64,000 nt of DNA from Seonamhaeicola sp. S2-3. GTDB lineage: Bacteria; Bacteroidota; Bacteroidia; Flavobacteriales; Flavobacteriaceae. Below are positions 1 through 64,000 of the stretch, piece after piece. The notes under the pieces are model-generated. The model had not been told where the DNA came from. It saw nothing but the letters and a program-made list of their open reading frames with translations, and ran no database searches. The stretch spans positions 1,313,001-1,377,000 of the forward strand of contig NZ_CP019389.1 in assembly GCF_001971785.1 (NCBI RefSeq), given 5' to 3'. Position numbers and translations under genes: made by a program. Within the stretch, counting starts at the first letter, position 1. Each line of letters begins with the position of its first letter.

Positions 1-1422
1 TCTACTTGCTTTTTTACGTCTTATTACAATAGCTAACGGAATTGCTAAAAATGGTAATAAAAGTAGGCTCCAAAATGCTTTAGTTTTAAAGAAATGTGTT
101 TTACTAATATTACTAAAATTAGTTTTTGTTTTTATAAATGCAAATTGATCGCTATTAAGTACAACCGCTTGTTTATTGTTTTCTACTGTGCTGTTTTCTG
201 AAGTTGGTGTGCTTGATGAAGGTCCGTTAACAACATCTATAACAATTTCTTCTGAAGTTAAACGCTTATAAGTTTTTGTATCTAAATCGAAATAAGAAAA
301 TGAAATACTTGGTATGGGGTACTTACCCTTAAACTGAGGAACCACCGTGTAACTATCTAAAATACTTCCTTGCATTCCAGATAAGTTGGTTCTTATTTGC
401 TCGCTATGTTCGGGTTCATACACTTCTAATGAACTTGGTAATGATATTTTAGGGAGCTTAAACAATTTTAAATTTCCGTTTCCTTTAACACTTACTTTTA
501 TTTGTAATGACTCAGAAGCGTCTAATTTTGCTTTAGAACTTGTAACATTTAGCTTAAAATTTCTACCAACAGCCCCCGTAAAATCTACTGGTTTTCCTGT
601 TTCTGGTAGCGCTTTTACATTAATTGTTCTAATTCCAGAAGACACTCTTTTGTTAACTCTGGTCATTATTCTACTACCAAAAATATCGCGTCTGTTAGTT
701 GGTACTTGCACTGGTACATCTAATACTAAAGCTGGTATTTTTAATTTACCTGTTTTTTGTGGTATTAAAAGTTGTTTCATCATAACTACATAACTGTAGT
801 CTTCACCTTTATAAGTACCTTGTTCTAATCTTAACTCTTTAATTTCTATATTTTGATTCCAGAAATCTTTAAAAGTTGGAATATCTATAGTTCCTGGTGT
901 TTGGATACGAATATTTGGAGCCACATATAATTTATAAACTACCGAAATAGCTTCATTTAAATATGGGTTAGGTTTAGAAATTTCTGCTTCTAAATGGATG
1001 CTTTCTGAAGCCACATAATTGGGATCATTAGGATCTTTAGGAACTTCTACAGCTTCTGTTACTTCAATTTTTACAGGTACTGTTTTATAGGTTTCTCCAT
1101 CTATTGTAATGCTTGCTTGAGATATTGTGAATGTTCCTCTCTTTTTTGGTGCCAGAAAATAGGTGTAGGTTTTTTTATAAGTTCTTACACCATTTATCCA
1201 AGAATTACTTACCGATTGACTAGGGCCTGCAACAACTGTAAAGTTTGAAAAACTTGGTGGATTAAAATTATCGCCATCTTCATTCATTATAAAATCTATA
1301 CGCAATCGTTCATTAACCCCAAGTTTCTTTTTACTTACTTTGGCCTCAAATGTTACTTGAGCCATTGTAAAACTTGAAACTAACAGTAGTAATAAAATGG
1401 ATATGTAATTTTTAAACTTCAT
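1..1422 (-). CDS. batD: BatD family protein, partial (C-terminus beyond left edge)
   Basis: The frame is open from an ATG at 1422 to the first base of the window (474 codons, no stop), so the C-terminus is missing. The N-terminus is a signal peptide (LLLLLVSSFTMAQ around residues 9-21). It is followed by a long beta-rich periplasmic region of the BatD (aerotolerance) family and a membrane segment at about residues 447-467 ending in RRKK. The start lies 27 bases after the batC stop, at the distal end of the moxR-bat operon. BatD proteins are thought to be membrane-anchored periplasmic partners of the VWA proteins BatA and BatB; the exact biochemical role is not settled. batE, often next, would lie outside the window. 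Confidence 0.9.
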   Translation of the reverse strand, partial: MKFKNYISILLLLLVSSFTMAQVTFEAKVSKKKLGVNERLRIDFIMNEDGDNFNPPSFSNFTVVAGPSQSVSNSWINGVRTYKKTYTYFLAPKKRGTFTISQASITIDGETYKTVPVKIEVTEAVEVPKDPNDPNYVASESIHLEAEISKPNPYLNEAISVVYKLYVAPNIRIQTPGTIDIPTFKDFWNQNIEIKELRLEQGTYKGEDYSYVVMMKQLLIPQKTGKLKIPALVLDVPVQVPTNRRDIFGSRIMTRVNKRVSSGIRTINVKALPETGKPVDFTGAVGRNFKLNVTSSKAKLDASESLQIKVSVKGNGNLKLFKLPKISLPSSLEVYEPEHSEQIRTNLSGMQGSILDSYTVVPQFKGKYPIPSISFSYFDLDTKTYKRLTSEEIVIDVVNGPSSSTPTSENSTVENNKQAVVLNSDQFAFIKTKTNFSNISKTHFFKTKAFWSLLLLPFLAIPLAIVIRRKKASR

Positions 1423-1449
1423 TCTTCTTATTTCAGCTAACAAGTTTCT

Positions 1450-2331
1450 TTACCAATCTTTTTCAGTTTTTACTTTAACGCCTTTTTGCTTTTCAGCATT
1501 CATTTTTTCTTGAACTTTTTGTTCTTGATTATTCATGGCTTCTAATAAATTCTTTATTTGCTGAGGAGACATTTTACCTTGCTGGGGTTTTGGAGGCTGC
1601 TTATTTTCATCATTTTTATCGCCTTGTTTACCCTTATCATCTTTTTCATCTTGAGGTTTTCCGTCTTCATCTTTTTTGTCATCTCCCTCTTTTTCTTTCT
1701 CCTTGCCTTCGTCTTGGTTTTCTTTATCTTCTTTATTATCGCCTTGGTTATCTTTATTTTCGTTTTCCTTGTCTTTGTCTTTATTGTCCTGGTTCTCTTT
1801 ATTATCTTGGTTTTCGTTATTGTCTTGGTTGTTTTTATCGTCTTCGTTTTGGTCTTTATTTTGCTGTTCCTGTTTAGCGCACTCTTTTGCTAATGCTAAA
1901 TTGTAGCGTGTTTCATCATCGGTTGGATCATTTCTTAAAGCGTTTTTATAGGCTTCTACAGCTTCGGTACATTTTTTATTTTGCATTAAGATGTTTCCTA
2001 TGTTATGGAATGCTTTGTGTTTTTCTGCTTTAGATTGGGCTTTATTAGCTGCTTGTTGATGACGGTATAAAGATTCTTCAAAATTACCCTGTTTATAATA
2101 AGCGTTTGCTAAATTGTAACTACCTGCAACAGAGTTTGGATTTTCTGAAAGAGCTTTTCTATACTCCATTTCACCTAATACAAAATCTTCTGATATTAGT
2201 TTATTTGCTTCATAAACGTAATTATTAGCTTTCTTTAAAGCCAATAATTTTTCTTTATCTATTTCCTCTTTTTCTTGAGAAAAAGAGTTAAAAGCTAATA
2301 AGGTTAATATGATTACTACTAAGTGTTTCAT
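1450..2331 (-). CDS. batC: BatC, TPR protein with charged low-complexity tail
   Basis: The protein has 293 residues, beginning with a signal peptide (MKHLVVIILTLLAFNSFSQ). About three tetratricopeptide repeats follow (residues ~50-155, with NLANAYYKQGNFEES and HNIGNILMQNKKCTEAVEAY). Residues ~156-245 are an extreme Asn/Asp/Glu/Lys/Gln tract, followed by a short helical end. TPRs scaffold protein contacts, so in the Bat system this is probably a periplasmic adaptor for BatA/BatB/BatD. It sits between batB (57-base gap) and batD (27-base gap). The low-complexity tract creates several long open frames on the opposite strand that are not genes. Family assignment is firm from TPRs plus position. 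Confidence 0.9.
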   Translation of the reverse strand: MKHLVVIILTLLAFNSFSQEKEEIDKEKLLALKKANNYVYEANKLISEDFVLGEMEYRKALSENPNSVAGSYNLANAYYKQGNFEESLYRHQQAANKAQSKAEKHKAFHNIGNILMQNKKCTEAVEAYKNALRNDPTDDETRYNLALAKECAKQEQQNKDQNEDDKNNQDNNENQDNKENQDNKDKDKENENKDNQGDNKEDKENQDEGKEKEKEGDDKKDEDGKPQDEKDDKGKQGDKNDENKQPPKPQQGKMSPQQIKNLLEAMNNQEQKVQEKMNAEKQKGVKVKTEKDW

Positions 2332-2388
2332 TTTACGTAAATCTAAATTCTAATATATAAAACCTTGTTTTTGTTTTAGTTAAAGAAT

Positions 2389-3426
2389 TTATAAATTCTC
2401 ATTAAACAAATTAAGCTTTTTTAACCAAGCTGTTTTGCGCTCTAGCAAGAACACATCTAGTAATAAAAAGAAAATACCAAAACCTAAAAACCATTGAAAT
2501 TGGTCTTTAAAATCTGAAAACTGTTTAGCTTCAAACTCGGTTTTATCCATTTTGGTTAATATTTCTTTAATATTTTCTACTACATTTTTGGTGTTTTTAC
2601 CATTTATATAAGCTCCGTTTGCTTCATCTGCAATGGCTTTAAGCGTTTCTTCGTTTAAACGGGTAATTACAGTTTCTCCTTGGCTATCTTTTTTATAGTT
2701 TAAAACGACTCCGTTTCTTTTTATAGGAATTGGGCCGCCTTTTACATCGCCTACACCAATGGTGAAAATTCTAATACCTTCTTCACTGGCTTGTTCTGCA
2801 ACTGCAGCCGCTTCTTCGCTATGGTCTTCGCCATCTGAAATAATGATGAGTACTCTATTGGTTTGTTGTTCATCATCAAAATAAGACGAAGCTAGTTTTA
2901 TGGCTTCATTTATTGCGGTTCCTTGTGATGACAGCATATCAGTATTCATACCTTGTAAAAACATTTTAGCCGAAGCATAATCTGTTGTTATAGGTAATTG
3001 TGGAAATGCTTTTCCTGCGTAAGCAATAATACCTACGCGGTCACTTGCCAAATTATTGATGATTTGAGTAACCAGCTGTTTTGATTTCTCTAACCGATTT
3101 GGTGCAATATCTTCTGCAAGCATACTTTTAGAAACATCGACCGCAAAAACAATATCTACACCTTCGCGCTTTACGGTTTCTAACTTTGTGCCTATTTTAG
3201 GGTTTACTAATGCTAAGGTTAAGCACAAAAATGCTAAACTTAAAACGATGATTTTTAAAACCGATTTAAATAGCGAGGTATTAGGGCTTATTCTTTTTAA
3301 TAATGCTTTATCAGCAAATTTTCTTTGGGTTTTATATTTCCAAAGTTGAAGCACCAAAAAGAATAGTATGATTACCGGAATAATCAATAATGCCCAAAAC
3401 CATATTTTTTCTTCTAATTGATACAT
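2389..3426 (-). CDS. batB: BatB, membrane-anchored VWA-domain protein
   Basis: The 345-residue protein has N-terminal hydrophobic segments (~8-30 and ~55-75), a von Willebrand factor A domain from ~90 to ~280 and a C-terminal membrane segment (~310-330). The metal-binding MIDAS motif is visible as D97-x-S99-x-S101, followed by APNRLEKSK, which is typical of the BatA/BatB pair. VWA domains bind partners through the metal ion. In this operon BatB is thought to work with the MoxR ATPase at the inner membrane, facing the periplasm. It is separated from batA by 98 bases that hold a CAGT heptad array. Confidence 0.92.
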   Translation of the reverse strand: MYQLEEKIWFWALLIIPVIILFFLVLQLWKYKTQRKFADKALLKRISPNTSLFKSVLKIIVLSLAFLCLTLALVNPKIGTKLETVKREGVDIVFAVDVSKSMLAEDIAPNRLEKSKQLVTQIINNLASDRVGIIAYAGKAFPQLPITTDYASAKMFLQGMNTDMLSSQGTAINEAIKLASSYFDDEQQTNRVLIIISDGEDHSEEAAAVAEQASEEGIRIFTIGVGDVKGGPIPIKRNGVVLNYKKDSQGETVITRLNEETLKAIADEANGAYINGKNTKNVVENIKEILTKMDKTEFEAKQFSDFKDQFQWFLGFGIFFLLLDVFLLERKTAWLKKLNLFNENL

Positions 3427-3431
3427 GTTAT

Positions 3432-3462
3432 TAGTATTCAGTAGCAGTATTTAGTAAACAGT
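3432..3462. repeat. CAGT heptad array, batA-batB gap
   Basis: Five CAGT/TAGT tetramers occur at 3432, 3439, 3445, 3452 and 3459. All but one are spaced exactly seven bases (CAGT plus three variable bases). The same unit and period recur at 7096-7213 in the same operon. Function is unknown. Confidence 0.6.
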
Positions 3463-3524
3463 TTTTTAAACTTATCACAAATACCGCAACTTTAATTTAT
3501 TTTTTGTCTTTATTATTTTTTCTA

Positions 3525-4529
3525 TTATACAAAACTCCTAAAAATAGAGAATCTAAGTAGTAATTCTAACAACAATAATACGCCTGCAAACAATACTAAT
3601 GGCCTGTATTTTTCTTCGTAATTATAAAACTTAAATTCTTCTATTTCTGTTTTTTCTAACTTATTAATTTCGTTATAAATTTCTTCAAGCTTTTTATTAT
3701 CAGTTGCTCTAAAGTATTTACCGCCTGTGGCTTCTGCTATAGATTGTAACAACGCTTCATCTATTTCTACCTGAATACGGCCATATTGAAATTGTCCATT
3801 GGGTAAAAGACGAACCGGAGAAAGAGCCATTCCATTAGTTCCTAAACCAATGGTATATGTTTTTATACCATATTCTACAGCTAATTCACTTGCGGTTATA
3901 GGGTCTATAAAACCGGCATTGTTAGCTCCATCGGTAAGTAATATGATAACCTTACTTTTTGCTTTGCTATCTTTTAATCTGTTTACTGCGGTAGCTAACC
4001 CCATGCCTATTGCGGTACCACCTTCTATTATGTTGTTGTATTTTATACTTTTTAAAGAACGTAAAACAATGGCTTTATCGCTAGTAATGGGTGTTTTAGT
4101 ATAACTTTCTCCTGCATATTCTACCAAGCCTATTCTATCGTTTGGTCTTCCTTTTATAAATTCTGAAGCTACATCTTTTAATGCTTCTAACCTGTTAGGA
4201 GCCAAATCTTTGGCTAGCATACTTGCCGAAACATCAATGGCCATAACTATATCAATACCTCTGGTGGTTTTTGATTTTGTTGAAACATCAACAGATTGAG
4301 GTCTTGCTAAAGCAGTTATTAATAATGTGAGCGCTAATAATCTTAAAACAAAAAGCAAATGTCTAACTTTTGGTAACCATGTATTAGTGATTTTAAACCC
4401 TTTTAAACTTGACATTTTAAGTTCTGCGGTTTGCTTTTTATGCTTTAAAACATACCAAAGTATAACCAGTGGTAGTGCTAAAAGCAACCAGAACCATTGT
4501 TTGTTTAAAAATTCAATGCCCTCAAACAT
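3525..4529 (-). CDS. batA: BatA, membrane-anchored VWA-domain protein
   Basis: This 334-residue protein is a paralogue of the neighbouring BatB. It has an N-terminal membrane segment (~12-28), a second near 60-76, a VWA domain (~90-285) with MIDAS D99-x-S101-x-S103 and the LAPNRLEALK sequence, and a C-terminal membrane anchor (~308-325). Its ATG overlaps the stop of the upstream gene by one base (TAATG), so the two are translationally coupled. It probably forms an inner-membrane complex with BatB and the periplasmic Bat proteins. The paralogy to BatB and the order DUF58-x-batA-batB support the name. Confidence 0.92.
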   Translation of the reverse strand: MFEGIEFLNKQWFWLLLALPLVILWYVLKHKKQTAELKMSSLKGFKITNTWLPKVRHLLFVLRLLALTLLITALARPQSVDVSTKSKTTRGIDIVMAIDVSASMLAKDLAPNRLEALKDVASEFIKGRPNDRIGLVEYAGESYTKTPITSDKAIVLRSLKSIKYNNIIEGGTAIGMGLATAVNRLKDSKAKSKVIILLTDGANNAGFIDPITASELAVEYGIKTYTIGLGTNGMALSPVRLLPNGQFQYGRIQVEIDEALLQSIAEATGGKYFRATDNKKLEEIYNEINKLEKTEIEEFKFYNYEEKYRPLVLFAGVLLLLELLLRFSIFRSFV

Positions 4530-6205
4530 TAGTTTTCTTCTTTTTTAAGTTCAACTGAATTTAAAATACGCTCTACTATTTGGTCTGCATACACATCATT
4601 CTCTCTCCAAGTAAGCATAATTTGTTGAATTACATTTTTTGCAGTAAACCCTAATATAACATAGTTTCCTTTTACGTATTTGCCATTATTAGCCTCTGGC
4701 ATATCTAAAGTTCCAAATACTTTTAAACCTTCGGCACCATTGGGTGTTACAAATTCTTCATTTTTTGTTACTATATTTTTTGCTCCTGCTGCTTCAATAG
4801 TTTTTAAATTACCATCAATGGCTTGTTTAATGTCTATTTTAGCCTCTCCATCACCCATGTTTTTAATTTTTGAAGTTGCAACCACAATATTGAACTTCTC
4901 TATTAAACTACCATAACCAAACATGGTAACATCAACCTGTTGTAATAGCTCTTCTGGTAAATTAGGCTCTAATCGTTTTAAAACTTTTGGGGTTGAAATG
5001 CTTACTGGCGGAAATCCATATTCACTAGTAACCCAATCTGCTTTTAAAAGCTCTATACTATCATGCCCAATAATGGTGTCTTTAACATAATTAAAACCAT
5101 ATTTTATTGAAAAACCACCAATAGTTACTAATACTAAAAACAAGCTAATAGCAACTGTAATAATTACTTTTTTACGTTTCTTTTTGCGCTCTAATTCTTC
5201 TCTGTATTTTTCATCTAGCAGTTTTTCTTCTTCGGTTGGTTCTGGTAATACTTCTTTTACGTGGTCTATTTCGGCATCAATGGTATTTCTATCTAATTCT
5301 GCTAATGCTATATCTGGAGCTGATTTTGCGAATTTCACTAAATCGGCACGTCTTAAAATATTTTCAATATTTTTTATTGTTTCTTGGCTTAAATCTATTT
5401 GATTACCATCTTTTAGTAATTTAAGTCTTGATATAAGCTCATCTGTGGTGCTTTCTAAAGAATGGTCATACACTTTTTCATCTAAATACTTTCTAATTAC
5501 CAAGGTAAGTTCAGAGTAATATGTTTTTAAATCTTCATGTTCTAAATAGTGGCTTTCATCTAGTTTTTTTAAGGCTAATTTAGCTCTATCATAAGGAGGT
5601 AACAAGGCTATTTGTTCTTCTTCTGTTAATGGTTTTTTCCGCCATATAAACCACCAAAGAACAGCTCCAATAACACCTATAACTAATAATGCTATTAAGA
5701 GATACTTCCACCAATCTCCTCCTTTTTTATCAACCTCAATTATTGGTTTTATATCATATAATCCTTGTTTTGTGGTATCAACAGCAATGTCATTTACCTC
5801 AACCCGTAAAGAATCTGTAAAAAACGTTTTATTGCCTACTATAATTTTTTGCCTTGGAATGGTGTAGGCACCAGAATCAAATTGTGTTAATCCGTATTTT
5901 TTAATTAGGTTGTATTTATCGCTTTTTTTAAGTGTGTCTACAGCGTAGGATTCTATCATTTCTAGTGGCGAAAATGTTTGTCCTTCTGGAAAAACCACCA
6001 AACTAGTTGTATCTGTTTCAACCTGAATTTTATAAGTAATTTGTTCGCCTATTTTTATAGAAGTAGAATCTATTGATGATGTTACTTGACTAAAAGAAAA
6101 AAAAGAACACAGAAAAAAGAGTGTAGAAAAAATTATTGAAGATGATTTACCAACACCCAATAACCTCAAATTATTCTGTTTATATATAAACTTACCTCTT
6201 ATCAC
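4529..6205 (-). CDS. BatD-like / DUF4381-like two-membrane-segment protein
   Basis: The protein has 558 residues and lies between DUF58 and batA. The apparent start is GTG at 6205, 18 bases after the DUF58 stop; no ATG lies near the signal peptide (SIIFSTLFFLCSFFSFSQ). Residues ~40-155 form a BatD-like beta region, followed by a membrane segment (YLLIALLVIGVIGAVLWWF, ~168-187). A cytosolic helical part (~190-320, with LTEEEQIALLPPYDRAKLAL) resembles DUF4381. A second membrane helix (~347-365) and a C-terminal domain of ~190 residues follow, which I do not recognise. It is probably the flavobacterial equivalent of the DUF4381 protein that accompanies MoxR/DUF58/VWA genes. Exact function is unknown. 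Confidence 0.75.
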   Translation of the reverse strand: MIRGKFIYKQNNLRLLGVGKSSSIIFSTLFFLCSFFSFSQVTSSIDSTSIKIGEQITYKIQVETDTTSLVVFPEGQTFSPLEMIESYAVDTLKKSDKYNLIKKYGLTQFDSGAYTIPRQKIIVGNKTFFTDSLRVEVNDIAVDTTKQGLYDIKPIIEVDKKGGDWWKYLLIALLVIGVIGAVLWWFIWRKKPLTEEEQIALLPPYDRAKLALKKLDESHYLEHEDLKTYYSELTLVIRKYLDEKVYDHSLESTTDELISRLKLLKDGNQIDLSQETIKNIENILRRADLVKFAKSAPDIALAELDRNTIDAEIDHVKEVLPEPTEEEKLLDEKYREELERKKKRKKVIITVAISLFLVLVTIGGFSIKYGFNYVKDTIIGHDSIELLKADWVTSEYGFPPVSISTPKVLKRLEPNLPEELLQQVDVTMFGYGSLIEKFNIVVATSKIKNMGDGEAKIDIKQAIDGNLKTIEAAGAKNIVTKNEEFVTPNGAEGLKVFGTLDMPEANNGKYVKGNYVILGFTAKNVIQQIMLTWRENDVYADQIVERILNSVELKKEEN

Positions 6206-6223
6206 TTTTAACTTTTACTTAGA

Positions 6224-7090
6224 TTAACCTCTTCTTTTAAAATACCCCAAAAGCTTTTTAACATAGCTCTCATCTACTCTACAATCAATAGTACCAGCAC
6301 CAGATTTATTAAAACTCTCTTTAAAGTAATTCACTTTTTGGTTATAGAACTTGCTATAATTAAGTCTCACTTGTTTTGACGATGTGTTAACCAACATTAA
6401 CTCACCAGTTTCTTCATCTTGCATTTGAACCATTCCTAAATTTGGAATAGTTTCCTCATGTTTATCGTACACTCTAATACCCGTAACATCGTGTTTACCA
6501 GACACAATTTTCATGGTATGTTCATAATCATCTGCAATAAAATCAGACAGTACAAACACAATAGCCTTCTTTTTCATTACGTTAGTTAAAAACTTTAACG
6601 CCTCGGCTAAATTGGTTTGTTTACTTTCTGGCTCAAACTCTATAAGCTCACGAATAATACGAAGCACATGAGAGCGCCCTTTTTTAGGTGGAATATATAG
6701 TTCTACCTGATCTGAAAACAAAATGAGCCCTATTTTATCATTATTTTGTGTTGCAGAAAACGCTAAAGTGGCTGCAATTTCTGTTACCACCTCGTTTTTA
6801 AATTGTTGCTCTGTACCAAAAAGCTCAGATCCAGAAACATCAACCATAAGCATCATGGTTAATTCTCGTTCTTCTTCAAAAACTTTTACATGAGGTTCAT
6901 TGGTACGTGCTGTTACATTCCAATCTATATTACGAACATCATCTCCAAATTGATACTGCCTAACTTCACTAAAAGTCATACCACGCCCTTTAAAGGTAGA
7001 ATGGTACTCACCTCCAAAGATATGATCAGACAACCTACGTGTCTTAATCTCTATTTTTCGTACTTTTTTTAGTAATTCTTTAGTATCCAT
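6224..7090 (-). CDS. DUF58 domain protein (VWA-like)
   Basis: The 288-residue protein carries the hallmark region FGDDVRNIDWNVTARTNEPHVK (~48-70) and a MIDAS-like DVSGS (D84, S86, S88), both diagnostic of DUF58 proteins encoded beside MoxR ATPases. There is no signal peptide or membrane segment, so it is cytosolic. It probably couples the MoxR AAA+ ATPase to the membrane VWA proteins. It lies 125 bases downstream of moxR, with a gap filled by inverted CAGT heptad arrays. Confidence 0.92.
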   Translation of the reverse strand: MDTKELLKKVRKIEIKTRRLSDHIFGGEYHSTFKGRGMTFSEVRQYQFGDDVRNIDWNVTARTNEPHVKVFEEERELTMMLMVDVSGSELFGTEQQFKNEVVTEIAATLAFSATQNNDKIGLILFSDQVELYIPPKKGRSHVLRIIRELIEFEPESKQTNLAEALKFLTNVMKKKAIVFVLSDFIADDYEHTMKIVSGKHDVTGIRVYDKHEETIPNLGMVQMQDEETGELMLVNTSSKQVRLNYSKFYNQKVNYFKESFNKSGAGTIDCRVDESYVKKLLGYFKRRG

Positions 7091-7095
7091 TGTTT

Positions 7096-7127
7096 CAGTT
7101 TGCAGTGTTTAGTATGCGGTGAGCAGT
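7096..7127. repeat. CAGT heptad array, left arm
   Basis: Five units of the form CAGTnnn start at 7096, 7103, 7110 (TAGT), 7117 (CGGT) and 7124, all in perfect 7-base register. The array lies in the moxR-DUF58 gap and faces an inverted array at 7182-7213. Confidence 0.7.
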
Positions 7128-7181
7128 TCTAAATAAAGCATTCAGTATAAAAGTTTTCAGTTTTACATTTTGCTAGTGATT

Positions 7182-7213
7182 TCTGAAGACTGGTAACTGA
7201 ATACTGCCAACTA
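7182..7213. repeat. ACTG heptad array, right (inverted) arm
   Basis: Five units of the form ACTGnnn start at 7182 (TCTG), 7189, 7196, 7203 and 7210 (ACTA), again exactly seven bases apart. It is the reverse complement of the motif in the left arm. About 20 of 32 positions could pair between the arms, giving an imperfect cruciform or RNA hairpin across 7096-7213. Confidence 0.7.
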
Positions 7214-7215
7214 AT

Positions 7216-8220
7216 TTAAGGTACTTCTATTTCGTTTACTATTTTGTTGATAATGTCTACTGAAGTTATATTTTCTGCTTCAGCCTCATAAGTAATACCT
7301 ATTCTGTGGCGCAATACATCGTACACTACAGCCCTTACATCCTCTGGAATAACATAACCACGTCTTTTAATAAAAGCATAACACTTAGCTGCGGTTGCTA
7401 AATTGATACTTCCACGAGGTGATGCCCCAAAAGAAATAAGCGGTTTTATATCGGCTAGCTTATATTTTTCTGGATACCTAGTAGCAAAAATGATATCTAA
7501 AATGTATTTCTCAATTTTTTCATCCATATAAACCTCTCTAACTACTTTTTGAGCAGTTAAGATTTGCTGAATGGAAACCACTGGATTAACCTTTTCAAAA
7601 GCGCCTTTCATGTTGGCACGCATTATTAATTGCTCTTCGTCAATTTTAGGATAATCTATAACGGTTTTTAGCATAAAACGGTCAACCTGAGCTTCTGGTA
7701 ACGGGTAAGTTCCTTCTTGCTCTACTGGGTTTTGGGTTGCCATTACTAAGAAAGGTTTATCTAACACAAAAGTTTCATCGCCAATAGTAACTTGTTTTTC
7801 TTGCATGGCCTCTAGCAATGCCGATTGTACTTTGGCTGGTGCCCTGTTAATCTCATCTGCCAAAACAAAATTGGCAAAAATGGGTCCTTTTTTTATTGAA
7901 AAATCATTTTCTTTTATGTTATATATAAGAGTTCCTACTACATCGGCAGGTAATAAATCTGGTGTAAACTGAATTCTGCTAAAGCTACCATCTACTGCCT
8001 GTGACAAGGTATTAATTGCTAAAGTTTTTGCAAGTCCAGGAACACCTTCTAATAAAATATGTCCCTGCCCCAGTAAGCCAATAAGCAAGCGTTCTACCAT
8101 GTGCTTTTGACCTACAATTACTTTATTCATTTCCAACATAAGTAAATCAACAAAAGCACTTTCCTTTTCAATCTTCTCGTTAATTGTCTTAATATCAATT
8201 GTACCTGTTTCTTCCATCAT
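7216..8220 (-). CDS. MoxR family AAA+ ATPase
   Basis: The 334-residue protein has Walker A GVPGLAKT (residues 59-66) and Walker B LADEINRAPAK (D122-E123). The sensor region contains MATQNPVEQEGTYPLPEAQVDRF, characteristic of MoxR ATPases. These act as chaperone-like ATPases that modify or assemble VWA-partner proteins. It is the first gene of the bat operon. A second Met directly follows the first, so the start could be either. A candidate promoter lies just upstream (8240-8271). Confidence 0.95.
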   Translation of the reverse strand: MMEETGTIDIKTINEKIEKESAFVDLLMLEMNKVIVGQKHMVERLLIGLLGQGHILLEGVPGLAKTLAINTLSQAVDGSFSRIQFTPDLLPADVVGTLIYNIKENDFSIKKGPIFANFVLADEINRAPAKVQSALLEAMQEKQVTIGDETFVLDKPFLVMATQNPVEQEGTYPLPEAQVDRFMLKTVIDYPKIDEEQLIMRANMKGAFEKVNPVVSIQQILTAQKVVREVYMDEKIEKYILDIIFATRYPEKYKLADIKPLISFGASPRGSINLATAAKCYAFIKRRGYVIPEDVRAVVYDVLRHRIGITYEAEAENITSVDIINKIVNEIEVP

Positions 8221-8239
8221 TTTTATTTTTTTAAAAGCT

Positions 8240-8271
8240 CGAATATAATAAGCTTCTTTGAGCAGTGCAAA
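8240..8271 (-). promoter_or_regulatory. Candidate moxR-bat promoter
   Basis: Reading on the minus strand, TTTG (8271-8268) is followed after 20 bases by TATATTCG (8247-8240). This fits the Bacteroidota TTTG / TAnnTTTG pattern with one mismatch and places a start site shortly before the moxR ATG. Confidence 0.4.
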
Positions 8272-8441
8272 TTGTTAAAATTTTTGGTGACTTGGTGTTA
8301 AAAATAGGTTAAAAATAAATTGAGTAAAATCAATAATTTCAAGAGTTTACAAATGTTAATACTTAGTTATAAAACTACTCCTTTTTCATTTATAATTTAA
8401 ACCTGTTTTAATTACTTTTATACAGAAACAAAATAACTTAA

Positions 8442-9194
8442 ATGAAAAAAACAGCTTTAATTACCGGCGCAACAAGTGGTATTGGGCATGCTACCGCCTT
8501 TGAATTTGCCAAACACGGTATTAACTTGATACTTTGCGGACGCCGATTAGGACGTTTAGAAACCATTAAAAAGGCACTAAGTAAACTAACCGATGTGCAT
8601 ATTTTAAATTTTGATGTTAGAAACAAAGAAGAAACTTTTAAAGCAATTGAATCATTGCCTGAGAAATTTAAAAACATTGACATCCTTATTAATAATGCTG
8701 GTAACGCTCATGGCTTAGACCCTATTAACAATGGAAGTATTGATGATTGGGATGCAATGATAGACATTAACGTAAAAGGACTTCTTTATGTAAGCAAAGC
8801 CATTATACCTGGAATGACAGAACGTAAATCTGGACATATTATAAATATTGGTTCTTCTGCAGGAAAAGAGGTTTACCCAAAAGGCAATGTGTATTGTGGC
8901 AGTAAACACGCTGTTTTAGCCATTACCGAAGGTATGCGTATAGATTTAAACCCTTACGGAATTAAAGTGGGAGCAATAAATCCTGGCTTGGTTGAAACCG
9001 AATTTTCAAAAGTTAGATTTAAAGGCGATAAAATTGCAGATACCGTTTACAAGGGTTTTAAAGCTTTACAAGCCGAAGACGTTGCAGAAGTTATCTATTT
9101 TGCAATATCTAGACCTCCTCATGTAAATATTGCAGATGTTTTAATGTTTTGTACCGCACAAGCTAATAGTACCTTTGTGAAAAAAGAAATTTAA
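8442..9194 (+). CDS. Short-chain dehydrogenase/reductase (classical SDR)
   Basis: The 250-residue protein has the usual length for a classical SDR. It shows the cofactor loop TGATSGIG (8-15), NNAG, the catalytic Ser in INIGSSAG and YxxxK (Y151, K155). The sequence most resembles the YdfG/serine 3-dehydrogenase branch, NADP-dependent oxidoreductases of small hydroxy compounds; the substrate cannot be read from sequence. It is followed by the AlbA_2 gene after 14 bases, so the two are probably co-transcribed. Confidence 0.9.
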   Translation: MKKTALITGATSGIGHATAFEFAKHGINLILCGRRLGRLETIKKALSKLTDVHILNFDVRNKEETFKAIESLPEKFKNIDILINNAGNAHGLDPINNGSIDDWDAMIDINVKGLLYVSKAIIPGMTERKSGHIINIGSSAGKEVYPKGNVYCGSKHAVLAITEGMRIDLNPYGIKVGAINPGLVETEFSKVRFKGDKIADTVYKGFKALQAEDVAEVIYFAISRPPHVNIADVLMFCTAQANSTFVKKEI

Positions 9195-9208
9195 TTAAGA
9201 GTGCCCCA

Positions 9209-10342
9209 ATGATTAACAAACGCCTTCTTATAAAACATCTTCTGGCTCATAATGACGAAAATAGTTTTTATGATAAAAAACGTAAAATTGATATTAGCCA
9301 TAAAGAAGGAAAAGCTAAATTTTTAAAACACATTTGTGCCCTATCTAACAGTAACCCAAAAAACAATTCATACATTGTTATTGGGGTTGAAGATGAGGAT
9401 AATACCATTATTGGGGTTGACTTTTTTGATGACAGCAAAATTCAAAACCTCATTAATGCTTATTTAACTAACCCACCAATTGTTCAATATGAAAATATAC
9501 CATTTCCGCATTTACCAGACCACAAAGTAGTTGGTTTAGTAACTATAAGACCCACAGGCAAGCTAACTTCTTTAAGAAAGAACATTTGGAAATATTATGG
9601 AGGCTCTGTGTTTTTTAGAGATGGCAGTATAAGCATGCCAAAAGTTTTTGATATTGAAGTTAAAGACGTAAACTCTAAAATTGTTGCTGCCATTGAAAAT
9701 AATGCCCAAAATAATATTGAGCATACTTTAGATGGTGTTTTTGATTTTTTAAATAAACGAAAAGACTTTAATCCAAAATACAAAGTTTTTAAAGAGTATT
9801 TTGTGCTATGTTGGTCTGGACAAAAAAAAGTTGTAAAAGACGATGTTTACTATTCTAGAGTTGATATTGAATTAATAAACGAACAAGTACGATTATTCTT
9901 TTCTGCTTTAGATGAAGTTTCTATTTCTTATAATGATGATAATTTTAAAATTATAGAATATGTTAATCTTGGGTTTCATAACAATAACAAATATTACAAA
10001 CTAGAAGAAACAATTATTGAGTTTGAAGATAATGCCAATTATAATATCAACACCAAACTTTTATTTGAACCGCCACAATTTGATAAAAAAGTACTTCATC
10101 ATATTTATAATGCCAATAATGCCATACTAGATAAACTAAAAAAAGGAATCTCATTAACAAAGCATGAAATATCAGATTTAAGGAATTTACCAGCTACATA
10201 CTTAATTTGTTACTTCAATTTATTTCATGAAGCCATAGATAAACTAAAAGAAGTCAAACCTTATTTAAAACAATACGGCAAAGAGGTTAATCAATTTCAC
10301 AAAGAAACCATGCGAATTTTGAGAAAAGTGAAATACAGTTAG
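9209..10342 (+). CDS. AlbA_2 (Schlafen-type) putative nucleic-acid-binding protein
   Basis: The protein has 377 residues. The N-terminal ~10-125 matches the AlbA_2/Schlafen core, with FYDKKRKIDISHKEGKAKFLKHICALSN, then YIVIGVED and the GVxxxDD-type segment. The C-terminal ~250 residues are charged and unfamiliar, with no membrane segment. Related domains occur in transcriptional regulators and in phage-defence nucleases, but no other defence gene is adjacent, so I do not assign that role. It lies 14 bases after the SDR. A TGCCCCAA sequence covering its start codon is perfectly complementary to an exposed part of the tandem RNAs at 58.5 kb. Confidence 0.75.
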   Translation: MINKRLLIKHLLAHNDENSFYDKKRKIDISHKEGKAKFLKHICALSNSNPKNNSYIVIGVEDEDNTIIGVDFFDDSKIQNLINAYLTNPPIVQYENIPFPHLPDHKVVGLVTIRPTGKLTSLRKNIWKYYGGSVFFRDGSISMPKVFDIEVKDVNSKIVAAIENNAQNNIEHTLDGVFDFLNKRKDFNPKYKVFKEYFVLCWSGQKKVVKDDVYYSRVDIELINEQVRLFFSALDEVSISYNDDNFKIIEYVNLGFHNNNKYYKLEETIIEFEDNANYNINTKLLFEPPQFDKKVLHHIYNANNAILDKLKKGISLTKHEISDLRNLPATYLICYFNLFHEAIDKLKEVKPYLKQYGKEVNQFHKETMRILRKVKYS

Positions 10343-10380
10343 TTTTCTGGCAAAAATTAACCTTAAATTAACGTTAAAAC

Positions 10381-10411
10381 TTTGTTAAAAAGACAAAACT
10401 CACTACCTTTG
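10381..10411 (+). promoter_or_regulatory. Promoter of candidate small RNA
   Basis: TTTG at 10381-10384, a 19-base spacer and TACCTTTG at 10404-10411 give a perfect match to the Bacteroidota promoter consensus. Transcription would start near 10417, and a terminator ends only ~65 bases later. Confidence 0.6.
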
Positions 10412-10416
10412 TGGTG

Positions 10417-10485
10417 CTATTAATCTTTTTAAGATATAACCTTGCTTCTCCCGTATAATTCGGCATTGGAGCAAGGTTTTTATTT
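10417..10485 (+). ncRNA. Candidate ~70-nt small RNA with intrinsic terminator
   Basis: A perfect promoter is followed at 10438-10478 by a strong inverted repeat (AACCTTGCT paired with AGCAAGGTT, and CC/GG inside). The loop contains CCG...CGG, and the stem is followed by a T tract. No start codon with a plausible frame lies between promoter and terminator. A small weak hairpin (ATCTT/AAGAT) precedes the terminator. The RNA family is not recognised. Alternatively, the hairpin simply ends the AlbA_2 transcript, whose stop is 96 bases upstream; the intervening promoter argues for a separate RNA. Confidence 0.5.
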
Positions 10486-10619
10486 TACATAAAACCCAAT
10501 TGCTTAAACATTTTTTGAAACACTTTTTCATCATTCACCTCTAGCCATCTATTTAATACTGTAGCATAAACAGTTCTAAAATCTATTTGAAATTTTAAAT
10601 TGCAATAGTTTTTAAACAC
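10485..10619 (-). pseudogene. Remnant: C-terminal end of a DUF1501 family protein
   Basis: A minus-strand frame of 44 codons ends with a stop at 10485 and is blocked upstream by an in-frame TAG. Its translation contains IDFRTVYATVLNRWLEV, then a helical end finishing QLGFM. This is how DUF1501 proteins (several hundred residues, secreted, often paired with DUF1800) end. The N-terminal ~90 percent is absent, because the HTCS gene begins within ~50 bases on the other strand. This is best read as a gene deleted by a rearrangement at the left border of the xylan locus. Assignment rests on my recollection of the C-terminal motif. Confidence 0.6.
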
Positions 10620-10671
10620 CTATATTACTAAAAAAAATACTACATTTAAACTAAAAAAAGTAAAGGCTTAA

Positions 10672-13600
10672 ATGGTTTTTAACAATATTACATGCAGAAT
10701 TCTTATTTTTTATCTTTTTCTTACTTCACAAGTATGGACCCAAGTAAACTTTAAAGAATTCAATTTTATTAACATAAAAGACGGCATTTCTAAAGTGGCT
10801 GTTCCCTGTATTACCCAAGATAAAGACGGCTTTATATGGATTGGTACTAACGGTGCTGGACTATATAGGTTTGATGGGATTGATTACCTTTCATATAAGC
10901 ATATACTTAATGATTCAACCTCTTTGATTAGTAATATAATTTATTGTTCTCATCTAGATTATAAAAATAGATTATGGATAGGCACTGAAGAGGGGCTTAA
11001 TTTATACGAAAGAAGGTTTGATAGATTTAAAAAGATTCCAATCCAAAGGGTAAAGAAAAACAAAAACATGTCTGTTACCGTCAGTAGTCTGGGTTCTGAT
11101 AAATCTGGGAATATTTATGTAGGTACTTTTGAGAATGGACTATATAAATATGATATAGATAATGATAAAATAGAACAAATACTTGTAGATGGTATAAATT
11201 TAGAAACGAACTATATAAATATTAACGGTATTCAAGTTAGGGGGGATGGAAAAGTTTATGCAGGATCTAATATTGGCCTTTTAGAATATGACAGTAACGT
11301 CAATATGCTAAAAAAATGTCTCTTTTCCTCTGAAAACGGAAACGTTTCAATAGATGATTCCATAGAATCTATATTGTTGGACAACTCAAAAAATATTTGG
11401 ATAGGCACACTAGAAAACGGTTTATATAAAGTTGCCATATCAAATAATAACAACCAAGATTCATTTAAATTAAACCATTATAAAATAACCAAGAAACGCA
11501 TACTGTCAATGGTTCAAATTCCTGACGGTACTTTGTTAATAGGTACAGAAAACGATGGGCTTATTCATATAAACAAAAATGGTTCTGTAATTAAAAATTA
11601 TACTTTAGATAAAACAGATAAGGACAGTATAAAATCCAACTCAATTTGGTCTTTGTTTGTAGATAATAACCAAAGAATCTGGATGGGGTATTATAATAGT
11701 GGCGTGGCGGTTTATGACAAATTATATGATAAGTTTAATAGCTTAGAAAGTGTACCTGGTAACCCTAATTCATTGCAATTTTCATCTGTTACGGCTATTG
11801 AACAAGATGAAAACGGAAATTATTGGATAGGTATGGACGGTGGTGGAATAGATGTTTATAACCCAAAAACTAAAAGATTTGAGCATATAGATAAAACAAA
11901 CACTAAAGGCTATACAGGTTTGACTAGCTTAGATATTCAAACCGTTTTTATTGATAGCAAGAAAAACATTTGGGCCGGAAGCTGGAATAATGGCCTGTTT
12001 TTTATGAAAAATGGCACTAAAAAATTTATTAATTATAATTCAGAAAACACCCCTAATCTCGATGCTAATAGCGTATTAAGTTTTGATGAAGATTCAGATG
12101 GTATTATTTGGATAGGTACTTTTCATGGTGGCGTTGTTACGTATAACCCAGAAAATAAAGAATTTACAAATCAGTATATGCCGCCATTTCCAGAAAACAA
12201 ATTCATAGGAAATGCCGTTAGAAAAGTATTGGTTGACTCAAAAAATAACGTCTGGGTAGGCACTACTGAAGGCCTATTTAGAATTAATAAAAATAGAAAT
12301 AGCGAATATCACGTAGAATTTATTTCAAATAAAGAAACAAATAGTAACAGAAATAAAAAAAGCGCAAACCACATATTGTCATTGTATGAAAGTTCCGATG
12401 GGTCAATTTGGTTTGGAACCCGTGGTTCAGGATTATGCCGCTATACTAAAGGCGGAAATTTTCAATGGTATAATGAAATGTATGAATTCACAGAAGAAAG
12501 TGTTTCTAATATCATTGAGGATAAAGAAGGTAAATTATGGGTTACTGTAAACTCCGGGCTTACAAAACTAAATTTAAAGAATAATGAAATAACTAACTTT
12601 ACGTTGAACGATGGACTACTTTCCAATGAGTTTAACTTTAATGCTGTTTATAAAGATAAGAAAGGATACTTATATTTTGGGAATTATAAAGGGATTGATT
12701 TTTTTAACCCAAAAGACATTAGTTTAAATAAAACCCCACCAACTCTATATCTTACTGGGCTTAAAATATTCAACAAAGAAGTTTTACCAGATAAAGAAGA
12801 CTCTCCTTTAAAACAAGTCTTGGCCGAAACACAAGAAATAGAACTAAACCATAACCAATCTGTTTTTACCATTGAGTATTCAGGAATAAGTTATACCAGA
12901 CCAGAAAAAAACCAATATGCTTATTATCTGGAAGGTTTAGAGGAATCTTGGAATTATGTAGGCAACTTAAGAAGCGCAACCTATACAAATTTAGACAAGG
13001 GAACTTATGTTTTTAAGTTAAAAGCAGCTAATAATGATGGCGTTTGGAATGAGACTCCATTAGAGTTGAAAATAACCATCTTGCCTCCTTGGTGGAAAAC
13101 TAATTGGGCGCTAGTAACATATATCATGTTGTTTTTGGGAGCAATTTATATGTTAAATATAGTAGTTCAACGTCGTATCAAAGAAAAGGAATTGTTAAGA
13201 AATGAAAGAATCCAAAGAATTCAAGAAGATGAATTGCATAAAAATAAAATCCAGTTCTTCACTAATATTTCTCATGAATTTAGAACGCCATTAACTTTAA
13301 TGATAAACCCACTACAAGATATTATTAATGATAACACTTTAAATTTACCAGCACGCATTAAGGAAAAACATAACGTAATTTACAAGAACACACAAAGACT
13401 TTATAGGCTCATCAATGAATTAATGGATTTTAGAAAATTAGAGCTAAATAAAATGTCAATAAAAGCTCAAGAATTAAATCTGGTTAACTTCACTAAAGAA
13501 ATCATAAGCTATTTCAAGGAAGAAGCTTTTAATAGAAATATACACCTAGCTGTAGATGCAGACTTACCTAATATTATTCTTTGGGCAGATCAAAGTATGC

Positions 13601-14862
13601 TAGAAAAAATTATTTTTAACATACTTTCCAACGCCATGAAAGTGACACCAGATGGCGGAGCTATAAATATCGACATATTATCCAAAGATGATTTGCATAT
13701 CTTGCCATTGGTAGATGAAACAAAACCTGTTAAGGTTGTCGAAATCATTATTTCTGATACGGGTCCAGGTTTAGAAAAAGATCAAATCAACAAAATTTTC
13801 GAGCGATTCTATCAAGTAAAAAACTTGAATAAAACCTATTATGGTGGAACAGGAATAGGTCTTGAAGTAGTCCAAAATTTTGTTCAATTGCATAAAGGTA
13901 AAATAGAAGTTAAAAGCAAGCTAGGAGAAGGAACAACTTTTATAATTACATTACCGGCAGGGAAAAATCATTTTACAGAACAAGAACTTCTTTCTGAAGT
14001 AACTTCTACAATCCCTCAAAAAGAACACTTTATTTCAAACACTTACTCCACACCTTCCTTAGATAATAATTACAAAGAAGAAGAAACAGAAACAGAAAAA
14101 ACAACTAAGCCCCATTGCATTTTGATTGTTGAAGACAATATTGAACTCAGGAATTATTTAAAGAACGAATTAAAGAAAGATTATAGAATTTTTACAGCAA
14201 ACAACGGTAAAGAAGGATTGGAAGTAGCCAGAGAAATGCTTCCTGATGTGATTATTACAGATGTTTTGATGCCTGAAATGAATGGCTTTGATTTTTGCAA
14301 AATTATTAAAACAGATATAAGAACAAGTCATATACCTCTTTTAATGCTCACAGCCAAAACAAGAATAGATGATCGGATAGAGGGTATTGGATATGGAGCA
14401 GATGCTTATATGGTAAAACCTTTTGATTTGAGATTGTTAAAACTTCGTACATCACAATTAATTACCAGTAGAAAATTAATTTTTGATAAGTATTTTGGCG
14501 AAATAAGTGGCGCTAAAGAAAAAACAAACACAACATCTATTGATAAAGAGTTCATTCAAAAAGTATTAAATTTTATTAATGAAAATATGAGCGATTCAGA
14601 TTTAAGTGTAGAACTGTTAGCTTCAGAATTAAACCTAAGTAGAAGTCAACTTTATAGAAAAATAAAAACACTAACCGGACAAACCGTTAATGAGTTTTTA
14701 AGAAAAACACGACTGCAAAGAGCTAAGCAATTACTGGAAAGCGGTAGTGTAAATGTAAGCGAGGTTTGTTACAAAGTTGGGTTTGCATCACCCTCTTATT
14801 TTACCAAATGTTTTAAAGCCCATTTTGGGGTATTACCAACAGAAATTGAATCAAATTCTTGA
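10672..14862 (+). CDS. Hybrid two-component system sensor-regulator (HTCS)
   Basis: The protein has 1396 residues. A signal peptide (~1-24) leads into a periplasmic two-bladed propeller sensor with many Reg_prop repeats of the type DKDGFIWIGTNGAGLYRFD (~45-690). A Y_Y_Y domain (~715-800) and one membrane helix (~812-832) follow. The histidine kinase has H868 in NISHEFRTPL, an N box and GGTGIGLEVVQ. The receiver domain has phospho-acceptor D1197 in ITDVLMPEMNG, and an AraC-type helix-turn-helix lies at ~1295-1392. All parts are present, so it should be functional. HTCS proteins bind a sugar breakdown product in the periplasm and activate the adjacent utilisation locus, here xylan. The gene lies upstream of the GH3-SusCD genes in the same direction. 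Confidence 0.96.
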   Translation: MVFNNITCRILIFYLFLTSQVWTQVNFKEFNFINIKDGISKVAVPCITQDKDGFIWIGTNGAGLYRFDGIDYLSYKHILNDSTSLISNIIYCSHLDYKNRLWIGTEEGLNLYERRFDRFKKIPIQRVKKNKNMSVTVSSLGSDKSGNIYVGTFENGLYKYDIDNDKIEQILVDGINLETNYININGIQVRGDGKVYAGSNIGLLEYDSNVNMLKKCLFSSENGNVSIDDSIESILLDNSKNIWIGTLENGLYKVAISNNNNQDSFKLNHYKITKKRILSMVQIPDGTLLIGTENDGLIHINKNGSVIKNYTLDKTDKDSIKSNSIWSLFVDNNQRIWMGYYNSGVAVYDKLYDKFNSLESVPGNPNSLQFSSVTAIEQDENGNYWIGMDGGGIDVYNPKTKRFEHIDKTNTKGYTGLTSLDIQTVFIDSKKNIWAGSWNNGLFFMKNGTKKFINYNSENTPNLDANSVLSFDEDSDGIIWIGTFHGGVVTYNPENKEFTNQYMPPFPENKFIGNAVRKVLVDSKNNVWVGTTEGLFRINKNRNSEYHVEFISNKETNSNRNKKSANHILSLYESSDGSIWFGTRGSGLCRYTKGGNFQWYNEMYEFTEESVSNIIEDKEGKLWVTVNSGLTKLNLKNNEITNFTLNDGLLSNEFNFNAVYKDKKGYLYFGNYKGIDFFNPKDISLNKTPPTLYLTGLKIFNKEVLPDKEDSPLKQVLAETQEIELNHNQSVFTIEYSGISYTRPEKNQYAYYLEGLEESWNYVGNLRSATYTNLDKGTYVFKLKAANNDGVWNETPLELKITILPPWWKTNWALVTYIMLFLGAIYMLNIVVQRRIKEKELLRNERIQRIQEDELHKNKIQFFTNISHEFRTPLTLMINPLQDIINDNTLNLPARIKEKHNVIYKNTQRLYRLINELMDFRKLELNKMSIKAQELNLVNFTKEIISYFKEEAFNRNIHLAVDADLPNIILWADQSMLEKIIFNILSNAMKVTPDGGAINIDILSKDDLHILPLVDETKPVKVVEIIISDTGPGLEKDQINKIFERFYQVKNLNKTYYGGTGIGLEVVQNFVQLHKGKIEVKSKLGEGTTFIITLPAGKNHFTEQELLSEVTSTIPQKEHFISNTYSTPSLDNNYKEEETETEKTTKPHCILIVEDNIELRNYLKNELKKDYRIFTANNGKEGLEVAREMLPDVIITDVLMPEMNGFDFCKIIKTDIRTSHIPLLMLTAKTRIDDRIEGIGYGADAYMVKPFDLRLLKLRTSQLITSRKLIFDKYFGEISGAKEKTNTTSIDKEFIQKVLNFINENMSDSDLSVELLASELNLSRSQLYRKIKTLTGQTVNEFLRKTRLQRAKQLLESGSVNVSEVCYKVGFASPSYFTKCFKAHFGVLPTEIESNS

Positions 14863-15038
14863 ATCTAAATTTAGAAATAGTTTTGTTTCACCTTTTCCCA
14901 ATACACACTATTCCCTATTTAAGTAACAATACATAATCCATTTCATTTTGGGTTTAGTTTCGCTTCTACAACCCTGTCATGTTTGTTTTTTCTAATTAAA
15001 TCACATTATTAATATAACAAATGTAGCATTTCATGTTT

Positions 15039-15050
15039 CATATGTTGTAC
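15039..15050. promoter_or_regulatory. Candidate HTCS operator, copy 1
   Basis: The 12-mer CATATGTTGTAC recurs exactly at 28262-28273, in the other large intergenic region of the same locus. Here ATGTT repeats directly at a 9-base distance just before it. It lies about 80 bases upstream of the candidate -7 element. Operator function is inferred from position only. Confidence 0.35.
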
Positions 15051-15104
15051 AATAGGCATATAATTCATTATTGCAACAATTCTTTCAGTACATGCATTAT
15101 CAGT

Positions 15105-15137
15105 TTTATTATAAACCTTAGCCTCTAATTATATTTG
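15105..15137 (+). promoter_or_regulatory. Candidate promoter of GH3-susCD-SGBP transcript
   Basis: TTTA at 15105-15108, 21 bases, then TATATTTG at 15130-15137 give a perfect -7 element with a poor -33, as expected for an activator-dependent promoter. The start site would lie near 15143, about 150 bases before the GH3 ATG. Confidence 0.45.
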
Positions 15138-15161
15138 GTTAATACATTTCATATAATATAG

Positions 15162-15260
15162 GTGATAGAGCGAAAAAAAACAAAGTATAAAATATGGAAA
15201 GAAGTCCTAATTATAGGGTTTATGTTGTTTTTGCTTCTACTTATTTTCAATTACATATAA
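15162..15260 (+). CDS. Possible 32-residue membrane microprotein in PUL leader
   Basis: A GTG-started frame opens directly after an in-frame stop. It encodes a basic N-terminus (VIERKKTKYKIWK) followed by about 18 hydrophobic residues (VLIIGFMLFLLLIFNYI) and a stop. It is the first frame after the candidate PUL promoter. The charge-then-hydrophobic layout is what a single-span membrane peptide looks like, but A+T-rich DNA produces such frames by chance and GTG starts are uncommon here. Confidence 0.2.
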   Translation: MIERKKTKYKIWKEVLIIGFMLFLLLLIFNYI

Positions 15261-15293
15261 AAACAATCATTACCAATTTTAAATATTGATAGA

Positions 15294-17975
15294 ATGCATT
15301 TTAACAAATACAGAGGCACAAAATTATTAGTTTATTTATCAAACTTTCGGTTGATTTCAGTAATGGTATTACTATTAGTTTCATCGTGTAAAACAAATGA
15401 AAAAGAGATTGACTCCTACAAATTTAAGTTTCAAAATCCATCGTTAAAAATTGAAGAACGTGTCCAAGATTTAATACATCAAATGACGCTTACAGAGAAA
15501 GTATCTCAAATGCGTTATGATGCTCCAGCTATTGATAGATTGGGAGTACCAGCATACAACTGGTGGAATGAATGTTTACATGGGGTTGCAAGAGCAGGTG
15601 AGGCAACGGTTTTCCCTCAAGGAATTGGCATGGGAGCCACATGGAATGCACCGTTAATTTACCAAATGGGAACAGCTGTATCAGATGAAGCAAGAGCTAA
15701 ACACCACAAATTTATTTCCGAAGGCAAAAGAGGTATTTACCAAGGGTTAACATTTTGGACACCCAACATTAATATTTTTAGAGATCCAAGATGGGGGCGT
15801 GGACAAGAAACTTACGGTGAAGACCCATACTTAACTAGTAGAATTGGTGTTAATTATATAAAAGGACTTCAAGGAAACGATTCTAAATATTTAAAGGTAG
15901 TAGCCACAGCAAAACATTTTGCAGTACATAGCGGCCCAGAAAAATCAAGACATGAGGATAATTACCAAACCTCTAATAAAGATTTATTTGAAACCTATTT
16001 ACCTGCTTTTGAAGCTGCCGTAAAAGAAGCTAAAGTACATTCTGTAATGTGCGCATACAATCGTTTTAGAGACGAAGCCTGCTGCGGAAGCAATTTATTA
16101 TTACATAAAATCCTTCATAATGATTGGGGGTTTGATGGGTATGTGGTTTCAGATTGTTGGGCAATTAATGATTTTTGGGAACCTGGTAAACACGAGCTTG
16201 TAAAAACTCCAGAAGAAGCCAGTGCATTAGCCGTTTCTAGAGGAACAGATTTAAACTGCGGAGACTGTTACGACCCCAATTTAAAAGAAGCCGTTCTTAA
16301 GAAATTGGTAAATGAGGATACAATAGATTTAGCCCTCACTAAATTAATGACAGCTCGTTTCAAATTAGGAATGTTTGACCCAGAGGAAAATGTAAAATGG
16401 TCAAAAATTCCATATAGCGTTGTAGCAAGTCAAAAACACTATGATTTATCAAAAAAGATAGCAAGAGAGTCTATGGTATTATTAAAAAACCAAGATAATA
16501 TTTTACCCTTAAGTAAAAATATAAAATCTGTAGCAATCATAGGGCCCAATGCAAATTCTAAGCCAGCGTTATTAGGAAACTATCATGGAACACCAAAAAA
16601 TTACAATACACCATTAAAAGCTATCGCTAATAAATTGCCTAATGCTACTGTAAATTATGCCTTAGGATGTGATATTGCCATTGGTTGGCCTATGTTAAAC
16701 ACAATACCATCTTCTGTTTTAAAAAATGGGAAAAATAAAGGCTTAAAAGGAGAATATTTTAAAAATAAAAACTGGGAAGGAAACCCAGAATTTATAAGAA
16801 ATGATAGTGTAGTAGATTTTATTTGGACGTTAAAAAAACCTATTGAGAATTTAAAAACAGACGCATTTTCAGTAAGATGGACTGGTCAATTAACACCAAA
16901 CGAAAGCGGAAAATACAGAATAGGATTTAGAGCTAGTAGCGCAGGTAAACTATATTTTGATGATGATTTAAAGTTTGAATTTAAAGATGACCATGAGCCA
17001 AAAACTAAATACTTTGATATTAATTTAAAATCAGGAAAAGCCCATAATATAAAAATTGAATATTATAATTATCATTCAGACCCCCAAGCTCAATTTGTTT
17101 GGGCTAAAATAGATCGAGATTTAATAACACCAGCTCTAGAAGCAGCTAAAAAATCTGAAGTTGTTGTACTGTGTTTAGGATTGTCTCCAGATATTGAGGG
17201 TGAAGAAATGCCTGTTTTGTTAGAAGGTTTTGATAAAGGTGACCGGTCAGATATTACACTTCCAAAAACTCAAATTGAGTTAATGAAAAAAATTCAAGCT
17301 TTAGGTAAGCCTACTATATTGGTTTTAATGAATGGAAGTGCCTTAGCCGTTAATTGGGCAGCTAATAATATTCCCGCCATTATAGAGGCATGGTACCCAG
17401 GTGAATTTGGAGGAAATGCAATTGCAGATGTTCTTTTTGGAGATTATAACCCTGCAGGTAGATTACCTGTAACCTTCTATAAATCAATAAAAGACTTACC
17501 TGATTTTAAAAACTACAACATGGAAAACAGAACCTATAAATACTTTAAAGGCGACCCTCTGTTTCCCTTTGGTCATGGTTTAAGTTATACCAATTTCACA
17601 TATTCCAATCTAAATATTCCTGATAGCATAACCATAGGTAGTAATATTGAAATAAATGTAGAAGTAAAAAATACTGGAGACCTTGATGGAGATGAAGTAG
17701 TACAATTATACATCTCTCATAAAGGCAAACCCAATGCGGCCATAAGAACTTTAGTAGAGTTTGAAAGAATTCATTTAAAAGCTGGCGAAACCAAAAAACT
17801 AAAATATAATATTAACCCAAAAAAATACAGTTTAATTAATGAAGATGGTAAACCTGTAATAGAACCAGGTAATTTAGTTATAAGCATAGGTGGAAAACAA
17901 CCCGGTTTTAAAGGTCTTTCAAACACCCACACAACCAATGTATTAGAGAAGAAAATAGCATTAAAAAATAAGTAA
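15294..17975 (+). CDS. GH3 family beta-xylosidase-type lipoprotein with PA14 domain
   Basis: The protein has 893 residues. A lipoprotein signal ends in LVSSC (C32). The GH3 N-terminal barrel (~45-370) has LHGVARAG, RWGRGQETYGEDP and nucleophile D287 in YVVSDCW. The GH3 C-terminal domain is interrupted by a PA14 insert (~480-620, beginning GLKGEYFKNKNW). A fibronectin III-like end (~780-880) completes it. This architecture is typical of the beta-xylosidase branch of GH3, so it probably releases xylose from xylo-oligosaccharides at the outer or periplasmic membrane face. It is the first gene of the predicted GH3-susC-susD-SGBP transcript, 36 bases before susC. The substrate is inferred from architecture and the neighbouring GH10. 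Confidence 0.9.
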   Translation: MHFNKYRGTKLLVYLSNFRLISVMVLLLVSSCKTNEKEIDSYKFKFQNPSLKIEERVQDLIHQMTLTEKVSQMRYDAPAIDRLGVPAYNWWNECLHGVARAGEATVFPQGIGMGATWNAPLIYQMGTAVSDEARAKHHKFISEGKRGIYQGLTFWTPNINIFRDPRWGRGQETYGEDPYLTSRIGVNYIKGLQGNDSKYLKVVATAKHFAVHSGPEKSRHEDNYQTSNKDLFETYLPAFEAAVKEAKVHSVMCAYNRFRDEACCGSNLLLHKILHNDWGFDGYVVSDCWAINDFWEPGKHELVKTPEEASALAVSRGTDLNCGDCYDPNLKEAVLKKLVNEDTIDLALTKLMTARFKLGMFDPEENVKWSKIPYSVVASQKHYDLSKKIARESMVLLKNQDNILPLSKNIKSVAIIGPNANSKPALLGNYHGTPKNYNTPLKAIANKLPNATVNYALGCDIAIGWPMLNTIPSSVLKNGKNKGLKGEYFKNKNWEGNPEFIRNDSVVDFIWTLKKPIENLKTDAFSVRWTGQLTPNESGKYRIGFRASSAGKLYFDDDLKFEFKDDHEPKTKYFDINLKSGKAHNIKIEYYNYHSDPQAQFVWAKIDRDLITPALEAAKKSEVVVLCLGLSPDIEGEEMPVLLEGFDKGDRSDITLPKTQIELMKKIQALGKPTILVLMNGSALAVNWAANNIPAIIEAWYPGEFGGNAIADVLFGDYNPAGRLPVTFYKSIKDLPDFKNYNMENRTYKYFKGDPLFPFGHGLSYTNFTYSNLNIPDSITIGSNIEINVEVKNTGDLDGDEVVQLYISHKGKPNAAIRTLVEFERIHLKAGETKKLKYNINPKKYSLINEDGKPVIEPGNLVISIGGKQPGFKGLSNTHTTNVLEKKIALKNK

Positions 17976-18010
17976 CAAATAAACTAAATTAATAACTTAA
18001 ACTATTTAAT

Positions 18011-21000
18011 ATGATAAAACTAAAACTTTTAGGTATTGCACTAGTAATGCTATGCATGCAAAATGCATTATCACAGGTTAAAACGGTCTCTGGTGTAGTT
18101 TCAGACAAGAATGGCGTTCCGTTACCTGGCGTAAATGTTCTTTTAAAAGGCACTAAAAAAGGAACCTCAACAGATTTTGACGGAAAATATACTATTAATG
18201 ATGTGAAAGCAAACAGTATATTTGTATTTAGCTATTTAGGATATGCAACTCAAGAAATTCCGTATAACGGTAAAAATGTACTGAATATCACTTTGAAGGA
18301 AGACACCTCTAAATTAGAAGAGGTAGTAGTAATTGGTTACGGTACCTCCAAAAGAAAAGACCTAACAGGAGCAATATCTTCTGTTTCTGCTGAAGAACTA
18401 AAAGACCAACCCTTTTCTTCTGTTGACCAAGCCTTAACAGGAAAAGCTGCAGGTGTTACGGTTTCCCAAAACTCTGGAGCTCCAGGAGGGGGTGTTTCCA
18501 TTAAAATTAGAGGTATAACATCGCTTTATGGCAATGAACCACTTTATGTTATAGATGGAACCCCTGTATTTGCAGACAGAAATAATACTTCTTTAGATTT
18601 AGGAACCGCTACCGGAGGTGGTTCTGGGCAAAATGTAAATTCCGCTTTGGCTGGTTTAAACATGTCCGACATTGAATCTATTGATATATTAAAAGATGCA
18701 TCGGCCACAGCTATCTATGGTGCAAACGGTTCTAATGGTGTGGTATTAATTACAACAAAAAAAGGTAAAAGAGGTAAAACTACTATTAATTTCGATCACT
18801 ACACAGGTATTCAAAGTGTTGCTAAATACTATGACATGATGAATTTACAAGAATACGCTCAATATACCAGTGATCTATTGAAGTCAGATAACAGAGATGT
18901 TCCGTTTATATTTCAAAACCCTAGTTTATTAGGTAAAGGAACAGATTGGCAAAAGGAAATTTTTAGAAGTGCATTAGTAACAAATAATCAACTCTCTGTT
19001 TCTGGCGAAAAAAATGGAACGCGATACTATACATCCCTTGGATATTTTAGACAAGAAGGTGTTATTGTAAATACCGATTTTGAAAGAATTTCAATGCGTT
19101 TAAATATAGAAACAAAAGTTAATGATTGGTTTAAAATAGGTAACAATATATCATTAAGTAATGTTCAGCAACATATTGTTAAGAATGATGATAGAGGAGG
19201 TATTGTTTCTTCAGCCTTACGTTTAAGTCCGTTAATCCCTGTAAGATACCCAGACGGTAGCTACGGAGCTCCTAGTGGCGGTGTAAATGGTGCTTCTAAT
19301 AATTATGAAGCAGTAAATCCTGTAGCCTATTCAGAATATGTTAACAATCTAGATAAAAAATTCAAAATAAATGGGAATTTATTTGCTGAAATTTCATTCT
19401 TAAAACATTTAACTTTTAGAACTGAATTGGGATATGATTTGAATGCTGGAGATAGTCGGGTATTCATTCCTACATATGAAGACATAGGTACAGCCGCAAA
19501 TGAGGTAAATTCATCGCTTAAGCAGCAAGATCAAGGCTATTATTGGACCGTAAAAAACTTTTTAACGTATAATAACGCTTTAGGCAAACACAATATTAAC
19601 GTAGTATTAGGTCAAGAAAGCCAGAAAAGTAATTTTGAATATTTAAGAGGATCTAGAAGAGATTTAGAAGGAAATAATGAATTTGATAATTTAGTTTTAG
19701 GTTTAAAATCTACCTCCGAAGTAGATAACCAAAGTTTTGCTTGGGCTATGCAATCTTACATTGCAAGAGCCAATTATAACTATGACAGTAAATATTATTT
19801 AACAGCCTCTATAAGAGCCGATGCTTCTTCAAATTTTGGCCCAAATAACAAATGGGGTTACTTTCCATCAGTTTCTGGTGCTTGGACCATTTCAAATGAA
19901 AATTTCATGAAATCTTCATCTGGACCTATAAATTTTTTAAAATTAAGAGCAGGTTATGGTGAAGTAGGTAACCAAAACATTCCTAGCTTCTTATATCAAA
20001 CACAATTTGCTGCCGTTCCTTCATCTAGCGGACTTTCATATGTTTATACAGTAGATGGCAACCCAGATATTAAATGGGAAACTCTAAAATCAACCAATAT
20101 TGGCCTGGAAATAGGGTTGTTGGATAACGCTATCAGATTGGATCTTGACCTATACCAAAAGAAATCCTCAGATTTATTAATTCAAAGACCAGCAGATGAT
20201 AGAACAGCTGGAAGGGTGCTCCCTTATGAAAATGTGGGTGAAATGCTTAATAGAGGCTTAGATTTAAAGTTGAACACAAGAAATATTCAAACAGATAATT
20301 TTTCATGGAACTCTACTTTTATATTTTCAACATACTCTAACGAGTTAACCAAATTCTATGACGGAACAAAACCATTAACAGCCAATATTCCACAATCAGA
20401 TGGTGAGTTATTATATAGCTATGTTGAAGAAGGAGAATCTTTAGGTCAAATTTACGGTTATGTTACAGATGGCATTTTTAGAACCCAACAAGAAGTTGAT
20501 GAAAGTGCTATACAAGTTCCAGGTAAAACCAGTGTAGGAGATATTAAATTTAAAGATTTAGATAACGATGGTGAAATTACACTTAAAGACAGAACCTACA
20601 TAGGGTCTGCTCTTCCAAAATTTACTTACAGTATAAATAACAACATATCTTATAAAGATTTTGATTTAAGTGTTGTAATAAACGGTTCTTACGGTAACAA
20701 AATATACAATCAAAATAGATTTTATACAGAAGCCTTACGTTTCTTAGGAGAAAATCAATCTAAAGATGCTCTAAATCACTTTGTTGTAAATTATTTACCA
20801 GATGGCGTTACTTTAGATGATGCCGCAAATCTTGCTCAAGACACAGATATTCCAAGAATTGATTTAGCAAACGGTAATTCAAACACACGGGTTTCAGACC
20901 GTTTTGTAGAAGACGGGTCATACCTTAGAATTCAAAACATTACCATGGGGTACAATATTAACTCTAATATTTTAAGTAAAACAAACTTCTTTACTAAAGC

Positions 21001-21163
21001 AAGAGTGTACCTTTCAGGACAGAATTTATTCACCTTCACTAAATATTCTGGTTTAGATCCAGAAGTTGGAAGTAGAAATTCAGATATAAGGTTTGCAGGT
21101 TTAGATGTGGGTAGATACCCATTAGCAAAAACAATAACCTTAGGTGTTAATCTAACATTTTAA
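18011..21163 (+). CDS. SusC/RagA-type TonB-dependent outer-membrane transporter
   Basis: The 1050-residue protein has a signal peptide (~1-21, ending ALSQ) and a carboxypeptidase-D-like beta domain (~24-98, with VSDKNGVPLPGVNVLLKGT). The EEVVVIGYGT box is followed by the TonB plug (~115-225, QALTGKAAGVTV, IKIRG, YVIDGTPV) and a 22-strand barrel ending in an aromatic-terminated strand (GVNLTF). It imports oligosaccharides into the periplasm using TonB energy, together with the SusD lid encoded immediately downstream. The cargo is probably xylo-oligosaccharides, judged by the GH10 gene in the same locus. Confidence 0.96.
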   Translation: MIKLKLLGIALVMLCMQNALSQVKTVSGVVSDKNGVPLPGVNVLLKGTKKGTSTDFDGKYTINDVKANSIFVFSYLGYATQEIPYNGKNVLNITLKEDTSKLEEVVVIGYGTSKRKDLTGAISSVSAEELKDQPFSSVDQALTGKAAGVTVSQNSGAPGGGVSIKIRGITSLYGNEPLYVIDGTPVFADRNNTSLDLGTATGGGSGQNVNSALAGLNMSDIESIDILKDASATAIYGANGSNGVVLITTKKGKRGKTTINFDHYTGIQSVAKYYDMMNLQEYAQYTSDLLKSDNRDVPFIFQNPSLLGKGTDWQKEIFRSALVTNNQLSVSGEKNGTRYYTSLGYFRQEGVIVNTDFERISMRLNIETKVNDWFKIGNNISLSNVQQHIVKNDDRGGIVSSALRLSPLIPVRYPDGSYGAPSGGVNGASNNYEAVNPVAYSEYVNNLDKKFKINGNLFAEISFLKHLTFRTELGYDLNAGDSRVFIPTYEDIGTAANEVNSSLKQQDQGYYWTVKNFLTYNNALGKHNINVVLGQESQKSNFEYLRGSRRDLEGNNEFDNLVLGLKSTSEVDNQSFAWAMQSYIARANYNYDSKYYLTASIRADASSNFGPNNKWGYFPSVSGAWTISNENFMKSSSGPINFLKLRAGYGEVGNQNIPSFLYQTQFAAVPSSSGLSYVYTVDGNPDIKWETLKSTNIGLEIGLLDNAIRLDLDLYQKKSSDLLIQRPADDRTAGRVLPYENVGEMLNRGLDLKLNTRNIQTDNFSWNSTFIFSTYSNELTKFYDGTKPLTANIPQSDGELLYSYVEEGESLGQIYGYVTDGIFRTQQEVDESAIQVPGKTSVGDIKFKDLDNDGEITLKDRTYIGSALPKFTYSINNNISYKDFDLSVVINGSYGNKIYNQNRFYTEALRFLGENQSKDALNHFVVNYLPDGVTLDDAANLAQDTDIPRIDLANGNSNTRVSDRFVEDGSYLRIQNITMGYNINSNILSKTNFFTKARVYLSGQNLFTFTKYSGLDPEVGSRNSDIRFAGLDVGRYPLAKTITLGVNLTF

Positions 21164-21182
21164 AAAATTAAAATTGATTATT

Positions 21183-22700
21183 ATGAAAAAACAAATAAAA
21201 AAAGCATTAATGCTAGTGACCATGATTCTTTGTTTGGTATCATGTTCGGAAGATTTCACCGAGTTAAGATCGGAGAATTCATTGTGCGTAGACTGTTTAC
21301 CTCCAGGAGCATCTCCTTATGAAGGCATTCAGAACGGAATGTATACTAAAGGCTGGTTTGATTATAATTTTAAGGGCATGATAACCCAAGGAGATACCTA
21401 TGCAGGCAACGTATGGGCTAACGATGGCGAATTTAGACCATTTGCAGAGGCATCTGTATTAAATGATAATCCCGTACTAAATACTAATTGGACAGCCTTG
21501 TTTTCTGTTGTGAACCAAGCTAATTCCTTAATACAAGATTTAATTAGAGACAAAGATAATATCCCTGAAGACGCCTATATTCAAGGAATTGGAGTTTCAA
21601 AATTCATGCGAGCTACTGCTTATTTTTATTTAGTTAGAATATGGGGTCCCGTACCTATTTTTGATGAAAACTCTGATGGTATAAATGCCAAAAGGAATTT
21701 AGAAGCCGATGTTTATAAATTCATCGAAATGGATTTAGAGGATGCCGTAGAAAAATTAACAACAGAACCAAAAACGGGAAGAGTTGGTAAATATTCTGCC
21801 ATGGGCATGTTAGCAAAAGTGAAGTTAAACTTAAAAAAATATGATGAGGCCGCCAATTTATGTAGAGAAGTCATTAATAGTGGTAAGTACGATTTGCTAG
21901 AAGATTATGGTAACTTATTCAATAACCCCAACTACAACAATAACATAGAAAGTTTATTCTCTTTACAATGGACAGTAAATTGTAATGAATGGGGTACTCA
22001 AAATACAGAACAAGCCTTTATTGCACCATCAGGCTCTGGTATAACAGGAGGTGGAGATGGCTGGGGGTCTTACATGCCAACCACCGATTTACCTGGTTTA
22101 TACGAAGATGGCGACAAAAGAAGAAAAGCCTCTATTATGATGGATGGTGATTTTTACCCAGAATTGTTAAGTAAAAAAGGTGGTTACACATACAATAAAC
22201 TTCCTTCTCAAACAGCTTTAAACTTTAGAAAATATATTGTGGGTTCTGCAGATGATGGTTATAATGTTTGTTTTATGAGAACAGACCAAAACACCAATAT
22301 GTTAAGATATGCAGATGTATTATTGATGATGGCCGAAGCCAAATTAGGAGCTAATGCCTCTACCTCTGACAGTGAAGCACTATCTGCTTTTAATAGAGTG
22401 CGTTCTCGTGCAGGTTTAAGTCCGGTTAATACCATAACCCAAGCCAGCTTATTTAAAGAAAGAAGAATAGAATTTTTATTGGAAGGGCAATATTATTTTG
22501 ATTTACAACGTAGAAATAGAGCTGATGCATTAGCAGAAATCGCTGCTCAAGAAAGAGGTTTCTACGGTGATGATGCTAGAACAGAGTTGGTTTCTATTAA
22601 AATCACTCCAACAGATGAGTTCTTTTCTATGCCGTTACCGTCTGGTGCCATAAGTATCAATGAGAATTTAACAGCAGAACCTGTTCCTTTTAATTTTTAA
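21183..22700 (+). CDS. SusD/RagB-type surface glycan-binding lipoprotein
   Basis: I place the start at the ATG at 21183, giving 505 residues with a clean lipoprotein signal (MKKQIKKAL...LVSC, C21). An in-frame TTG three codons upstream is less likely. The helical TPR-rich SusD fold is seen in FMRATAYFYLVRIWGPVPIF and the closing RRIEFLLEGQYYFDLQRRNR region. SusD caps the SusC channel and delivers bound glycans. It lies 19 bases after susC and 9 bases before the SGBP gene. Confidence 0.95.
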   Translation: MKKQIKKALMLVTMILCLVSCSEDFTELRSENSLCVDCLPPGASPYEGIQNGMYTKGWFDYNFKGMITQGDTYAGNVWANDGEFRPFAEASVLNDNPVLNTNWTALFSVVNQANSLIQDLIRDKDNIPEDAYIQGIGVSKFMRATAYFYLVRIWGPVPIFDENSDGINAKRNLEADVYKFIEMDLEDAVEKLTTEPKTGRVGKYSAMGMLAKVKLNLKKYDEAANLCREVINSGKYDLLEDYGNLFNNPNYNNNIESLFSLQWTVNCNEWGTQNTEQAFIAPSGSGITGGGDGWGSYMPTTDLPGLYEDGDKRRKASIMMDGDFYPELLSKKGGYTYNKLPSQTALNFRKYIVGSADDGYNVCFMRTDQNTNMLRYADVLLMMAEAKLGANASTSDSEALSAFNRVRSRAGLSPVNTITQASLFKERRIEFLLEGQYYFDLQRRNRADALAEIAAQERGFYGDDARTELVSIKITPTDEFFSMPLPSGAISINENLTAEPVPFNF

Positions 22701-22709
22701 ACTACAACT

Positions 22710-23840
22710 ATGAAAAATTTGATAAAAATATATTTAGTTTCGGCAATTTTTACCCTTACATTATTTTCATGCTCTGAAGATGACGTCGAATTACCAACAA
22801 TAACGACTTTTTCTTCACAATCAAACCCAAATGCATCAGGAACTCCTGGTGAGTTACTTAAAATTGAAGGAACAAATTTATCTGGTTTGAAAAAAATTAT
22901 TCTTGACAATAAATTTGATGTTTCCTTCAATCCAAATTTAAATTCTGATAATGCTATCTTTTTCAATATACCTAATTATGATTTTGAAAATCCATACAAT
23001 TTTGGAGTTCAACCAATAAAGTTCATAACAGCAAATGGAGAAATTGATTCTGAAATTAACATTATACAACCTGCTCCTGTTTTTGAAAAATTTAGTGTTG
23101 CTAATCCTAAGCTAGGAGATAAAGTAACTATTAAAGGAAGTTGGTTTGTAGGTATTCAATCTGTTACTTTTGGAGGAGAACCACTAGAATATACACTAGT
23201 TTCAGATCAAGAAATGTACTTCTTAGTGCCAACTGATGCAACTGAAGGGCAACATGTTGTTATTACAACCGAAGCAGGAAGCACTGCAATTGTAGAGCCT
23301 GGTCCTGGTATTACAAACACTACTTTTCTTGATATCAATTTTGGATTCGTCAATTACTTATTTGAAGATTTTGATGGTAATGGTTTATATACTAGTACTT
23401 GGGGGTTTTATGGTGATGCAGGTGCTTTATCTGTAACCGCTACGGGCGAAACTGGTAATTGTGCTCAATATGATTATAATGGAGCAACAACATTCGGATA
23501 TAATGGATGCCAAAATGATGAAGCTGGTGCATTTTTACCAAGTTCAGCCACAGAAGCTTCTAAAGTTACCTTCAAAATGAAGGTAAATGCTAATGCAGGC
23601 ACATCTTTTGATGTCATTCTAGACACGTGGGCTTATAATTTCACCTTAGAAACAAGTGGATGGCAAGAAGTTTCAGCTAGGTTAGATGAATTTGGATCTG
23701 GATATAACCCTGGGAATGCAGCAACAGATACGGAAAAAGTAGATCCATCTGGTATACTACAGGTTAAAGTATCTTTACCCAATAACGGTAATGCTTCAAG
23801 TGTTAAATTTGATGATATTATATTTAAAGTAGAAGAGTAA
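22710..23840 (+). CDS. IPT/TIG-domain surface glycan-binding protein (SGBP)
   Basis: The 376-residue lipoprotein (FSC, C21) follows susD, where SusE/F-like glycan-binding proteins are normally found. Two IPT/TIG-like modules (~33-120 with GTPGELLKIEGTNLSG, and ~125-200 with PKLGDKVTIKGSWF) are followed by a C-terminal beta-sandwich (~215-375, LFEDFDGNG...KFDDIIF) resembling a carbohydrate-binding module. It probably holds xylan at the cell surface for the xylanase. The gene is followed by a strong terminator-like hairpin before the xylanase gene. Confidence 0.85.
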   Translation: MKNLIKIYLVSAIFTLTLFSCSEDDVELPTITTFSSQSNPNASGTPGELLKIEGTNLSGLKKIILDNKFDVSFNPNLNSDNAIFFNIPNYDFENPYNFGVQPIKFITANGEIDSEINIIQPAPVFEKFSVANPKLGDKVTIKGSWFVGIQSVTFGGEPLEYTLVSDQEMYFLVPTDATEGQHVVITTEAGSTAIVEPGPGITNTTFLDINFGFVNYLFEDFDGNGLYTSTWGFYGDAGALSVTATGETGNCAQYDYNGATTFGYNGCQNDEAGAFLPSSATEASKVTFKMKVNANAGTSFDVILDTWAYNFTLETSGWQEVSARLDEFGSGYNPGNAATDTEKVDPSGILQVKVSLPNNGNASSVKFDDIIFKVEE

Positions 23841-23857
23841 CCCTGATAAAGTAACAC

Positions 23858-23892
23858 AAAAGGTTACTATATAAAAAATAGTAACCTTTTTT
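23858..23892 (+). terminator. Terminator/attenuator between SGBP and xylanase genes
   Basis: A perfect 13-bp stem (AAAAGGTTACTAT paired with ATAGTAACCTTTT), a 7-base loop and a T tract lie 18 bases after the SGBP stop and 13 bases before the xylanase ATG. It should reduce expression of the xylanase relative to susC/D. Confidence 0.8.
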
Positions 23893-23904
23893 AAACATAT
23901 AAAA

Positions 23905-25314
23905 ATGAGAATAATCAAGATAGAAATGGGAATAGCTTTTTTTTTAGTGCTTACACTACTAAATTGTAGTGAAGACGATAATAAAAATTCCCCAGAACCT
24001 TCTACTAAGTTAGCTATACCATTTGCCTCAATAGCTAGTAATGTTACAGATGATTCCTTTCAAGCCAATTGGGTTTTGGTTCCCGAGGCAGAAAATTATT
24101 TAGTGGATGTTTCAACAGATAGCGATTTTTCTGTTATGCTTACTGGATACGATGCTCTTATTGTTCAAGATAACGCTGTTACTATAACAGGACTTTCTCC
24201 GGCAAGTAACTATTATTACAGGGTAAGAGCCCAAAAAGGCACAGAAATCACCAATAATTCAAATGTTATAACAGTTACTACAACAGGGGTTGCCCCTGAA
24301 GAATCTGAAGACCCTACTTTTCTTAAGGTCAAAGCAAATGCTTTAGAAAATCCTTTTTTTGTAGGTGTAGCGGTTAAATCCAATCAATTGACTGAAGGAA
24401 GTGCTTATGATGTGGTACTAAAAAATGAATTTAGCAGCATTACGGCTGAATATGAAATGAAAATGGACCCAATTTCCACAGGGAGCGGATCTTATAATTG
24501 GGAAGCTGCCGATAAAATAGTTAATTACGGAAATGATAACGGGATAAATGTTCATGGGCATGCTTTAGTGTGGCATAATGCCGTCCCCGATTGGTTATCT
24601 GATTTTTCGGGTACAGATGCTGAGTTTGCTTTAGAAGTAAAAAAATACATAACCGATGTAGTTACCCACTATGCCGGAAAAGTAAGCTCGTGGGATGTTG
24701 TAAATGAAGCTGTTGATGATAATGGTAACATGAGAAATACTATTTTTCTCCAAAAAATGGGTCCTGATTATATTAAAGATTGCTACCAGTGGGCGAGAGA
24801 TGCTGCAAATGCTGCCGGAGATACCGACTTGTTATTGTTCTATAATGATTATGCAACATCTACCAATATACCTAAACAAGATAAAGTATTTAGTATAGTA
24901 GATAATTTAAAGTCGAACAACCTTATTGATGGAGTTGGTTTTCAAATGCACAATAATTATTTAAGCCCAACCAAAGAACAAATAGAGACAGACATAAATA
25001 GAGCTGTTGCCTTAGGTTTAAAAGTGCACGTTTCTGAATTAGATATTCAAGTGAACCAAAATAATGACATCTCTTACCTTACAGAGGAAAGAGCATTGGC
25101 TCAAAAGGAAAAATATAAAGAGATTGTTAAAATATATAACGCGCTTCCTAAAGCAAATAAATATGCTTTAACAGTATGGGGTTTTAAAGATAACGAATCT
25201 TGGATACCTTATAGTACCGACTTAAATCATCCAGGGAATGACTGGCCACTATTGTATAATAATAAATTTGAATTAAAAAAGTCTCATACAGGATTTTTAG
25301 AGGGGTTAGAATAA
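23905..25314 (+). CDS. GH10 endo-1,4-beta-xylanase, surface lipoprotein with FN3 module
   Basis: The 469-residue protein carries a lipoprotein signal (LTLLNC, C21). A fibronectin type III module (~33-127, with NWVLVPEAENYLVDVS and YYYRVRA) precedes a GH10 barrel (~140-468). The acid/base E268 lies in WDVVNEAVDD and the nucleophile E378 in VHVSELDI; GHALVWH is also present. It cuts internal beta-1,4 links of xylan. The run of acidic residues after Cys21 (SEDD) fits a Bacteroidota surface-export signal, so it probably works outside the cell. Its own promoter is not evident; expression may depend on readthrough of the preceding hairpin. Confidence 0.95.
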   Translation: MRIIKIEMGIAFFLVLTLLNCSEDDNKNSPEPSTKLAIPFASIASNVTDDSFQANWVLVPEAENYLVDVSTDSDFSVMLTGYDALIVQDNAVTITGLSPASNYYYRVRAQKGTEITNNSNVITVTTTGVAPEESEDPTFLKVKANALENPFFVGVAVKSNQLTEGSAYDVVLKNEFSSITAEYEMKMDPISTGSGSYNWEAADKIVNYGNDNGINVHGHALVWHNAVPDWLSDFSGTDAEFALEVKKYITDVVTHYAGKVSSWDVVNEAVDDNGNMRNTIFLQKMGPDYIKDCYQWARDAANAAGDTDLLLFYNDYATSTNIPKQDKVFSIVDNLKSNNLIDGVGFQMHNNYLSPTKEQIETDINRAVALGLKVHVSELDIQVNQNNDISYLTEERALAQKEKYKEIVKIYNALPKANKYALTVWGFKDNESWIPYSTDLNHPGNDWPLLYNNKFELKKSHTGFLEGLE

Positions 25315-25339
25315 GTTTTGTTTAGTTTTTTAGTTTGAC

Positions 25340-25375
25340 AAATCGTCTGAAAATACTTTTCAGACGATTTTTTTT
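25340..25375 (+). terminator. Terminator of the xylanase gene
   Basis: A 14-bp perfect stem (AAATCGTCTGAAAA with TTTTCAGACGATTT), a 3-base loop and a T run lie 25 bases after the stop. Confidence 0.9.
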
Positions 25376-25596
25376 ATTCATAAAAAGGAGTTTATACTTT
25401 ATTTGGGGTTATTTCTACCACATAACTTATTTAAATTACTAAAATCATTTTTCTGACAAGAATCAATCCTGTTAAAAACGTGTTACATATTCTTAATTAC
25501 AAGGGTGAAATGATTTAAAGAGACCCCTAAGTAGATTTCTTAAATTGTTTTACAAATATTCTGGATTTATAAAGAAATGTTTTTAAAGATTAAAGA

Positions 25597-25627
25597 ATAA
25601 AAAAACCCCAGATTGATAATCAACCTG
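25597..25627 (-). terminator. Terminator of the second GH3 gene
   Basis: On the minus strand CAGGTTGA pairs with TCAATCTG (one G-U pair) and is followed by GGGG and a T run. It lies 52 bases after the stop of the GH3 gene. Confidence 0.65.
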
Positions 25628-25678
25628 AGATTTTAAAATCTATAAGTATGGTAATAATATACTGTTTTTTTAACAGTT

Positions 25679-27880
25679 CTAATTAATGTTTATTTTTATG
25701 GTTTTAATAATGTTATTAGAGGCATTGCCTACATAAACCTTGTAACCCCCATTTTCAAGGTTCCAATCAGAAATAGATTCGTCATAAAAAGCAAGATTGG
25801 CAGTATCTATAATAACTTCTACACTTTTAGATGCTCCCTTTTTTAAATGTACTTTCTGAAACCCTTTCAGTTCTTTTAAAGCTCTTTTTACCTTAGATTT
25901 TGGTTTACCAATGTATACTTGAACAACCTCGGATCCATCAAAATTACCACTATTTGTTACTTGGCAAGTTACCCTAATTTTGTCGTTAGGATGGTATGTT
26001 TTTTTATCCGTTTTTACATCTGTAATGTTAAAACTAGTATAAGAAAGTCCATAACCAAAGGCATAAAGAGATGGGATTTTTTTAGTATCATGCCACCTGT
26101 AACCAACTAAAATACCTTCCTTATAGTATTGTTCTTGATTTACCCCAGGATATGAAGATTCTCCAAATGAGTGTGCAGCATTATCTTCTAATTTAACAGG
26201 GAAAGAAAATGGTAATTTTCCCGAAGGATTTACATCTCCGCTGATGACATCAGCAATACTATATCCAGCCATACTACCTAAGTACCATGTTTGCATAAGG
26301 CCATCAATATTTTTTAACCAAGGCATTTCAACCGCATTTCCAGACATTAAAATATATCCAACATTTTTGTTTACTTTTAATATATCATTGAGTAATTCGT
26401 CTTGGCCAAAAGGTAAGTTAAACTGCGTTCTATCGGCACCTTCACAATCTTGAAGGTGACTTTTGTTCAACCCGCCAAAGAATAAAACAATATCAGCATT
26501 TTTTGCAACTTTTACAGCTTCTGTCCTGAGAGAGTCTGCGTTCAGTTTAGATGGTATAATAGCATCATAAACTGATGGGCCAGTTGCATACCCCATAGCA
26601 TGTACAATATTTGCGTTTTTATAACGTACTTTTAAACCTTCTAACGGAGATATTTCAAATTGAGGTTTTAACTCTGAAGACCCTCCCCCGGCTGTCATAG
26701 AACGGGTTGCATTTTCACCAATAACTGCAATTGTTACTCCTTTTTTATCTTCAATAGGAAAAAATTTATTTTCATTTTTTAATAAAACAATTCCCTCTTG
26801 AGCAACTTTTCTGGCTACATCATGGTGTTCTTTATTATTAATTCTTCCAAAACCTCTATTGGTTTTTAATGTTGTACGAAACATTAATCTCAAGATACGT
26901 CTTACTTTGTCGTTAAGAACAGCTTCATCAATTTCTCCTGATTTTAAAGCTTTTAAAAACGGTGATGCTAGATAATAATTATCATAGTGGTTAACAGAGT
27001 TTGTGCCTAAACCATCTGTTCCTGTTCCCATTTCAAGATCTAATCCATTCATTGCAGCTTCCATTGTATTGTGCGTAGAACTCCAATCACTAATTACTAC
27101 TCCATCATAATTCCAATCACCTTTTAAGATTTTTTTAGTAAGTAATTCGTTATGTGTAGCGTATTGTCCTCTAAATTTATTGTATGCTCCCATTACAGCC
27201 CAAACACCGGCTTCTTGTACAGCTGCTTTAAAGGCTGGCAAATAAATCTCATGCAAGGCTCTATCACTTACTTCTACATTAACAGTATTTCTCCAATGTT
27301 CTTGGTTGTTTAAGGCAAAATGTTTAACACAAGCGGCTACATTATTTTTTTGTACACCTTTAATATAGGGCACCACCATCTTTGAAGCTAAGAATGGGTC
27401 TTCTCCCATATATTCAAAATTTCTACCGTTAAGCGGGGTTCTGTAAATATTAACTCCAGGCCCTAGGAGTACATCTTTTTTCCTGTATCGTGCTTCTTCA
27501 CCAAGACTAAATCCAATTGCTTCGGCCAATTCTGGGTTAAAAGTAGCTGCCAAACAGGTTAATGCAGGAAAAGCGGTGATTGAGTCGTTTGTCCATCCAG
27601 CATAATCCCATGAATCCCAGCTAATTTCGGCTCTTACACCGTGAGGACCATCTGACATCCATATTTCTGGTATTCCTAACCTTCCTACGCCTTTAGTGCT
27701 AAATTTAGATTGCGCATGGCACATATCTACTTTTTCTTTTAGCGTCAATAATGGTAAAATACTATCTATTTTTGACTCAATATTATGGTCTAATTTAGAA
27801 CCCTTTTTTTGAGCAAAAATTTCAGGATTATTCACCAACATACAAGTTAAAATAAGTATGGATCTACAAAGTTTTTTCAT
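25679..27880 (-). CDS. GH3 family beta-glycosidase, secreted
   Basis: The 733-residue protein has a Sec signal peptide ending IFAQ (residue ~24). The GH3 barrel has PHGVRAEISWD and nucleophile D265 in YDGVVISDW. The C-terminal alpha/beta sandwich (~365-590) and fibronectin III-like domain (~645-725) follow; there is no PA14 insert. It is clearly a different GH3 branch from the beta-xylosidase at 15294, close to BglX-type beta-glucosidases, so it may act on beta-glucosides or on xylo-oligosaccharides. It converges with the xylanase gene and probably acts in the periplasm on imported oligomers. Confidence 0.9.
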   Translation of the reverse strand: MKKLCRSILILTCMLVNNPEIFAQKKGSKLDHNIESKIDSILPLLTLKEKVDMCHAQSKFSTKGVGRLGIPEIWMSDGPHGVRAEISWDSWDYAGWTNDSITAFPALTCLAATFNPELAEAIGFSLGEEARYRKKDVLLGPGVNIYRTPLNGRNFEYMGEDPFLASKMVVPYIKGVQKNNVAACVKHFALNNQEHWRNTVNVEVSDRALHEIYLPAFKAAVQEAGVWAVMGAYNKFRGQYATHNELLTKKILKGDWNYDGVVISDWSSTHNTMEAAMNGLDLEMGTGTDGLGTNSVNHYDNYYLASPFLKALKSGEIDEAVLNDKVRRILRLMFRTTLKTNRGFGRINNKEHHDVARKVAQEGIVLLKNENKFFPIEDKKGVTIAVIGENATRSMTAGGGSSELKPQFEISPLEGLKVRYKNANIVHAMGYATGPSVYDAIIPSKLNADSLRTEAVKVAKNADIVLFFGGLNKSHLQDCEGADRTQFNLPFGQDELLNDILKVNKNVGYILMSGNAVEMPWLKNIDGLMQTWYLGSMAGYSIADVISGDVNPSGKLPFSFPVKLEDNAAHSFGESSYPGVNQEQYYKEGILVGYRWHDTKKIPSLYAFGYGLSYTSFNITDVKTDKKTYHPNDKIRVTCQVTNSGNFDGSEVVQVYIGKPKSKVKRALKELKGFQKVHLKKGASKSVEVIIDTANLAFYDESISDWNLENGGYKVYVGNASNNIIKTIKININ

Positions 27881-28010
27881 TTTTCGTTTGAGTTTATATA
27901 TTTATTTTTTAAAAAATAAAATTACTTTCTTGCTGTGTAAAAAGCAGCTATTTGTGAAGCAATGATTAAAACAAATGTTGCAATTCTTATAAATTAAAGA
28001 CAGAAACTAG

Positions 28011-28127
28011 ATGAAATCTATTATGGTAAGAGTTGAGTTTTGTAAAAACAAAATTTCCATGCTCTCTAAATTAACATTCTTAAAAAAAGTTTTTCTTCTG
28101 TGCTTTATCTTAATCTCTATGGTTTAA
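28011..28127 (+). other. Orphan 38-codon frame ending in signal-peptide-like sequence
   Basis: The ATG frame ends MLSKLTFLKKVFLLCFILISMV then stops, i.e. a basic-hydrophobic signal peptide with nothing after it. It could be the remnant of a lost secreted-protein gene, a small membrane peptide, or chance. I have no homology to offer. Confidence 0.2.
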
Positions 28128-28261
28128 TTTTTAAGACTATAAGTTTACAATAATACTTACTAATTGTATGGAATATTTTTAAGGACTTCAACGCTTTTTA
28201 AAGAGCCTTCCATTTAAAACATAAAATTATTACTATATCACATATCTTCTATCATTTGTAA

Positions 28262-28273
28262 CATATGTTGTAC
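28262..28273. promoter_or_regulatory. Candidate HTCS operator, copy 2
   Basis: This is an exact copy of the 12-mer at 15039-15050. Here the palindrome AACATATGTT is at its centre. It lies 101 bases upstream of the lipoprotein ATG and 382 bases upstream of the divergent GH3 start. Confidence 0.35.
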
Positions 28274-28374
28274 CCTACATCTAAAGAGCCTAGTAATTTA
28301 GCTCTAAATAAATGTAACATCTTTAAAGTATAAAATGTTAACCTTTATAAAGAAAAACAATTAAAAGAAACATT

Positions 28375-28803
28375 ATGAAAACCCTTATCAAAAACTACAA
28401 ATTACTTTTTGTTTTAGTATTACTAACATCATTCTTTTCTTGTTCTAGTGATGATGATGCAACAGAACCAACAACAGCAGAACTTTTGGCTCACAAATGG
28501 TTTATAGTAAAACAAGTAGATAATTCAACAACGCCAGTAACAGAATTTATTGCCGACGAGTGTGAACAAAACATTTATTATAATTTTTATAATGACGGCA
28601 CGCTTGTGGCAGAAAGCTTTGGATTTAATGGAACCGATTGTGAATCTACAGGCATAGAAGTAGTAACATATGTTTTAAGTGATGATGAAAATCAAATTCT
28701 ACTCACAAGTGAAGGCTCAACAAACGCAACCAATATAATCACTTTAACCAAAACAGAATTGGTTATTGGTAGTAACAATTATGAACTTCATTTTAAAAGG
28801 TAG
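28375..28803 (+). CDS. Small lipocalin-like lipoprotein
   Basis: The 142-residue protein has a lipoprotein signal (FFSC, C23), an acidic linker (SSDDD) and a beta-rich domain with the pattern ELLAHKWFIVKQVDNS, typical of the lipocalin-like family common in Flavobacteriaceae. The acidic residues after the lipid Cys suggest surface display. It lies at the edge of the xylan locus beside a candidate HTCS operator, so co-regulation is possible, but no role in xylan use can be read from the sequence. Confidence 0.7.
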   Translation: MKTLIKNYKLLFVLVLLTSFFSCSSDDDATEPTTAELLAHKWFIVKQVDNSTTPVTEFIADECEQNIYYNFYNDGTLVAESFGFNGTDCESTGIEVVTYVLSDDENQILLTSEGSTNATNIITLTKTELVIGSNNYELHFKR

Positions 28804-28817
28804 TTTATCAATTAGTC

Positions 28818-28862
28818 TAAAAAAGTAAAGCCCGCTTAAAACAGCAGGCTGTACTTTTTTTT
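28818..28862. terminator. Bidirectional terminator
   Basis: A long stem, AAAAAAGTA/TACTTTTTT with AGCC-GCT/AGC-GGCT inside, lies between the convergent lipocalin-like gene and the helix-hairpin-helix gene. It overlaps the stop codon of the latter. Confidence 0.75.
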
Positions 28863-29442
28863 AAACACCACCATCTAATTGGTCTTGCCAATCTTTTAGT
28901 TCTTGCCATTTACCTTCATAGGCTAATTTAGCTTGTTTTGGCCATGTGCTTGGGTTATGCATTTTAAACCTATCACCTCCGCTTTTTAAAACTTCCTGAC
29001 ATTTTTCTATACTACATTCTGCTAATGCTTTCCATGTTTTAACATCGTGATTATGAAATAACCCTTGAATTTTTGGACCAATGCCTTCAACCACCGTTAA
29101 ATCGTTTTCCTTAATTTTTTTACCAAAAACAGTTTTTGCAGTAGCTGCATTAAAAGGAATTAAAGCTACCTCATTTGTTGAATTTGCTAAAGATGCTTTG
29201 GTAGTGTTCAATTCTCTTTTGTAAGTTTCTTTACTTGTTAAACAAGTGTCTAAATCATTTTTTAGGGTTTTCTTACTTTTTAAACAAGCCTCTAAATCTG
29301 CTTCTAATTTTGCTATTTTATCACTTACGTCATTACTTCCTCCTCCTATAAGTCTGCCTAGTAAGTATCCTAATATTGCTGAAATTAAACCTACTAATAA
29401 CGGAATTAACCAGCATGGTATTGATATTGTTAATAAAGTCAT
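28861..29442 (-). CDS. Membrane-anchored helix-hairpin-helix protein
   Basis: The 193-residue protein has an N-terminal membrane helix with glycine-zipper spacing (~10-34, GLISAILGYLLGRLIGGG). A coiled coil (~40-92, repeated Cys-Leu-Lys-Ser/Thr units) follows. The C-terminal helix-hairpin-helix domain (~115-190) has TVVEGIGPKIQGLF and CQEVLKSGG. This C-terminal type resembles the predicted 5' DNA nuclease-like/DUF4332 HhH family. It lies 22 bases after the ompA-like gene, as a two-gene unit. Both proteins carry single membrane anchors; the role is unknown. Confidence 0.75.
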   Translation of the reverse strand: MTLLTISIPCWLIPLLVGLISAILGYLLGRLIGGGSNDVSDKIAKLEADLEACLKSKKTLKNDLDTCLTSKETYKRELNTTKASLANSTNEVALIPFNAATAKTVFGKKIKENDLTVVEGIGPKIQGLFHNHDVKTWKALAECSIEKCQEVLKSGGDRFKMHNPSTWPKQAKLAYEGKWQELKDWQDQLDGGV

Positions 29443-29464
29443 GATTATATTTTTTAAAATGTTT

Positions 29465-30400
29465 TTAATTAATTGTTATTACGGTTCTTCGGTTTTTTGC
29501 CCTACCTTCTTCGGTTGCATTGTCTGCAATGGGTTCATGTGGTCCTTTTGAAGAAGTTTCAATATTTTGCTCTAAAATGCCATTTTTAACCAAATAACCT
29601 TTTGCAAAATCTGCACGTTGTTTGCCTAAAACAACATTATTATTGGTATCTCCTGAATTATCTGTATGTCCAACTACCTGAACTTTTACACCTAATTTAT
29701 CAACACAATGAGAAATGTTGGCAATTTTTTGGCGTTGTTCGGCTGTTAAATTAATAGCTGCTTGTCCTGTTTTAAAATGAAGTACTAACGGATTAGTTCT
29801 AATAGAATCGCAGGCTTTTTCTAATGCTTTTAGTGCCGAAGTATCAGACGCATCTAAAGTTTGCATTGTAAATTTTAATGGTCCGTAAAGTGTATTAGTT
29901 TCATCTGGAACTATATCATCATTTAACGTACCAAAAGTGTTAATCTGATTAGATGGTACACCATGTAAAACCAAATAGTTTTTAACAGCATTGGCCCTTG
30001 CCAAACCTAAATTAGGATAAGCAGAATTGTTTTGCTCTTCGCTCTTATAAAGTCCAGTGATTTCTAAATCTTTAAGCGAATTTTCAATTAAATAATTCTT
30101 TAGTTTTAAAACGCTTTCTTCAACATTATTAGAAACGGGTTGTAAAATTGAAAACTCTGAAGTTTTAAAGTTAAAATTGCTAGCAGTTTCTAATTTTAAG
30201 TCGCCATTTTCATCTGTAATAGAAAAAGCATTTTTTGTAGCTTTTTTTGTTTGCGAGGTTTCTACCAACGGTTCTTGTTTTTGCTTTTGTGCATCAGAGT
30301 TTCTATCACAGCATTGACTACAGCAAAAGAAATAGTACAAAATAGTACCAAGAATAATTGTGAGTAGAATTCCTAAGAGATAGGATGTTTTTTTACTCAT
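29465..30400 (-). CDS. OmpA-family protein with N-terminal membrane anchor
   Basis: The 311-residue protein has one membrane helix (~7-25) followed by FCCSQCCD, then two OmpA-like modules. A degenerate one (~85-185, NLGLARANAVKNYLVLHGV) precedes a complete one (~200-311, VQVVGHTDNSGDTNNNVVLGKQRADFAKGYL, ending RAKNRRTVITIN). OmpA-like domains bind peptidoglycan, so the protein probably tethers the inner membrane to the wall. It is the first gene of a pair with the HhH protein. Confidence 0.85.
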   Translation of the reverse strand: MSKKTSYLLGILLTIILGTILYYFFCCSQCCDRNSDAQKQKQEPLVETSQTKKATKNAFSITDENGDLKLETASNFNFKTSEFSILQPVSNNVEESVLKLKNYLIENSLKDLEITGLYKSEEQNNSAYPNLGLARANAVKNYLVLHGVPSNQINTFGTLNDDIVPDETNTLYGPLKFTMQTLDASDTSALKALEKACDSIRTNPLVLHFKTGQAAINLTAEQRQKIANISHCVDKLGVKVQVVGHTDNSGDTNNNVVLGKQRADFAKGYLVKNGILEQNIETSSKGPHEPIADNATEEGRAKNRRTVITIN

Positions 30401-30507
30401 TTTAAAGACTGTTTTGATTAATGTTTAAGTGTTTGTAATTTAATACTTTACATATTACTTAAGAAACATTAACCCGAAAAAAGTCACATTTAAATTTTGT
30501 TTAATTG

Positions 30508-32049
30508 TTATAAATTAAACTTTATGCCCTGTGCTAAGGGCAATTTTGTGGTGTAATTAATAGTATTTGTTTGTCTACGCATGTAAACTTTCCAAGCATC
30601 TGAACCCGATTCTCTACCACCACCCGTTTCCTTTTCACCGCCAAAAGCGCCACCAATTTCGGCACCCGATGTTCCTATATTAACGTTAGCAATTCCGCAA
30701 TCGCTACCTGCGTGAGATAAAAATTGTTCCGCTTCACGTAAATTATTAGTCATTATAGCCGAACTCAAACCTTGAGCAACACCATTTTGAATATCAATAG
30801 CATTTGTAACATCTCCAGAGTATTTCAACAAGTATAAAATAGGGGCAAAAGTTTCATGTTGTACAATTTCGAAGTCATTCTTAGCTTCTGCAATAGCTGG
30901 TTTAACATAACAACCGCTTTCATAACCTTTACCCGAGAGTACTTTGCCTTCAACTAAAATAGTACCGCCTTCTTTTTTAACTTTAATTAAAGCATCTTCA
31001 TACATTTTTACTGCAGCTTTATCAATTAGTGGCCCTACGTGATTGGTTTCATCTAACGGATTTCCTATTTTTATTTGTTTGTAAGCATTAACAATGGCTT
31101 GTTTTACTTTATCATAAATACTTTCATGAATAATTAACCTTCGCGTACTTGTACAGCGTTGTCCTGCGGTACCAACAGCACCAAAAACAGCTCCAATAAC
31201 CGTCATTTTTATATCGGCGTCGGGTGTTACAATAATAGCGTTATTACCACCTAATTCTAATAACGTTTTACCTAATCTGCCTGCTACCTCTTTTGCCACA
31301 ATTTTACCCATTCTGGTTGAACCAGTGGCAGACACTAGAGGGATTCTGGTGTCCTTAGTCATAAATTCACCCACTTTATAATTGCCATTAATTAAGCATG
31401 AAATACCTTCGGGTAAATTATTTTCTTTTAAAACTTCTGCAATAATATTTTGGCAAGCAACACCACAAAGCGGTGTTTTTTCACTTGGTTTCCACACACA
31501 AACATCGCCACAAACCCAAGCTAAAGCAGTGTTCCAAGACCAAACGGCTACCGGAAAATTAAATGCAGAAATGATACCAACCACCCCAAGCGGATGATAC
31601 TGCTCGTACATACGATGCCCTGGACGCTCACTGTGCATGGTTAAACCGTGTAGCTGACGCGATAAACCCACTGCAAAATCACAGATATCAATCATTTCTT
31701 GCACTTCACCCAAGCCCTCTTGGTAGCTTTTTCCCATTTCATAAGACACTAATTTACCTAACGCTTCTTTTTTTGCTCTTAATTTATCTCCAAATTGGCG
31801 TACAATGTCTCCGCGTTGTGGCGCAGGAACTAATCGCCATGTTTTAAAAGCTTTGGTTGCAGCATCTATAACCTTTTGGTAATCTGTTTCTGTAGTTGTT
31901 TTTACATTTCCTATCAATTGCCCATCTACAGGTGAAAAACTTTTAATAATTTTACCTTCACCAAAACTATTAACACCAGTTGATGTACCGTTGTTTACAG
32001 TTAAAATACCTAAAGTTTGTAATGCTTTATCTAAACCAAATGCTTTCAT
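30508..32049 (-). CDS. Antiquitin-type aldehyde dehydrogenase (ALDH7; likely alpha-aminoadipic semialdehyde dehydrogenase)
   Basis: The 513-residue protein is full length for ALDH. The catalytic C299 lies in GTAGQRCTSTRR, the general base E265 in LLELGGNN and N164 in SAFNFPV. The sequence EERPGHRM-like region (HSERPGHRMYEQYHPLGVVGIISAFNFP) and EVQEMIDICDFAVGLSRQL are characteristic of ALDH7/antiquitin. That family oxidises alpha-aminoadipate semialdehyde (lysine breakdown), using NAD(P)+. It stands alone, so the pathway context does not confirm the substrate. Confidence 0.85.
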   Translation of the reverse strand: MKAFGLDKALQTLGILTVNNGTSTGVNSFGEGKIIKSFSPVDGQLIGNVKTTTETDYQKVIDAATKAFKTWRLVPAPQRGDIVRQFGDKLRAKKEALGKLVSYEMGKSYQEGLGEVQEMIDICDFAVGLSRQLHGLTMHSERPGHRMYEQYHPLGVVGIISAFNFPVAVWSWNTALAWVCGDVCVWKPSEKTPLCGVACQNIIAEVLKENNLPEGISCLINGNYKVGEFMTKDTRIPLVSATGSTRMGKIVAKEVAGRLGKTLLELGGNNAIIVTPDADIKMTVIGAVFGAVGTAGQRCTSTRRLIIHESIYDKVKQAIVNAYKQIKIGNPLDETNHVGPLIDKAAVKMYEDALIKVKKEGGTILVEGKVLSGKGYESGCYVKPAIAEAKNDFEIVQHETFAPILYLLKYSGDVTNAIDIQNGVAQGLSSAIMTNNLREAEQFLSHAGSDCGIANVNIGTSGAEIGGAFGGEKETGGGRESGSDAWKVYMRRQTNTINYTTKLPLAQGIKFNL

Positions 32050-32271
32050 TTTGAAGTATATTTTATATTGATTTTTTAATTATTGAGTCGTTTTTTACGA
32101 AAATATCAATAAAAAATCTCTTTTAATAAAAATTATAAAATTATTAGTGATATAAATTTAAGAACAATTTAACAAAAACATAAAGTCTAAGCTTTAATTA
32201 TAAAGCGTAACTTTATTAACAGGAAACAACGTACATTTTTTGTTTGTGTTCATTTAAAATCTTTTTTTCTC

Positions 32272-35200
32272 ATGTATTTAAAAAAATTATTTATCGCCTT
32301 TTTAGTAGTTTCAGTAATAACTTCCTGTAAAGAAAAAACTGTTGAAACCGATAATATTTTTAAGTACAGAGATTATATAAGTTACACAACTTCTGGAATA
32401 ACATCTGTAGTAAAACCCATTCAAATTAATTTAGCTAAACCAGTTGATGGTTGGGAAATGCACCAAGAAATAACAGATAACATTATAAACATTAAACCTC
32501 ATGTTGAAGGCACACTAAAAGTTGGTAATAACCAAACCTTAATTTTTACGCCAGATGAATATTTAGATGCTTCAACCGAATATACGGTAACCGTAAAATT
32601 GTCTGAAATTTATAAAGACATACCTTCAGATTTTAAAAACTACACCTTTCAGTTTAAAACCATTACCCCTAGTTTTAATGTAGTTACAAACAATTTACAA
32701 TCTTACAGCAAAAACTGGCAATACATTGAAGGCGTTATAAAATCGGCAGACCTTATTTCTATTGAAAACGCTAAAAAATTAATTACAGCCAAACAAAATG
32801 GCAAAAACCTAAACATAGTTTTTAACGAAAGCTATAAAAACAATACGGTTTTTGAATTTAAAATTGATAGTATAAATCGAGTTATTGAAGACAGTAATAT
32901 TAAGGTTTCATGGAATGGAAAAGTTATTGATGCCGATAATAATAAAGGAGAAAATACCATTGTAATTCCAGGTATAAATAACTTCACTATTACAAAAACC
33001 GAAGTAGTACAATTACCTGAACAATATTTACTTATTAATTTTTCAGACCCATTAAAAAAGCAACAAAATTTTGATGGTTTGGTGTCTATTCAAAATGCAA
33101 AAAACCCAAAATATGTGGTAGACGGCAATGTTTTAAAAGTGTACCCAAGCAGTAAATTGGTAGGTAATATTCAGGTTGATGTGTTTCAAGGCATAAAAAA
33201 TACCGATGGTTTTAAACTTAAAAAACCATTTTCTAAAACTGTTGCTTTTCAATCATTAAAACCACAAGTGCGCTTATTAAACAGCGGTAGTATTTTACCA
33301 AACTCGCAAGAATTAAAATTCAATTTTGAAGCGGTAAACCTAAGTGCTGTTGATGTTAGAATTATTAAAATTTTTGAAGACAATGTGCTTCAGTTTTTAC
33401 AAGACAATAACCTAAATAGCAATAACCAATATAACATTAAAAAAGTGGGGCGCCGCATTGCAAAACAAACCATTCAATTGCAAACAGCTGCCGAAAACAC
33501 AGGTAAATGGAAAGCTTATAGTATAGATTTATCAAACTATTTTAAAGCCGATATTGGCGCTATTTACCGCGTTGAACTTAGTTTTAACAAAAGCTATTCA
33601 TTGTATGATTGTGAAGCAAATACTAATACATCAAATACAGACGAAGATACTTATTACGAAGACGATTTTTATGAAGATGATAATCCAGATAGTGAAAATG
33701 AAGAACTTCGTGAAGAAAAATACTGGGATAACCTTCTTTACCGTTATAAAAACTACACCTATAATTGGCGTGAAGAAAACAACCCCTGCCATGAGGCGTA
33801 CTATAATCAAAATAAAATAGTATCACAAAACCTAATAGCTTCAAACTTGGGTGTTATTGCAAAACTAGGCACCAATAAGTCTTACTTTTTTGCCGTTACT
33901 AATATTTTAACTACCCAGCCAGAAGCCAATGCTAAAGTAACTTTATATAATTTCCAGCAACAAGAACTTGCTTCGGCTACAACAGATAAAGATGGTTTAA
34001 CTATTATAGATGCCGATAAACATGCAAGTTTCGCTATTATTTCAAAAGGCAATAATATTACCTACGTGCGTCTTTATGATGGTAATGCACTGTCATTAAG
34101 CAAATTTGATGTTTCTGGAAGAAAACTTCAACGCGGACTTAAAGGTTACATTTATGGTGAGCGTGGTGTTTGGAGACCGGGTGACACGCTACATTTAGCT
34201 TTTATGTTAAACGACAATGCTAACAAATTACCTAAAGGCCACCCAGTAAAACTAGAAATCACAGACCCTAACGGTAAGTTAGTTTTCAAAAAAGTAACCA
34301 GCTACAACCTAAATAATGTATACAAATTTACGGTGCCAACAACTGCCGAAGACAAAACAGGAAATTACAATGCCAAAGTATCGGTTGGTGGCGCTACATT
34401 CCATAAAGGATTGAAAATTGAAACCGTAAAACCTAACCGATTAAAAATAAAAATTGATTTTGAAGATGATGTGCTTACTGCAACAAAACCACTTACTGGT
34501 AATTTAGACGTAAAATGGCTACACGGTGCTCCTGGCAAAAATTTAAAAACCGAAGTTAAAGTAAAATTTACATCAACAAATGCTGGGTTTAAAAACTATA
34601 AAAACTATGTGTTTAATGATCCTACACGTAATTTTTCTTCTGAAGAGTTTAATGTGTTTGAAGGTAAAGTAAACGCCGAAGGTTTAGCCAACATCAATAA
34701 AAAAATAAACATTAAAAAGAAAGCTCCTGGCATGTTAAATGCTCAATTTTTAGTGAGAGCTTTTGAAAATGGTGGCGACTTCTCTATTGATGCATTCACA
34801 AAAAAGTATGCACCTTACAGCTCATTTGTAGGATTACGTTCTCCTAAAGGAAATGCTTATGGCTCGTACTTTACAGATGAAAATCAAACCTTTGATGTTG
34901 TAGTAGTTGATGCTCAAGGCAACCCTATAAAACGCAATAATCTGCAAGTAAAAGTCTATAAAATTGAATGGCGTTGGTGGTGGAACTCGTCTTACGACAA
35001 TTTATCAAGCTACGTGTCTAGCAGCTACCACAGACCTTATTCAACATCAAAAATAAACACCAATGCCAATGGTAAAGCAAGTTTCACCATTAACGTTCCA
35101 AACCATGATAGAGGTCGCTATTTAATTAGAATTGAAGACCCTGTGAGCGGGCATGCCACAGGAAGAACCGCATATTTCTACAAAAATTGGTGGCAAAACG

Positions 35201-37833
35201 CAAGTTCTGGCGATAAGGAAGCTGCTAAAATGCTCATTTTCTCTAGTGATAAAGAAACGTACAATGTGGGAGAAACAGCAAAAGTAACCTTTCAATCTGG
35301 TAACGAAGGACGTGCTTTAGTGAGTATTGAAAATGGTACCGAAGTGATAGATTACCAATGGGTAAAAACGCAAAAAGGTGAAACTACGGTTGCTATTCCT
35401 ATAACTCCAGAAATGGCACCTAATGTATTTATCAACATTTCATTATTGCAACCCCATGCTATAACAGCAAACGATTTACCAATAAGACTTTACGGTGTAA
35501 TACCTATGATGGTTGAAGATCCAAACACCAAACTAGAGCCCCAAATATACATGCCCGATGTACTACAACCAGAACAAGAATTTAAGGTTACGGTTTCTGA
35601 AAAAAACAAAAAACCCATGACCTACACCATTGCTGTAGTAGAAGAAGGGTTGCTAGATTTAACACGTTTTAAAACACCAAATGCATGGAACAGCTTTTAC
35701 GCACGTGAAGCGCTTGGGGTAAAAACTTGGGATGTTTTTGATGATGTAGTAGGAGCCTATTCTGGTAGTATAGACCAAGTATTTGCCATTGGTGGTGATG
35801 GTAGTGCAACTACTGGTAAAAAGAAAAAAGCTAACCGCTTTAAACCTGTAGTGAAGTATTTAGGGCCTTTTAGCTTAAAGAAAGGCGAACAAAAATCGCA
35901 TACTATAAAAATACCAAATTACATTGGCTCTGTAAGAACAATGGTGGTTGCTGGAGACCACACTAATGAAGCTTACGGAAGCACCGACAAAACCGTTCAA
36001 GTTAAAAAACCTTTAATGGTGTTAGCAACGCTTCCGCGAAAATTAAGCCCAGGCGAAAAAGTAACCTTACCAGTAACCATTTTTGCCATGGAACCTAAAG
36101 TTAAAAACGTAAATATTAGCCTAAAATTAAGCAATGGTATTACTATTGAAGGTGAAAAAACAAAACAACTTAGTTTTCCAAAACCTGATGAAAAAATGGC
36201 TTATTTCACCTTAGATGTAAGTAAAGCTAAAGGCATCAATACGGTAGAAATTATTGCAAAAGGTAATGGTGAAACATCTACTTATAAAGTTGAGTTAGAT
36301 GTTGTAAACCCTAATCCGTTTACATCAAAATCTATAGACAAAACACTGGCTGCTAATGCTTCAGAGACAATTACTTTTGAAACCTTTGGTGTAGCCGGAA
36401 CAAATTCGGCTACGGTAGAGTTTTCAACTTTACCTCCAATGGATTTCTCTCGTAGAATGCAATACTTAATTCAGTATCCGCATGGGTGTGTAGAGCAAAC
36501 AACATCAAGCGTATTCCCTCAGTTATTCTTAAGTGATATTTTCGATTTAACTGCCGATAAAAAACAAAAGATTCAAGAAAATATTAAAAACGGTATTAAG
36601 CGTCTTGCTCATTTTCAAAAACCAAATGGCGGATTAAGCTATTGGATAGGTGAAAACAGTACTGATGATTGGGGTACTAGTTACGCAGGTCATTTTATGA
36701 TTGAAGCAGAAAAGAAAGGTTATGTGTTACCACTTACTTTTAAAAGTAATTGGATTACCTACCAAAAACAAGCCGCTAGAGATTGGAGACCAAGCTACAA
36801 ATATTATAATTCTGATGTAGCACAAGCCTACAGATTGTACACTTTAGCATTGGCAGGAAGTCCAGATTTAGCATCTATGAATAGATTGCGTGAGTTTTCA
36901 GAACTATCAAATGATGCCAAATGGCGCTTAGCAGCGGCTTATGCTTTGGCTGGACAAAAAGAAGCTAGCGAACGTATTTCGCAATCGGCTAACATCAATT
37001 TCACACCTAATAAATATGATTATTATTCATACGGTTCGGTTGATAGAAATAGAGCCATGGCTCTAGAAACTATGGTATTAACCAAAGATTCTAAAATGCG
37101 AGAAATAGCCGAATATATTGCCAAAGATTTATCTAGTTCTCGTTGGATGAGTACACAAACCACCGCTTACAGTTTATTGGCTATGGCTAAAATGGTAAAT
37201 GCTAATGGTGGAAAAGCCATAAATATCAACTACTCAATTAATGGATCAAAAGAAACTATTAATACTAAAAATGCCATTGCACAACGCGAATTACAAGTGG
37301 TTGAAGGCACAAACAATATCTCAATTTCAAACAGTAATAATAATGTGGTTTATGTGCGTGTTTTAAACACCGGAAAACTACCTGTTGGACAAGAAATTGC
37401 AGAACAACGCGGACTAAGCATAAGCTATTCATATAAAGATTTGCAAGGCAATACAATTGATGTTGCCAACTTAAAACAAGGGCAAGATTTTATTGCTACA
37501 GTAAAAGTTAACAACCTTAAAAGTGCACCAGTTAAGGATGTGGCTTTAACCCAAATTTTCCCTTCGGGATGGGAAATTGTAAATACCCGGTTTACAGATT
37601 TTGGGGATACAACCTCTAGTGAAGCGCGCTATACAGACATTAGAGACGACCGCGTGAATTTCTATTTTGACTTAAGCAAAAACGGAAATTCTAATAGCAC
37701 CAAAACATTCTCGGTAATGCTAAATGCATCCTACTTAGGGCGCTATTACTTACCTGGAATTCAGGCGGAAGCTATGTATGATAACGACTTTTTAGTGAAA
37801 ACTAAAGGGCAGTGGATTAATGTAAACAAATAA
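32272..37833 (+). CDS. Bacterial alpha-2-macroglobulin family lipoprotein
   Basis: The 1853-residue protein has a lipoprotein signal (VITSC, C19). Successive macroglobulin-like beta domains include the MG signature DRGVYRPGE-like GERGVWRPGDTLHL (~625-640). The thioester motif C1406-V-E-Q1409 sits in YPHGCVEQTT, and an alpha-alpha toroid follows. The intact CxEQ suggests a working thioester able to trap proteases covalently in the periplasm. A short Asp/Glu-rich loop lies at ~460-490. It precedes an SH3-domain gene and pbpC; A2M next to PBP1C is a well-known bacterial pairing thought to protect the envelope when the wall is breached. Confidence 0.95.
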   Translation: MYLKKLFIAFLVVSVITSCKEKTVETDNIFKYRDYISYTTSGITSVVKPIQINLAKPVDGWEMHQEITDNIINIKPHVEGTLKVGNNQTLIFTPDEYLDASTEYTVTVKLSEIYKDIPSDFKNYTFQFKTITPSFNVVTNNLQSYSKNWQYIEGVIKSADLISIENAKKLITAKQNGKNLNIVFNESYKNNTVFEFKIDSINRVIEDSNIKVSWNGKVIDADNNKGENTIVIPGINNFTITKTEVVQLPEQYLLINFSDPLKKQQNFDGLVSIQNAKNPKYVVDGNVLKVYPSSKLVGNIQVDVFQGIKNTDGFKLKKPFSKTVAFQSLKPQVRLLNSGSILPNSQELKFNFEAVNLSAVDVRIIKIFEDNVLQFLQDNNLNSNNQYNIKKVGRRIAKQTIQLQTAAENTGKWKAYSIDLSNYFKADIGAIYRVELSFNKSYSLYDCEANTNTSNTDEDTYYEDDFYEDDNPDSENEELREEKYWDNLLYRYKNYTYNWREENNPCHEAYYNQNKIVSQNLIASNLGVIAKLGTNKSYFFAVTNILTTQPEANAKVTLYNFQQQELASATTDKDGLTIIDADKHASFAIISKGNNITYVRLYDGNALSLSKFDVSGRKLQRGLKGYIYGERGVWRPGDTLHLAFMLNDNANKLPKGHPVKLEITDPNGKLVFKKVTSYNLNNVYKFTVPTTAEDKTGNYNAKVSVGGATFHKGLKIETVKPNRLKIKIDFEDDVLTATKPLTGNLDVKWLHGAPGKNLKTEVKVKFTSTNAGFKNYKNYVFNDPTRNFSSEEFNVFEGKVNAEGLANINKKINIKKKAPGMLNAQFLVRAFENGGDFSIDAFTKKYAPYSSFVGLRSPKGNAYGSYFTDENQTFDVVVVDAQGNPIKRNNLQVKVYKIEWRWWWNSSYDNLSSYVSSSYHRPYSTSKINTNANGKASFTINVPNHDRGRYLIRIEDPVSGHATGRTAYFYKNWWQNASSGDKEAAKMLIFSSDKETYNVGETAKVTFQSGNEGRALVSIENGTEVIDYQWVKTQKGETTVAIPITPEMAPNVFINISLLQPHAITANDLPIRLYGVIPMMVEDPNTKLEPQIYMPDVLQPEQEFKVTVSEKNKKPMTYTIAVVEEGLLDLTRFKTPNAWNSFYAREALGVKTWDVFDDVVGAYSGSIDQVFAIGGDGSATTGKKKKANRFKPVVKYLGPFSLKKGEQKSHTIKIPNYIGSVRTMVVAGDHTNEAYGSTDKTVQVKKPLMVLATLPRKLSPGEKVTLPVTIFAMEPKVKNVNISLKLSNGITIEGEKTKQLSFPKPDEKMAYFTLDVSKAKGINTVEIIAKGNGETSTYKVELDVVNPNPFTSKSIDKTLAANASETITFETFGVAGTNSATVEFSTLPPMDFSRRMQYLIQYPHGCVEQTTSSVFPQLFLSDIFDLTADKKQKIQENIKNGIKRLAHFQKPNGGLSYWIGENSTDDWGTSYAGHFMIEAEKKGYVLPLTFKSNWITYQKQAARDWRPSYKYYNSDVAQAYRLYTLALAGSPDLASMNRLREFSELSNDAKWRLAAAYALAGQKEASERISQSANINFTPNKYDYYSYGSVDRNRAMALETMVLTKDSKMREIAEYIAKDLSSSRWMSTQTTAYSLLAMAKMVNANGGKAININYSINGSKETINTKNAIAQRELQVVEGTNNISISNSNNNVVYVRVLNTGKLPVGQEIAEQRGLSISYSYKDLQGNTIDVANLKQGQDFIATVKVNNLKSAPVKDVALTQIFPSGWEIVNTRFTDFGDTTSSEARYTDIRDDRVNFYFDLSKNGNSNSTKTFSVMLNASYLGRYYLPGIQAEAMYDNDFLVKTKGQWINVNK

Positions 37834-37853
37834 CGTTATCTAAAAAGTTATAG

Positions 37854-37980
37854 TTGTCATTCTGAACTATTCACTAAGTACAATCCAAGTGTTGTTCAGA
37901 GTCTCATCACATAGATTATTAATCTTTTTTGAGAACCCAGAATAAATTTGGGTTAACACTACCTATGCTTAATAGATAAC
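37854..37980. repeat. Dispersed TCATTCTGAAC...TTCAGAGTCTCA element
   Basis: The gap between the A2M and SH3 genes carries GTCATTCTGAAC (from 37856) and TTCAGAGTCTCATC (from ~37895). A hairpin AACCCA/TGGGTT (37934-37954) follows, and a 7-bp inverted repeat GTTATCT (37835) / AGATAAC (37974) flanks the whole. A shorter relative lies at 53434-53460. It looks like a REP-like intergenic repeat. Confidence 0.45.
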
Positions 37981-37999
37981 AAAAAAAAACTTTAAAAAA

Positions 38000-38869
38000 A
38001 TGAAAAAATATATTTATATAATAGCAGTATTAATAACATTCAATATTGCTAAAGCACAAGAAATAAGATATGTAAACGCCGATAATGGTTTGTTTTTAAG
38101 AGACAACCCTAGTCAAGATTCAAAACGTATAGATAAACTAGCTTATGGAACCACGCTAGAAATAACAGAACGTACAAACTTAAAACTTGATGTTAAAGAT
38201 GATAACAACATTGTTTCTGGAGAATGGGTAAAAGTAACCTGTAAAGATGATATTTACAACAACCGTTCTGGTTACGTATTTAATGGTTTTTTAACTGAAA
38301 ATAAAATAGAAAAACGCTTTACTGTAGGTTTTGATGACTTTACTTTAGAATTTGAAAATTTAAATGCCGAAATTATTGGCGATGAGCAAGTCTCAACACA
38401 TTCAAATAATACTGTTGATGCCATTCTTGAAATGGGCGAAACACTTGAAGGCAAAACCATTCGTGTTAGACATCATTCAAAATACAAAAGCATAAAAGTG
38501 TTTCAAAGACATGAAAATAGCATCTCTATTCAAGCCGAAGGTCCGCATTGTGATTTAATAGATTGGAAACATTTTTATTCTGCTTGGGCTCCTTTAAAAG
38601 CTAGTAAAAAAACAGGCACTTTTGAAACCATAACCTACAGCAACAAAGCTCAAAATAAATTTATAAACGTTGATATTTCAGAATTTAAAAATGCCGTAAA
38701 AGAGCATTGTGGCGATGTATGGTATAATATGATTAAAGACGATAAAAAAATTAACAAAGGCGCCTCTACAATTGGTATTAGTAAAATATATTTTAAAGTT
38801 ATTTTTACCACCATGTATGATGAAAATATTGAAAAAATTGTTGCTTTTAATGTGCCTATGGGCTGTTAA
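38000..38869 (+). CDS. Secreted SH3-domain protein
   Basis: The 289-residue protein has a signal peptide (MKKYIYIIAVLITFNIAKAQ) and a bacterial SH3 domain (~22-95, ADNGLFLRDNPSQDSKRIDKLAYGT...EWVKV). The following ~190 residues I do not recognise; they include a conserved-looking CDLIDWKHFYSAWAPLKA. Bacterial SH3 domains often bind the cell wall. Its place between the A2M and PBP1C genes suggests an envelope role. Confidence 0.7.
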   Translation: MKKYIYIIAVLITFNIAKAQEIRYVNADNGLFLRDNPSQDSKRIDKLAYGTTLEITERTNLKLDVKDDNNIVSGEWVKVTCKDDIYNNRSGYVFNGFLTENKIEKRFTVGFDDFTLEFENLNAEIIGDEQVSTHSNNTVDAILEMGETLEGKTIRVRHHSKYKSIKVFQRHENSISIQAEGPHCDLIDWKHFYSAWAPLKASKKTGTFETITYSNKAQNKFINVDISEFKNAVKEHCGDVWYNMIKDDKKINKGASTIGISKIYFKVIFTTMYDENIEKIVAFNVPMGC

Positions 38870-38983
38870 TATTAAATCATATTTTCAAATAAAAACAACT
38901 AAAGTAATCTTATAAATCATTTTAGTTCTATTTATTACTAGATTGCTTCACGCATTCTAAATGACTAATAAAAACAATAAAAA

Positions 38984-41335
38984 TTGAATAAAATAATAGG
39001 CTACATAAAAAAACGTAAGGTTAGATTTTCCTTCTTAGCCATACTTTTGGTAGCCTACTATTTTTGTTTACCAAAGCAGCTTTTTAAAACACCAACCTCA
39101 ACGGTAATAACCAGTTCAAACAACACGCTTATTGGCGCTAAAATAGCCAGTGATGGTCAATGGCGTTTTCCGCATAACGATAGCATACCCGAAAAATTTA
39201 AAACCTGTATTATTCAGTTTGAAGATGAATATTTTTATAAACATCCAGGTTTTAATCCTATCTCAATTTTTAAAGCTTTAAGAGACAATCTAAAATCGGG
39301 CTCTATAAAACGTGGTGGCAGCACCATTACACAACAGGTAATTAGATTATCAAGACAAGGAAAACCAAGAACTTATTTTGAAAAATTAAAAGAACTCATT
39401 TTAGCCACACGCTTAGAACTAAGAACCTCAAAAGAAAAAATTTTAAGCTACTACGCAAGCAATGCGCCCTTTGGTGGCAACGTAGTTGGTTTAGATGCCG
39501 CGTCATGGCGCTATTTTAATCAAAGTCCTTACAATTTATCTTGGGCAGAAAGTGCTACTTTAGCTGTTTTACCTAATGCACCAAGTTTAATTTATCCGGG
39601 TAAAAACGAAATACATTTACGTAACAAACGCAATACACTACTTCAAAAATTACTTCAAAATAATATTATAGACTCATTAACTTATAATTTATCTATTGCT
39701 GAAGATTTACCACAAAAACCCTACCCATTACCTCAAATTGCACCGCATTTGTTGCAAAAATTATCTAAAACACATACAGGTGAAGCCTTAAAAACTACCA
39801 TTGATGTTTCACTTCAAAAACAAGTAAATACCATTGTAAAACAGCATTATTCGGTTTTAAGTCAAAATGAAATTCATAATGCCGCAGTGTTAGTTTTAAA
39901 CGTAAAAACCAGACAAGTTTTGGCTTATGTTGGCAACACACCAACTACCAAAACACACCAAAAAGATGTTGATATTATTGATAAACCCAGAAGCACGGGT
40001 AGTATTTTAAAACCCTTTTTATACGCTGCCATGTTAGATGCCGGCGATATATTGCCCAATACTTTGGTAGCCGATATACCTAGCCAGTTTGGAAGCTACA
40101 ACCCTGAAAATTTCAACAAAACCTATGCAGGTGCAATTCCTGCAAGTAAAGCACTTTCACAGTCTTTAAACGTGCCTTCGGTTAGAATGCTACAAGAGTT
40201 TGGTTTAGATAGGTTTCATCATTATTTAAAAGCATTAAAATTAAAAGACTTAAAATATAATGCTAATCATTATGGGTTGTCTTTAATTCTTGGCGGAGCC
40301 GAAAGTAATCTTTGGGATTTATGTAAAAGTTATGCTGCCATGGCTTCAACTTTAAATCATTTTTCTGAAACTTCAAGTGAATATTATTCTAATGAATTTT
40401 GCGAACCAACCTTGTTTGCATCAAAAACAGTAGATTTTGGAGACCTTCAATCTGAAAAAACATTATTTGATGCCGCTTCTATTTACTTAACTTTTGAAAG
40501 CTTAAAACAAGTAAACAGACCCGAAGGTGATGAAAATTGGGAGTTTTTTGATGATTCTAAACAAATAGCTTGGAAAACCGGTACCAGTTTTGGTTTTAGA
40601 GATGCTTGGGCTATTGGCTCTACTAAAGATTATGTTGTGGGCGTATGGGTTGGAAATGCTGATGGTGAAGGCAGACCCGGATTAGTAGGCGTGCAAACTG
40701 CCGCACCTATACTTTTTGAAGTTTTTAATTTACTACCAAAAAGCCAATGGTTTGCCAAACCATTTGATGAAATGCAAGCAATTACCATTTGTAAACAAAG
40801 CGGTTATAGAGCATCTCCAAACTGTAACGATACTGAAAACACTTATGTTCAATTAAGCGGACTAAAAACTAAACCTTGCCCGTACCATATTTTGGTTCAT
40901 TTAGATAGTACTAAAACCTATCAAATAAATGCATCTTGCGAAGATGTAAGCAATATAAAACACACTTCTTGGTTTGTATTGCCACCGTTAATGGCGCATT
41001 ATTACAAAACTAACAACCCGTTTTATAAAACATTACCACCTTTTAGAAATGATTGTTTAGGCAACACAACTATTTCTATGCAATTTATTTATCCAAAAGA
41101 CAATAACACTATTTATTTGCCTAAAAATTTTGATGGGGATACCAACCAACTTATATTAAAAGTAGCACATTCAAAACCTGAAAGCACACTGTTTTGGTAC
41201 ATAGATAATCATTTTATTGGTAGTACTAAAGACATTCATGAACTTGCTATTTTACCCAAACAAGGCAAGCACACTTTAACAGTGGTTGATGCATTTGGTA
41301 ATGATGCTAAATGTGTGTTTAAAGTATCTAAATAA
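38984..41335 (+). CDS. pbpC: Penicillin-binding protein 1C (bifunctional)
   Basis: The protein has 783 residues. The start is a TTG (an in-frame TAA lies two codons upstream), followed by a basic-hydrophobic anchor (~12-30). The glycosyltransferase domain has FEDEYFYKHPGF (E80-E82) and RGGSTITQQV. The transpeptidase domain has S340-x-x-K343, SxN in SQSLN and KTG in WKTGTS. A C-terminal BiPBP_C domain (~690-780) ends it. It polymerises and may crosslink peptidoglycan at the inner membrane. It pairs functionally with the A2M gene just upstream. Confidence 0.95.
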   Translation: MNKIIGYIKKRKVRFSFLAILLVAYYFCLPKQLFKTPTSTVITSSNNTLIGAKIASDGQWRFPHNDSIPEKFKTCIIQFEDEYFYKHPGFNPISIFKALRDNLKSGSIKRGGSTITQQVIRLSRQGKPRTYFEKLKELILATRLELRTSKEKILSYYASNAPFGGNVVGLDAASWRYFNQSPYNLSWAESATLAVLPNAPSLIYPGKNEIHLRNKRNTLLQKLLQNNIIDSLTYNLSIAEDLPQKPYPLPQIAPHLLQKLSKTHTGEALKTTIDVSLQKQVNTIVKQHYSVLSQNEIHNAAVLVLNVKTRQVLAYVGNTPTTKTHQKDVDIIDKPRSTGSILKPFLYAAMLDAGDILPNTLVADIPSQFGSYNPENFNKTYAGAIPASKALSQSLNVPSVRMLQEFGLDRFHHYLKALKLKDLKYNANHYGLSLILGGAESNLWDLCKSYAAMASTLNHFSETSSEYYSNEFCEPTLFASKTVDFGDLQSEKTLFDAASIYLTFESLKQVNRPEGDENWEFFDDSKQIAWKTGTSFGFRDAWAIGSTKDYVVGVWVGNADGEGRPGLVGVQTAAPILFEVFNLLPKSQWFAKPFDEMQAITICKQSGYRASPNCNDTENTYVQLSGLKTKPCPYHILVHLDSTKTYQINASCEDVSNIKHTSWFVLPPLMAHYYKTNNPFYKTLPPFRNDCLGNTTISMQFIYPKDNNTIYLPKNFDGDTNQLILKVAHSKPESTLFWYIDNHFIGSTKDIHELAILPKQGKHTLTVVDAFGNDAKCVFKVSK

Positions 41336-42214
41336 CTAGTTTTTTATAACCGTTTTAATTATAGCATGATCACTTTTAAAAGTACTTACTTTTTCGGTTT
41401 TTAAAATTTCTAAATCTTTTGAAACCCAAATATGATCTAGAGATAATAGCGGAATATTATAAAACCAGGTTTCTCTAAAACCAAATCCTTTTTTATTAAA
41501 AGCATGATTAAAATGTTCTTTTATGGGTGTTAAAAACTTCGATTCATACGGAACATTAAAATCGCCCAACACCAAGGTTTTTTGTTTTTTTGTAATGGCT
41601 TTGTTTACAAAGTCTGTTTCCCAACTTCTAGGAACATCAATGCTTGCAGAAACATCTACAGCATAGAAATTAATATTATGAGTTTCAAAATTAATAACTG
41701 AAGAACCATATTTTGATGGCATAACCTCTTTAACTTGTATAGGGTTTTTGGAAAATATACCTACTTCTTCTTCATTACTTTCATAGAAATAATATTCAGG
41801 ATATTTCTTTTTGGCTTCATCTAAATAATCACCGTGATATTCAACCAAAACCACTACATCAGGAATGCTTCCAACCCCTTTAAAAACATCTTCAAATTCT
41901 CTATAATGAGAGGCATTCCAAAACACAATTTCTAAATCTGTTTCATCAAAATTTTCAGCTATATGTATTTTAAAACTTCTGCTTAACCAAATAATTAAAA
42001 AAATGCCTGCTAAATACAAATTATACTTTCTAAATTTCTTGCTAAGGAAAACAGAAAGTACCAAAACTATAATGATAATGATAGGGAGTGGAAACGTATA
42101 ATAATACAAAGAGGTTTGGTAAGTATGCTCTTTGATTATAAAATGAATACCTATTAATGCTAATATTATTATAACATTAATAATAAAAATAATGGGGCGA
42201 AAAATTTTAAGCAT
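41336..42214 (-). CDS. Membrane endonuclease/exonuclease/phosphatase (EEP) family protein
   Basis: I place the start at the ATG at 42214, which overlaps the upstream stop by one base (TAATG), giving 292 residues. A longer frame from 42247 exists but would overlap the preceding gene by 34 bases. Two to three membrane helices (~8-28, ~38-58, ~62-80) precede an EEP domain with VVLVEYHG, VLGDFNVPY, SLDHIWVS and KSDHAII, the metal and catalytic residues of the DNase I-like fold. The domain faces outward, as in other membrane EEP proteins. The substrate (nucleic acid or phospholipid-type phosphodiester) is unknown. Confidence 0.85.
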   Translation of the reverse strand: MLKIFRPIIFIINVIIILALIGIHFIIKEHTYQTSLYYYTFPLPIIIIIVLVLSVFLSKKFRKYNLYLAGIFLIIWLSRSFKIHIAENFDETDLEIVFWNASHYREFEDVFKGVGSIPDVVVLVEYHGDYLDEAKKKYPEYYFYESNEEEVGIFSKNPIQVKEVMPSKYGSSVINFETHNINFYAVDVSASIDVPRSWETDFVNKAITKKQKTLVLGDFNVPYESKFLTPIKEHFNHAFNKKGFGFRETWFYNIPLLSLDHIWVSKDLEILKTEKVSTFKSDHAIIKTVIKN

Positions 42215-42756
42215 TAGCGTAACGGAAAGCCTTTTGCTGCGTACCACGGATGAATTTCAACTTCTATTCTTCCAGCTTTAACGGCTGGGTCAGATTTTGC
42301 TAAACTATCTGCCATTTTTAGGGTTGGCACGTTGTAAATGGTTATACCTCTAATATCACCATCATCACCAAATGGCCCAGAAATATCGGCATAACCTAAC
42401 TCGTACATTTTACCTAAATGTGCTAAATGTCCTTCTTGAATAAGTGCTGCCTCTTCTTCGTTTTGATTTCTAATGGGACCTCGTTTTAAAAAAGCCATAA
42501 AATATTGTTGCATTAAGATAGTATCTTGCGTTTTTTCATCTACATAATCAAAAACCTTAAAACCTTTTGAGGTAAGTTCTTCTTTTATTTGCTGGGTTGT
42601 TTTTTTAACTGGAGTTTCTTCAACAACGTCTATTTTAGTTGAATCTACTTCTATATCAATCTTGTCATTAGCGTCTGTTGAATTTGTTTTAGGTGCTTCT
42701 TTACAAGACATGAAACAAGCTAAAACAGATAGAGTTATTAATAGTTTTTTCATCAT
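42214..42756 (-). CDS. YciI-like domain lipoprotein
   Basis: The 180-residue protein has a lipoprotein signal (ACFMSC, C18), an acidic linker and a C-terminal YCII-related domain (~80-180). That domain shows QQYFMAFLKRGPIRNQNEEEAALIQEGHLAHLGKM and ends SDPAVKAGRIEVEIHPWYA. YciI domains have a ferredoxin-like fold with a His/Asp pair (H in GHLAHL, D in SDPAV). Function in lipoproteins is unknown. It lies four bases after the CYTH gene and overlaps the EEP gene, so the three form one operon. Confidence 0.8.
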   Translation of the reverse strand: MMKKLLITLSVLACFMSCKEAPKTNSTDANDKIDIEVDSTKIDVVEETPVKKTTQQIKEELTSKGFKVFDYVDEKTQDTILMQQYFMAFLKRGPIRNQNEEEAALIQEGHLAHLGKMYELGYADISGPFGDDGDIRGITIYNVPTLKMADSLAKSDPAVKAGRIEVEIHPWYAAKGFPLR

Positions 42757-42760
42757 ATTT

Positions 42761-43234
42761 TTATTTTTCCCAATTGCAATAAGGATTTTTACTGAGTTGA
42801 GAGTTATAATATTTTACATTTCCGGTTACTTCTTTTCCCAACCAATCTGGTTTTTCAAAGGTTTCGTTTTCAGAGTTTAATTCAACCTCGGCTATAATTA
42901 AGCCTTCATTATCTCCAAAAAACTCATCTATCTCAAAAGTATGATTTTTTAGCTGCACCTCATAACGAATTTTATCAATCACTCCTGATTCACAAAGATT
43001 TAACAATTTTTTAGCATCGGTATCTAATATTTTGGTTTCCCATTCAAAACGTGTTAAACCATCATCTGATGATTTTCCTTTTACGGTTAAAAAACCTTGG
43101 TTCCCTTTTAACCTTACCCTTACAGTTCGTTCTTTATGGGTGTTTAAAAAGCCTTGAATTATTCTAGTTTCTTTAAAAGCGTCTTTTTTAAAAGCATTAG
43201 AATTTACCAAAAATTTACGTTCTATTTCTATCAT
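42761..43234 (-). CDS. CYTH domain protein (triphosphate tunnel metalloenzyme)
   Basis: The 157-residue protein opens with the ExExK signature (E3, E5, K7 in MIEIERKFLV). Alternating basic and acidic strand residues follow (TVRVRLKGNQGFLTVKG, RFEWETKI, IAEVELNSE). CYTH/TTM enzymes hydrolyse inorganic or thiamine triphosphate, or act as adenylate cyclases. The length and the end KPDWLGKEVT fit the short bacterial CYTH group whose members act on triphosphate. It is divergent from dinB, with 54 bases between. Confidence 0.9.
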   Translation of the reverse strand: MIEIERKFLVNSNAFKKDAFKETRIIQGFLNTHKERTVRVRLKGNQGFLTVKGKSSDDGLTRFEWETKILDTDAKKLLNLCESGVIDKIRYEVQLKNHTFEIDEFFGDNEGLIIAEVELNSENETFEKPDWLGKEVTGNVKYYNSQLSKNPYCNWEK

Positions 43235-43288
43235 TCAATTTTAAAAAGAAGGTTATACTAAAAAGTATTTAATGTCTAAATTTACAGT

Positions 43289-44389
43289 ATGTATGTGGAT
43301 TTACCAATACGAAAAATTATTCATGTTGATATGGATGCGTTTTATGCCTCTGTTGAGCAAATGGACAACCCTAAATTAAAAGGAAAACCCATTGCTGTTG
43401 GTGGTGGCGGTAAGCGTGGTGTGGTAAGTGCCGCTAGTTATGAAGCCAGAACATTTGGTGTTAAAAGTGCCATGTCTGGTAGATTAGCAGCAAAATTGTG
43501 TCCTGAACTTATTTTTGTAAAACCTAATTTTGAGCGCTATTCTGAAATTTCTAAGCGTATTAGAAAAATATTTTTTGATTATACAGATTTAGTAGAGCCT
43601 CTCTCATTAGACGAAGCTTACTTAGATGTTACTGAAAACAAAAAAGGCAACCCAAGTGCTACCCTAATTGCAAAAGAAATTAGAGATAGAATTTTAAACG
43701 AAATTGGATTAACGGCTTCGGCTGGTATTTCTATTAATAAATTTATTGCCAAAATTGCAAGCGATTACAATAAACCTAACGGACAAAAAACGGTTAACCC
43801 AGAAGAAGTAATAGAATTTTTAGAGCAACTAGACATTAGAAAGTTTTACGGCGTTGGCAAAGTAACGGCCGAAAAAATGTACCAAAAAGGTATTTTTACT
43901 GGTGCTGATTTAAAACAAAAATCATTAGAGTATTTAGATGCCAATTTTGGTAAATCTGGCAGGTATTATTACCACATTGTAAGAGGTATTCACACTAGCG
44001 AAGTTAAACCCCACCGTACTAGAAAAAGTTTAGCTGCCGAACGTACATTTAGTGAAAACCTATCTAGCGAAGTTTTTATGCTAGATAAATTAGACCACAT
44101 TGCCACAGAAGTTTCAAAACGCTTAACAAAGAGTAATGTAGCAGGTAAAACAGTAACCCTAAAAATTAAATACAGTGATTTTACGTTGCAAACTCGCAGC
44201 AAAACACTACCATATTTTATAAACGATAAAAGTGTAATATTAGAAACTGCTAAGGAGTTATTATACCAAGAAAAACTACAAAATTCTGTAAGGCTTTTAG
44301 GCATTTCATTATCAAATTTAAATACAGAAAAGCCAAAAAAAACACAAGAGAAAAAAAGCATAAGTGTACAATTAAAATTTGGATTTTAA
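43289..44389 (+). CDS. dinB: DNA polymerase IV (Y family)
   Basis: The 366-residue protein has the Y-family catalytic carboxylates D14 (HVDMDAFYASVEQ) and D108-E109 (SLDEAYLDVT). Helix-hairpin-helix and little-finger domains follow. The C-terminus KSISVQLKFGF is a good clamp-binding-like tail (QLKFGF). It performs error-prone translesion synthesis. The short divergent gap to the CYTH gene shows no clear LexA-type palindrome. Confidence 0.96.
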   Translation: MYVDLPIRKIIHVDMDAFYASVEQMDNPKLKGKPIAVGGGGKRGVVSAASYEARTFGVKSAMSGRLAAKLCPELIFVKPNFERYSEISKRIRKIFFDYTDLVEPLSLDEAYLDVTENKKGNPSATLIAKEIRDRILNEIGLTASAGISINKFIAKIASDYNKPNGQKTVNPEEVIEFLEQLDIRKFYGVGKVTAEKMYQKGIFTGADLKQKSLEYLDANFGKSGRYYYHIVRGIHTSEVKPHRTRKSLAAERTFSENLSSEVFMLDKLDHIATEVSKRLTKSNVAGKTVTLKIKYSDFTLQTRSKTLPYFINDKSVILETAKELLYQEKLQNSVRLLGISLSNLNTEKPKKTQEKKSISVQLKFGF

Positions 44390-44444
44390 TTTTTAAAACA
44401 AAAAACGCTTATTTAAATTCATTCTAAAAAAACGTTTGTTTTTA

Positions 44445-44475
44445 TTTGGATTTAGTCTAAATAAGTATATTTTTG
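44445..44475 (+). promoter_or_regulatory. Promoter of TonB receptor-DUF4374 operon
   Basis: TTTG at 44445-44448, 19 bases, then TATTTTTG at 44468-44475 is a perfect Bacteroidota match. The start site would be near 44482, downstream of the longest open frame's first codon, which decides the receptor start. Confidence 0.55.
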
Positions 44476-44498
44476 CCCAAAATAAAAAAACTGTTATT

Positions 44499-46916
44499 TT
44501 GGCAAAGTCGTTATTTTCTTTAATTGCAATTTGTTTTAGTTTAAGTGCATTATCTCAAAATAGCACACTTTCTGGTTATGTTTTATTTGACAATAATAAA
44601 CCTGCTTTAGGCGCAACAATAGTTGTTCAAAACAGCTCTTTAAAACAAGAAACTTCAGCAGGAATTAATGGTGAATTTGTATTTAAAAACCTTCCTTTTG
44701 GTAATTATTCACTAACTATAAGTTCGCTTAATGCTAAAAGCGTAACGAAACAAATTCAACTAAATAGCACAAACAAATCTGTTAATGTTATACTAGAAAT
44801 AACAGATTATCAAGCCCTAAGTGAAGTATTAATACAAACAGAAACAGAAAAACGAAAAACGGAAACCAAAGGTTTTTCTGTAAATCTTATTGAAACCAAA
44901 GAAGCAAGTTTAAGAAACGTTCAAACCAATGAACTTTTAAACGCAACAGTTGGCGTAAAACTTAGGCAAAATGGCGGTTTAGGGTCTAATGTTGAATACA
45001 GTTTAAATGGTTTATCTGGCAACTCTGTAACCATTTTTATAGATGGTATTCCTATGTCTATGTACGGGTCATCGTTTAACTTAAACAGTATTCCGCCTGC
45101 ATTAATAGAACGTGTTGAAGTTTACAAAGGTGTAATTCCTGGGCATTTGGCCGATGATGCACTAGGTGGCGCTATAAATATTGTTTTAAAAAAAGGAACT
45201 AAAACAAGTTTAAACGCATCGGTTTCTTATGGTTCTTTTAATACTTTTCAGGCTAATATAAATGGTCTTTATCGTTTTGAAAAGTCGGGATTTACGGTAA
45301 AAACCTCAGCATTTCATAATTATTCTGACAACGATTATAAAATTTCAGGACCAACTATTGTAGATATTGGTATTGGAGGGGTAGAAACCCCTATTACAAC
45401 GAGACGCTTTTATGATGCTTATCGCTCAACGGGCGGTATATTAAACATAGGTTATACTGATGTTAAATGGGCTGACCAATTTTTTATTGGAGTAACTGCA
45501 TCTGATGATTATAAACAAGTGCAACATGGTGCTTTTGTAACCAGACGCCCTTACAAAGGCCGGTTTTTAGAGTCTGATGCCGTATTAGCCAATTTAGTTT
45601 ATTTAAAAAAAGATTTATTTGTTAACGGCTTAGATGTAAATGTTACTGGGGTATTTGGTGAACGAAACAGAATAGTTAATGATACCACCGCCATTGCTTA
45701 TAGTTGGACAGGTAATAGAGCTATAGATTACAAAGGTGATGAATATGAATATACTTGGGGCGCGCAAAATGAGCAAGGACCAACACTACTTCATATAAAG
45801 CGAAATGTGTCATCTATTAGAGCTGGGGTTTCTTATAAAATAAACAGTAATCATAAAATTTTAGTGAACCATTTTTATAGTGGTTTAGATCGTGAAGATT
45901 CTGATGAAATGGTGTCTTTACTTGAAAACACATTTCAGCAAACCAGCGATTTATACAAAAATATAACCTCATTAAGTTACGAATTAAATGCACTTAAAAA
46001 CAAACTAAAACTTAATGTTTTTGGTAAACACTACAGACAAAAAGTACTAAACACATCACCCGAATTTAACGATGACGAAACAGAAGTTATTGAAACCGTT
46101 TATAAAAGCGATAAAAACTACAATGGTTTTGGGCTAGCAGGGTCTTATGCCTTTAAACCAACATTTACCCTGTTGGCTTCGGCCGAAAAAGCCATTAGGC
46201 TACCAAGTGAAATAGAAGTTTTTGGTGATGCTGGAGATAATGTTATTGCTAACCTTACAGTAAAACCAGAAATTAGTAAAAATTTCAATTTAGGATTTCG
46301 CTTCGGAAAATATTCTATTAAAGAACACGATTTTACAATTTCTACCAACCTATTTGCTAGAAACATACAAGATTTAATTGGGCTACCCGCAAGCAGTGAA
46401 GATAGCTGGGAAAACGATGAACTAGTACAATACGCTAATTTTGATAGTGAAACTACTTCTAAAGGTGTCGAGTTTCAATTTAGTTATAATTTTAAAAATA
46501 ACTTCGGGTTAAATTTTAATCTGTCACGCTTAACTTTAGAATATACAAATAGGTATGGCAACACAGTTGATATTCCTAATACGCCGTTATTTACCATGAA
46601 TGGTAGCTTACGTTATTCATTTAAAAATATCATCCAAAATAAATCTCGATTAAATCTTTATTACAGCAACTACTTTACTGATGAGTTTTTGTATTTAAAT
46701 CCACCAGGAGATAGTAATACGGGCTATGATGAATTTGTAATCCCTAGCCAATTTATTCAAGATTTAGGTTGTAGCTACATATTTCCTAATAAAAAACTGG
46801 TGCTAAGCTTTGACGCCAAAAATATATTTGATAAAGCGGCCTACGATAACATGTCGGTACAAAAACCAGGACGTGCTTTTTATGTAAAACTAAATTATTC
46901 AATCAATAAATTTTAA
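44499..46916 (+). CDS. TonB-dependent outer-membrane receptor (siderophore/metal type)
   Basis: No ATG opens this frame. I choose the TTG at 44499 (805 residues), because the promoter starts transcription near 44482 and the sequence then reads as a signal peptide (LAKSLFSLIAICFSLSALSQ). The longest frame would begin at a TTG at 44436. A carboxypeptidase-D-like domain, a TonB plug (LNATVGVKLRQNGGLGSNVEYSLNGLSGNSVTIFIDGIPM) and a barrel with a terminal aromatic-ended strand follow. With the downstream DUF4374 lipoprotein it probably imports an iron chelate. No SusD gene is nearby, so it is not a glycan system. Confidence 0.88.
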   Translation: MAKSLFSLIAICFSLSALSQNSTLSGYVLFDNNKPALGATIVVQNSSLKQETSAGINGEFVFKNLPFGNYSLTISSLNAKSVTKQIQLNSTNKSVNVILEITDYQALSEVLIQTETEKRKTETKGFSVNLIETKEASLRNVQTNELLNATVGVKLRQNGGLGSNVEYSLNGLSGNSVTIFIDGIPMSMYGSSFNLNSIPPALIERVEVYKGVIPGHLADDALGGAINIVLKKGTKTSLNASVSYGSFNTFQANINGLYRFEKSGFTVKTSAFHNYSDNDYKISGPTIVDIGIGGVETPITTRRFYDAYRSTGGILNIGYTDVKWADQFFIGVTASDDYKQVQHGAFVTRRPYKGRFLESDAVLANLVYLKKDLFVNGLDVNVTGVFGERNRIVNDTTAIAYSWTGNRAIDYKGDEYEYTWGAQNEQGPTLLHIKRNVSSIRAGVSYKINSNHKILVNHFYSGLDREDSDEMVSLLENTFQQTSDLYKNITSLSYELNALKNKLKLNVFGKHYRQKVLNTSPEFNDDETEVIETVYKSDKNYNGFGLAGSYAFKPTFTLLASAEKAIRLPSEIEVFGDAGDNVIANLTVKPEISKNFNLGFRFGKYSIKEHDFTISTNLFARNIQDLIGLPASSEDSWENDELVQYANFDSETTSKGVEFQFSYNFKNNFGLNFNLSRLTLEYTNRYGNTVDIPNTPLFTMNGSLRYSFKNIIQNKSRLNLYYSNYFTDEFLYLNPPGDSNTGYDEFVIPSQFIQDLGCSYIFPNKKLVLSFDAKNIFDKAAYDNMSVQKPGRAFYVKLNYSINKF

Positions 46917-46928
46917 AACAAGTATAAA

Positions 46929-48293
46929 ATGAAACAAACTATTCTAAACCTTAAAACTATAGTACTACTATTTAGTTCTTTAGCAATATTCTTTAGTTGT
47001 TCAGACGATGATACACCAAATATTATTGAAGAAGACAATGAAAACAATAGCCGTTGGATAACCATTGCAGGTGCCTTAATGGGAACAGAACCAGGAGATG
47101 GTAACGGTGGTACCTTAATTTATTCGGTTACTAAAGAAGATGCACAAGATGAAAATGTACAAATAGACCCATTTAATAATGGTTTTGTTGCACCATCAAA
47201 CCGTACAGCGCGTTTACAAGCATCGGAAGATGGCAACACAATATTTAATATTAGTTATGCTGGCGATACCGGAGGTGTTTACACAAAATACACTGTTGAA
47301 GGTGGTAATAACTTTGTAAAAACGGGTTCTGAAATTAGTATAGAGCCTTATGTTGGTACAGCACCTCGTTGGATTAAATTATTTGATGGCGACCAAACCG
47401 GAGCCGCTGTGTACGTATCTACAGAACACCAAGTTGATGACAATGGAACTACAGAAGATGTTACCGATGATACTTATTTATACACAAATTCTACCATTGG
47501 TATTGTAACGCTTGATTTGGTTAACTCTTCAATTAAAAATTTCCAAGAACATACTATAACTTTAAATGATGAAGATGCTGCAAAAGGTTATTATATATCA
47601 AGAATAGATATGCCAACATTAAATACTGCTGGAGATAAATTATACATAGGTGCTCGTATAAGTAAAATAGACCCAAGTACACTTGAGAGCGATAGCGATT
47701 ACGACATTTTAGGTTCTAAAACAATTGTTCTAGATTACCCATCATTATTAAACCCAACAATAATAACATCAACTGTAGGTCATGGAAACACAAATGGCTA
47801 CCGTAGTATTAATGCTTTTGAATACAACGGAAGCGTGTATCAAGCTAACCAAAGTGACCCAGAAGGTTCTTATATTTTAAAAATTGATGCCAATAATGAA
47901 TATGATAATTCATACGATTTTAATTTAGATGAAGCCTTAGGTGTTACAGGTGCTTATGTTTTGGCTTGGAGGCCTGCTGCAAATGGTAAAGGTGTATTAG
48001 CTTATCGTCATGATGGTTCTCAAGAAGGTATTTCTGGAAGAGGAGAAAGCTACTTTGCTTTAATAGATTTAAATGCAAAAACAGCAACTAAAATAACCGA
48101 TATTCCTTATGATGTTGATATGGAAATGTTCCAATACCAAGGTTATGCTGTAGATGGTAACGATATTTATTTAACCGCAGCATCTGTAGGTAAAAACGGT
48201 AATATTTATGTTGTAGATACCGAAACAGGTACCGTAACAAAAGGAGCCGAATTAATTAATGCTGAAGGTAGCCACTTTATTGGTGCTTGGTAA
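46929..48293 (+). CDS. DUF4374 lipoprotein
   Basis: The 454-residue protein has a lipoprotein signal (AIFFSC, C24) followed by an acidic SDDD, indicating possible surface exposure. The body is a propeller-like repeat protein with GTEPGDGNGGTLIYSV, APRWIKLF and GNIYVVDTETGTV, matching the DUF4374 family. It lies 12 bases after the TonB receptor gene. DUF4374 proteins commonly accompany iron-related TonB receptors in Bacteroidota, so it is probably an accessory binding protein. Confidence 0.85.
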   Translation: MKQTILNLKTIVLLFSSLAIFFSCSDDDTPNIIEEDNENNSRWITIAGALMGTEPGDGNGGTLIYSVTKEDAQDENVQIDPFNNGFVAPSNRTARLQASEDGNTIFNISYAGDTGGVYTKYTVEGGNNFVKTGSEISIEPYVGTAPRWIKLFDGDQTGAAVYVSTEHQVDDNGTTEDVTDDTYLYTNSTIGIVTLDLVNSSIKNFQEHTITLNDEDAAKGYYISRIDMPTLNTAGDKLYIGARISKIDPSTLESDSDYDILGSKTIVLDYPSLLNPTIITSTVGHGNTNGYRSINAFEYNGSVYQANQSDPEGSYILKIDANNEYDNSYDFNLDEALGVTGAYVLAWRPAANGKGVLAYRHDGSQEGISGRGESYFALIDLNAKTATKITDIPYDVDMEMFQYQGYAVDGNDIYLTAASVGKNGNIYVVDTETGTVTKGAELINAEGSHFIGAW

Positions 48294-48315
48294 TTAGCAT
48301 TTTATAAGTACACTA

Positions 48316-48351
48316 AAAAAGAGGGGCAACATTTATTGCCCCTCTTTTTTA
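48316..48351. terminator. Bidirectional terminator between DUF4374 gene and pyk
   Basis: A perfect 15-bp stem (AAAAAAGAGGGGCAA with TTGCCCCTCTTTTTT) with a 6-base loop gives U tracts on both strands. Confidence 0.92.
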
Positions 48352-48372
48352 TTAACTAAGCTATAATTTAAA

Positions 48373-49815
48373 TTAAAAACTACAGCTTTTTATTTCTGTA
48401 ACACGTAACGTATTAACCATACCTTTTTCTTGTATTGGCATTGCTGCTAAACTTACAAGCATATCACCAACATCTACATATCCTTTTTGGCAAGCAATTT
48501 TATTAACGTCTTCAATAGTTTCATCTGTACTCACAAACTTATCGTAATAAAAAGTACGCACTCCCCAAAGTAAACTAAGGCGGGTTAATATGCGTTTATT
48601 AGATGTGAAAACTAAAATATGACATGATGGTCTCCAAGCCGAAATTTGAAACGCCGTATAACCACTATTTGTTAAGGTTGAAATGGCTTTTGCATCAATT
48701 TCATTAGCCATATTTGCCGCATGATAACAAATAGATTTAGTAATATATCTGTTAGTACGAATATGTGGTGGTAATTGTGGTACTTTAATTAAAGGTGAAT
48801 TCTCAACACTTTTTAAAATACTAGCCATTTGACTAATTACTTGTACCGGATAATTACCAACGGAAGTTTCTCCAGAAAGCATAACAGCATCGGCGCCATC
48901 CATAACCGAGTTTGCAACATCATTAACCTCTGCTCTAGTTGGTGTTAAACTAGAAATCATGGTTTCCATCATTTGTGTTGCAATAATTACCGGAATTCTG
49001 GCTTTTTTAGCACGCAATACTAATTGCTTTTGAATTAAGGGAACATCGGCTGCAGGAATTTCAACGCCTAAATCACCACGTGCCACCATAATACCATCAC
49101 AATGAGTTACTATTTTATCAATGTTTTCAATAGCTTCTGGCTTTTCTATTTTAGCTACAATAGGAATTTTATGCTCTGAGTGCTCATTAATTAAATCTCT
49201 CAACTGCATTAAATCTTCTGCATGACGAACAAATGATAAAGCAATCCAATCTACATCAAGGCTAATTGCGAAAATAGCATCATTTATATCTTTTTCGGTT
49301 AATGCCGGTTGTGATATATTGGTATTAGGTAAGTTTACTCCTTTTTTAGATTTAAGTGGTCCGCCTTGAATTACCTTAGCTTTTACTTCAGATTTTTGAT
49401 CTGTTGAAACTACTTCAAAAATAAGTTTACCATCATCTAAAAGAATGCGTTCTCCTGGTTTAGCATCTTGCGGAAACCTGTCGTAAGTCATGTAAACACG
49501 TTCTTTGGTACCTTCAAAACGCTCTCCTGTTGCAAAAACAATCTCATCCCCAGGACTTACAACTACTTCTTCTTTCATAACACCAACACGAAGTTTTGGC
49601 CCTTGTAAATCTGCTAATATAGCAGCAGTAAAACCGTACTCTTCGTTTAGTTCTCGAATCATTTTTACACGTTCGGCAACATCCTCATAATCGGCATGAG
49701 AAAAATTTATCCTAAAAACATTAGCCCCTTCTTCAAGCATGCCTTTTAAAACTTCTTTACTGCTTGTTGCGGGTCCTAATGTGGCTACTATTTTGGTCTT
49801 TTTTGTTAATGACAT
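48373..49815 (-). CDS. pyk: Pyruvate kinase
   Basis: The 480-residue protein is full length. It starts TKIVATLGPATSS and shows DLQGPKLRVG, the active-site signature IPIVAKIEKPEAIENI with the catalytic Lys, MVARGDLGVEIP, and VIIATQMMETM. It converts phosphoenolpyruvate and ADP to pyruvate and ATP in glycolysis. Its ATG overlaps the IPExxxVDY gene stop by one base, a coupling typical of Flavobacteriaceae. Confidence 0.98.
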   Translation of the reverse strand: MSLTKKTKIVATLGPATSSKEVLKGMLEEGANVFRINFSHADYEDVAERVKMIRELNEEYGFTAAILADLQGPKLRVGVMKEEVVVSPGDEIVFATGERFEGTKERVYMTYDRFPQDAKPGERILLDDGKLIFEVVSTDQKSEVKAKVIQGGPLKSKKGVNLPNTNISQPALTEKDINDAIFAISLDVDWIALSFVRHAEDLMQLRDLINEHSEHKIPIVAKIEKPEAIENIDKIVTHCDGIMVARGDLGVEIPAADVPLIQKQLVLRAKKARIPVIIATQMMETMISSLTPTRAEVNDVANSVMDGADAVMLSGETSVGNYPVQVISQMASILKSVENSPLIKVPQLPPHIRTNRYITKSICYHAANMANEIDAKAISTLTNSGYTAFQISAWRPSCHILVFTSNKRILTRLSLLWGVRTFYYDKFVSTDETIEDVNKIACQKGYVDVGDMLVSLAAMPIQEKGMVNTLRVTEIKSCSF

Positions 49816-50297
49816 TAGCTAAAAATTAAATGATCTTTAGATTTCAATTTATCAGATTTAATACTGTAGGCAGTTGCCACCTGTGGTATTTTTAATATAC
49901 TATCTATAATATATTTTTCTTTATTAAAATTGAACTCGTTATCTATTTTTAAAAAATAATTAACGGTTTTATATTCTGGTAATAGGTAATTTATTTTAGT
50001 TGTTTTTTCTTGTAAACTAAATAATGAATTACTGTTACCTTGTCTATAATCTTCCGTTTTACATACGTTAGATACTAAATTCCAAATGGTTTGTTGTTTG
50101 CAATCTTCCCACTCATAAATAGAATAGGTTAATTCTCCATTTTGAAAATCTAAATCTAATGGTTTTCTAATTAAAGTAATTCCTAAAAATTTGTTCAAGA
50201 GATAAGCTAACCTATAATCTTCAAGGGTGCAATGTATTGCAATTAAAGTAAATAGGTCTTCTTCAACATCATCAAAAACAAGTTTATGAATTGCCAT
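49815..50297 (-). CDS. IPExxxVDY family protein
   Basis: The 160-residue cytosolic protein begins VFDDVEEDLFTLIAIHCTLEDYRLAYLLNKFL. Near the end it carries IPQVATAYSI, a variant of the IPExxxVDY motif that names the family. It regularly precedes pyk in Flavobacteria, and here the stop overlaps the pyk start (TAATG). Function is unknown; constant coupling suggests a link to pyruvate kinase. Confidence 0.8.
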   Translation of the reverse strand: MAIHKLVFDDVEEDLFTLIAIHCTLEDYRLAYLLNKFLGITLIRKPLDLDFQNGELTYSIYEWEDCKQQTIWNLVSNVCKTEDYRQGNSNSLFSLQEKTTKINYLLPEYKTVNYFLKIDNEFNFNKEKYIIDSILKIPQVATAYSIKSDKLKSKDHLIFS

Positions 50298-50417
50298 ACC
50301 CTAATTTTGTAGGCGTAAATATAATATTTATAATATTGAATTGAGATAGGATTTAGTTAATCTTGAAAAGATAAGTAACTAAAACGTTATAGTTAACTTT
50401 TAATTAACAGTAATTTT

Positions 50418-51101
50418 TTACAGCATTTTAGAAATCTTATTCTGAAAAGCAAAAAAAGCACGTTTTGAAGCTTTCTCTTCGGCTTTTTTCTTTGAAGTTG
50501 CTCTAGCCTTTGCTACTACTTTTTGGTCTATAGATAATTTTACTGAAAAATGTCTTACATCATCGTTTCCGGTATCTTCATATACATTGTAACCAAAGGT
50601 TTTCTTTTCTTTTTGGCACCATTCTATAAGTAAACTTTTATAGCTAATAACTTTCCCCTCTAGCTTTTCAATATCTACCTTAGGGATAATAACCCGTTTA
50701 AAGATAAATTTTTCGCAATATTTATAACCTCGGTCTAAAAATATGGCTCCTACTAAAGCTTCAAATAAATTGCCGTGAATATTATCTCCAAATTGTCCGG
50801 CAGGTATTTTACTTTCTACTAAATCAATTAGTTTTAATTCTCTACCCAATTCATTTAAATGCTCTCTACTTACCACTTTAGAGCGCATTTTTGTTAAATA
50901 ACCTTCATCTCCTCCTGGTGCTTCCTGATATAAATGAGAAGCTATAACAGCACTTAGCATAGCATCACCTAAAAACTCTAGACGTTCATAATTTATAGCG
51001 TTTCCTTCATCATCCTTTATATTCATAGAACGATGTGTAAATGCCGTTTTGAAGTATTCAATATTTTTAGGCTTGAATCCTACAATTTTAGTTATTTCCA
51101 T
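50418..51101 (-). CDS. rnc: Ribonuclease III
   Basis: I place the start at the ATG at 51101 (227 residues), MEITKIVGFKPKNIEYFKTAF. A longer frame from a GTG at 51158 would run through a perfect terminator-like hairpin and adds no recognisable sequence. The RNase III domain has NYERLEFLGDAML (E39, E42, D46) and NLFEALVGAIFLD (N111, E114). A double-stranded-RNA-binding domain follows (~155-225). It processes rRNA precursors and structured mRNAs. The order acpP-fabF-rnc is conserved. Confidence 0.95.
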   Translation of the reverse strand: MEITKIVGFKPKNIEYFKTAFTHRSMNIKDDEGNAINYERLEFLGDAMLSAVIASHLYQEAPGGDEGYLTKMRSKVVSREHLNELGRELKLIDLVESKIPAGQFGDNIHGNLFEALVGAIFLDRGYKYCEKFIFKRVIIPKVDIEKLEGKVISYKSLLIEWCQKEKKTFGYNVYEDTGNDDVRHFSVKLSIDQKVVAKARATSKKKAEEKASKRAFFAFQNKISKML

Positions 51102-51135
51102 AAAAAAATTCCCGTTGCGTTTAAAACGGGAATTT
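51102..51135 (-). terminator. Hairpin with T tract abutting the rnc start codon
   Basis: On the minus strand AAATTCCCGTT (51135-51125) pairs perfectly with AACGGGAATTT (51116-51106). It is followed by a T run that touches the rnc ATG. It may terminate fabF transcripts, attenuate rnc, or serve as an RNase III target for autoregulation. Confidence 0.75.
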
Positions 51136-51170
51136 AATATGTTACGAATGTTTTTCACTCGGGATTCTGT

Positions 51171-52418
51171 CTATATTTTCTTGAATAATACACAAGCGTT
51201 GTGCCCGCCAAATCCAAATGTATTACTCATTGCTACTTTAACATCGCGCTTTTGAGCTTTGTTTAGAGTTAAATTTAATTCTGGATCAATATTTTCATCA
51301 ACCGTAGTGTGATTAATTGTTGGAGGTACTATACCATGCTCTATAGCTAAAATACTTGAGATGGCCTCAATAGCTCCAGCCGCACCTAACAGGTGCCCTG
51401 TCATTGATTTTGTTGAATTAATATTTATGTTTTTAGCATGACTACCAAATACTTTTGAAATGGCCTTAAGTTCTGCCACGTCTCCCAAAGGAGTAGATGT
51501 TCCATGAGTATTAATATGGTCTACATCTTCTGGTTTTAGCCCTGCATTTTCTAAACAATTTTTCATCACCTCTACTACACCAAGCCCTTCTGGATGAGGC
51601 GCTGTCATGTGATATGCATCTGAAGATAATCCTCCACCTGCAACTTCAGCATAAATTTTTGCTCCTCTTGCTTTAGCATGCTCATATTCTTCTAAAACTA
51701 AAGCGCCTGCACCTTCACCTAAAACAAAACCATCTCGGGTTCCATCAAAAGGTCTTGAAGCTGTTTCAGGACTGTCATTTCTAGTTGATAGTGCATGCAT
51801 TGCGTTAAAGCCTCCCATACCGGCAATGGTTACTGCAGCTTCACTTCCTCCGGTAACAACTACATCTGTGTACCCTAAACGAATTGAGTTTAAGGCATCA
51901 AAAATAGCATTAGCAGAAGATGCACAGGCAGAAACTGTTGTGTAGTTTGGCCCCATAAAACCATGTTTTATGGAGATATTTGCTGGCGCAATATCAGCAA
52001 TCATTTTTGGAATAAAGAAAGGATTAAACCTTGGAGTTCCGTCACCAGCAGCATAGTTTAATACTTCTTGCTGAAAAGTTTCTAAACCACCAATACCTGC
52101 TCCCCAAATAACACCAACACGCAACTTATTAACCGCTTCAAGATTTAGTTTAGCATCTGCTATGGCTTCATCTGAAGCTATCATAGCATACTGCGCAAAC
52201 TTATCCATTCTTCGGGCTTCTTTTCGATCTATAAAATCGGTTACGTTAAAGTTTTTTACCTCGCATGCAAACTTGGTTTTAAACTTTTCAGTATCAAAAT
52301 GTGTTATAGGCGCAGCACCGCTTTTACCATTAATTAGGCCATCCCAATACTCATCTATGGTGTTACCTATAGGTGTTAAAGCCCCTAAACCTGTGACTAC
52401 AACTCTCTTTAATTCCAT
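51171..52418 (-). CDS. fabF: Beta-ketoacyl-ACP synthase II
   Basis: The 415-residue protein has the condensing triad C165 (SACASSAN), H305 (NTHGTSTPLGD) and H342 (KSMTGHLLGAAGA). It extends acyl-ACP with malonyl-ACP in fatty acid elongation. It lies 12 bases after acpP, whose product carries its substrates. Confidence 0.98.
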   Translation of the reverse strand: MELKRVVVTGLGALTPIGNTIDEYWDGLINGKSGAAPITHFDTEKFKTKFACEVKNFNVTDFIDRKEARRMDKFAQYAMIASDEAIADAKLNLEAVNKLRVGVIWGAGIGGLETFQQEVLNYAAGDGTPRFNPFFIPKMIADIAPANISIKHGFMGPNYTTVSACASSANAIFDALNSIRLGYTDVVVTGGSEAAVTIAGMGGFNAMHALSTRNDSPETASRPFDGTRDGFVLGEGAGALVLEEYEHAKARGAKIYAEVAGGGLSSDAYHMTAPHPEGLGVVEVMKNCLENAGLKPEDVDHINTHGTSTPLGDVAELKAISKVFGSHAKNININSTKSMTGHLLGAAGAIEAISSILAIEHGIVPPTINHTTVDENIDPELNLTLNKAQKRDVKVAMSNTFGFGGHNACVLFKKI

Positions 52419-52430
52419 AAAATAACGTGC

Positions 52431-52664
52431 TTATTTTGCAGCTTCTATATAAGAAATAGCTTGACCAACTGTTGCAATATTTTCAGCTTGATCGTCTGGG
52501 ATTTGAATATCGAATTCTTTTTCGAATTCCATAATTAGTTCTACAGTATCTAATGAGTCTGCTCCTAAATCGTTAGTGAAGCTAGCTTCTGCAACAACTT
52601 CGTTTTCATCAACTCCTAATTTGTCTACGATAATAGCTTTAACTCTTGATGCAATGTCTGACAT
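52431..52664 (-). CDS. acpP: Acyl carrier protein
   Basis: The 77-residue acidic protein has the phosphopantetheine site S37 in [10 protein letters not shown]. It carries growing acyl chains for fatty acid synthesis. It is the first gene of the acpP-fabF-rnc operon, preceded by a good -7 element. Confidence 0.98.
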
Positions 52665-52696
52665 AATCTTTTAATTTTAAGTTTTAATTCAGTTGG

Positions 52697-52704
52697 CAAA
52701 AATA
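52697..52704 (-). promoter_or_regulatory. -7 element of the acpP operon promoter
   Basis: TATTTTTG on the minus strand matches TAnnTTTG exactly and gives a leader of about 25 bases to the acpP ATG. No exact TTTG lies at the -33 distance. Confidence 0.45.
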
Positions 52705-52850
52705 AAAAACTTTATTTTTAAAACACATGTTTACTTCAAAAATGTGTTTGTAATTTACTAAAATAACTTTTAAGTATTATAATTTTACCTACTAAATGTT
52801 AATAATTATTCTTTTTTTTGTTGAACAATCTTAACATTATAATCTGTGAT

Positions 52851-53420
52851 ATGAAACGTGTGGTAATTTTTGCGTCCGGAAGTGGATCTAATGCTGAAAA
52901 TTTAATTAAGTTTTTTCAAAACAGCGATAATGCATCTGTTATTCAAATACTTACTAACAATCCTCATGCCAAAGTTTTAGAACGCGCCAAAAAACTTAAA
53001 GTAAGTACTTTATCTTTTAATAGAGTAGCATTTACAAAGACTCACGACGTTTTGAACATTTTAAAAGCCTCAAAACCAGACCTTATTATTTTGGCTGGTT
53101 TTTTATGGAAGTTTCCAGAATTTATTTTAAATGAATTTCCTAATAAGGTAATAAATGTGCACCCTGCTTTATTACCAAAATTTGGAGGAAAAGGTATGTA
53201 TGGCATGCATGTACATCAAGCTGTTGTGGCTAATAAAGAGACCGAAACTGGCATTACCATACATTATGTAAACGAAAATTATGATGAAGGCGCTACTATT
53301 TTTCAAGCAAAATGCGATGTACTTCCTACTGATACTGCTGAAGATGTAGCCGCAAAAATTCATGAATTAGAGATGGAACATTTCCCTAAAGTTGTTGAGA
53401 AATTGTTAAACAACTATTAA
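52851..53420 (+). CDS. purN: Phosphoribosylglycinamide formyltransferase (GAR transformylase)
   Basis: I place the start at the ATG at 52851 (189 residues), MKRVVIFASGSGSNAENL, rather than a TTG 33 bases upstream. Active-site sequences are NVHPALLPKFGGKGMYG (catalytic Asn and His) and NYDEGATIFQ (Asp). It transfers a formyl group from 10-formyl-THF to GAR, the third step of purine synthesis. It is divergent from acpP. Confidence 0.96.
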   Translation: MKRVVIFASGSGSNAENLIKFFQNSDNASVIQILTNNPHAKVLERAKKLKVSTLSFNRVAFTKTHDVLNILKASKPDLIILAGFLWKFPEFILNEFPNKVINVHPALLPKFGGKGMYGMHVHQAVVANKETETGITIHYVNENYDEGATIFQAKCDVLPTDTAEDVAAKIHELEMEHFPKVVEKLLNNY

Positions 53421-53433
53421 GTAAAACATTAAT

Positions 53434-53460
53434 AATGAGATCCTGAAGCAAGTTCAGGAT
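53434..53460. repeat. Short palindromic intergenic repeat
   Basis: TGAGATCCTGAA, then a 5-base loop, then TTCAGGAT form a perfect 8-bp hairpin (53440-53460). On the other strand it reads ATCCTGAAC...TTCAGGATCTCA, related to the element at 37854. It fills the purN-rnhA gap. Confidence 0.5.
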
Positions 53461-53467
53461 AACAAAA

Positions 53468-54109
53468 ATGTCAAAGAAAAAGAAAAAATATTATACCGTT
53501 TGGAAAGGCCATAAAACGGGCGTTTTTGAGTCTTGGGATGATTGTAAAGCTCAGATAAACAATTTTGACGGGGCTATTTACAAATCGTTTTCAACCCTAG
53601 ATGCGGCTAAAAAAGCGTTAGAAGAAAATTATAAAAACTATATTGGAAAATCTTCAAAATTTAAAAGTGAACTATCTGATGCACAACTAAAAAAAATTGG
53701 GCAGCCTAATTATAACTCTATTTCTGTTGATGCTGCCGTTAGCGGCAACCCAGGAAAAATGGAATACCGTGGCGTAGATACCAAAACTAAAAAGCAACTC
53801 TTTATTCAAGGCCCTTTTGAAGAAGGTACCAATAATATAGGCGAATTTCTAGCCATTGTTCACGGGTTGGCTTTTTTAAAAAAACATAAAAGCAATAGAA
53901 TTATATACACAGATTCTAGAACTGCTATAAGCTGGATTAAAAAGAAAAAATGCAATACTAAACTAGAACGTACAGACAAAAACAAGATGCTTTTTGAATT
54001 GGTAGATAGAGCCGAAAACTGGCTAAAAACCAATACTTACAAAACTATTATTGTTAAGTGGGAAACCAAAGCTTGGGGAGAGATTCCTGCTGATTTTGGG
54101 AGGAAATAA
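53468..54109 (+). CDS. rnhA: Ribonuclease H with N-terminal viroplasmin domain
   Basis: The 213-residue protein has an RNase HI viroplasmin-like hybrid-binding domain (~8-55, YYTVWKGHKTGVFESWDDCKAQI). The RNase H fold follows with D88 (ISVDAAVSGNPG), E126, D149 (YTDS) and D209 near the end. It degrades RNA in RNA-DNA hybrids. It lies 47 bases after purN, with a palindromic repeat between. Confidence 0.93.
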   Translation: MSKKKKKYYTVWKGHKTGVFESWDDCKAQINNFDGAIYKSFSTLDAAKKALEENYKNYIGKSSKFKSELSDAQLKKIGQPNYNSISVDAAVSGNPGKMEYRGVDTKTKKQLFIQGPFEEGTNNIGEFLAIVHGLAFLKKHKSNRIIYTDSRTAISWIKKKKCNTKLERTDKNKMLFELVDRAENWLKTNTYKTIIVKWETKAWGEIPADFGRK

Positions 54110-54142
54110 TAGACTTTTTCATTAAAACTTATTAAAGAATAT

Positions 54143-54167
54143 TTCACTGCAAGGTTTGTGCAGTGAA
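54143..54167. other. Hairpin upstream of the double-glycine peptide gene
   Basis: TTCACTGCA pairs perfectly with TGCAGTGAA around a 7-base loop. No T tract follows, so it is a weak terminator at best. It may be the end of the rnhA mRNA or an operator. Confidence 0.4.
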
Positions 54168-54208
54168 TGGGTTTATCTTGCAAAAACTAAACAAATAATG
54201 CGCATTCT

Positions 54209-54237
54209 TTTGTTTTTCAAATTTTTGTATAATTTTA
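54209..54237 (+). promoter_or_regulatory. Candidate promoter of the double-glycine peptide gene
   Basis: TTTG at 54209-54212, 17 bases and TAATTTTA at 54230-54237 (one mismatch in -7). The leader to the ATG at 54251 would be very short. Confidence 0.35.
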
Positions 54238-54250
54238 AATCTAAAAAATT

Positions 54251-54442
54251 ATGACTTTAACAAAGTTCAACACTAAAGAACTAAATGCTAAAGAAATGAT
54301 CAATGTTAATGGCGGAACAGAAATTCCCTATTTAGACCCCAATGGGTTCGATGGAGATAGTATTTTAGGTGACCGTATTGCCTATTTTCATTTTGCCGTA
54401 AATTGGAATTTAATAGCTTATGGCATTAACAACCTGTTTTAG
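54251..54442 (+). CDS. Small peptide with double-glycine (bacteriocin-type) leader
   Basis: The 63-residue product has an N-terminal 22 residues that read as a classical double-glycine leader. Leu lies at -12, Glu at -8, Met at -7, Val at -4 and Gly-Gly at -2/-1 (LNAKEMINVNGG). The predicted 41-residue core is TEIPYLDPNGFDG... rich in aromatic residues, without Cys, ending INNLF. Such leaders are cut by peptidase-C39 ABC transporters. No such transporter is in the window. The gene sits between two hairpins and 57 bases before a CPBP membrane protease, a family that includes bacteriocin immunity proteins. Bacteriocin or signal-peptide function is inferred, not shown. Confidence 0.7.
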   Translation: MTLTKFNTKELNAKEMINVNGGTEIPYLDPNGFDGDSILGDRIAYFHFAVNWNLIAYGINNLF

Positions 54443-54453
54443 TTAACCTTATC

Positions 54454-54485
54454 AAACCCCATAGTATTAATATATTATGGGGTTT
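54454..54485 (+). terminator. Terminator-like hairpin between peptide gene and CPBP gene
   Basis: AAACCCCATA pairs perfectly with TATGGGGTTT. The T tail is short, so partial readthrough into the CPBP gene 14 bases later is likely. Confidence 0.7.
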
Positions 54486-54499
54486 ATACTCTGTTAAAT

Positions 54500-55255
54500 A
54501 TGAAAAAACACTTTCCTTCAAACATTTTAGAGGTAATTGCTATAATGGGAATTGATATGGTTCCTTATTTCCCGCTATTTGCATTAAATGCTTTTTTTCT
54601 AAAATTATCGATTGAAAAATCAGCTATAATTGCCAATATTTGTTCTTCCATTTTCGCTTTAGGAATATATTATGTGGTCAATAAAAAAAATAATATCAAA
54701 GTGAGGTTCAACTTCAAAATTGATAAAAGCATTATTATCTTATCTTTAATCTTATTAACATATTTAGTACTTATTTCACCTATTTCTCACTTATTTCATA
54801 AAAATTTTATACCTTCAAAAACAAGGCTTATTTCAATTGTAATACTTACACCTGTTTTTGAAGAAATTATATTTAGAGGGGTTATTTTAAAAGGACTTTT
54901 AGTTAGCTATAAACCTAATAAATCCATAATAATATCTTCCATCTTATTTTCATTAGAACACTTAATCTTCACAAATCTTATTGGAGCTTCACTAAATATG
55001 TTATGGGCCTTAATTTCAGGTCTGTTTTTAGGTTACGTGTATTTTAAAACCAAAAGTGTAGGGATGGTAATTATTCTTCATGCACTTAATAACGGTTTAG
55101 TTATTTTAGAAAACTTATTACAGTATCATGTTAACCATCATAAAAACAGCTTCTTAACTTATATATACGATAACTTCTCTGTTTATTTTTACTGTTTAAG
55201 TTTAATTTTATTTGCTTACTTAATTAACAGATTAATTTCTAATAAAGTGTTTTAA
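54500..55255 (+). CDS. CPBP intramembrane metalloprotease (CAAX/Abi family)
   Basis: The 251-residue protein has six or seven hydrophobic segments and all three CPBP motifs. These are E121-E122-x-x-x-R126 (FEEIIFRG), F150-x-x-x-H154 (FSLEH) and H194-x-x-x-N198 (HALNN). The family cleaves or binds substrates inside the membrane. Members next to double-glycine bacteriocin genes (for example PlnI-type) give self-immunity, which is the best guess here given the adjacent peptide gene. Another role, such as prenyl-protein or signal processing, cannot be excluded. Confidence 0.88.
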   Translation: MKKHFPSNILEVIAIMGIDMVPYFPLFALNAFFLKLSIEKSAIIANICSSIFALGIYYVVNKKNNIKVRFNFKIDKSIIILSLILLTYLVLISPISHLFHKNFIPSKTRLISIVILTPVFEEIIFRGVILKGLLVSYKPNKSIIISSILFSLEHLIFTNLIGASLNMLWALISGLFLGYVYFKTKSVGMVIILHALNNGLVILENLLQYHVNHHKNSFLTYIYDNFSVYFYCLSLILFAYLINRLISNKVF

Positions 55256-55401
55256 TACAGAAATAATCAAAAATCATAAAATAAATTACGTCACCAATAG
55301 CAATTAAATTAATAACAGCAATTGGTTTTAATACATCGTTTCATTATACAAAGTCGCTTACTGCCCTAAAAAAAGGAGTTATTACCCACACAAAAATTAT
55401 T

Positions 55402-55432
55402 CTTGAATACCTCTATAAAAGACTTATATTTG
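55402..55432 (+). promoter_or_regulatory. Promoter of the PfkB kinase gene
   Basis: CTTG at 55402-55405, 19 bases and TATATTTG at 55425-55432 match the Bacteroidota consensus with one -33 mismatch. The ATG lies 22 bases downstream. Confidence 0.55.
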
Positions 55433-55454
55433 CACAAAAATATCGCTCTTTTTT

Positions 55455-56381
55455 ATGAGTAAATTAGTTATAGTTGGCACTATGGCATTTGATGCTATTG
55501 AAACGCCATTCGGAAAAACCGATAAAATACTTGGTGGTGCAGCAACTTTTATTGGTTTAGCCGCATCTCATTTTAATATAGATACTGCTGCCGTATCTAT
55601 TGTTGGGGGAGACTTCCCGCAAGATTATTTGAATTTACTATCCAACAAAAATATCAATCTTACAGGTGTAGAAATTGTAAAAGAAGGTAAAACATTTTTC
55701 TGGAGTGGTAAATACCACAATGATATGAACTCTAGAGATACCTTAGTTACAGAACTCAATACACTTGCAGATTTTAACCCTGTAGTTCCAGAAAATTATA
55801 AAGATGCTGGCGTGGTTATGTTAGGTAACTTACATCCTATCGTCCAATCTAGTGTTCTAGATCAAATGACAACAAAACCAGATTTAGTTATTTTAGACAC
55901 CATGAATTTCTGGATGGATTCTGCTCTAGAAGAATTACACAATGTTATTAAACGCGTTGATGTAATCACAATAAATGATGAAGAAGCTAGACAATTAACA
56001 GGAGAGTATTCCTTAGTAGTTGCAGCAAGAAAAATTCATAGCATGGGGCCCAAATATGTAGTAATAAAGAAAGGAGAACACGGTGCGTTATTGTTTCATG
56101 ACGACAATGTGTTTTATGCACCAGCACTACCTTTAGAAGAAGTGTTTGACCCAACAGGAGCAGGCGACACCTTTGCCGGAGGTTTTGCTGGTTACCTTGC
56201 TAAAACAAATGACACATCTTTTGAAAACATGAAAAACGCCATTATTTATGGTTCTACATTAGCTTCATTTTGTGTTGAAAAATTTGGAACAGAGCGTATG
56301 CAAGATTTATCAAATGAAGAAGTGCATAAAAGATTATTGCAGTTTAAGCAATTAACGCAATTTGAAATAGAATTAGAATAA
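55455..56381 (+). CDS. PfkB/ribokinase family sugar or nucleoside kinase
   Basis: The 308-residue protein has an N-terminal substrate lid (GGAATFIGLAASHF) and the family signature DPTGAGDTFAGGFAGY with catalytic D238. The substrate could be a nucleoside (adenosine-kinase-like) or a sugar. It lies directly upstream of the PurF-like gene, suggesting a link to purine metabolism, but an intrinsic terminator separates them. Confidence 0.88.
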   Translation: MSKLVIVGTMAFDAIETPFGKTDKILGGAATFIGLAASHFNIDTAAVSIVGGDFPQDYLNLLSNKNINLTGVEIVKEGKTFFWSGKYHNDMNSRDTLVTELNTLADFNPVVPENYKDAGVVMLGNLHPIVQSSVLDQMTTKPDLVILDTMNFWMDSALEELHNVIKRVDVITINDEEARQLTGEYSLVVAARKIHSMGPKYVVIKKGEHGALLFHDDNVFYAPALPLEEVFDPTGAGDTFAGGFAGYLAKTNDTSFENMKNAIIYGSTLASFCVEKFGTERMQDLSNEEVHKRLLQFKQLTQFEIELE

Positions 56382-56386
56382 ACTGG

Positions 56387-56411
56387 CGCGCTCAAAAAGA
56401 GCGCGTTTTTT
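56387..56411 (+). terminator. Terminator of the PfkB kinase gene
   Basis: CGCGCTC, AAAAA loop, GAGCGCG and a T run, five bases after the stop. Confidence 0.92.
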
Positions 56412-56462
56412 AATTAAATAAAACCAAATTAATCTTTCCGCGAAAGCGAAAACTTTTACATA

Positions 56463-58361
56463 ATGAGTGATATTCTTAAACACGAGTGTGGTATAGCCGT
56501 TATAAGACTTTTAAAACCTTTAGAATATTATAAAGAAAAATATGGCAGTGCATTTTATGGCGTAAATAAAATGTACTTAATGATGGAAAAACAACACAAT
56601 AGAGGACAAGATGGTGCAGGTTTTGCCAGTATTAAGTTAAACACCAAACCTGGAGAACGTTATATAAGTAGAATTAGATCTATTCAACAACAACCTATTC
56701 AAGATATTTTTTCTCAAATTAATGACAGAATTAATAATGAGTTTAAAGCGCACCCTGAATATTTAAACGATGTTGCAGCTCAAAAAAGAAATATTCCGTA
56801 TATAGGAGAGTTACTACTTGGTCATGTACGTTACGGTACCTTTGGCAAAAACAGTGTTGAAAGTGTTCATCCGTTTTTAAGACAAAACAATTGGATGCAT
56901 CGTAATTTAATTATGGCTGGTAACTTTAACATGACCAATGTTAAAGAATTATTTAGCAATCTAATAGAATTAGGCCAACACCCAAAAGAATATACAGATA
57001 CCGTCACTGTGATGGAAAAAATTGGTCATTTTTTAGATGATGCTGTAAGTAAAATATATAAAGACTTAAAAAAAGAAGGCTATAATAAACGTGAAGCATC
57101 ACCACAAATAGCAGAACGATTAAAAGTAGCCAAAATTTTAAGGCGTGCTGCAAAGAATTGGGATGGTGGTTACGCTATGGCTGGTCTTATAGGTCATGGA
57201 GATTTCTTTGTATTAAGAGATCCTGCAGGTATACGTCCTGCATACTACTACAAAGATGATGAAGTAGTTGTTGTAGCTTCAGAACGTCCTGTTATTCAAA
57301 CCGTATTTAATGTAAAATTTGAAGATGTAAAAGAATTAGACCCAGGACATGCTATTATTACAAAAAAATCTGGAGAAGTAAGATTTAAACAAATATTAGA
57401 ACCCTTAGAACGCAAAGCCTGCTCTTTTGAACGCATTTATTTTTCTAGAGGAAGTGATGCCGAAATTTATGAAGAACGAAAAATGCTAGGTAGGTTATTA
57501 ATGCCTAAAGTAATGCAAGCCATTAATAACGATACCAAAAACACAGTTTTTTCTTATATACCAAACACAGCAGAAACATCGTTTTTTGGTATGATAGAAA
57601 CTGCCGAAAATGAACTTAATAAAACTAAAACTAAAACCATTCTATCTGGGCAACGTAACATATCGGCAGAAAAAGTAACCGAAATTTTATCTGAAAGAAT
57701 TAGAGTTGAAAAAATTGCCATAAAAGATGTAAAACTAAGAACCTTTATTACAGAAGATAGTAGTAGAGACGATTTAGTAGCCCATGTTTACGATATTACC
57801 TATGGAGTAGTAAAACCAAATGATAACTTGGTAATTATTGATGATAGTATTGTACGCGGAACTACATTAAAAAAGAGTATTTTAAAAATGCTTGATAGGT
57901 TAAATCCTAAAAAGATTATAGTCGTGTCATCAGCTCCTCAAATTCGTTATCCAGATTGCTATGGTATAGATATGGCAAACCTTGAAAGCTTAGTGGCTTT
58001 TAGAGCTGCTTTAGAATTACTTAAGGATAATAATAAATACCATATTGTTGAGAACGTTTATAACAAGTGTAAAGCTCAAGAAGACCTAGAAGATAAAGAC
58101 GTACAAAACTTTGTAAAAGAAATATACAATCCTTTTACTGCAGAAGAAATCTCTAATAAAATTGCTGAATTATTAAGTGATGAAAGTATAAATGCAGAGG
58201 TAAAAATAATTTTCCAAACCATTGAAAATTTACACAAAGCTTGTCCTAAAAACTTAGGAGATTGGTATTTTACAGGTAATTACCCAACAGTAGGAGGAAA
58301 TAGAGTTGTAAACAGAGCATTTATTAATTTTTACGAAGGAAATAAAGAACGAGCCTATTAA
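56463..58361 (+). CDS. PurF-like amidophosphoribosyltransferase family protein
   Basis: The 632-residue protein has an N-terminal Ntn glutaminase domain whose nucleophile is C9 (KHECGIAVI), so an 8-residue propeptide would have to be removed. HNRGQDGAGFA and LLGHVRYGTFG follow. The phosphoribosyltransferase domain has the PRPP loop LVIIDDSIVRGTT (~456-470). It is longer than a usual PurF (about 470-510 residues), with extra sequence at ~70-110, ~180-215 and at the C-terminus. It may catalyse the first step of purine synthesis or be a paralogue with a different acceptor. A possible standard purF elsewhere in the genome cannot be seen here. Confidence 0.85.
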   Translation: MSDILKHECGIAVIRLLKPLEYYKEKYGSAFYGVNKMYLMMEKQHNRGQDGAGFASIKLNTKPGERYISRIRSIQQQPIQDIFSQINDRINNEFKAHPEYLNDVAAQKRNIPYIGELLLGHVRYGTFGKNSVESVHPFLRQNNWMHRNLIMAGNFNMTNVKELFSNLIELGQHPKEYTDTVTVMEKIGHFLDDAVSKIYKDLKKEGYNKREASPQIAERLKVAKILRRAAKNWDGGYAMAGLIGHGDFFVLRDPAGIRPAYYYKDDEVVVVASERPVIQTVFNVKFEDVKELDPGHAIITKKSGEVRFKQILEPLERKACSFERIYFSRGSDAEIYEERKMLGRLLMPKVMQAINNDTKNTVFSYIPNTAETSFFGMIETAENELNKTKTKTILSGQRNISAEKVTEILSERIRVEKIAIKDVKLRTFITEDSSRDDLVAHVYDITYGVVKPNDNLVIIDDSIVRGTTLKKSILKMLDRLNPKKIIVVSSAPQIRYPDCYGIDMANLESLVAFRAALELLKDNNKYHIVENVYNKCKAQEDLEDKDVQNFVKEIYNPFTAEEISNKIAELLSDESINAEVKIIFQTIENLHKACPKNLGDWYFTGNYPTVGGNRVVNRAFINFYEGNKERAY

Positions 58362-58395
58362 TTTTAAGTCCTTAAAAATCTTGCGGTTAAACCGT

Positions 58396-58434
58396 AAAAA
58401 GTGTATTTCATCTATTAAATACGCTTTTTATCTA
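58396..58434 (+). terminator. Terminator of the PurF-like gene
   Basis: AAAAAGTGTATTT pairs with AAATACGCTTTTT (one G-U) around an 8-base loop, followed by more T residues. Confidence 0.85.
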
Positions 58435-58474
58435 ATAAATAATCCTGTTATCTAAAATACACATAAATTGGTAC

Positions 58475-58548
58475 CACCATAACATAAGTAGGTTAAGTTC
58501 ATGGTAGATTTGGGGCAAAAAAAGGTGAACTCTCGTTCGCCTTTTTTT
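58475..58548 (+). ncRNA. Tandem small RNA candidate, copy 1
   Basis: This copy begins CACCATAACATAAGTAGG and shares its first 42 bases with copy 2 except for one C/T change. It ends in an intrinsic terminator whose stem GGTGAAC/GTTCGCC (one G-U) differs in sequence from copy 2 but pairs equally. The -7-like box TAAATTGG (58464-58471) is degraded, so it may be weakly expressed or depend on another start. The RNA family is not recognised. Confidence 0.65.
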
Positions 58549-58668
58549 ATGCAATTTAGACACCTAAATTACATAGAATTCTTTCAAAAAAAGCACTTCA
58601 TTTCATTTCACCCTAATTTTTAAACCTTATCTCTATTAAGCCAATTTATTAGTAGTTCACCCAAAATA

Positions 58669-58700
58669 TTTCACCAGTCTTTAGCACAAATATATCTTTG
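58669..58700 (+). promoter_or_regulatory. Promoter of tandem small RNA copy 2
   Basis: TTTC at 58669-58672, 20 bases and a perfect TATCTTTG at 58693-58700. Transcription should begin within the first few bases of the conserved unit. Confidence 0.6.
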
Positions 58701-58703
58701 AAG

Positions 58704-58775
58704 CACCATAACATAAGTAGGTTAAGTTTATGGTAGATTTGGGGCAAAAAGGTGAGCGTTCTAGCTCACCTTTTT
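58704..58775 (+). ncRNA. Tandem small RNA candidate, copy 2
   Basis: The unit starts just after a good promoter and ends in a perfect terminator stem (AAAAAGGTGAGC with GCTCACCTTTTT). Within the conserved part, CCATAA can pair with TTATGG, leaving the G-rich stretch GATTTGGGGCAAA unpaired as a possible seed. Compensatory changes against copy 1 in the stem support RNA-level selection. Confidence 0.7.
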
Positions 58776-58858
58776 CATTTTATATACTTTTTCACTCTTT
58801 TTTAAAAAACCCTGATAGTTTTTGTAAATTTTAAATCTCAATTTTAGTAAAAAGACAT

Positions 58859-58890
58859 AAAAAAAAACCGTCTAGAAAAATCTAGACGAT
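58859..58890 (-). terminator. Terminator of the superoxide dismutase gene
   Basis: CGTCTAGA pairs perfectly with TCTAGACG around a 4-base loop. A T tract follows on the minus strand, 34 bases after the stop. Confidence 0.9.
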
Positions 58891-58923
58891 TTAATTGTTT
58901 ATAACACTTAAAATTGTATTTAA

Positions 58924-59532
58924 CTACTTTGCTTCTGCATAACGTTTTTCTACTTCATTCCAGTTAACAACATTAAAAAATGCTTTAATATAATCTGGAC
59001 GTCTGTTTTGGTAGTTTAAATAGTAAGCATGCTCCCATACATCTAATCCTAAAATTGGAGTTCCGCCACAACCAATACTAGGCATTAACGGATTGTCTTG
59101 GTTAGCAGTAGAGCAAATTTCTATTTTACCGCCTTTATGAACACATAACCAAGCCCAACCAGAACCAAAACGTGTTGCTGCAGCTTTACTAAATGCTTCA
59201 ATAAATTCATCTTTAGAACCAAAAGTAGACTCTATAGCGTCTTTTAATTCGCCAGATAAATACCCTCTATCTTCTGGATTCATAACTGCCCAAAACAAAG
59301 AGTGATTGTAAAATCCGCCTCCATTATTTCTAACAGCAGCATTATCTAGGTCTAAATTAGTAAGAATATCTTCAATAGATTTTCCTTCTAAATCTGTACC
59401 TGCTATTGCATTATTTAAATTGTTAGTATATCCTGCGTGATGCTTAGTATGGTGTATTTCCATTGTACGTGCATCAATATGTGGTTCTAATGCATCATAT
59501 GCATAACCTAAATCTGGTAATTCAAAAGCCAT
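58924..59532 (-). CDS. sodA: Superoxide dismutase, Mn-type by sequence
   Basis: The 202-residue protein has metal ligands H27, H77 ([11 protein letters not shown]), D164 and H168 ([19 protein letters not shown]). The Gln that tunes the metal is Q145 in [10 protein letters not shown], the Mn-type position, but cambialistic or iron use cannot be excluded. It converts superoxide to oxygen and peroxide in the cytosol. A -7 element TAAATTTG lies ~38 bases upstream. Confidence 0.95.
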
Positions 59533-59569
59533 AATTTCTTATTTTATCTATTATTAATTAATTTCATTT

Positions 59570-59577
59570 CAAATTTA
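59570..59577 (-). promoter_or_regulatory. -7 element of the sod promoter
   Basis: TAAATTTG on the minus strand matches TAnnTTTG exactly. TTTT lies about 19 bases upstream. Confidence 0.45.
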
Positions 59578-59656
59578 CGTATAAAAGAGGGCAATTAAAA
59601 ATAATATATTGTTATGAAACCATTGATAGTTTTTATCTTGTATAAAATTAACATTC

Positions 59657-62600
59657 ATGATTAAAAATCCTTCATTCACCATTTATAATGCTTCTGCAGG
59701 CAGCGGAAAAACGTTTACACTTGTAAAAGAGTATTTAAAAGTTTTATTTACATCTAACAACCCCGAAAAATTTAAACACATTCTTGCTATAACGTTTACT
59801 AACAAAGCAGTAGCCGAAATGAAAGAACGTGTTATAGAAGCTCTTAAATTGTTTTCTGATGACACCATTTTAATAAACCCAAATAGTATGTTTAACACTA
59901 TTTGTGAAGAGTTAGAGATGGCTCCTAAAGTAATTCATAATAAATCAAAAATTATTCTAGATTCCATAATTTTTAACTACGCTGCTTTTGATATTTCTAC
60001 TATTGATGGTTTTACACATAAACTCATTAGAACTTTTGCTCATGATTTAAAACTGCCATTAAATTTTGAGGTTGAGTTAGACCAAGATGCGCTTTTAAAT
60101 GAAGCTGTAGATAGCCTTATAGCTAAAGCTGGAACCAACAAAGCTCTTACAAATATTTTGGTTGAATTTGCTATTGAAAAAGCAGATGACGATAAAAGCT
60201 GGGATATTGCCTTAGATTTAAGCAAAATTTCAAAGCTTTTGGTAAACGAAAATGATATACCTTTTATAGAAACCTTAAAAGAAAAAACCTTTAAAGATTT
60301 TATAACTTTAAAAGCACAACTAAAAAAGGATATAAAATTAACCGAAAATAATATAGTTGAAAATGCCGAAAGTGTACTTACCTTAATTAACGAAGCTGGT
60401 TTAGAACATTCAGATTTTTCTAGAAGCACTTTACCCAATCATTTTAAAAAAGCAGCTCAACTTAACTTATACGGTCTTTACAACAACAACCTAGAAGAAA
60501 ACATTGTTGAAAGAAAAAATATATACCCCAAAAAAACAAACCCCACTTTAGCAGACACTATTGAAGCCATTCTGCCAGAAATTGAAATAACTTATAAAAC
60601 AATAAAAGCGCAAGTTTATCACCTTCTATTCTTAAAGAATTTTCACAAAAACATAACACCTTTATCTGTTTTAAATGCCATAAACAATGAATTAACATTG
60701 TTAAAAGAAGAACAAAACAAAATGCTAATTTCTGAATTTAATACCATTATTAGTAACCAAATAAAAGGGCAACCTACCCCATTTATTTATGAACGCATTG
60801 GTGAAAAATTTAGACATTATTTTATTGATGAATTTCAAGATACATCTATTAAACAATGGGAAAATTTAATACCGCTTTTAAGCAACTCATTGTCAACAGA
60901 AAATGGTAGCACCATGTTAGTGGGAGATGCAAAACAAGCCATTTACCGATGGCGCGGAGGTAAAGCAGAACAATTTATAGGGTTGTTTAATAATGATAAC
61001 CCGTTTCATATAGAAAAACATGTAGAAAATCTACCAACCAATTACCGTAGTTATAAAGAAATTGTAAAGTTTAACAATAGCTTTTTTAAATTCCTTTCAA
61101 ACCATGTTTTTAATAATAAAGATTATGCAACATTATATGAAAACGCACATCAAAACACCTTTATAGAAAATACAGGTTATGTAGAAATAACTTTTTTAGA
61201 TTTAGACAAAACCGATGATAGAGATGTTTGCTTTACAACAGCTACCCTAGAAAAAATTAATACCTGTATAAATAATGGGTTCTCTCTTAAAGATATTTGC
61301 ATTTTAGTTAGAAAGAAGAAAGAAGGAGTGGCCATTGCAAACTATTTAAGTGAAAATGAAATACCTATTGTATCATCAGAAACATTACTAATTAGCAATT
61401 CACAAGAGGTCAATTTTGTAATTAATTTTTTAAAATTATTAGTTCAGCCTAAAAATCTTGAAATAAAAGTATTGGTTTTAAACTATTTAACTTCACTGTT
61501 AAATATTGAAAATAAACATCAATTTTTCTCAACGCATTTAGAATTACCATTGCATAAACTTTTTAAAAGCTTTGAAAATTACAATATCTATTTAAAAAAT
61601 AATTTATTACAACTTCCGCTTTATGACTTGGTTGAAACTATTATAAGAAACTTTGGTTTAAGTAAAACATCTAACGCCTATATTCAATTTTTCTTAGACT
61701 TTGTTTTAGAATTTTCGCAAAAAAAAGGATCAGATGTTCCTGCCTTTCTAGAGTTATATGAAAAGAAAAAAGATAGCTTAAGCATTGTTTCTCCTAAAGG
61801 TAAAAACGCGGTTCAAATCATGACCATCCATAAATCAAAAGGCTTAGAATTTCCAGTAGTTATTTTTCCTTATGCAGATTTAGATATTTATAACGAAGTA
61901 GATGCTAAACAATGGTATGAATTAAACCCTAAGCAATATCAAGGCTTTACGCACACCTTATTAAATTATAACAAAGATTTTGAACATTTTGGTGAAGAAG
62001 GATATCAAATTTACAATCAACATGAAGCTGAACTTGAGTTAGACAACATTAACCTTTTATATGTAGCATTAACCCGTGCCGTTGAACAACTTTATGTAAT
62101 ATCAAAAAAAGATATTTCATCAAAAGGAGACGTTAACAAGAAAAGATATTCGGGTTTATTCATTAATTTTTTAGAGCATGTTAATTTATGGAACAACTCT
62201 CAACTCAAATACTACTTTGGAAACCCAACAAAAACATCAGAAAATGTTGTTTTACAAGATAACATGCAAACCCAAAAAATGTTTATTTCTACAGCAAAAG
62301 AAGAACATAATATTAAAGTGGTAACAAAATCAGGCTTTTTATGGAATACCAATCAACATAAAGCTATTGAAAAAGGAAATCTTGTTCATAATATAATGTC
62401 ACAAATAAAAACCACAAATGATGTTGATTTTGTAATAAATGATTTTTTAAACACCTCTGTAATAAACCATGAACAGGCAAATGAATTAAGAGAAATTGTT
62501 AAACAAATAGTAAATCATCCGCTCTTAGAAAAATATTTCACTTCAAATGATACCATATATAATGAAAGAGATATCATTACAAAGGAAGGCATGATACTTA

Positions 62601-62788
62601 GACCCGATAGAATTAATATAAATTCTAAAAATGAAGTTACAATTATAGATTATAAAACCGGAAGTGAAAATAAAAAACACGTACAGCAACTACAAGACTA
62701 CCAAGATGTATTAGAAAACATGCAGCTAATAGTTAAACATAAAGTTTTAGTTTATATAGATGATAGGGTAACAATTAAAAAATTATAA
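59657..62788 (+). CDS. UvrD/RecB-type helicase-nuclease (AddA-like)
   Basis: The 1043-residue protein has Walker A NASAGSGKT (11-19), motif Ia AITFTNKAVAEMKERV, motif II DEFQDTS (~393-399), motif III GDAKQAIYRWRGG and motif V/VI MTIHKSKGLEFPVVIFPYAD ... LLYVALTRAVEQLYV. A PD-(D/E)xK nuclease lies at the C-terminus (RPDRI ... VTIIDYKTG, ~980-1002). This is the AddA/RecB plan for double-strand break resection. The PD-(D/E)xK partner AddB is usually close but is not in the window. The gene lies divergent from sod. Confidence 0.92.
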   Translation: MIKNPSFTIYNASAGSGKTFTLVKEYLKVLFTSNNPEKFKHILAITFTNKAVAEMKERVIEALKLFSDDTILINPNSMFNTICEELEMAPKVIHNKSKIILDSIIFNYAAFDISTIDGFTHKLIRTFAHDLKLPLNFEVELDQDALLNEAVDSLIAKAGTNKALTNILVEFAIEKADDDKSWDIALDLSKISKLLVNENDIPFIETLKEKTFKDFITLKAQLKKDIKLTENNIVENAESVLTLINEAGLEHSDFSRSTLPNHFKKAAQLNLYGLYNNNLEENIVERKNIYPKKTNPTLADTIEAILPEIEITYKTIKAQVYHLLFLKNFHKNITPLSVLNAINNELTLLKEEQNKMLISEFNTIISNQIKGQPTPFIYERIGEKFRHYFIDEFQDTSIKQWENLIPLLSNSLSTENGSTMLVGDAKQAIYRWRGGKAEQFIGLFNNDNPFHIEKHVENLPTNYRSYKEIVKFNNSFFKFLSNHVFNNKDYATLYENAHQNTFIENTGYVEITFLDLDKTDDRDVCFTTATLEKINTCINNGFSLKDICILVRKKKEGVAIANYLSENEIPIVSSETLLISNSQEVNFVINFLKLLVQPKNLEIKVLVLNYLTSLLNIENKHQFFSTHLELPLHKLFKSFENYNIYLKNNLLQLPLYDLVETIIRNFGLSKTSNAYIQFFLDFVLEFSQKKGSDVPAFLELYEKKKDSLSIVSPKGKNAVQIMTIHKSKGLEFPVVIFPYADLDIYNEVDAKQWYELNPKQYQGFTHTLLNYNKDFEHFGEEGYQIYNQHEAELELDNINLLYVALTRAVEQLYVISKKDISSKGDVNKKRYSGLFINFLEHVNLWNNSQLKYYFGNPTKTSENVVLQDNMQTQKMFISTAKEEHNIKVVTKSGFLWNTNQHKAIEKGNLVHNIMSQIKTTNDVDFVINDFLNTSVINHEQANELREIVKQIVNHPLLEKYFTSNDTIYNERDIITKEGMILRPDRININSKNEVTIIDYKTGSENKKHVQQLQDYQDVLENMQLIVKHKVLVYIDDRVTIKKL

Positions 62789-62862
62789 AAAATTTAAAAT
62801 TAATGTGACCTCTTTATTATAAGAGTGTCTATATTAGAAGAAAAGACAAAATATTTTATCTA

Positions 62863-62911
62863 AAATCGTTCTGAACAATCGAATAACGGTGCTTTTGTAC
62901 GATTTTTTTAT
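62863..62911 (+). terminator. Weak terminator candidate after the AddA-like gene
   Basis: AAATCGT (62863) pairs with ACGATTT (62899) around a long 29-base loop, followed by a T run. Confidence 0.3.
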
Positions 62912-62918
62912 ATATTTG
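62911..62918 (+). promoter_or_regulatory. -7 element of the OmpA gene promoter
   Basis: TATATTTG matches TAnnTTTG exactly. The nearest TTTG (62894) is only 13 bases upstream, so the -33 is not standard. Confidence 0.4.
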
Positions 62919-62986
62919 TCTTTGTTAATAACATTTAACAACTTACTTTTGTTTACAATTAACACTTAAAAATTAAACTTTTGAAT

Positions 62987-64000
62987 ATGAAAAATCTTAG
63001 CAGATTATTGTTAGCATTCGTACTTGTACTTGGTTACAATTATGCTGATGCACAAGACAAAAACAATCCATGGCAAATTACCATAGCGGTAAATGCAGTA
63101 GATGCCTTCCCTTCTGGAGATGGCGCATTATTTACAGGAACAGGAGAAGCCTCAGAGTCTATCTTTAGTAAATTTGTAGACACAGACAACTACAACATTT
63201 TACCTTCATTATCTTCAATTGCTGTTTCTAAATATTTAGGTGATGGGTTCTCTTTTGGAGTAACAGGATCATTAAACAAAATTGAAAGCTGGGGTGAGGT
63301 TGCAGGAACTCCTGATGCTTCATCAGTAGATGATTTATCTTACTATGGTATTGATGGTACCGTTAAGTACAACTTCTTAGAAGGTACTACTATAGACCCT
63401 TACGTAGGTGTAGGTGGTGGTTACACTTGGATTGATGAAATAGGTGCTGGTACTTTAAACGGAACTGTTGGTTTAAACGTTTGGTTTAACGATAATATTG
63501 GTTTTACTCTTCAAACTGCATACAAACACGCTTTTGAAGATTACTTAGATACTCACTTCCAACATACTGCTGGTATTTCTATTAGATTTGGTGGAACTGA
63601 TACTGACGGAGATGGTATTTACGACAAAGATGATGCTTGTCCAGACGTAGCTGGTTTAGAAGCTTTCAACGGTTGTCCAGATTCTGATGGTGACGGTATT
63701 GAAGATAGCAAAGACGATTGTCCTAATGAAGCTGGTTTAGCTGAATTAAACGGTTGTCCTGATACTGACGGTGACGGTGTTGCTGATAAAGATGATAAAT
63801 GTCCTACTGTAGCTGGTTTAAAAGCTTTAAACGGTTGTCCTGATGCTGACGGTGACGGTGTTGCTGATGGAGATGATAAATGTCCTAACACTGCTGGACC
63901 TTCTGCAAATAACGGATGCCCATGGCCAGATACTGATGGTGACGGTGTATTAGACAAAGATGATAAATGTCCTAAAGTTAAAGGAACTGTTGCAAACAAT
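62987..64000 (+). CDS. OmpA-family outer-membrane protein with thrombospondin type 3 repeats, partial
   Basis: 338 codons are visible and the frame runs off the right edge. A signal peptide ([23 protein letters not shown]) leads into an eight-stranded barrel (~24-200), then at least five calcium-binding TSP3 repeats of the form DxDGDGVxDKDDKCPxxxG from ~205 on. The missing C-terminus should hold the peptidoglycan-binding OmpA domain. Codon use is notably regular (repeated GGT, GCT, GAT), fitting a highly expressed protein. The repeats also give a false opposite-strand frame. Confidence 0.92.

Follow-up and report, generated by a model that had tools for sequence, protein, structure and literature searches.

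Two tandem units between a purF-like gene and sodA

The window, a 64,000-nt stretch of the chromosome of Seonamhaeicola sp. S2-3, carries two short forward-strand units, flanked by a purF-like gene and sodA, that resemble two small-RNA genes (Table 1). Their cores are spaced 229 bases apart, and from the initial CACC (58475/58704) to the A-run the copies differ at a single position (GTT[C/T]ATGG); the A-run itself comprises 7 bases in copy 1 and 5 in copy 2, resulting in a 2-base difference in length. The terminator stems (GGTGAAC/GTTCGCC in copy 1, GGTGAGC/GCTCACC in copy 2) have diverged in sequence yet remain paired, with an A-T pair replaced by G-C and a T-G wobble by T-A. Folded singly, each unit is predicted to form two hairpins (the two might also be transcribed jointly), and none of 200 dinucleotide shuffles folded as well as either unit (z = -3.63 for copy 1 and -4.24 for copy 2). 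An earlier note on this DNA had described the spacing, the lone difference ahead of the A-run, the diverged but paired stems, the unequal lengths and a perfect -7 box before copy 2, all of which were borne out when the sequence was read again.

Table 1. Features of the two units and their surroundings (positions in the window)
Feature	Position	Strand	Basis or remark
Possible upstream element, copy 1, TTTTATCTAATAAAT	58426..58440	+	Suggestive; consensus across the family is weak, some 50-40 nt ahead of the core
-7 promoter box, copy 1, TAAATTGG	58464..58471	+	One mismatch to TAnnTTTG; Bacteroidetes-type
Small RNA gene, copy 1, C allele	58475..58548	+	R1 match G000:C1:1371475-1371547 (window 58475-58547)
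41-nt core, copy 1: stem-loop CCAUAAC...GUUCAUGG, then unpaired UAGAUUUGGGGCA	58477..58517	+	Conservation; structure predicted
Intrinsic terminator, copy 1: A-run, GGTGAAC-TCTC-GTTCGCC, T-run	58517..58548	+	Sequence, folding, alignment
-7 promoter box, copy 2, TATCTTTG	58693..58700	+	Fits TAnnTTTG; Bacteroidetes-type
Small RNA gene, copy 2, T allele	58704..58775	+	R1 match G000:C1:1371704-1371775
41-nt core, copy 2, GTTTATGG variant	58706..58746	+	Conservation
Intrinsic terminator, copy 2: A-run, GGTGAGC-GTTCTA-GCTCACC, T-run	58746..58775	+	Sequence, folding, alignment
purF-like amidophosphoribosyltransferase gene, usual upstream neighbour	56463..58361	+	Context
Superoxide dismutase gene (sodA), convergent, usual downstream neighbour	58924..59532	-	Context

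The units appear to be non-coding, as the variable A-runs and terminators break the frame. Nor can they be leader sequence for a gene further along the window, since the next one, sodA, is convergent. The 632-aa product of the purF-like gene scores 126 against the NCBIfam purF equivalog; because this is far under the cut-off of 350, the protein may be a divergent form.

A probable multicopy RNA family with a tightly constrained core

A pattern search with the 41-nt core (CCATAACATAAGTAGGTTAAGTTYATGGTAGATTTGGGGCA, at most 3 mismatches) recovered it, mostly in identical form, from 20 of 59 genomes, that of the window included, and the reversed 41-mer had no match in the same 59 genomes; a chance repeat is therefore excluded, as it is by the folding of the units relative to shuffled sequences. 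A covariance model (R1), a check that the earlier note had named, matched 250 of 299 genomes of the family (E <= 0.01, some weakly), and a search with it found no third copy in the window's own genome. Order-wide, 33 of 246 sampled genomes matched R1 at E <= 1e-5, 32 of them from the same family and one, with a weak match (9e-6), from another. A terminator-specific pattern run over named genomes gave 92 stretches, and the 80 matches listed come from many Flavobacteriaceae genera and a few metagenome bins labelled otherwise.

Genomes mostly hold 1-7 copies, in arrays of up to seven. When neighbour motifs were sought within about 1.5 kb on each side, 100 of 113 distinct arrays had the purF C-terminal motif, 93 the superoxide dismutase motif and 86 both (misses include cut neighbours), such that the position between purF and sodA, which the earlier note had proposed to count, is mostly kept. 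Multi-copy arrays (n = 82) start with the C allele in 77 cases and end with the T allele in 53. Promoter boxes are also widespread: within the last 22 nt of the non-redundant upstream regions from the family, TAnnTTTG occurs in 106 of 195 and TAnnTT[TAG]G in 160 of 195. One array (L251:450-1100, genome G125) consists of diverged sRNA-like units in which both seeds and terminators have changed.

To assess structure, 47 copies were aligned (42 distinct rows; L019 and L079 were left out, as the terminator cut failed on both). In helix 2, the terminator, 8 of 14 pairs were changed on both sides, whereas in helix 1 no pair was changed on both sides and 8 of 11 pairs never vary among the 42 distinct rows. 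The compensatory changes emphasised in the earlier note thus hold for the terminator and fail for helix 1, and because covariation is to be expected in every intrinsic terminator, it is little evidence on its own. The core is more constrained than its structure requires. Variants do occur (CCATAGC..., GGTAAGATTT, and, in genus g147, CATTAGTAGG), and one helix 1 pair is broken in the CCAGAAC or CCTGAAC copies of L162, L169 and L172. Duplicated regulatory RNAs with their own promoters and terminators, as the earlier note proposed, remain the best reading, with abundant homologues that carry the conserved block, whose absence was part of the refutation set out in that note; that note understated the observation, having seen neither the target described below nor the constraint on the core beyond structural need. 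We consider it probable that the two units are members of one multicopy family spanning the Flavobacteriaceae.

Relation to described RNAs

The Rfam 15 scan of the window returned no match above gathering score, ruling out a described Rfam family and agreeing with the earlier note, whose author recognised none. OmrA and OmrB, compared for homology through Rfam scans alone, are near-identical siblings with variable 3' parts that belong to another phylum and promoter type. They are named as a paralogous sRNA pair in PMC11697453, which also describes FopS of Bacteroides: paralogous sRNAs of about 65-70 nt, with sigma-ABfr-type promoters, 12-15 copies per genome and a seed at the 5' end, that pair near start codons and repress translation of targets that are mostly susC-like mRNAs. 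The units described here share with FopS the presence of multiple paralogous copies with their own promoters, and start-codon pairing is predicted for them; unlike FopS, they mostly number 1-7 per genome, begin with a stem-loop and have the mRNA of a small ORF as their predicted target. The FopS model (RF04319) scored 19.4 bits at window positions 58492-58551 (E = 1.8) versus a gathering score of 56. The family would work like FopS, yet is no member of it by model score.

Within the Flavobacteriaceae, Rfp18 of Flavobacterium psychrophilum is presented in PMC9723704 as a genus-conserved sRNA with predicted pairing to secreted-protease and adhesin mRNAs. Compared by description, its pairing region is a third stem-loop, versus two hairpins per unit here. 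One of the Rfp sRNAs of that species, or one of the candidate sRNAs of F. columnare (PMC5395568), may be the same RNA as these units. Flavo-1 RNA (RF01705) appears in PMC9723704 as a short element widespread in Flavobacteriaceae; its model had no match over the units and one elsewhere, in L422. In the literature searched we recognised no description of this RNA, and a sequence-word search led to an unrelated virus paper.

A small ORF whose leader is complementary to the core

An unannotated ORF of 50 aa (MEPNLPELP...YLTKKIFML; G000:C1:1570655-1570804) lies on the chromosome that carries the two sRNA units, 199 kb from them (1371475 in G000:C1), and its leader contains a perfect complement to 26 nt of the core. 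Apart from the two copies themselves, this is the only exact 26-nt match in the genome of the window, and it reads in the opposite sense. The complement includes the first ATG, but G001, G002 and G012 lack this codon, and it is the next ATG that is conserved as the start; the complement is therefore leader sequence.

The ORF was found in 59 of 299 genomes by single-sequence search and in 107 of 299, a few of them weakly, by a profile that gave one match per genome. All 107 ORF-positive genomes are also RNA-positive, and none of the 49 RNA-negative genomes has an ORF match (co-occurrence table 107/0/143/49; Fisher p = 3.7e-11 in a test that ignores shared ancestry). The remaining 143 of 250 RNA-positive genomes had no ORF match, though the profile is weak for 26-29-aa peptides, and some of this absence may be missed detection. 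A second profile, applied to 80 chosen genomes, added 12 matches, two of them weak (0.006 and 0.007), with none in the 22 genomes of genus g147 or in 17 RNA-negative genomes. One match, in G011, appears to be spurious: it falls in a stop-containing frame of 581 aa. Among 17 sequences, pairwise substitutions in the last 26 codons numbered 741, 255 and 1545 at codon positions 1, 2 and 3, and because of this pattern and the profile matches in 107 of 299 genomes, the small ORF looks like a real gene.

The small protein is conserved beyond the part encoded within the pairing region, and in the four peptides computed the C-terminal 22 residues are amphipathic, with a net charge of +3 to +5. Searches with 30 members returned only insignificant matches in Pfam (best DUF3511, E = 0.082; Tsi6, 0.16) and no match in NCBIfam. 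In the promoter region of the small ORF, a recurring TGTTAAAA...GCATTTCATCGA...GTTTTTAATCTGAT was noticed by eye and left uncounted (e.g., L083 at about 1360-1420, and many of L084-L112); it is perhaps a regulator site.

A small, positively charged amphipathic peptide, a long antisense match to its leader and an ORF match that never occurs without the RNA would all suit a dispersed pair resembling type I toxin-antitoxin systems, in which the peptide would be membrane-active and the RNA its antitoxin. We consider such a pair very unlikely: the RNA is neither opposite nor beside the ORF, the two being 199 kb apart here, there is a single ORF match per genome, and the RNA is retained in genomes that have no ORF match.

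Predicted pairing at the start codon

Candidate leaders were taken from 102 loci, four of which (L295, L300, L436 and L439) yielded no leader by the C-terminal filter; the other 98 gave 71 distinct leaders, which are homologous and hence amount to fewer than 71 independent tests. The best core-leader duplex had a median energy of -36.9 kcal/mol and a median z of -6.5, with 65 of 71 beating all 60 dinucleotide shuffles, and in 64 of 71 at least one base of the start codon was paired. As background, 1982 windows of the 64-kb stretch gave -19.3 +/- 3.7 kcal/mol, with a minimum of -38.4; energies of 27 of 71 leaders fell under this minimum and those of 59 under the mean minus 3 sd, and the leader in the window's own genome (-49.7 kcal/mol) was far outside the background range. 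The duplex that sets the background minimum, at window position 8065, requires a long bulge and falls on the strand opposite a 334-aa ORF; it was taken as background. For the weak ORF matches L441, L443, L292 and L293, pairing of the leader was little or no better than that of shuffles. The small-ORF mRNA (236 nt, leader and ORF) has no marked fold of its own (z = -0.98).

Which part of the core the leader complements differs by clade. Most loci of the ORF search contain CCAAATCTACCATRAACTT; the loop part (CTTAACCTACTTATG or close to that) is matched in certain other genera, where the start codon falls within the match. Leaders of the CTTACC type, which bear on whether targets covary with the sRNA variants GGTAGATTT and GGTAAGATTT, were seen in L238, L239 and L442, a set biased by the fact that L238 and L239 were found by the matching pattern.

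Gene anatomy, conservation, tandem paralogy, complementarity and co-occurrence are all read at the level of sequence, and from them we infer transcription, pairing in the cell and the direction of regulation. The defining traits of a trans-acting base-pairing sRNA (an independent unit, a conserved seed and a complementary target leader) are present in this form, and the units probably encode independently transcribed RNAs of about 72-74 nt that repress translation of the small amphipathic protein, whose mRNA is the probable cognate target. Each sRNA would be made from its own promoter and end at its own terminator; its core would pair with the small-ORF mRNA over a stretch that runs from the start codon back to about -35, keeping ribosomes off and repressing the small protein, and several copies under separate promoters would allow control by dose or condition. 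The whole core may be kept by the use of different parts on different targets, and it is perhaps also recognised by a protein.

The pairing interpretation has its weak points, among them the lack of covariation in helix 1 and the CCAGAAC and CCTGAAC copies that break one of its pairs. Invariance of 8 of the 11 helix 1 pairs is also more than pairing with one leader seems to need, as might be expected if the stem-loop mainly bound, and titrated, a protein and the antisense matches were side effects; that explanation leaves the start-codon complementarity and its repetition in leaders unexplained, and we regard it as highly improbable, the least probable of those weighed here. The strongest point against a single target is the set of 143 of 250 RNA-positive genomes without an ORF match: because these include 22 of 22 genomes of g147, targets other than the small ORF must, judging from this distribution, exist.

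If translational repression by these RNAs is right, it adds an sRNA family found in 250 of 299 sampled Flavobacteriaceae genomes and absent from Rfam 15, a specific mRNA as its cognate partner, and a family of small proteins without a significant Pfam or NCBIfam match. It would also lend itself directly to tests of RNA-based regulation in a phylum with, to our knowledge, few known sRNA targets or RNA chaperones.

Further complementary sites

The exact 13-mer GGTAGATTTGGGG occurs 55 times in 17 genomes, and its reversed control was never found in the same genomes. By position, 45 of these sites are sRNA copies, 5 are small-ORF sites, 4 lie in 3'-UTRs and 1 falls within a 695-aa ORF (L249). The four 3'-UTR sites (L250, in the window's own genome near G000:C1:3000100, L246, L247 and L248) stand downstream of a gene, shortly before the terminator. 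All three genes scanned (L250, scanned as L004, L246 and L247) encode a type IX secretion sorting domain, with three scores above the NCBIfam cut-off, two of them below that of Pfam. The 3'-UTR sites came from a search for exact seed matches, and their duplexes (-32.7 to -36.2 kcal/mol) are no stronger than the best background window. Two subtilase-type protease genes (G241 and G181) have the complement in their leader. These secreted-protein sites, few in number and found by a matching search, resemble the targets reported for Rfp18 in PMC9723704.

Sites of this kind bear on the direction of regulation. The small-ORF mRNA, together with the 3'-UTR sites, might mainly titrate the sRNA and thereby relieve other targets, the protein being secondary. 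Consistent with such a sponge are the repeated complements in the leaders of G030, G034 and G035, each with one more in the first codons, the units of G061 and G181 that carry the complement but no long ORF, and the 3'-UTR sites in secreted-protein genes. However, 64 of 71 leaders have a best duplex that reaches into the start codon, as translational control predicts, and protein conservation extends past the paired part; we therefore judge this direction unlikely and favour repression of the small protein by the sRNA. A broader arrangement is possible, and we advance it tentatively: a family-wide circuit of two RNAs, in which a near-unchangeable multicopy sRNA and a small-protein mRNA with a reverse-complement leader would control each other, and antisense units and the 3'-UTR sites of secreted-protein genes would act as decoys. 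The origin of the sRNA could be an inverted duplication of the leader.

The units without a long ORF take two forms. In G061 (L234:1030-1180 and 1340-1480), two tandem units contain CCCCAAATCATATCATGAACTTAATC and a terminator-like hairpin, with a predicted sRNA duplex of about -41 kcal/mol, and are possible antisense or sponge RNAs. In G181 (L237:1052-1120), a promoter-like TGCATCTTTG, the complement CCCAAATCTTACCATAGACTTTT and a terminator follow one another with no ORF of at least 40 aa across them, making this short unit a possible decoy RNA. In L233, L235 and L236 (G032 and G158), CCCAAATCTTACCA adjoins similar GCGCATGGA...GATAAGCG sequence.
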